From a virus, in IMG/VR virus record IMGVR_UViG_3300028559_000218, positions 1-21,245 of that record: a stretch of 21,245 nt of DNA; one strand, written 5' to 3'. A program made the position numbers and the translations under genes. The notes below the pieces were generated by a model that had not been told where the DNA came from, did no database searches, and saw only the letters and a program-made list of their open reading frames with translations. Position 1 is the stretch's first letter. Each line of letters starts with the position of its first letter. Shown in pieces: positions 1-21,245 of this stretch.

Positions 1-20
1 ATCTGTCAATACTCTATATA

Positions 21-197
21 TTATCTGTAAATATATGTAGATGAACCATTATGGTTTTTTAATTCTTTTTTAATCAATGACTTATGATTTTGATTTTTCC
101 ACTTTATGCTGTCATAGTTTTGTTTAAACCTATCAGAGAAACAATTTCTTGCTTTATCACCTTTACCAGCACCATTATTTGAACTTTTTTCGTTCAT
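21..197 (-). CDS. Small conserved phage protein, KGDKARN type
   Basis: A 58-residue basic, polar protein. The ATG is at 197-195 and the TAA stop at 23-21. Residues 9-31 read GAGKGDKARN, then CFSDRF and NYDSI. From memory this resembles short phage proteins of 40-60 residues that carry a GKGDxxR...NYDxI pattern; I know no function for them. There is no signal peptide or membrane segment. The ATG follows directly after a CAAATAT/ATATTTG repeat element at 198-227, and no clear Shine-Dalgarno is visible. It is the last gene at this end of a leftward group. I am fairly sure it is real because of the family pattern, but its role is unknown. Confidence 0.7.
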   Translation of the reverse strand: MNEKSSNNGAGKGDKARNCFSDRFKQNYDSIKWKNQNHKSLIKKELKNHNGSSTYIYR

Positions 198-327
198 ATA
201 TTTGGCTTTTTTCTGTTAGCAAATATGACTCTATATTTGAGATTTATTGATTCACAAATATGGCTATATTTGGAACATTTCTATTCACAAATACAACTAT
301 ATTTGGGATTTTTGTGTTAGCAAATAT
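198..327. repeat. Tandem array of CAAATAT/ATATTTG palindromes
   Basis: Seven-base half sites alternate: ATATTTG at 198, CAAATAT at 220, ATATTTG at 233, CAAATAT at 255, ATATTTG at 266, CAAATAC at 288, ATATTTG at 299 and CAAATAT at 321. Units start with TTAGCAAATA or TTCACAAATA at 216, 251, 284 and 317, a period of 33-35 bases. Each full unit can fold as a 6-7 bp hairpin with a 4-6 base loop. The array fills the space between two leftward genes. It could be an operator array, a termination or RNA-processing element, or an iteron-like site. The sequence does not decide between these. Confidence 0.75.
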
Positions 328-620
328 TACTTACTAAAATCGCCAAGATCACGATCAAAAGAAAACTTGCCAGTCTTTTCTACAAGACCATCATAAGTTT
401 CCTCTGTGCAATCTGCCATTGTAGTAAATGGAGCAATTACAGCAAAGATTCCAAAAGCACCGATTGTTGCTGCAGCTGAAATTGGGCGAACAAATACAAG
501 ATCGCCAGCAGAGAGGAAACCATCTGCTACTGGAGTAGACTCACTTTGAGTACTAGAGTCGGCCAATGCTAGTGAAGCACAAAATAGTGCAATTAATGTT
601 AGTGTCTTAATTTTATTCAT
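327..620 (-). CDS. Small exported protein, likely bacterial origin
   Basis: A 97-residue protein. Residues 1-20 form a classic signal peptide (MNKIK, then a hydrophobic LTLIALFCASLALA stretch with a likely cut after ALA). The mature part has a short acidic/serine linker, then DLVFVRPISAAATIGAFG and FAVIAPF (one hydrophobic helix), and ends with FSFDRDLGDF. From memory this resembles short proteobacterial exported proteins with a DLVxxRP...G...PF...RPLGDF layout, often misnamed multidrug transporters; their function is not known to me. The gene has its own near-consensus promoter at 629-657 and lies between two copies of a 30-base repeat (198-227 and 660-689). That suggests a recently acquired cargo gene. 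Confidence 0.8.
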   Translation of the reverse strand: MNKIKTLTLIALFCASLALADSSTQSESTPVADGFLSAGDLVFVRPISAAATIGAFGIFAVIAPFTTMADCTEETYDGLVEKTGKFSFDRDLGDFSK

Positions 621-628
621 ATTAGTAT

Positions 629-657
629 ATTATATTGTACTATTATTGTTTTGTCAA
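629..657 (-). promoter_or_regulatory. Consensus sigma70-like promoter, leaderless start
   Basis: On the minus strand TTGACA (657-652) and TATAAT (634-629) are separated by exactly 17 bases. Only 8 bases lie between TATAAT and the ATG at 620-618. Normal sigma70 geometry would start transcription at or within a base or two of the start codon. No Shine-Dalgarno is present. Confidence 0.85.
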
Positions 658-659
658 GT

Positions 660-689
660 ATATTTGGCATTTTCTTGTTAGCAAATATG
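660..689. repeat. Second copy of the 30-base ATATTTGGC/GCAAATATG repeat
   Basis: This copy matches 198-227 at 27 of 30 positions by eye: both begin ATATTTGGC, have a T-rich centre and end GTTAGCAAATATG, in the same orientation. It sits just upstream of the promoter of the exported-protein gene and just downstream of the 3' end of tRNA-Ser. The two copies bracket that gene. Confidence 0.75.
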
Positions 690-696
690 ATATATT

Positions 697-783
697 CGGA
701 ACGAGTAGGATTCGAACCTACGGATGATATAAACCATCGGAAGCTTAGTAGGCTTCTGCTTTAGACCACTCAGCCATCGTTCC
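697..783 (-). tRNA. tRNA-Ser, anticodon ACU
   Basis: The minus strand folds as a class II tRNA. The acceptor GGAACGA/TCGTTCC is a perfect 7 bp with discriminator G. The anticodon stem GAAGC/GCTTC encloses the loop CTACTAA, the long variable arm has a GATG/CATC stem, and the T arm is GTAGG-TTCGAAT-CCTAC. With U33 in place the anticodon is ACT (complement of 747-749), which reads AGU serine codons. The long variable arm and discriminator G support serine. No CCA is encoded. It lies 3 bases downstream of tRNA-Asn and is probably co-transcribed with it. A34 is unusual, because bacteria normally use GCU for this codon box. Confidence 0.9.
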
Positions 784-786
784 AAG

Positions 787-858
787 CTGCCTAGCTAGGA
801 TTTGAACCTAGAACCACTTCCTTAACAGGGAAACACTCTACCATTGAGTTACTAGGCA
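787..858 (-). tRNA. tRNA-Asn, anticodon GUU
   Basis: A 72-base cloverleaf on the minus strand. The acceptor is TGCCTAG/CTAGGCA with discriminator G, as in bacterial tRNA-Asn. The D arm is ACTC...GAGT, the anticodon stem is TTTCC/GGAAG with loop CTGTTAA (anticodon GTT), and the T arm is CTAGG-TTCAAAT-CCTAG. CCA is not encoded and must be added by the host. It follows the stop of the 864-1154 gene by 5 bases, so it is probably cut from a transcript starting at the 1347-1375 promoter. Confidence 0.93.
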
Positions 859-863
859 AAAAA

Positions 864-1154
864 TTAATCATTATTTTCTGCCACATTATTAATATGATTT
901 TTAATTAAATTATAAATTCTTACCTCTTCTGGATTAGCTTCTCTTTCGACTTTATCTAAAGAAGAGAAAGCATACTCTTTTAATTGATGATGCTTGAATC
1001 TGTATAATTTATTTCCACCATTAGTATGAGAATATTCTATATGTCTAAAAGGTAAATCTTCAGCTTTAATTTTGTATAGTGTTCCTAATTTAACTTTAAC
1101 TTCTGCTTCTGGAAAGACTCCATCAATAAAATTTAAAATCTTTATCCAGCTCAT
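864..1154 (-). CDS. Hypothetical protein
   Basis: A 96-residue soluble protein beginning MSWIKILNFIDG. I chose the ATG at 1154-1152 because it overlaps the stop of the upstream gene (ATGA). The 14-residue Lys/Glu-rich extension available upstream is the reverse reading of that gene's lysine-coding 3' end and also supplies a purine-rich ribosome site. I recognise no domain. The residue 11-45 region (GVFPEAEVKVKLGTLYKI) looks beta-rich, followed by a basic stretch and a helical acidic C-terminus. It is co-transcribed with its upstream neighbour and the two tRNAs. Confidence 0.7.
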   Translation of the reverse strand: MSWIKILNFIDGVFPEAEVKVKLGTLYKIKAEDLPFRHIEYSHTNGGNKLYRFKHHQLKEYAFSSLDKVEREANPEEVRIYNLIKNHINNVAENND

Positions 1155-1339
1155 AATTTTTTCTTCTTTTTCTTTTTTGGTTTTACATATTTCCAAACTT
1201 TACCTTCTTTATCTAAATCAACACTCCAAAGCATAACTTTGTTATAAACTTTAAATCCATATCCATCGCCCCATACCATAGTTGTTCTACTTATAAAGTC
1301 GCCAATATAGTATAAAATTTTAGATAACAAAAGCCTCAT
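1151..1339 (-). CDS. Small basic phage protein, hypothetical
   Basis: A 62-residue protein starting MRLLLSKILYYIGD and ending in a run of seven lysines and a leucine. An ATG 12 codons upstream is also open, but the internal ATG at 1339-1337 is preferred. A TTGACA-N17-TATCAT promoter ends 7 bases before it, so the upstream ATG would lie inside the promoter. The N-terminal 20 residues form an amphipathic or weakly membrane-seeking helix. The centre has VWGDGYGFKVYNKVMLWSVDLD. It resembles small phage proteins I have seen without a known function. It is the first gene of the unit that ends in the two tRNAs. Confidence 0.75.
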   Translation of the reverse strand: MRLLLSKILYYIGDFISRTTMVWGDGYGFKVYNKVMLWSVDLDKEGKVWKYVKPKKKKKKKL

Positions 1340-1346
1340 ATAGTAT

Positions 1347-1375
1347 ATGATATATTGAATATTGGCTTTTGTCAA
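1347..1375 (-). promoter_or_regulatory. Sigma70-like promoter, leaderless start
   Basis: On the minus strand TTGACA (1375-1370) and TATCAT (1352-1347) are 17 bases apart, with 7 bases before the ATG at 1339. The sequence around the -35 box, TATATTTGACAAAA, closely matches the one at the 629-657 promoter (TATACTTGACAAAA). A 9-bp inverted repeat, ACAAAAGCC (1327-1335) and GGCTTTTGT (1364-1372), spans it and could be an operator. Confidence 0.8.
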
Positions 1376-1383
1376 ATATAAAC

Positions 1384-1412
1384 TTGTTATTAATTATAAT
1401 TAAAGGTATAAT
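1384..1412 (+). promoter_or_regulatory. Promoter of the HNH gene, leaderless start
   Basis: TTGTTA (1384-1389), a 17-base spacer, TATAAT (1407-1412), then 7 bases to the ATG at 1420. It stands back to back with the leftward promoter at 1347-1375. No Shine-Dalgarno precedes the gene. Confidence 0.65.
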
Positions 1413-1419
1413 CATTTGA

Positions 1420-1917
1420 ATGCGTAAATGCTTGAATTGCCAAGGAAATATTCCAAATAAGATCGAACATAATGGCAAAAAAATAAATACCCAAAGAAGA
1501 AAGTATTGCACAACTTGCTCTCCAATTGGTAGTCATAATACCAGCAAAATACATCTACCAAAAACATTAAGCAAAACATCTGCAAAAAACTATCAAATAA
1601 TGAATCAAGAAGAAAAGAAAGCTTTCAATAGGAAGCATTATAAAGAAAGCTGTAAAAAAAGAAGAGACGAAAGAAAGAGAGATTTAGTAGAAACATTTGG
1701 TGGAAAATGTACTATATGTGGCTATGATGAGAATATTCATAACCTTCATTTTCATCATTTAGATCCAGCATTAAAAGAATTTGAAGTAAATACAAAAAAT
1801 TTATCTAGTAAAACTTGGGAGAAAGTTCTTATAGAAGCTCAAAAATGTGTTCTTGTGTGCGGTCATTGTCATACCAATATACATTATCCACAAGGTAAAA
1901 ACTGGAAGAATAAGTGA
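1420..1917 (+). CDS. HNH endonuclease with zinc-binding Cys pairs
   Basis: A 165-residue protein. The N-terminal part has Cys pairs at C4/C7 and C30/C33 that look like a zinc knuckle, followed by a basic linker (residues 50-90, many Lys/Arg). The C-terminal part is an HNH fold with C97/C100, the HH pair at 112-113 in LHFHHLDP, and C147/C150 followed by H151 and H155 in VCGHCHTNIHY. HNH enzymes of this size in phages are often free-standing homing endonucleases that cut DNA at cognate sites. It is the only rightward gene in the left 10 kb and has its own promoter, consistent with insertion between two leftward units. The target is unknown, and a packaging or defence nuclease is also possible. 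Confidence 0.85.
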   Translation: MRKCLNCQGNIPNKIEHNGKKINTQRRKYCTTCSPIGSHNTSKIHLPKTLSKTSAKNYQIMNQEEKKAFNRKHYKESCKKRRDERKRDLVETFGGKCTICGYDENIHNLHFHHLDPALKEFEVNTKNLSSKTWEKVLIEAQKCVLVCGHCHTNIHYPQGKNWKNK

Positions 1918-1920
1918 GCC

Positions 1921-1935
1921 ATAAATCGGATTTAT
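1921..1935. terminator. Small hairpin between convergent genes
   Basis: ATAAAT-CGG-ATTTAT can form a 6-bp stem directly after the HNH stop codon. The leftward operon ends from the other side at 1973. There is no convincing U-run next to the stem, so it is only a weak candidate for a two-way terminator. Confidence 0.3.
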
Positions 1936-1972
1936 ATAAGATATCTATTCTGGCATATAAACTATAATAATA

Positions 1973-2188
1973 TTATTTTTTAATTTTATCAACAATATAT
2001 TCTTCGGCAATCCATTGAACATAATTTAAATTAATATATATTTCATATCTCACTTGATAATCCCAATTTAAATTGGCAGATCTTATATTAATAATTTCAC
2101 CAATCACTATTTCATTGCTATATTTGCAAAAAAATCTAACTTTATCCCCGATTTTATATTCTAATTGATTCACTGATATAAACCTCAA
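1973..2188 (-). CDS. Hypothetical protein, SH3-like beta-rich
   Basis: A 71-residue protein. The segment YKIGDKVRFFCKYSNEIV, then IGEIINI and YEIYIN, is typical of a small beta barrel of the SH3/KOW kind, but this is only a pattern impression. It overlaps the upstream gene by four bases (ATGA) and is the last gene of the long leftward operon. The function is unknown. Confidence 0.65.
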   Translation of the reverse strand: MRFISVNQLEYKIGDKVRFFCKYSNEIVIGEIINIRSANLNWDYQVRYEIYINLNYVQWIAEEYIVDKIKK

Positions 2189-2448
2189 GACTTACGAGGC
2201 TTTTTATTTATATATTTATTAACTTGTGCTTCGACTTCTGCTAAATTCTTATACTCTATTTCACTTTTGGCGATTAAATTCTTTATTTTATTCATTGTTA
2301 TCCTAATTTCTTCTTCGGTTTCTGGACTCCAAGGCAATGAATTTAAATGATCCATTTTTTTAAATTGTTCTTCAGCATTTTTCTCTAAAAATTCAGAAGA
2401 TTGTAGAGTAATTTTTGCTTTTTCTATTAAGTCTAGAAACTCATTCAT
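2185..2448 (-). CDS. Hypothetical coiled-coil protein
   Basis: An 87-residue, highly charged protein that is almost entirely helical in appearance, with heptad-like spacing over residues 5-75 (FLDLIEKAKITLQ; IRITMNKIKNLI; EYKNLAEVEAQVNKYI). The C-terminus is basic. It overlaps both neighbours by four bases. No family is recognised. Confidence 0.65.
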   Translation of the reverse strand: MNEFLDLIEKAKITLQSSEFLEKNAEEQFKKMDHLNSLPWSPETEEEIRITMNKIKNLIAKSEIEYKNLAEVEAQVNKYINKKPRKS

Positions 2449-2681
2449 TTTTTAACCTTTGGCCTAAATTGAATAAGAATATCTTTACCATAAGCTTCAA
2501 ATGAAGCTAAAGAAAAACCTTTACGATCTAAAATTTTGCAGAGTTCTTCGTAATATTTTCTTTTTAAGAAAACCGCTATAATATTCTCTTCATGAACACT
2601 AACGCCATATTGGTCGCTAAATTCTGAGCACAAAGCTAACGCTTCTTCTATGTTGCTCACATCATAAATTACACTATTCAT
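2445..2681 (-). CDS. Hypothetical protein
   Basis: A 78-residue protein starting MNSVIYDVSNIEEALALC. It looks like a compact alpha/beta fold with alternating helices (IEEALALCSEF; YYEELCKIL) and strands (NIIAVFL; KDILIQF). It is part of the operon through four-base overlaps on both sides. No known motif is present. Confidence 0.65.
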   Translation of the reverse strand: MNSVIYDVSNIEEALALCSEFSDQYGVSVHEENIIAVFLKRKYYEELCKILDRKGFSLASFEAYGKDILIQFRPKVKK

Positions 2682-2860
2682 TTAGGTTTAATTGAATATA
2701 GCTCTGGTTTTGTAGTAATTTTATTCAAATAATTTTTCGCATTTGTTAAACCATCTTTACTATATGGAAAAACACCATACTGAAAATTATCTTTTTTTGA
2801 GATTAAGATGTAGTATTTTTTCTTTTTAAGTTTTGTTTTTTTTATTTTATTCTTTTTCAT
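2678..2860 (-). CDS. Hypothetical small basic protein
   Basis: A 60-residue protein with a lysine-dense N-terminus (about 10 Lys in the first 15 residues), followed by YYILISKKDNFQYGVFPYSKDGL, which could form a short beta hairpin. The charge suggests nucleic-acid contact, but no family is recognised. It overlaps the upstream gene by 14 bases and the downstream gene by four. Confidence 0.6.
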   Translation of the reverse strand: MKKNKIKKTKLKKKKYYILISKKDNFQYGVFPYSKDGLTNAKNYLNKITTKPELYSIKPK

Positions 2861-3092
2861 TGTTTAAATATTGTTTTATTTTTTCCCAATGGTTTTTGCT
2901 CACGCCAAGCCGACTATTCTCCGCTAGTCTATATGCATTTTTAGCTTTTGAGTCTGGTACTTCTTCTGATAACTGTATATCAGATGGAATAGAGTCTACA
3001 TAATTTGTTATTAAGACTTTCATATGATCATCAAGTTTATGAAAATATGATGCCATTTTGTAAAGATGAACCTTTATTGATTCCTTATTCAT
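2847..3092 (-). CDS. Hypothetical helical protein
   Basis: An 81-residue protein beginning MNKESIKVHLYKMASYFHKLDDHMK. I chose the ATG at 3092-3090, 8 bases inside the end of the ACP gene. The longer reading from 3119 would overlap ACP by 35 bases. It appears all-helical, with a conserved-looking central loop SEEVPDSKAKNAYRLAENSR. Its position directly after ACP could mean a link to the ACP pathway, but nothing in the sequence shows this. Confidence 0.6.
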   Translation of the reverse strand: MNKESIKVHLYKMASYFHKLDDHMKVLITNYVDSIPSDIQLSEEVPDSKAKNAYRLAENSRLGVSKNHWEKIKQYLNNEKE

Positions 3093-3357
3093 TTCGTTTT
3101 TGTATTTTAAAATCAACAAATTCTATAAATTCGTTAAATGTTCTTTCTTTTATGTTTAGTTCTTTAATGTCTTTTGCTGTAGAGATCAATTGAATTTTAT
3201 ATTTATCTTCTATTTCAGAGCATATAGACAACAAAGAAAGAGAATCTATATTTAGGGTACCCATTTTAACATTAATATGGTCTTCAATTTGATTTTCTGA
3301 AAAATTCGTTTCTTTGATAATTAAAGACTTAATAAAGTCAACTTCTTGAGTATTCAT
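3085..3357 (-). CDS. Acyl carrier protein
   Basis: A 90-residue acidic protein with the four-helix ACP pattern. It has the phosphopantetheine attachment motif IDSLSLLSI with Ser39 preceded by Asp38 and followed by Leu40, then an acidic helix (SEIEDKYKI). In this family, a holo-ACP synthase transfers 4'-phosphopantetheine from CoA to the Ser, and the carrier then holds acyl or aminoacyl groups as thioesters. A holo-ACP synthase gene is present 1.9 kb upstream in the same operon. It follows the adenylosuccinate synthetase by 12 bases. A TATAAT (3369-3364) lies 6 bases before the ATG but without a good -35 box. Its partner enzyme is not visible in the window. Confidence 0.85.
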   Translation of the reverse strand: MNTQEVDFIKSLIIKETNFSENQIEDHINVKMGTLNIDSLSLLSICSEIEDKYKIQLISTAKDIKELNIKERTFNEFIEFVDFKIQKRNE

Positions 3358-3369
3358 ATTAATATTATA

Positions 3370-4362
3370 TTAAATATTCTCTTTATCTCCAGAAAATACA
3401 ACATCACAATAAGTTTTTAATTCTCTTGATATATACTCTTTCATGTTGTCAAAATCATTAAATTTAATAAAATTTGGACCTAATTCATTATCTAATCTTA
3501 TTTTAAATATATTTAACTCTTGTAAGATATCGCATTTATTAATAATCAATTTGTTTGTTCCAGATATTTTTATAGCATTTAATAGTCTATTAAAATTAAG
3601 CCAGTTTACGAGTCTTTTTCTTCCTGTGGTCGTTCCATATTCTTTACCTAAATCTATAATTTTATTCAACTCTTCATTTAGCCATAGTGATTCTGGAAAT
3701 AATGGATCAACTCCACTTTTAGTATCATAAATTTTAGCTACTCCAATAATATCTCTTATTTTTTTAGGGCTAAAACCTAATGAGCAAGCAGAATATGGTA
3801 GAGTCTCGCTACTTGTAACATAAGGATAATCACCATAATTTAAATCTAACCAAAAGCTTTGAGCACCTTCACAAAGAATATCACCATCAAGATCTCCATC
3901 CCAAATGTACTTTTTATCTAAATAATCTTTAGCAAGTTTGCCTACTCTTAAAGCTTTATCAGAATAACATGGAGCAATTCCTTGACCAGTTGTACCAAGT
4001 TTTGGTTTTAAAAATTTAAGATCATACTGAATATGTCTTTCAGTAATAATATGAGTTTTTGCACTTACTTTGATTAATGATGTGTCAAAACCTTCTTTTG
4101 AAAGATATTCTAGTTCATCAAAAAACTTATCAATATTGATAACGCAATTTGGACCAATAATTGATTTCTTATTATGAAATACTCCAGAAGGAATAATGTG
4201 TGTTTTGTATTTTTTTCCATTTAAATAAACCGTATGTCCAGCATTTGGGCCACCATTCCATCTACATACATAATCATATTTATTAGATAAAGCATTAGAA
4301 ATCTTGCCTTTGCCTTCATCTCCCCAGCATAAGCCAAAGATGATATCTACTGCATTAATCAT
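3370..4362 (-). CDS. purA: Short adenylosuccinate synthetase (PurA/PurZ family)
   Basis: A 330-residue enzyme. The family joins aspartate to a 6-oxopurine nucleotide using GTP; PurA uses IMP, and phage PurZ uses dGMP. Seen here: WGDEGKGK at 13-20 with Asp15 at the catalytic-base position, NAGHT at 40-44 with His43, TTGQGIAP at 124-131, EGAQ at 165-168, YPYVTSSET, TTTGRKR at 244-250 with the aspartate-binding arginines, NKCD at 275-278 and a C-terminal VVFSGDKE like the guanine-binding loop. Bacterial PurA has about 430 residues, so loops are trimmed, as in phage and archaeal relatives. As I recall, PurZ proteins replace the catalytic Asp by Ser. Asp is kept here, which favours PurA-type chemistry. 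The usual TTGRGI is TTGQGI. The gene overlaps its upstream neighbour by one base (TAATG). Confidence 0.88.
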   Translation of the reverse strand: MINAVDIIFGLCWGDEGKGKISNALSNKYDYVCRWNGGPNAGHTVYLNGKKYKTHIIPSGVFHNKKSIIGPNCVINIDKFFDELEYLSKEGFDTSLIKVSAKTHIITERHIQYDLKFLKPKLGTTGQGIAPCYSDKALRVGKLAKDYLDKKYIWDGDLDGDILCEGAQSFWLDLNYGDYPYVTSSETLPYSACSLGFSPKKIRDIIGVAKIYDTKSGVDPLFPESLWLNEELNKIIDLGKEYGTTTGRKRLVNWLNFNRLLNAIKISGTNKLIINKCDILQELNIFKIRLDNELGPNFIKFNDFDNMKEYISRELKTYCDVVFSGDKENI

Positions 4363-4580
4363 TACTCGCAGTTATAAAATCTACTTGGGCTTCTTACATC
4401 AAAAATAGAAACATTCTGTTCTTTTTTATCATTAAAAATATTTAAAGTCTCATGGTCGATAACTTTATTTACTAAACCACAATACCCCTCTTGAGTTAGG
4501 CTATTTGTAATAACGAATACTCTCTTACCAAGCATTCTTTTAAGAATGTTTGCTTTTGTTTTATTTAATGTTGCGTCCAT
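4362..4580 (-). CDS. Hypothetical protein
   Basis: A 72-residue protein. After a helical N-terminus (MDATLNKTKANILKRMLG) it appears beta-rich (KRVFVITNSL; GYCGLVNKVID; NVSIFDVRSPSRFY). It could be a small nucleic-acid-binding barrel, but no family is recognised. It lies 21 bases after the phosphoesterase gene and is coupled by one base to the synthetase gene. A GATAAT lies 8 bases before the ATG without a clear -35 box. Confidence 0.6.
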   Translation of the reverse strand: MDATLNKTKANILKRMLGKRVFVITNSLTQEGYCGLVNKVIDHETLNIFNDKKEQNVSIFDVRSPSRFYNCE

Positions 4581-4601
4581 ATTTATATATTATCCTATAT
4601 T

Positions 4602-5264
4602 TTAGCAAAAGTCCAGATCTATTTTACCTTTTTTATTAATTGTTACATAACTGCACTTTTCTTCGCAAAAACTACCAGTATTTATATAGTTGTCAGATAT
4701 CTCTGGTATGTGAGTATGACCACAAATTATCTTATTATATCCGTTTAGATTTATGTATTTTATTGCATTTTTTTTGACATCAGAGCTTTTCTCTACAAAG
4801 TCATTTGTTTTATTTTTAAAGATTCTAAAGAAATCATCGGCATAAGGAGTATATTTTCTAATAAAATAATAGCATTTAACTATAATATTCGTGATCCATT
4901 TGTATTTTGTAAAGTATATATCAAAGACATCTCCATGTACGACAAGAATTTTATTCTTATTGTATTCAAGGACGTAATCATTTTCACATTTAAATCCTAA
5001 TAGAATACTCATAAATTCAGCCTTAAGAAAACAGTGATTACCAATTAAATATATAATCTTACATTTTTTAGAAAGCTTTCTTAATTTTGAAAGGACTTTC
5101 CAGTGTTCTTTTTTAAGTCTATGCAAATTATGATGATCAAATAAATCTCCAGCAATAATTATTTTATTGGCTTTAATATTTTTTAAGACTTTTAAAAGTC
5201 TATCTGGATGGCAATCTTTTGAACCCAAATGAACATCTGAAAAAATCAAAACATCAGTTTTCAT
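4602..5264 (-). CDS. Calcineurin-like metallophosphoesterase, LpxH-like
   Basis: A 220-residue two-metal phosphoesterase. The motifs are SDVHLG with D10/H12, GDLFD with D40, GNHC at 75-78, VVHGDVFD with H110, and CGHTHIP at 181-187 followed by YINTGSFCEE. Their order and spacing resemble the UDP-2,3-diacylglucosamine hydrolase group (LpxH and relatives), which acts in lipid A synthesis at the inner membrane face. The usual GNHD is GNHC here; His77 is kept, so the protein may still be active. Residues 120-150 hold a Tyr/Phe-rich amphipathic segment. It is coupled by one base to the holo-ACP synthase gene. A nucleotide or nucleic-acid phosphatase role is the main alternative. Confidence 0.8.
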   Translation of the reverse strand: MKTDVLIFSDVHLGSKDCHPDRLLKVLKNIKANKIIIAGDLFDHHNLHRLKKEHWKVLSKLRKLSKKCKIIYLIGNHCFLKAEFMSILLGFKCENDYVLEYNKNKILVVHGDVFDIYFTKYKWITNIIVKCYYFIRKYTPYADDFFRIFKNKTNDFVEKSSDVKKNAIKYINLNGYNKIICGHTHIPEISDNYINTGSFCEEKCSYVTINKKGKIDLDFC

Positions 5265-5578
5265 TACTTACTTTTCATATTTAAAACAATTGCAGTAGCA
5301 TATTCTTTTTCATGACTTATTGACACACATGCTTTAATTTTCTTGCCTTTTATATAAATGCATGGCTTATTATTTTTAGTTAAAATTTCAATCTCTTTAT
5401 TTATATATGGTAAGCCAGCTTTAAAAGCAGCTTCTTTAGCTGCCCATTTTCCAGCTAATTTTTGATGTATGTTAGATTTTGTTGTTTCTAAAATCTCTTT
5501 ATCTGAAAAGATTTTACTGAAAAAAGAATATTTTTTATTTGTGAATCTATTAATTTCTACAATATCTATACCGATCAT
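5264..5578 (-). CDS. acpS: Holo-[acyl-carrier-protein] synthase
   Basis: A 104-residue protein, slightly shorter than bacterial AcpS (about 120). It opens with MIGIDIVEINRF, where Asp5 is the expected magnesium ligand, and carries LAGKWAAKEAAFKAG with Glu49 as the second ligand. The C-terminal strand pattern is VSISHEKEYATAIVL. The enzyme moves 4'-phosphopantetheine from CoA to a serine of a carrier protein, and the likely substrate is the ACP encoded at 3085-3357 in the same operon. Upstream it starts 2 bases after the GMP reductase-like gene, and downstream it overlaps the phosphoesterase by one base. All expected signature residues are present, so it is probably active. Confidence 0.88.
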   Translation of the reverse strand: MIGIDIVEINRFTNKKYSFFSKIFSDKEILETTKSNIHQKLAGKWAAKEAAFKAGLPYINKEIEILTKNNKPCIYIKGKKIKACVSISHEKEYATAIVLNMKSK

Positions 5579-5580
5579 AA

Positions 5581-6687
5581 TTATTTTCCATGAGCGAAAG
5601 CTTCATACATGCTATTTGCAGTTGGAGATATAACTTTTACTTTGTTTTCCCAAATTGCACCACGCATCTCTTCTATGCTTCTAAATCCAAGATAGCTCAT
5701 CGCACTTCTTAAACCATTTGCATAATCATAAACTACATCTTCTATGGATTTATCTTTGATCAAGGGAATCAAAGTTTTGTCTCCTTCTACAAAAAGATTT
5801 TTTTTGCTTCCATCATAAAGTTCATAATCTTCAACAACATCTTTGCTTGCCATTCCTCTGTAAACTGCGAATAGTTCTCCATTCTTTTCTATGATATTCT
5901 CTTCGTCTACTACGTCTGCCAAGCCAGCAAATATCCTTCCACAAATAACTCCATCTGCACCACTAGCAATAGCTTTAACTAAATCTCTTGGATTTCTTAT
6001 TCCTCCATCAGCAAGAATACTTGGTCTATCTTCTTCTTTTGGATTTTCTTGACTAAAGTGATCTGCATTAGCAAGCTGATAATTTCTAATTGCTTCCCAA
6101 GCATAAGATAATCCAGTAACACTTGGACATCCAATTCCAGTTTTAATCTGAGTTAAACACATACTTCCTGGACCAATAAGATGTCTGAATCCATCAGCTT
6201 TTAAATTTGCTAATCTATAAACGCTTGGTTTTGTTAAAGTATTTCCAACGATAATATCTTGTTTGTATGTTGATTGTTTATACCAAATTAAGAAATCTTC
6301 TACGCTTTTAGCTAAACCATTAGCTGTATCTAAAAACAATATATCTGTGTTTTTATTTAATTCTTTTATTCTATAAGATGCGTCTTTTAAACCGATAGCA
6401 GAAATGCAGAATCCACTTTGATCTTTGATCTTACCAGCTTTTAAAGCTTGTTCTTCTGCACTCATGAATCTATGCAAAACTCCTGCTCCACCAATTTTAT
6501 TTATTTTTATACAAGACTTCACAGAAGAAACTGTATCCATTGGGGATAAAATAATTGGAATGTCTATATACTTATTTTTAGAAATTTTAGTTATAGTGTT
6601 TACTTCTTTTCTAGATGAAATATCTGAAAAGTTTGGTAACAAGCATATATCATCATAACCCAAGCCCATTTCTATTTGTATCTTCAT
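5581..6687 (-). CDS. GMP reductase / IMP dehydrogenase family enzyme
   Basis: A 368-residue TIM-barrel enzyme. Visible motifs are GYDDICLLP at the N-terminus, LDTANG at 119-124, the catalytic loop IGPGSMCLTQIKTG with Cys177 and Thr179, ADGGIRNPRD at 227-235, YRGMASK at 276-282 and EGDKTLIP with Glu301. There is no CBS-domain insert, and the length is near GMP reductase (about 345) rather than IMP dehydrogenase (about 490). The Arg-Tyr pair that IMP dehydrogenase carries in its flap is not seen, so reduction of GMP to IMP is the better guess. It shares an operon with an adenylosuccinate synthetase, which would use IMP. Exact activity needs an assay; confidence in the superfamily is high. Confidence 0.85.
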   Translation of the reverse strand: MKIQIEMGLGYDDICLLPNFSDISSRKEVNTITKISKNKYIDIPIILSPMDTVSSVKSCIKINKIGGAGVLHRFMSAEEQALKAGKIKDQSGFCISAIGLKDASYRIKELNKNTDILFLDTANGLAKSVEDFLIWYKQSTYKQDIIVGNTLTKPSVYRLANLKADGFRHLIGPGSMCLTQIKTGIGCPSVTGLSYAWEAIRNYQLANADHFSQENPKEEDRPSILADGGIRNPRDLVKAIASGADGVICGRIFAGLADVVDEENIIEKNGELFAVYRGMASKDVVEDYELYDGSKKNLFVEGDKTLIPLIKDKSIEDVVYDYANGLRSAMSYLGFRSIEEMRGAIWENKVKVISPTANSMYEAFAHGK

Positions 6688-6688
6688 A

Positions 6689-6982
6689 TTATATCTCTAG
6701 TAATGCTCCGTCTGTTTTTAATACATATATATAATCTGTGTCTTCTTTTTCTTTTATGATTTTTATTTCTTCTGGTGTTAAAAATTTATCAAGACTATCT
6801 TTTGTGCTATTTAAAAAATTCATATGATTTTTATTACAAGGACAATTTGGATTATCTGCGACTTTACTATATATATCCTTATAGATCATCATTTGTTGAT
6901 TTACGCCTTTTAAATTATAAGAATTTATAATAGTCATTAATTCCCAATGTTTTTCTATATAAAGAGGCTTTCTTTCACTCAT
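6689..6982 (-). CDS. Hypothetical protein
   Basis: A 97-residue soluble protein. The centre has NPNCPCNKNHM (Cys49/Cys51 near His54), which could bind a metal, and the C-terminal half is acidic and helical (LTPEEIKIIKEKED) before a beta end YIYVLKTDGALLEI. A purine-rich AAAGGA about 10 bases before the ATG can serve as a ribosome site. It overlaps the upstream membrane-protein gene by 8 bases. No family is recognised. Confidence 0.65.
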   Translation of the reverse strand: MSERKPLYIEKHWELMTIINSYNLKGVNQQMMIYKDIYSKVADNPNCPCNKNHMNFLNSTKDSLDKFLTPEEIKIIKEKEDTDYIYVLKTDGALLEI

Positions 6983-7310
6983 GCTTGATATTCCTTTCCA
7001 CTATAGTATATAATACTACAATTATAACATAAATAAAACCAAAATATTTTATATTTGTAAAAAAAGATATCAATAAAGCTGCCCAAAATGACAAACAATA
7101 AATGCAAGAGATAAGTCTAGTAAAAAAACTATTATAGTTTATAAATAGAAATTTTGGTAAATTGTTATTAAGCCCTGCATTTTTTGCTTTTTCATATTCT
7201 TTTATTATTTTAAAATTAAAGAATTTTAAATATTCATAAACTGCATCTGTTTTCAACCATATGAAAATAAATGAAAACGCTATTAAAGAATATAAAATTG
7301 CTTCTTTCAT
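6975..7310 (-). CDS. Membrane protein, DUF1360-like
   Basis: A 111-residue integral membrane protein. Hydrophobic segments lie at about residues 5-20 (ILYSLIAFSFIFIWL), 66-84 (LISCIYCLSFWAALLISFF) and 88-105 (YFGFIYVIIVVLYTIV). The CIYCLSFW motif at the start of the second segment is like the CxxCxxFW signature of the small DUF1360 membrane family found in phages and bacteria; its function is unknown to me. It overlaps both neighbours (ATGA upstream, 8 bases downstream). It may act in the host envelope, which would fit the LpxH-like enzyme in the operon, but this is a guess. Confidence 0.7.
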   Translation of the reverse strand: MKEAILYSLIAFSFIFIWLKTDAVYEYLKFFNFKIIKEYEKAKNAGLNNNLPKFLFINYNSFFTRLISCIYCLSFWAALLISFFTNIKYFGFIYVIIVVLYTIVERNIKHE

Positions 7311-7822
7311 TCTGGACTTTCTGGATTATATGAAGCTTTTTTGTCGGACCTTAGAGATTTTGAATAGGTCAATGGTTTTGTATACTCTTTTTCATTAGAA
7401 GAGCTATAGGTTGAGTTGTATTTTTTTGTAGAAAATTGAATGGACGTATTTGCACCTTTTGGTTTTTCTATACTCTGCTCAGATGATGGATTAAAACTTG
7501 AAATATATCTATCTGGAAATTGGTTTGGATAAACTGTGTTTGTGCCGTACGTTCTATATACTGCCCATTTTTGCGAAGGATGATTATCTCCATAATTCTG
7601 TTTTCTTACTATAAAAGAAGGAAATTGTCTGTGATAAATTGTGTTTGTGCCTAAAGAGTCAAATAACCAGTATTCATTTTCATTCATTTTTCTTGCAGTC
7701 ATAGAAGGAAATTGCCTTGGATAGACTGAATTGGTGCCAAATGTTCTTGTTATAGTTGCTTCTTGATATTGAGCAAACAAATTAAAACAAAACAAATTTA
7801 GAAGTAGAATATATTTAATCAT
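7307..7822 (-). CDS. Secreted protein with three GTNxxYxxQFP repeats
   Basis: A 171-residue protein. Residues 1-17 are a signal peptide (MIKYILLLNLFCFNLFA), followed by three spaced copies of one motif: GTNSVYPRQFP (29-39), GTNTIYHRQFP (58-68) and GTNTVYPNQFP (93-103). An aromatic/basic residue pair often precedes the motif (RTFG, RTYG). The C-terminal 65 residues are Ser/Tyr/Lys-rich and probably disordered. It is likely exported to the periplasm or cell surface of the infected cell. I recognise no family. It is coupled on both sides by four-base overlaps, so it is made together with nucleotide enzymes. Confidence 0.75.
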   Translation of the reverse strand: MIKYILLLNLFCFNLFAQYQEATITRTFGTNSVYPRQFPSMTARKMNENEYWLFDSLGTNTIYHRQFPSFIVRKQNYGDNHPSQKWAVYRTYGTNTVYPNQFPDRYISSFNPSSEQSIEKPKGANTSIQFSTKKYNSTYSSSNEKEYTKPLTYSKSLRSDKKASYNPESPE

Positions 7823-8232
7823 ATTAAGTTTATATTTGATTTTGGTAGTATAAGCAAATCTGCAATTTTATCTCCTATAAAAATGTTGTGCTTTGTTTTT
7901 TCTCCAAAAAACCTTTCTTTGTCTGATATCATAAGAATGCCTTTAGGTATATTAATATTAGTTATGATTAATTGCAAGTCATTTCTTTCGCCAACGATAA
8001 TATCGTTAAGTACGTTTATTCCATATTTGATATATAAATCTTTTTTTGGCAAGATCAATCCTATGAAATCATTTGATATTTTAATATTTAAAAATGTTCT
8101 TAAGAAATGCCTCTCTCCTGGAAGAATAGACATTCTTTCTGCACTATGAATTTCTATCAAGCCTTCAGAATTTAATTGAAGGTTTTTAGCTTTATCTAAA
8201 ATTTTTGTATAATTAACTTGTGCAGGGTTCAT
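7819..8232 (-). CDS. dUTPase-fold protein with degenerate active site
   Basis: A 137-residue protein with the trimeric dUTPase / dCTP deaminase pattern. SAERMSILPGERHFLRTFLNIKI corresponds to the first beta region, LILPKKDLYIKYGINV to the PRSGLA...G motif, VGERNDLQLIITN to motif 3, and GDKIADLLILP to the GDRIAQLxxxP motif. Key catalytic features are missing or changed: no AGxDL, no IDxDYRG aspartate/tyrosine, and no C-terminal Gly-rich motif 5. It may be an inactive regulator or structural relative, or a diverged dCTP deaminase-type enzyme. It overlaps the dCMP deaminase gene by 20 bases, which supports a link to pyrimidine deoxynucleotides. Confidence 0.65.
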   Translation of the reverse strand: MNPAQVNYTKILDKAKNLQLNSEGLIEIHSAERMSILPGERHFLRTFLNIKISNDFIGLILPKKDLYIKYGINVLNDIIVGERNDLQLIITNINIPKGILMISDKERFFGEKTKHNIFIGDKIADLLILPKSNINLI

Positions 8233-8638
8233 ATTTTATGAGTTTTATTTTATGAAATTTAAATATTTCTTTTGATTGAGTATCTTTATCGTATTCTTCA
8301 AGGTAAAATACTTTCTCTATTCCGTATGAAGCTATATTGATTGCACAACAAGAGCAAGGTAAAAGAGTCGAGGCTAAAATATATGGGTTATCGTATCTAG
8401 TTATGCAAGATAAAGCATTGGTTTCTGCATGAATTATGTATTTTCTTCTATTATCCCTATCTTTCCAAAAATGACTACCTTTTTGATCTTTGGGCTTAAT
8501 GCCATTGTATCCAATGCTTAAAACTCTACCATTTTTATCTAAAATAGATGCTCCTACTTTTTGATATGGATCTTCTGATCTTTTAGATGCAGTTAAAGCT
8601 ATGTTCATTGCCATATCTATAAAAGATATTCTTTTCAT
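8213..8638 (-). CDS. Deoxycytidylate (dCMP) deaminase
   Basis: A 141-residue zinc-dependent deaminase that would convert dCMP to dUMP, feeding thymidylate synthesis in an A+T-rich phage. The zinc and catalytic motifs are H70-A-E72 in IIHAETNAL and PCSCC at 94-98 (C95 and C98 as the PCxxC pair). The N-terminal DPYQKVGASILDKNGRVLSIGYNG is the usual substrate-binding stretch. The start is fixed by a four-base overlap with a micropeptide gene upstream. Lengths and motifs fit phage dCMP deaminases such as T4 cd. A cytidine or tRNA deaminase is less likely given the GYNGxxPK motif. Confidence 0.9.
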   Translation of the reverse strand: MKRISFIDMAMNIALTASKRSEDPYQKVGASILDKNGRVLSIGYNGIKPKDQKGSHFWKDRDNRRKYIIHAETNALSCITRYDNPYILASTLLPCSCCAINIASYGIEKVFYLEEYDKDTQSKEIFKFHKIKLIKYEPCTS

Positions 8639-8697
8639 TTAGACTTAAAAGAAAGACCCAAATATACTAAAATTCCTAGAATAACAGATATTGTCAT
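8635..8697 (-). CDS. 20-residue single-pass membrane micropeptide
   Basis: A very short ORF, MTISVILGILVYLGLSFKSK, with a 13-15 residue hydrophobic core and a basic end, so it is probably a membrane-inserted peptide with its C-terminus inside. Its stop codon overlaps the ATG of the dCMP deaminase (ATGA), the same coupling used through this operon. A TATAAT box ends 6 bases before its ATG with a TTGTTT 17 bases further up. Together these make it the likely first gene of the operon. It could instead be only a leader that couples translation to the deaminase. Confidence 0.5.
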   Translation of the reverse strand: MTISVILGILVYLGLSFKSK

Positions 8698-8703
8698 TTT
8701 TGA

Positions 8704-8732
8704 ATTATAATACAGATTTAATAATAAAACAA
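8704..8732 (-). promoter_or_regulatory. Promoter of the nucleotide/ACP operon
   Basis: On the minus strand TTGTTT (8732-8727), a 17-base spacer, TATAAT (8709-8704) and then 6 bases to the micropeptide ATG at 8697. The -10 to ATG distance matches the leaderless pattern of other promoters here. The -35 box keeps only TTG of the consensus. Confidence 0.6.
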
Positions 8733-8738
8733 GTTAAA

Positions 8739-10175
8739 TTATATATATCTTGCTATGATCAAGGGATCTGAACCATATCCACCTGATCTATATGTAACCT
8801 CACCATTACCAGTATCAAGTATTGTACCAGCAGCTCCACCACATCCTCCAAAACCGTAGAATTGATAATAACCAGCATCTCCATACATATATATAACTGT
8901 GTCATTATCGTCCCTATTTGGACCTCCTCTAGCAGAATAAGAAGAAGGAACTTCAAGCCTTGCAGGATGTTGAGAGCCAGAATAAGCATTGTACTGTATT
9001 GTTCCGTTATCTAGATAACTATATCCACCTGCTCCACCAGCAGCTGCACCCGTAGTACTAGCAGGAGTTGCTCTGCCTCCACCAGCTCCTCCTCCACAAA
9101 CATATGGTCTTTTTCCAGAACTATTTGTAGCCCATCCATCAGCTAATTGTATACCTTGTCCTCCGTGACCCCCCATATAATTTCTACCTCCTACATTAGC
9201 ACCTCCTCCTAATCCTCCTCCACCACCTCCTCCCCATATATTTGTGCCACTATTTCCAGATCCAGCAGCTCCACTAGTAGTTCCTCCTCCACCAGTATAA
9301 GTTATTAATGATCCAAAACCGCCACCTCCACAACTACTTGTTCCTAATCCTGCACTTGGACTCGCTACTAGCTGTAAGCTTAATGAAAAAACAGAATTTC
9401 GATTTACTTGACCAAAATTTCCATAATTTGTGCCATAAGTTCTATTTTCAAAAACATATTGTCTATTGCTTCCACTTTGACCATATCTAAAATAACTTGT
9501 TGCTTTTCCTCCGTTTCCACCATTATAATAAGTTCCACCAGCGCCTCCTCCAGCAGCATAAGCAATGTTTCCATTATCAGTGCTACTAGTTGATATTCTA
9601 GCTGGGCCACCATATTCTGTATGTCCGTTCCCTGAATATGTAGCAGCAAAATATTGATTATCTGTTAATTCGACGCCATTTCGGGTGCCTAAATCATTTG
9701 CACCATTACCTCCAGCTATTGCAAAATTTAGAGTATCAAAGTAAAAAGAATTAGCTTTAAGGTAAAAAAGAGGTGAATAATAACTTACTCCTGATGATTT
9801 TGTGCTACTCCAATATGCTGATGGTATATATTTTATTCCTCCACCACCTCCTCCTCCACCACCACCAAAACCACCACCTCCACCACCGCCAATTAAAAGA
9901 AATTCTATATTTTTTGATCCTACAATATTAAGAGTGGTTTGGATGGAGGATATTAATCTATAATTATATCCTCCATATGTATAAGATGATCCGCCACTAA
10001 AAGTCATTGAACTAAAATAAACTTTTCCATAAGCATTATTTAAGCCTATTGCTCCACTTGATGCTCCTAACAAGCTTCTGACATTTGCATCATTTAAGCT
10101 TATTGCTCCAGCAGCTTGTTCTAATTCTACTCTGATATTATCTATACTAATTAATCCACTACTTTGTAAAGCCAT
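8739..10175 (-). CDS. Glycine-rich probable tail/virion protein
   Basis: A 478-residue protein. Residues 1-52 carry three related short repeats (GLISIDNIRVEL, GAISLNDANVRSLLG, GAIGLNNAYGK) of a type I associate with the N-terminus of marine phage tail or baseplate-associated proteins. The remainder is rich in Gly, Ser, Tyr and Asn with several poly-Gly runs (about residues 95-112 and others spaced along the chain), suggesting a glycine-rich adhesin or fibre that folds without a hydrophobic core. There is no signal peptide. It starts 22 bases after the stop of the 10198-10635 gene, probably in one leftward unit. It is probably exposed on the virion; receptor binding is a guess. Confidence 0.7.
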   Translation of the reverse strand: MALQSSGLISIDNIRVELEQAAGAISLNDANVRSLLGASSGAIGLNNAYGKVYFSSMTFSGGSSYTYGGYNYRLISSIQTTLNIVGSKNIEFLLIGGGGGGGFGGGGGGGGGGIKYIPSAYWSSTKSSGVSYYSPLFYLKANSFYFDTLNFAIAGGNGANDLGTRNGVELTDNQYFAATYSGNGHTEYGGPARISTSSTDNGNIAYAAGGGAGGTYYNGGNGGKATSYFRYGQSGSNRQYVFENRTYGTNYGNFGQVNRNSVFSLSLQLVASPSAGLGTSSCGGGGFGSLITYTGGGGTTSGAAGSGNSGTNIWGGGGGGGLGGGANVGGRNYMGGHGGQGIQLADGWATNSSGKRPYVCGGGAGGGRATPASTTGAAAGGAGGYSYLDNGTIQYNAYSGSQHPARLEVPSSYSARGGPNRDDNDTVIYMYGDAGYYQFYGFGGCGGAAGTILDTGNGEVTYRSGGYGSDPLIIARYI

Positions 10176-10181
10176 ATATAA

Positions 10182-10191
10182 TTATTACACA
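10182..10191 (-). promoter_or_regulatory. Possible TGTGTAATAA extended -10 promoter
   Basis: On the minus strand TGTGTAATAA ends 6 bases before the ATG of the glycine-rich protein. No -35 box is visible. The same TGTGTAA core occurs in the 15026-15080 divergent region, so it may be a second promoter class, perhaps read by a phage sigma factor. Confidence 0.3.
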
Positions 10192-10197
10192 CTTATA

Positions 10198-10635
10198 TTA
10201 ATAAAATTTTTTATTAAAAACAACACAATCTTCAAATACTACTGTTATAGTTTTGTAATTAGCATCAATAACAAATAATCCTAATCTAATATCTCCTCTT
10301 GTGTATATCTCTTTTATTTTTGAATCTATTATATTGTATACTAACTCATGAACTGCTGGATTCTTTTGTTCCTCATATTTAACATTTGTGATATCATTGC
10401 CTCCTAATGGAACAGGAATTTTAACATTCTCAACTAATTTTCTAGAAATATCATGCAATTTCATAGCGTAACTTTCGTCTAAATTAAGATCTGGATCTCG
10501 CCGAAATCTATAAAATATTGATCTGTGATTTAATTTATTTTCATAAATCTCAAATTCTCCTCTTACTGATCCAACTCCACCTTGTATTAAAGTCTTTAAA
10601 AGAGCTTCTATTTTTTTAGATTCAGAGGTTAGCAT
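10198..10635 (-). CDS. Hypothetical protein, possibly structural
   Basis: A 145-residue soluble protein. The N-terminal helix MLTSESKKIEALLKTLIQGG is followed by a beta region (GEFEIYENKLNHRSIFYRFR), a helical middle (ESYAMKLHDISRKLVENV) and a C-terminal beta hairpin (RLGLFVIDANYKTITVVFEDCVVF). There is no recognisable motif. It stands directly upstream of the glycine-rich gene and may be in the same virion-related unit. A TATTAT box ends 6 bases before the ATG. Confidence 0.65.
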   Translation of the reverse strand: MLTSESKKIEALLKTLIQGGVGSVRGEFEIYENKLNHRSIFYRFRRDPDLNLDESYAMKLHDISRKLVENVKIPVPLGGNDITNVKYEEQKNPAVHELVYNIIDSKIKEIYTRGDIRLGLFVIDANYKTITVVFEDCVVFNKKFY

Positions 10636-10641
10636 TATATA

Positions 10642-10670
10642 ATAATAACATTTAAATTAGAAAAAATCTA
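10642..10670 (-). promoter_or_regulatory. Candidate promoter for 10635 gene
   Basis: On the minus strand TAGATT (10670-10665), a 17-base spacer and TATTAT (10647-10642), 6 bases before the ATG. The -35 part shares a TAGA-N5-TCTA palindrome (10658-10670) with the opposing promoter. The match to consensus is weak. Confidence 0.35.
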
Positions 10671-10686
10671 AATTATTTAATATATT
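10658..10686 (+). promoter_or_regulatory. Candidate promoter for 10694 gene
   Basis: TAGAAA (10658-10663), a 17-base spacer, TATATT (10681-10686), then 7 bases to the ATG at 10694. The same TAGAAA -35 and spacing occur before the 15868 gene. No Shine-Dalgarno is present. Confidence 0.5.
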
Positions 10687-10693
10687 ATATTAA

Positions 10694-11116
10694 ATGACGA
10701 TACTAGAAGCGGTTAATAAACTATTAGAGCATTTCGTTAAAAAAGATTCTTTTAGTCTTGATGTAGATTATGCAAATTTAATGAATATTTCTGAAAGTCC
10801 TGATGAGGATAAGATTTGTTTTATTTTAGCCTTAGAAGATTTGGAAAAAAATGATTTTATTAAATCTCATCAAATCGGAAAAAAGAAAACATATATTTTA
10901 AAAAAACCTATTATCTCTTATGAACAAAATTTAGTCTTGGCTGGATTTACTTGCAATATGATAGCTAAAATTATAAACGATTTTTGTGATAAAATAAAAG
11001 ATAAAAGAGATTATTGTGATGCAAGATCTGTAAATGAAAAAGATATAAGGAATCTTATATTTATAGCTTCTTTAAATTCTAACATACAAGATAAAAGCAA
11101 ACAAGATCTTGACTAA
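10694..11116 (+). CDS. Hypothetical protein with winged-helix look
   Basis: A 140-residue acidic protein. Residues 1-70 alternate helices and a short beta pair (ILALEDLEKNDFIKSHQIGKKKTYILKK), which looks like a winged helix-turn-helix with its beta wing at 58-70. The rest is helical (NMIAKIINDFCDKIKDKRD). A DNA-binding or regulatory role is possible but not shown. It is the first rightward gene after the divergent region, and the promoter of the next gene lies across its last codons. Confidence 0.65.
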   Translation: MTILEAVNKLLEHFVKKDSFSLDVDYANLMNISESPDEDKICFILALEDLEKNDFIKSHQIGKKKTYILKKPIISYEQNLVLAGFTCNMIAKIINDFCDKIKDKRDYCDARSVNEKDIRNLIFIASLNSNIQDKSKQDLD

Positions 11117-11137
11117 TCAGTAAAATTATACTATAAT
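11109..11137 (+). promoter_or_regulatory. Strong sigma70-like promoter, leaderless start
   Basis: TTGACT (11109-11114), a 17-base spacer and TATAAT (11132-11137), with 7 bases before the ATG at 11145. The -35 box overlaps the end of the upstream gene. No Shine-Dalgarno lies between the -10 box and the ATG. Confidence 0.8.
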
Positions 11138-11144
11138 TTCCTGA

Positions 11145-11738
11145 ATGCATAATAAAATTATTGGAGTTTCTGGTTGCGCTCGAACTGGAAAAGATACATT
11201 TTTTAATATATTGAAAAAATATATACCAGAAGTAGAGCAAGTTGCACTAGCTTTTGAACTTAAAAAAGATTTAGATGAATTTACTAAATCAAAAATAGGT
11301 ATTTCTGTATTCACAGATGATACAAAAGAGAAATCTCTAATTAGAGGCATTATGGTAGAATATGGAAAAATCAAAAGAATTCAAACAGAAGGAAAATACT
11401 GGACTTGTCTTGCTCAAAAAAAGATTAATCAAATTTTAAGATCTGATAAAATACCAGTTATTACTGATGTAAGATATGATATTTATCCTAAAGATGAATT
11501 CCACTGGCTAAAAGAAGAAAATGATGGCGTTTTGGTTCATATCACAAGAATGTTTGGTTCAGATGAAATTCCACCAGCTAATGAAGAAGAATCTATTAAT
11601 AATGAAAAATTAAGAAGCAAAGCTGACTATTCTATAACTTGGAATACTGTTGAGCCAAGCAGTGAAGCATGTAATGATGAAAATTTAAATGAAATTGTGA
11701 AAGGTTTTATAAAATATTATGATAAATTTAGAAAATAA
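11145..11738 (+). CDS. Deoxynucleoside monophosphate kinase
   Basis: A 197-residue P-loop kinase. The ATP-binding loop is GCARTGKDT at 10-18. The DVRY motif (about residue 107) and the region around ITRMFGSDEIPPANEEES match phage dNMP kinases of the T4 gp1 kind, which phosphorylate dNMPs to dNDPs with ATP. The start at 11145 is set by the promoter, which leaves a 7-base gap. The gene overlaps the sigma-like gene by 20 bases. It would act downstream of the dCMP deaminase in building dNTP pools. Confidence 0.82.
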   Translation: MHNKIIGVSGCARTGKDTFFNILKKYIPEVEQVALAFELKKDLDEFTKSKIGISVFTDDTKEKSLIRGIMVEYGKIKRIQTEGKYWTCLAQKKINQILRSDKIPVITDVRYDIYPKDEFHWLKEENDGVLVHITRMFGSDEIPPANEEESINNEKLRSKADYSITWNTVEPSSEACNDENLNEIVKGFIKYYDKFRK

Positions 11739-12318
11739 ACCAGACGACTACTTAATAATACAAGTTCAAAAGAACAACTGTGAAAAAAGTTTAGGACTTC
11801 TTGTATCTAGACATTCTCCATTATGTTATAAAATATATAAGAAATATACTCCATCTTTTAATGTCAAGAATATAGATTTAAACGAGGTATATCAACAAAA
11901 GGATTATGTAATATATAAAACTGCCATGTCTTTTAAACCTAGCAAAAATGTTAAATTCTCTACTTGGTTAGGCAATCAAATAAGATATCAGTGTTTAAAT
12001 ACGATTAATAAAAAGGAAGATATTGTATATTTAGAGCAAAAAGATTTACAATATCTAATCGACAAGAATGCTGATCAAACTAATGATAAATTAAATGAGT
12101 TAAAGGATTATATTGTTACTTTATTAGATCAACTAAAAGATCATAGAATATCTAAAATTTTCAATATGAGATATTTTGAAGATGCATCAAATCAAACTTG
12201 GACTAAAATTAGCAAGAAAATGAATATGAGTACTCAAAATGCTATTAATCTTCATAATAAAGGTGTTCAAATTTTAAAAAATAAGTTGACAAGTAAGGAT
12301 TTGTTTGATAAAATATAA
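11719..12318 (+). CDS. Sigma70-like transcription factor
   Basis: A 199-residue protein with two sigma domains. Residues 53-100 resemble region 2 (DLNEVYQQKDYVIYKTAMSF, then KFSTWLGNQIRYQCLNTINKK), which binds the -10 element and core polymerase. Residues 150-192 resemble region 4 with a helix-turn-helix (WTKISKKMNMSTQNAINLHNKGVQ), which contacts the -35 element. Phages use such proteins to redirect host RNA polymerase, often to late genes. It is translated overlapping the dNMP kinase by 20 bases. I call it sigma-like because the STW...I signature is clear, but promoter specificity is unknown. Confidence 0.78.
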   Translation: MINLENKPDDYLIIQVQKNNCEKSLGLLVSRHSPLCYKIYKKYTPSFNVKNIDLNEVYQQKDYVIYKTAMSFKPSKNVKFSTWLGNQIRYQCLNTINKKEDIVYLEQKDLQYLIDKNADQTNDKLNELKDYIVTLLDQLKDHRISKIFNMRYFEDASNQTWTKISKKMNMSTQNAINLHNKGVQILKNKLTSKDLFDKI

Positions 12319-12344
12319 AAATAAGGAGATACTAAAAAAACAAC

Positions 12345-12665
12345 ATGAGTGAAACAAATAATAAAACTGATTGGTCAAAACTAGAGCTTGGTGCTCTTTG
12401 GAAAAGGAAGAGTCCAACGCAAACATATCTAAGTGGATATATTAAAGTTGATGAATTAGGTACTCAAAAAGAAGTTAAAGTAGTTGTCTTTTCTAATAAA
12501 AACAAAAAAGATAATGAAAAAGCTCCAGATTTCAGAGTATATTTATCTGAACAAAAGAATACTGCTGAAAATAAAGCAACTGCAACGACTAAAAGTGCGC
12601 CAGTAGCAAGCCCTAAGAAAGCATCAGTTGTAATTGCTAAGTCTGAAGACGAAGATATTCTGTGA
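12345..12665 (+). CDS. Hypothetical protein with acidic tail
   Basis: A 106-residue protein. Residues 9-68 form a compact beta-rich unit (WSKLELGALWKRK; YLSGYIKVDELG; EVKVVVFSNK) ending in KAPDFRVYLSEQ, which recalls small DUF736-like proteins (APDYRV). The tail from 70 on is Ala/Lys/Ser-rich and ends in EDEDIL, a disordered acidic tip like those of ssDNA-binding proteins. An AAGGAG lies at 12323-12328, unusually far (16 bases) from the ATG. The next gene starts at its stop (GTGA). A DNA-binding role is possible but not proven. Confidence 0.65.
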   Translation: MSETNNKTDWSKLELGALWKRKSPTQTYLSGYIKVDELGTQKEVKVVVFSNKNKKDNEKAPDFRVYLSEQKNTAENKATATTKSAPVASPKKASVVIAKSEDEDIL

Positions 12666-13750
12666 GTAAAGAAATTGCATTACATTTACCTGTCAATGCA
12701 GTAAGTTTTGGGCAGGTTTCAGTTGGTATTCTTAGAGAATTCTATAGAAGAAAACTGGAACCTTGCCTATTTCTTATAGGCAATCAATCGGATTTAAGCG
12801 TTTATAATGCAAATACTGATTTCAATAAATGGCTTGAAGGTTGCGTATCTAAATCTTTAAAAGATCATAAAAGATCAAATCCTGTATTTAAATTATGGCA
12901 TCTAAATGGCTCTTTGGAATCTTATAGCGATAAACAAATTTTACTAACATTTTACGAATTAGATTCTCCGACACCAGAAGAAATTAATATATTAAAAAAT
13001 AATCATAAAATTCTAGTTTCATCTGAATATTCAAAAAGAGTATTTGAAGACAATGGTATTACTAATGTAGATTATCTTCCTTTAGCATTTGATTCTGATA
13101 GTTTTCATATTAAAAAGAATTCTACTGTTTTAAAAGACAGGATAACTTTTAATGTTGTAGGAAAACTTGAAAGAAGAAAACATCATGCAAAGGTCATTAA
13201 GTCTTGGGCAATGAAATACGGCAATAATAAAGATTATTATTTGAATTGTTCGATATTCAATCATTTTATTAAAGCAGAAGATCATCCAAAATTACTTTCT
13301 AGTATTCTAGAAGGAAATAAATATTTTAATATTAATTTTCTAGGTTTTATGCCTACTAATGCTATATATAATGATTACCTTAATAGTGGAGATATTGTTG
13401 TTGGTATGAGTGGCGCAGAAGGTTGGGGATTACCAGAATTTAATAGTATATGTCTTGGTAAGCATGGAATAATTTTAAATGCTCATGCTCACAAGGGTTG
13501 GGCAAATGAAGAAAATGCAACACTAGTTAATCCTACTGGTAAAGTCGAAGCCTACGATGGTATGTTCTTTAAAAAAGGAATGCAATATAATCAAGGTAAT
13601 ATTTTTGATTTTAATCATAATGAATTCTTATCTGCTTGTGATACAGCTATTCAAAAAGTCAAAAATAACAGAGTTAATGAAGCTGGTATAAAATTGCAAA
13701 ATAAATTCACCTACGAAAAAATGGTAGATTCAATTCTATCTTATGTATAA
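12662..13750 (+). CDS. GT-B (GT4-like) glycosyltransferase
   Basis: A 362-residue protein with a two-Rossmann layout. The N-terminal half starts with IALHLPVNAVSFGQVSVGILREF, and after VSSEYSKRVFEDNGITNVDYLPLAFDS the C-terminal nucleotide-sugar domain begins at about 160 (FNVVGKLERRKHH). The donor site is GAEGWGLPEFNS at 251-262 with Glu253. The second Glu of the usual E-x7-E is Asn261, so the site is slightly non-standard. Translation begins with GTG overlapping the previous stop. Targets could be phage DNA bases, virion proteins or host surface glycans; none is indicated by neighbours. No base hydroxymethylation gene is in the window. Confidence 0.8.
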   Translation: MSKEIALHLPVNAVSFGQVSVGILREFYRRKLEPCLFLIGNQSDLSVYNANTDFNKWLEGCVSKSLKDHKRSNPVFKLWHLNGSLESYSDKQILLTFYELDSPTPEEINILKNNHKILVSSEYSKRVFEDNGITNVDYLPLAFDSDSFHIKKNSTVLKDRITFNVVGKLERRKHHAKVIKSWAMKYGNNKDYYLNCSIFNHFIKAEDHPKLLSSILEGNKYFNINFLGFMPTNAIYNDYLNSGDIVVGMSGAEGWGLPEFNSICLGKHGIILNAHAHKGWANEENATLVNPTGKVEAYDGMFFKKGMQYNQGNIFDFNHNEFLSACDTAIQKVKNNRVNEAGIKLQNKFTYEKMVDSILSYV

Positions 13751-14103
13751 TGCCAGAATATTTATATCAACATCCCGACTCTGAAAAAGTCATTAGTATT
13801 ATTCAAAGTATTCATGATAAACATGAGTATATTGATTCTAATGGAATAAAATGGAATCGTATATATACTGTTCCTCAAATGGGAATTGATACCAAGATGG
13901 ATGCTTCTATGGATTCTAAAAAATTTGCTGAAATGACTGGCAGTAAAAAGGGTACTATGGGTGATCTATTTGATCAAAGCAAAGAATTATCTGAGGCTCG
14001 TAAAAAAATACATGGTGGAAAAGATCCAGTAAAGCAAAAATATTGGACTGAATGGAGTAAGAAACGAAAAGGAAAGAAACATCCTGAGATGTTCAAAGAC
14101 TAA
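13750..14103 (+). CDS. Hypothetical protein, FmdB-like without cysteines
   Basis: A 117-residue protein. The N-terminus MPEYLYQHPDSEKVISIIQSI, followed by EYIDSNGIKWNRIYTVPQMGID, resembles the start of FmdB-type zinc-ribbon proteins (MPxYEYxCxxC...). All the zinc cysteines are absent, so no zinc site is expected. The C-terminal half is helical and very basic (KYWTEWSKKRKGKKHP). It starts one base inside the glycosyltransferase stop (TAATG) and is the last gene of this rightward unit. The function is unknown. Confidence 0.65.
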   Translation: MPEYLYQHPDSEKVISIIQSIHDKHEYIDSNGIKWNRIYTVPQMGIDTKMDASMDSKKFAEMTGSKKGTMGDLFDQSKELSEARKKIHGGKDPVKQKYWTEWSKKRKGKKHPEMFKD

Positions 14104-14105
14104 TT

Positions 14106-14132
14106 AAAAATTGTTTAAATTAAATTAAACAA
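14106..14132 (-). terminator. Rho-independent-like terminator between convergent genes
   Basis: TTGTTTAA (14111-14118) and TTAAACAA (14125-14132) form an 8-bp stem with a 6-base loop. On the minus strand the stem is followed by five T (14110-14106), so it would stop leftward transcription. The stem includes the stop codon of the 14125-14388 gene. It is A/U-rich and therefore of modest strength. Confidence 0.6.
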
Positions 14133-14388
14133 AATTCAATTCAAGCTCTAAAGGATTCACTGGTTGGCCTCTATCAAATCTTTTGATAAAGTTTGTTCCT
14201 TTAGATGGCATATTAGCTACATAAGATTTTTTATTTTTAAACGAAATCTTAACATGGTCTGCTAATACAGATACTGAATCTAGATTTTTGATGCTAGATT
14301 TCAATGATCTTGCTATAGCACAGTCTTGAGGGTCAGCTAATGTGCCTTCTTTTATGTTTTTATTTGTTATCTTGATGTGTTTTTTCAT
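14125..14388 (-). CDS. Small conserved phage protein, hypothetical
   Basis: An 87-residue protein beginning MKKHIKITNKNIKEGTLADPQDCAIARSLK and ending FIKRFDRGQPVNPLELEL. From memory this layout (KITxxHIxxG...DCAIALALK...FIxxFDxGxPVxPxxF) belongs to a widespread small phage protein of unknown function. I chose the ATG at 14388 over the one at 14424 because the conserved pattern starts there and the overlap with the upstream gene is then only 29 bases. The conserved Cys in DCAIA is present. It is co-transcribed with the 14360-15025 gene. Confidence 0.65.
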   Translation of the reverse strand: MKKHIKITNKNIKEGTLADPQDCAIARSLKSSIKNLDSVSVLADHVKISFKNKKSYVANMPSKGTNFIKRFDRGQPVNPLELELNFV

Positions 14389-15025
14389 TTTTAGTTTCTC
14401 GTATTGCATACTCATAATTATCACTATCTTCAGTAACCCATTTTGGGCTATTCTCAGAAGTATATATATGAGAATTTATTTTTCTTTGCAACAATGACTC
14501 ATTTGGTTTTGTTGCGAAGCTTGGATCGAATACTTTTATTCTATTATTAGGTTGTATTGCGAAATTGCCATTGTCTAGTTTTATAACATGTCCAGCTTTA
14601 TGCTGATCTGGTTTTTGACTAAATCCAAAATTTAATTCATTGTAATCACTATGAGCCCAATCAAGAGTAAATAAATAGCGACCCATATACTCTTGACCAG
14701 TTCTTCCAGTATATTTTATTACTTTATTTTCTAATAAATAAAAAGTTGTTACAGATATATGATAACTAAAACTATCCCAAAGTTCTAGTTCAGTAAGCTC
14801 CATATCTGGTGCATCTTCTTTTGAACAGAAAGCACTAATAGGAGCATGCCACCATATTCCACCATCTTCCATAAGAAAATTAAAAAGAGGAACTTGACTC
14901 GGTAAACTTGTAACGCCAAAAATTAAACATTTATATTTTTTATCAAAACTGTCTTCTTGATTTCTTAGGTAGTTACCTCGAACAAAGCATTCGATTGGAG
15001 GTATATTTGTATTAAGAAATGCCAT
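14360..15025 (-). CDS. Hypothetical protein
   Basis: A 221-residue soluble protein. Features include PIECFVRGNYLRN near the start, GVTSLPSQVPLFNFLMEDGGIWWHAPISAFC (37-67), a Trp/Tyr-rich centre (ELWDSFSYHISVTTFYLL; YMGRYLFTLDWAHSDYNE), and HVIKLDNGNFAIQPNNRIKVFDPSF near 145-170. The aromatic conserved-looking blocks suggest an enzyme or binding protein, but no known catalytic motif is visible. It is transcribed divergently from PhoH across a shared regulatory region with a 9-bp inverted repeat. Confidence 0.7.
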   Translation of the reverse strand: MAFLNTNIPPIECFVRGNYLRNQEDSFDKKYKCLIFGVTSLPSQVPLFNFLMEDGGIWWHAPISAFCSKEDAPDMELTELELWDSFSYHISVTTFYLLENKVIKYTGRTGQEYMGRYLFTLDWAHSDYNELNFGFSQKPDQHKAGHVIKLDNGNFAIQPNNRIKVFDPSFATKPNESLLQRKINSHIYTSENSPKWVTEDSDNYEYAIRETKNEKTHQDNK

Positions 15026-15034
15026 CGTTAATTT

Positions 15035-15065
15035 ATTTACACATTAATTGGTAATCTGTGTAAAT
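15035..15065. promoter_or_regulatory. Inverted repeat in divergent promoter region
   Basis: ATTTACACA (15035-15043) and TGTGTAAAT (15057-15065) form a perfect 9-bp inverted repeat with a 13-base spacer, between two divergent genes (starts 15025 and 15081). On the minus strand TACACA and TAAATA taken from the two arms are 17 bases apart and 8 bases from the ATG, so the arms may double as promoter boxes. It may be an operator or paired divergent promoter. Confidence 0.55.
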
Positions 15066-15080
15066 TATAGAGCAAGTATA

Positions 15081-15824
15081 ATGTCTAAAAAGCATAAACA
15101 AAAAGAAGATAAATCGGTTCCTGTTCCTCAAAGAGATAAAATTGAAGGCTTCTTAACTATTCGCGAATTACAATGGACAGAGAACCAAAAGAAATTTATA
15201 CAATTATTACAAGATAAAAATACTAAAATGGTACTTTGCAAGGGGCCAGCAGGAACAGCTAAAAGTCTATTAAGCGTATATGCAGCTTTAAATGCTATTA
15301 ATACTAAGAAAATAGGTGAAATATTCTATGTTCGTAATCCAGTTGAAAGCTCATCTCATAATTTAGGATTCTTAAAAGGAGATCTTCATAGTAAATTAGA
15401 TCCTTATCTTCAACCATTGATGGATAAACTACATGAATTATTACCAAAGAACCAAGTAGAAATGCTCTTGAAGCAAGAGAGGGTAAAAGGACTACCAGTT
15501 GGATTTTTAAGGGGTCTAAGCATTAATGCTAGTTATATTATATGTGACGAAGCTCAAAATTTAAGTATTCATGATTTTCTATTAATTACTACTAGAATGG
15601 GTAAATTTAGTAAATTAATATTAATTGGAGATATTCGTCAATCTGATATTAAGAATAGTGGATTTGAAGCGACTTATAATTTGTTCGATAACAAGAAAAG
15701 CGTAGATAAGGGCATACATACTTTTAAGTTTGGCACAGAAGATATTATGAGAAATGATATTCTAGCTTATATTATTGAAAAGTTTGAAGAGTTATCTGAA
15801 TCAAAACCTCATACACGCAAATAA
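15081..15824 (+). CDS. phoH: PhoH-family ATPase
   Basis: A 247-residue P-loop protein. Walker A is GPAGTAKS at 55-62, the ICDEAQNLS Walker B block is at about 154-162, and LILIGDIRQSD is the sensor-like motif. The domain matches the C-terminal half of PhoH, a helicase/nuclease-like family common in marine phages; its exact phage role is not settled. An extra 11 codons upstream start with TTG. ATG at 15081 is preferred because it begins the basic MSKKHKQKEDK leader typical of these proteins and avoids the upstream inverted repeat. It heads the rightward morphogenesis region. Confidence 0.9.
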   Translation: MSKKHKQKEDKSVPVPQRDKIEGFLTIRELQWTENQKKFIQLLQDKNTKMVLCKGPAGTAKSLLSVYAALNAINTKKIGEIFYVRNPVESSSHNLGFLKGDLHSKLDPYLQPLMDKLHELLPKNQVEMLLKQERVKGLPVGFLRGLSINASYIICDEAQNLSIHDFLLITTRMGKFSKLILIGDIRQSDIKNSGFEATYNLFDNKKSVDKGIHTFKFGTEDIMRNDILAYIIEKFEELSESKPHTRK

Positions 15825-15831
15825 AATTAAG

Positions 15832-15860
15832 TAGAAAAAAATATATTTAGATTGTATAAT
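15832..15860 (+). promoter_or_regulatory. Promoter of the 15868 unit, leaderless start
   Basis: TAGAAA (15832-15837), a 17-base spacer, TATAAT (15855-15860), then 7 bases to the ATG at 15868. No Shine-Dalgarno is visible. The -35 box is the same hexamer as at 10658. Confidence 0.6.
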
Positions 15861-15867
15861 TTAAAAT

Positions 15868-16254
15868 ATGCCAAAAATATATTGTAGTTCATGTGGTAAT
15901 CCAATACAGTATGCAGATGTTAAACCAAATTTCTGCACGAAATGTGGATATAATTTAGGAAGTGGAAAGCCAGTACAGAATCAAGTAAAGGTTGAACCAG
16001 AAATAGAAATTATTCAAAAGCCTAGTATTTCTAGTCTTAACTGGGATATTGAAGTTAGTAAGCCGAAGGGTCAAAAATTAAAAGATTTAGCTAAAGGTGA
16101 GAAAAGTCCTGCCTTTCAAAGAGATGCTGATGAATCAAGTTTATCAAAAGAAGAATTTTTAAAAGAATTTCAAAAAGAAGCTGGAACTCTTCGCAGAGGT
16201 AGTCAAGCTCCAGATGATGATAGCGCTGATTATTCTGAAGATGATGATTCGTGA
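15868..16254 (+). CDS. Zinc-ribbon protein with acidic tail
   Basis: A 128-residue protein. Residues 6-26 are a zinc ribbon, YCSSCGNPIQ then NFCTKCGYNLG, with cysteines 6, 9, 23 and 26. The middle is a low-complexity linker, residues 85-106 form a charged helix (SSLSKEEFLKEFQKEAG), and the end is strongly acidic (DDDSADYSEDDDS). Such proteins often adapt nucleic-acid machinery, but no partner is known. Its stop overlaps the GTG start of the second sigma-like gene, so they are made together, which hints at a role in transcription. Confidence 0.75.
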   Translation: MPKIYCSSCGNPIQYADVKPNFCTKCGYNLGSGKPVQNQVKVEPEIEIIQKPSISSLNWDIEVSKPKGQKLKDLAKGEKSPAFQRDADESSLSKEEFLKEFQKEAGTLRRGSQAPDDDSADYSEDDDS

Positions 16255-16928
16255 AAAAGCCAACATTTGAAAATAAATTTCAAGAAATAAATGTTGAGAT
16301 ATACAAAAGAAAACACAAGTGGAATCTAACTTCACTTGCTTGGATGGATTTCGATGATGTTGCTCAAATATTAAGAATACATATTCATAAAAAATGGAAG
16401 ATGTATGATCCAGATCAGCCTTTGGCTCCATGGATTAATAGAATCGTTAGTAATCAAATTAAGAATTTAATCAGAAACAATTATGGAAATTACTCTCGCC
16501 CTTGTTTAAAGTGTGCAGCAGCTGAAGATGAAGATCATTGTAATATTTATGGTAAACAATGTAATTCTTGCCCATTGTATGCTGCTTGGGAAAAGAATAA
16601 AAAAAATGCACATGATACAAAATTGCCTTTAGCTTTAGAAAATCATACAAAAGAAGTACATGAAATGGAAGATGGTAAAATTGATATAGAAAAAAGCGCT
16701 AGTAATATACATAAAAAGATGCAACAAGTTCTTAAACCTACAGAATGGAAGGTATATCAATTACTTTATATAGACCATAAAGATGAGGATGAAGTTGCAG
16801 CAAGTATGGGATACAAGACTAATGAAAAAAATCGTGCTCCAGGTTACAAACAAGTACAAAATATTAAAAAATCTATTATTGTAAAAGTAAGAAAATATCT
16901 TTATAGTGACGATGTAGATATATTATGA
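16251..16928 (+). CDS. Second sigma-like factor with Cys-rich insert
   Basis: A 225-residue protein starting with GTG. Residues 34-76 resemble sigma region 2 (DFDDVAQILRIHIHKKWKMY, then LAPWINRIVSNQIKNLIRN). Residues 85-107 carry five cysteines (C85, C88, C97, C104, C107) plus nearby His, a likely zinc site not found in usual sigma factors. Residues about 166-200 resemble region 4 (VLKPTEWKVYQLLYIDHKDED, EVAASMGYKTN). It would recruit host RNA polymerase to phage promoters, or be a sigma-derived protein with another job. It is coupled upstream to the zinc-ribbon protein and downstream to the coiled-coil protein by four-base overlaps. Confidence 0.7.
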   Translation: MKKPTFENKFQEINVEIYKRKHKWNLTSLAWMDFDDVAQILRIHIHKKWKMYDPDQPLAPWINRIVSNQIKNLIRNNYGNYSRPCLKCAAAEDEDHCNIYGKQCNSCPLYAAWEKNKKNAHDTKLPLALENHTKEVHEMEDGKIDIEKSASNIHKKMQQVLKPTEWKVYQLLYIDHKDEDEVAASMGYKTNEKNRAPGYKQVQNIKKSIIVKVRKYLYSDDVDIL

Positions 16929-18004
16929 TCAATTTAGAATTAACAGATGAGCAGAAAAAGAAAATCTTGGAAGAATGGAATTCTAGGCCATCTAATCCAC
17001 CGTCTTTAGCTGAATTAACAAAATTAATATTTGGAGAGGGTTTTGATGGGAGAAGTCAAGAGGGTAAGGCTATTAAGAATTATTTAGCATCTAGACAAAT
17101 TATACCTAAGAAAAGTCATGAATATGAACCTAAAGGATTAATAGAGTTAACAGAAGATCAAAAAGAATATATTAGCAATAATTGCTCAACAATGACTTCT
17201 GTTGAAATTGCTAAAACGATATTTAAAAATAATGAATTAACTAATTTAAATCAAGAAACTCGAAGTGTCGGTGAGTATATAAAAACATTAGATACTAAAG
17301 TAGTTTATAGTAATCCAAATAATATTCCAGAAGGAGATTACAAGCCACCAACAACTTTTACTAGATGTTTATCTAGAATAAATAAATATGTCCATGAAGG
17401 TATTGATGAAACAAAGTTAACTGGAAAACAAAAAAGAGATATCCAAGCTATCATTGGATACTTGCATACTTATAGATTTTTACATCAAATCAATACATAT
17501 CAAGATGAAAAAGAAAGAGAGCTTTTTGAGAGTAGTTTTGTAAGATATACTTATGATAAAAATGACTTAACTCAAGAAGAAGTTGATCAATATATCGTGC
17601 TCGCTACAGAAGTTGTAATCTCTTCTAATATACAAGAAACTATTCAAGCATTGCAAATGCAAATGGATGGAAATGTAGAGGCTGGAGAAAAGATTTCAAT
17701 GTCTCTTGTAGAAGCTATTAGTACTTCTAGAAATGAATATAATCAATCTGTAAGCAGACAGCAAAAACTACTTCAAGATTTAAAAGTTAAGAGAAGTGAT
17801 CGACTTAGCAAACAAGTCAAAGAAAATGCATCTATATTAAATCTTGTTGAATTATGGAAAGAAGAAGAGAGTCGTAAAGAAATGATAAGATTAGCTGAAA
17901 TGAGAAAAGAATTATTATCAAAAGAAGTTGAAAGATTAAGCACTATTGATGAAATTAAAGCTAGAATTTTAGGCTTATCAAAAGATGAAGTCTTGAATGG
18001 ATGA
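16925..18004 (+). CDS. Coiled-coil protein, possible small terminase or packaging factor
   Basis: A 359-residue, highly charged helical protein. Two N-terminal units (residues 3-60 and 75-125) look alike: LTDEQKKKILEEWNS with LAELTKLIF, then LTEDQKEYISNNCS with SVEIAKTIF and RSVGEYIKTL, suggesting a repeated helix-turn-helix. Residues 240-350 are predicted coiled coil. A DNA-binding N-terminus plus an oligomerising coil, two genes before the large terminase, would suit a small terminase, but I recognise no small-terminase family signature. The next gene starts within its last codons. Confidence 0.6.
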   Translation: MINLELTDEQKKKILEEWNSRPSNPPSLAELTKLIFGEGFDGRSQEGKAIKNYLASRQIIPKKSHEYEPKGLIELTEDQKEYISNNCSTMTSVEIAKTIFKNNELTNLNQETRSVGEYIKTLDTKVVYSNPNNIPEGDYKPPTTFTRCLSRINKYVHEGIDETKLTGKQKRDIQAIIGYLHTYRFLHQINTYQDEKERELFESSFVRYTYDKNDLTQEEVDQYIVLATEVVISSNIQETIQALQMQMDGNVEAGEKISMSLVEAISTSRNEYNQSVSRQQKLLQDLKVKRSDRLSKQVKENASILNLVELWKEEESRKEMIRLAEMRKELLSKEVERLSTIDEIKARILGLSKDEVLNG

Positions 18005-18938
18005 AATGCAAGTCCAATGCAAAATTTGTAATGAATTATTTGCTGCAGATAAATTCTTACATCTGCATTTAAAAGCTCATAAAATAAATACAGCCACTTA
18101 CTATCAAAAGTATTTTCCTAGATATGATTTACATTCTGGAGAAATGATTAACTTTAAAAATAAAGATCAATATTTTATTGACGACTTTAATAATAAAAAC
18201 AATTTAAAAGCATACGTTAAGAATTTAGATCAAAGCAAGTTGCAATCATTTCTTACTGGTTTATTAAGTAAAAGGAAAGAGCATAAAAGTCTTGTATATG
18301 CTCCCACTCAAGTCGAATTAAGGTCTTTAATAATGCCTTCTATTGTTACATTTGATAAGTATAAATTAGACTATTATGGTATATGCGAATCTATAGGTCT
18401 TAAGAAAAAATTTGAATCTTATAACGGAGAGCAGTTTAATTTTGAAGAGTCTGAAGATTATCAAATAATGGTTGATACTAGAGAACAGAATCCTCTTAGA
18501 TTTAAATATCAACAACAAGTGGCTAAACTAGATTTTGGAGATTATACTTTAAATGATTTGCAAAAGTGTTGTTTTACAGCTGTTGAAAGAAAAAATTTAT
18601 CAGACTTTATTGGGACAATGAGTGCTGGCTATGATCGATTTAATAATGAAATAGAACGAGCAAAGAATGCTAATTATTATCTAGTAGTACTAATCGAAGA
18701 GTCAATAAATGATGCACTTTCTTTTAATTATTTGCCTCATATTTCAAAAAAAATTAAAGCTACTCCAGAATTTATATTTCATAGAGTTAGAGAGCTATGC
18801 CAAAAATATGATAATATTCAATTTGTTTTTGCTGATGGTAGAAAAAGAACCTCAGAATTATTAATTAAAATTTTAACTGGTAATTGTATACATAAGAAAT
18901 ATGATTTGCAATTACTTGTTGATAAAGGTATAATATAA
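17997..18938 (+). CDS. ERCC4-type nuclease with N-terminal C2H2 finger
   Basis: A 313-residue protein. Residues 8-28 form a C2H2 finger (C8, C11, H24, H28), and the middle is a basic helical linker. The ERCC4/XPF-like nuclease core has VDTREQNPL with Asp160, DFGDYTL at 179-185, VERKNLSDFIGTM with E197-R-K199, and a following RF..EI.RA helix. This family cuts branched or structured DNA with a divalent metal. Its place between the coiled-coil protein and terminase suggests resolving replicative DNA or branches before packaging. Another ATG lies three codons in (18006), but the upstream one is coupled to the previous stop. Confidence 0.85.
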   Translation: MDEMQVQCKICNELFAADKFLHLHLKAHKINTATYYQKYFPRYDLHSGEMINFKNKDQYFIDDFNNKNNLKAYVKNLDQSKLQSFLTGLLSKRKEHKSLVYAPTQVELRSLIMPSIVTFDKYKLDYYGICESIGLKKKFESYNGEQFNFEESEDYQIMVDTREQNPLRFKYQQQVAKLDFGDYTLNDLQKCCFTAVERKNLSDFIGTMSAGYDRFNNEIERAKNANYYLVVLIEESINDALSFNYLPHISKKIKATPEFIFHRVRELCQKYDNIQFVFADGRKRTSELLIKILTGNCIHKKYDLQLLVDKGII

Positions 18939-18939
18939 T

Positions 18940-20772
18940 ATGTGGTATTGCAACGATAAATATAAAAAAGATTTAGTTGATTTTAATAAAGAATTATTAA
19001 AAATTGAAGGCACAATGCTGGATAAAGAGGCTAAGATAAGTTTAGCTAAATTTTTAAGAGCAAATCTAGGTTTGACTACTGAATTAATTAGTGGAATTAA
19101 ACTTGCTCCATACCAAGAAGTAACTTTAAAAGGATTTTTTAATCGTAATTTTAATATGTGTGTTTGGGGTCGTGGCTGTTCTAAATCATTTATTGCTAGT
19201 GTTTATATTTTTCTACAATGTATATTTGAACCTAATTCTAAAATTTTAATAGCTGGGCCAACATTTAGAACTGCTAGAAATATTTTTACTAATCTAGAAA
19301 AATTAGTAAATAGTAAAGAAGCTCAATTGCTTCAACAAGCTTTTGGAGTCAAAAGCAAAAGAAATGATTTGTTTGAATGGGAGATTAATGGTGGGAATAT
19401 TGTAGCTATTCCTCTTAATGGTGAAAAGGTTCGAGGCTTTCGCGCTAATGTTCTTGTTCTTGATGAGTTTTTACTTATACCAGAAGAAATTATTAAAAAT
19501 GTTCTTATGCCGTTCTTGGTTGCTCCTCAAAATATGAAAGAGCGTATTCAAATCAGAGAAATAGAAGACAAGCTTATCGCTGAAGGTTTGATGAAAGAAG
19601 ATGAAAGAATGATATTTCCAAATAAATCAAAAATGATCGCGTTGTCTTCTGCTAGTTATACATTTGAAAATCTTTATAAAACCTATCAAGAATGGGTTGC
19701 CAATATTTATTCTGATGAAGCAGTCAGAGATGCTACATATTTTGTAAGTCAAATGGGTTACGAATCTTTACCAGAAGAAATGGTTGATAAAACTATTATT
19801 GAAGAAGCTCAAGCTGGTGGATTGAGTCATAGCGGTTTCTTACGAGAGTATTGCGCTCAGTTTACAGATGGAAGTGATAGCTATTTTTCAGCGAAGAAGA
19901 TGCATGAATGTACAATTAAAGATGGTGAAAATCCGACCTCTAAAATTTATGGAGATAAAGATAAAAAATATATATTAGCAATTGATCCAAGCTTTAGCAA
20001 TAGCCCAAGTTCAGATTATTTCGCTATGAGCGTCTTAGAAATTGATGATGAAAAGAAAGATTGTATCATCGTTCATTCTTATGCTGTAGCTGGTGGAGAT
20101 CTTAAAGATCATATCTTGTATTTTCATTATTTATTAAATAATTTTAATGTAGAAATGATTATAATTGATAATGCTGGATATCAATTTATTGACTCTGCAA
20201 ATGAAAATGAATTATTTAGAAAATCTGGAATTAATCTTAAATTCTTTGATGTGAATTCTGACGCTGAAGGAGTAGAGTACGATTTAATGTTAAGAGATGC
20301 AAAAAGACAATATAATAAAGAAACAAAAAGAATTTGCTTCAAACAAGTATTTACTACTGAATTTATCCGTAAAGGAAATGAATATCTTCAAGCAAGTATA
20401 GATCATAAAAAGATATGGTTTGCTAGTCGTATATCTGCAAATGGAGATTCTTTTGGAAGAGTTACTGGAAGTAATATCAATATAGAGAGTACAGGGTTTA
20501 ATAATTTAATTGATTTTATTGAAAATCAAGACGATATGATTTATGCAACAAAGAAAGAATGCAGTTTAATTGAAGTAAAAAGTACTAGCCGTGGTTTTCA
20601 ATCATTTGACTTGCCACAACATCTAAAAAGGAATACTAGTGCTAATAGAGCAAGAAAAGATAGATATACTGCCCTTATGCTTGGTAATTGGGCAAGTAAG
20701 ATATACTATGATATGAATAAAATTGAGAATAAAATGGAAAATGATACATTTACGCCTATAATGTTAAAATAG
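18940..20772 (+). CDS. terL: Terminase large subunit
   Basis: A 610-residue packaging motor. The ATPase domain has Walker A GRGCSKS at 77-83, the AGPTFRTARN block at 105-114 and Walker B VLVLDE at 171-176. The RNase H-like nuclease domain starts near 340 with ILAIDPSF (Asp349) and continues with IIIDNAG (Asp410) and a late acidic pair (QDDMIYA). It cuts concatemeric DNA and pumps it into the prohead. The start is one base after the preceding stop. It is followed by the portal gene, the usual order in tailed phages. Confidence 0.93.
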   Translation: MWYCNDKYKKDLVDFNKELLKIEGTMLDKEAKISLAKFLRANLGLTTELISGIKLAPYQEVTLKGFFNRNFNMCVWGRGCSKSFIASVYIFLQCIFEPNSKILIAGPTFRTARNIFTNLEKLVNSKEAQLLQQAFGVKSKRNDLFEWEINGGNIVAIPLNGEKVRGFRANVLVLDEFLLIPEEIIKNVLMPFLVAPQNMKERIQIREIEDKLIAEGLMKEDERMIFPNKSKMIALSSASYTFENLYKTYQEWVANIYSDEAVRDATYFVSQMGYESLPEEMVDKTIIEEAQAGGLSHSGFLREYCAQFTDGSDSYFSAKKMHECTIKDGENPTSKIYGDKDKKYILAIDPSFSNSPSSDYFAMSVLEIDDEKKDCIIVHSYAVAGGDLKDHILYFHYLLNNFNVEMIIIDNAGYQFIDSANENELFRKSGINLKFFDVNSDAEGVEYDLMLRDAKRQYNKETKRICFKQVFTTEFIRKGNEYLQASIDHKKIWFASRISANGDSFGRVTGSNINIESTGFNNLIDFIENQDDMIYATKKECSLIEVKSTSRGFQSFDLPQHLKRNTSANRARKDRYTALMLGNWASKIYYDMNKIENKMENDTFTPIMLK

Positions 20773-20797
20773 GTGTAATATTTAAAAATAAACAAAA

Positions 20798-21245
20798 ATG
20801 GCTAAAAAACTCCAAAAAGACGAAAAATTAACAAACTATACAACTGGTGAGCCTTTGATGGCTGTAGCAGGAATGAAAGAAATTAAAGCTTCTGATAAAC
20901 TTAGAAGAAATAGATCTGCTACTATAGAAAGAACAGATAAATACGCTAATATTACTAATGGACTAATACCATTTAATAGATCTTCTACTAGCGTTTATAG
21001 TTCGTCTAATATGGACGTTAGAGATGCTGTTATTTTATGCCAAAAAGCTTATTATAATTTTGCAATATTTAGAAACACAGTAGACTTAATGACTGAATTT
21101 AGTTCTAGTAAGATTTATTTTAAAGGTGGAAGTCAAAAGAGCAGAGATTTTTTTGAAGCATTATTTAATAAAATTAATCTTTGGAGTTTTCAAGATAAGT
21201 TTTTTAGAGAATACTATCGTTCTGGAAATGTATTCATGTATAGAT
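20798..21245 (+). CDS. Portal protein, partial (runs off the window)
   Basis: The ATG at 20798 opens a reading frame with no stop up to the end of the window (149 codons). Residues about 78-145 read RDAVILCQKAYYNFAIFRN, then TVDLMTEFSSSKIYFKGG and INLWSFQDKFFREYYRSGN, which matches the N-terminal part of phage portal proteins (natural-fold pattern of capsid-vertex portals with the VxLMxxF...YF and REYYRSGN stretches). The dodecameric portal forms the DNA entry at the capsid vertex and binds the terminase encoded just upstream. The C-terminal part lies outside the window. No strong Shine-Dalgarno is seen. Confidence 0.72.
   Translation, partial: MAKKLQKDEKLTNYTTGEPLMAVAGMKEIKASDKLRRNRSATIERTDKYANITNGLIPFNRSSTSVYSSSNMDVRDAVILCQKAYYNFAIFRNTVDLMTEFSSSKIYFKGGSQKSRDFFEALFNKINLWSFQDKFFREYYRSGNVFMYR

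Follow-up and report, generated by a model that had tools for sequence, protein, structure and literature searches.

A phage operon that pairs an acyl carrier protein with a holo-ACP synthase points to a probable dedicated carrier

Acyl carrier proteins (ACPs) have repeatedly been reported from phages, where the usual reading is that of fatty-acid helpers (PMC8224337; PMC11705849), and their function in phages has been called unclear (PMC5463345). The attachment serine is intact in the known phage ACPs (phrog_5934 and phrog_4154; Erythrobacter phage R6L, prophages of Rhodobacteraceae, Alteromonas R22Y and Xanthomonas phiXF1), as it is in the ACP described here, which matches neither of the two phrogs. 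The ACPs of phiXF1, Bajun and ctuI7215 also retain D38, E41 and M44, giving a helix II of the fatty-acid synthesis (FAS) type, whereas the clade studied here has lost all three. Furthermore, the whole records of these three phages lack a match to PF01648 and hence a holo-ACP synthase (AcpS), which our clade does encode. A phage ACP paired with AcpS was found neither in the published work nor in the phage collection searched, although absence there is no proof.

The window, by which we mean the whole stretch of DNA analysed, is an entire virus record of 21,245 bases (IMGVR_UViG_3300028559_000218). Its minus strand carries a single tight operon, running from the dCMP deaminase gene (8638) to u71 (1973), with neighbouring genes spaced by -20 to +21 bp (Table 1). 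The gene order is dCMP deaminase, dUTPase-like, u171, DUF1360-like, u97, GMP-reductase-like, AcpS, metallophosphoesterase (MPE), u72, PurA, ACP, u90, u60, u78, u87 and u71. An earlier note had described an ACP with an intact DSL site (Ser39) and an AcpS with intact Asp5/Glu49 in one leftward operon with a metallophosphoesterase; these genes and residues were confirmed, as were all the open reading frames and their positions.

Table 1. Genes of the operon discussed in the text, in order of transcription.
Feature	Position	Strand	Basis and remarks
dCMP deaminase-like, first operon gene	8213..8638	-	TIGR02571 and anti-phage dCTP deaminase models, both below cut-off; shared core
dUTPase-like, clade-specific	7819..8232	-	relative's copy matches PF00692, 28.1 bits
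u171, apparent signal peptide and repeats, clade-specific	7307..7822	-	ORF and distribution
DUF1360-like membrane protein	6975..7310	-	PF07098, 21.5 bits against a cut-off of 21
u97, clade-specific small protein	6689..6982	-	distribution among records
GMP-reductase-like / IMPDH-family enzyme, 368 aa, without CBS domains	5581..6687	-	PF00478, 214 bits; shared operon core
AcpS, holo-ACP synthase, 104 aa	5264..5578	-	PF01648, TIGR00556; directly after GMP-reductase-like gene
Calcineurin-type metallophosphoesterase (MPE), 220 aa	4602..5264	-	PF00149, 46.3 bits
u72, small protein between MPE and PurA	4362..4580	-	ORF and distribution
PurA, adenylosuccinate synthetase, 330 aa	3370..4362	-	PF00709, 270 bits; shared operon core
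ACP, acyl carrier protein, 90 aa	3085..3357	-	attachment residue Ser39; helix II of non-FAS type
u90, small helical protein, 81 aa from this start	2847..3092	-	8-bp overlap with ACP end; candidate partner

Scans with AcpS and GuaB gathered 25 related IMG/VR records, which were searched with profiles over their full length. Of these, 11 have ACP and 12 have AcpS; the only record with AcpS alone (G005) stops short of the ACP locus. All related records reaching both loci (11/11) thus have ACP and AcpS together, and every time in the same operon. Ten other relatives, five of them 106–172 kb long, have neither gene, and the remaining three break off just past GuaB. We looked for scattered positions of ACP and AcpS among the relatives and did not find them: AcpS follows GuaB and ACP follows PurA in all records with the pair, one of which (L019) has a 1.7-kb insertion ahead of AcpS. 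Comparison of 16 records showed u97, u171, the dUTPase-like gene, u90, ACP and AcpS to be confined to the ACP-carrying clade, all records of which are fragments. The dUTPase-like gene, for example, was found in 11/11 records of this clade and in 0/5 others, and the dCMP deaminase gene in all 16. ACP and AcpS are a clade-specific addition to a shared nucleotide core. On the GuaB tree the presence of the pair requires four changes, so the genes around GuaB form a mosaic, and any independent origins of the pair are either few or unclear; it may trace back to one or a few acquisitions.

A tblastn search with the ACP and AcpS of the window for other phages carrying both gave no match. Records matched by E. 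coli AcpS were rejected as further phage examples, since they appear to be bacterial contamination; MaAM05, also matched, has secDF, smc and scpAB as neighbours and is probably bacterial DNA. For E. coli AcpP and AcpS, the generally known sequences served as queries.

The ACP of the window scores 16.6 bits against PF00550, under the Pfam cut-off of 20.8, and the copy in one relative exceeds it with 23.5 bits. The profile of the family matches ACPs in the PDB (8gsa, E 5e-6). An AF2 model (mean pLDDT 72), in which a helix spanning residues 39–53 begins at Ser39, finds almost exclusively ACPs as fold matches (7qv0_D and 7auf, Z 11.2; the DltC 7r49_E, Z 10.7). The protein is accordingly modelled as a four-helix ACP fold with the serine at the start of helix II. 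The DSx motif is present, D38 and S39 in window numbering being invariant in 11 aligned copies, and dN/dS values of mostly 0.04–0.3 (Nei-Gojobori) indicate purifying selection.

Alignment of these 11 phage ACPs with E. coli AcpP showed that D35, S36 and E47 of the latter are kept, whereas D38, E41 and M44 are replaced by S or A, S and S, respectively, in 11/11, so that the recognition residues of a type II FAS ACP are absent. Helix II is the surface by which ACP is recognised by FAS enzymes and SpoT (PMC3340395). Judging from its residues, the phage ACP is unlike the bacterial fatty-acid carrier and probably has a phage-specific job. DltC and other dedicated carriers are likewise small carriers with a pathway of their own; DltC is close to the phage ACP in fold, but shares only 11% sequence identity with it, and no DltA-like ligase was found for the phage protein. 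An ACP profile was run against genomes from the phyla to which a Maribacter (395 genomes) and a Verrucomicrobiales MAG (289 genomes) belong; it gave only two weak matches, with uninformative neighbours.

The AcpS of the window exceeds the cut-offs of PF01648 (42.7 against 25 bits) and TIGR00556 (65.2 against 45.35 bits), and falls below that of TIGR00516. In 11 aligned sequences D5, R11, E49, K53, S88 and H89 are invariant. Among them are the counterparts of the catalytic set of Bacillus anthracis AcpS, Asp8/Glu58/Lys62/Ser102/His103, and R11 is the equivalent of its Arg14, which contacts Asp35 and Asp38 of ACP (PMC3447402). The phage enzyme has the catalytic residues and core motif of bacterial AcpS and is 34% identical to the E. 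coli protein, but is about 20 residues shorter (104 against 126 aa) and sits in a phage operon. The gene is under purifying selection (dN/dS about 0.05–0.30, Nei-Gojobori), and a pattern scan of genome contigs for a cellular source gave no relative. With carrier and activator both intact, conserved and always together, the proposal that the phage makes its own holo-ACP is very probably right.

The MPE has a distribution of its own. A profile scan of IMG/VR returned 78 loci, mostly without ACP or AcpS. About 57 close relatives (61–77% identity) have neither gene within the stretch fetched, and in 19 of these the MPE lies directly upstream of a terminase module, in a stretch without a purine gene. 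Conversely, L017 has ACP and AcpS and lacks the MPE. On this distribution, a trio of ACP, AcpS and MPE as a unit is rejected. The MPE belongs to the core genes of a wider group of phages and is not specific to the pair. Its description as LpxH-like holds at the level of the superfamily: the two share the calcineurin fold family and metal-ligand residues (D10, H12, D40, N76, H110, H183 and H185 are conserved in the phage protein), with 23% identity. It does not hold for LpxH itself, since the phage MPE has GNHC, invariant in 11 phage copies, where LpxH has GNRD, and misses all equivalog cut-offs of the NCBIfam LpxH models (51.2 against 134 and 35.4 against 190.35 bits). The closest cellular relatives found share 27–37% identity with it and come from genomes of Bacteroidota, of Ignavibacteria type and of Verrucomicrobia.

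The enzymes of the nucleotide core fit a function that does not involve a carrier. The GMP-reductase-like enzyme has the CxTxxKTG-type loop of GMP reductases (SMCLTQIKTGIGCP, against SVCTTRVKTGVGYP in GuaC). When it is aligned to the GuaC and GuaB proteins of E. coli, the Arg of the RY flap dyad of IMPDH is absent and the Tyr present. The equivalog cut-offs for GMP reductase are missed (135.1 against 344 and 118.3 against 465.65 bits). PurA keeps the WGDEGKGK and TTTGRKR motifs. The PurZ pathway to 2-aminoadenine DNA likewise uses a phage-encoded enzyme of the PurA superfamily, but was rejected here, as the window enzyme reaches only 96 bits against a PurZ cut-off of 300 and scores as PurA, whose motifs it retains. 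ThyX and ribonucleotide reductase are encoded elsewhere in the related record G018, and the genomes of these uncultured phages are AT-rich, with 28–32% GC. Judged by its gene content, we infer that the module (GMP-reductase-like enzyme, PurA, dCMP deaminase and ThyX) would shift the pools from G towards A and from C towards T, by way of GMP to IMP to AMP and of dCMP to dUMP to dTMP, the dUTPase-like gene included. Relatives without ACP and AcpS have this core as well, so it does not explain the pair.

The search for a partner of the carrier is narrowed to u90 and, as an optional candidate, c105. The u90 gene is present in all records that include ACP and continue past it, and overlaps the end of ACP. 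It has no Pfam match and no fold match in the PDB, and a wider scan of viral contigs found it in this clade only. DNA identity between the window and the related L012 and L010 is about 0.8–0.95 over AcpS, MPE and PurA, with about 0.9 over MPE and PurA, drops to 0.5–0.7 over ACP and u90, and then returns to 0.82–0.93. The two genes also change together in type: a u90 of 81 residues is paired with a DSL-type ACP (window, G001 and G012), one of 106–110 residues with a DSF-type ACP. ACP and u90 thus differ as a block between near-identical phages, in keeping with an exchanged functional cassette, and u90 is for this reason the leading candidate for the partner. In the same comparison, the AcpS of the window and of L012 are 93% identical, yet their ACPs only 46%, which indicates that AcpS need not be specific for one ACP type.

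The second candidate, c105 (phrog_7084), adjoins AcpS or u90 in five ACP-carrying contigs and is in no locus compared that lacks ACP. In the three cyanophages examined, homologues of c105 have tryptophan halogenases and 2OG oxygenases as neighbours, and the records contain no ACP. As an obligate partner c105 was therefore rejected, and it is optional at most. No Pfam match was obtained for an acyltransferase, ketosynthase, adenylation domain or ligase, thioesterase or loading enzyme in the examined parts of two records of the ACP-carrying clade (G018, and G003 beyond ACP), both incomplete genomes.

We lean, on somewhat better than even grounds, towards a carrier pair that is dedicated to the phage and activated by it, working with u90, sometimes c105, and/or a host enzyme. 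AcpS would transfer 4'-phosphopantetheine from host CoA to Ser39 of the phage ACP, as suggested by its intact and invariant catalytic residues. AcpS-type enzymes are able to use acyl-CoAs as well, so that the phage enzyme might also load a pre-acylated arm. The resulting holo- or acyl-ACP would be no duplicate of the host's carrier for fatty acids; the helix by which partners recognise it is rebuilt, and this would account for the phage encoding an activator as well. Presumably, the carrier is co-expressed with the enzymes that retune the nucleotide pools, and its dedicated partner would most likely be the overlapping u90, sometimes c105, and/or a host enzyme. Modification of ACP in the cell, its partner and its orthogonality are what we infer from sequence. 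In a bolder version, AcpS, the redesigned ACP and u90 as a new partner family (optionally with c105) would form an orthogonal, phage-evolved system apart from host FAS, which would load an acyl or aminoacyl group and hand it on to some target specific to the phage; this is possible, if doubtful.

The fatty-acid role assigned to known phage ACPs (PMC8224337; PMC11705849; phrog_5934) has to be weighed here too. The phage ACP would then join the host type II FAS and sustain membrane lipid synthesis, AcpS just raising the amount of holo form. We regard this as rather unlikely, because the three residues lost in 11/11 copies lie in the very helix used by FAS enzymes, and no FAS gene was found in the parts of the clade examined. 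Improbable, too, is a regulatory decoy, in which the phage ACP would bind a host partner outside lipid synthesis (SpoT, IscS or MukB), for example lowering ppGpp. PurA and IMPDH are known targets of ppGpp, and a lowered level would suit an operon of purine enzymes. E. coli ACP does bind SpoT, IscS and MukB, but its binding of SpoT is through L42, V43 and M44 of helix II (PMC3340395), the last of which is Ser in the phage ACP, and a decoy would not require its own AcpS.

Two readings had been offered by the earlier note. In one of them, the acyl or aminoacyl cargo of the carrier would be transferred to a nucleotide, to tRNA or to a base of the DNA; this reading could draw on the operon shared with nucleotide enzymes and on the small candidate partner proteins at hand. 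The purine enzymes no longer lend it support, as pool conversion already accounts for them and they are core genes in relatives lacking the pair, and with no transferase recognised we consider it very unlikely. Least probable of all is the other, in which ACP, AcpS and the LpxH-like enzyme would jointly remodel lipid A. The MPE does match LpxH models weakly, and in the PDB it is matched best by an LpxH (8s7f, E 5e-5). However, its occurrence apart from the pair in so many relatives, the pair without it in L017, the GNHC motif and the missed cut-offs argue against the MPE as a partner of ACP and AcpS, and this leaves the lipid A reading without basis. Appealing as a lipid A role would be, the LpxH-like gene is part of something else.

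Returning to the dedicated carrier, the simplest reading of the two kinds of phage ACP is that phiXF1, Bajun and ctuI7215 would supply the enzymes of the host, its AcpS among them, with an ACP of the FAS type. The clade described here would instead have a dedicated carrier and, for that reason, its own activator. A phage lineage that adds the activating enzyme to a carrier that has shed the FAS recognition residues offers an experimentally accessible pair.

Within the operon, the block running from the dUTPase gene through those for the protein u171 and a DUF1360 protein to that for u97 is 0.56-0.75 identical to the relatives L012 and L010, which are otherwise near-identical to the window over parts of the operon, whereas its flanks reach about 0.7-0.9. 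Judged by sequence, this block is apparently a second exchanged cassette. The u171 protein apparently begins with a signal peptide; a TFGTNSVYPRQFP-like repeat occurs three times in it and is conserved across the clade.

Coordinates of features in the window and in relatives encoding acyl carrier protein (ACP) and holo-ACP synthase (AcpS)
Feature	Record	Positions	Strand	Remark
tRNA-Asn(GTT), tRNA-Ser	window	696-858		two tRNA genes; unusual tRNA-Ser anticodon ACT
GMP-reductase-like, PurA, dCMP deaminase	window	3370-8638	minus	
Metallophosphoesterase	window	4602-5264		
dUTPase-u171-DUF1360-u97	window	6690-8230		
u171	window	7307-7822		
Glycine-rich gene	window	8739-10175		
phrog_3704 protein	window	14360-15025		
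c105 (phrog_7084)	G003	23864-24592		adjoins AcpS or u90
	G004	28554-29303		as above
	G006	20583-21317		as above
	G008	9344-10087		as above
2OG-Fe(II) oxygenase (PF13759), adjoining putative NodU/CmcH-type carbamoyltransferase	G003	18066-20188		
	G004	31418-33549		
	G008	1313-3441		

The homologues of c105 in the cyanophages syn9, S-RIM44 and P-TIM40 lie immediately after a pair of tryptophan halogenase genes. Some relatives with ACP and AcpS also encode a PF13759 oxygenase, and the protein adjoining it looks like a NodU/CmcH-type carbamoyltransferase.

Outside the operon, the glycine-rich gene has a GC content of about 40%, far above the remainder, and is probably a fibre gene. Another protein matched phrog_3704, labelled ferredoxin (E 8e-59); Pfam gave no family for it.

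The phage metallophosphoesterase, in the window and at loci L118-L185, is unusually highly conserved (IYLIGNHCFLKAEFMS). It is spread over a wide group of uncultured phages, next to purine genes or the terminase module. In G018, a related record of the same clade, ThyX and ribonucleotide reductase extend the nucleotide gene set. Together with these two, the GMP-reductase-like protein, PurA and dCMP deaminase make up a conserved set in AT-rich phages, which would convert nucleotides from G to A and from C to T.
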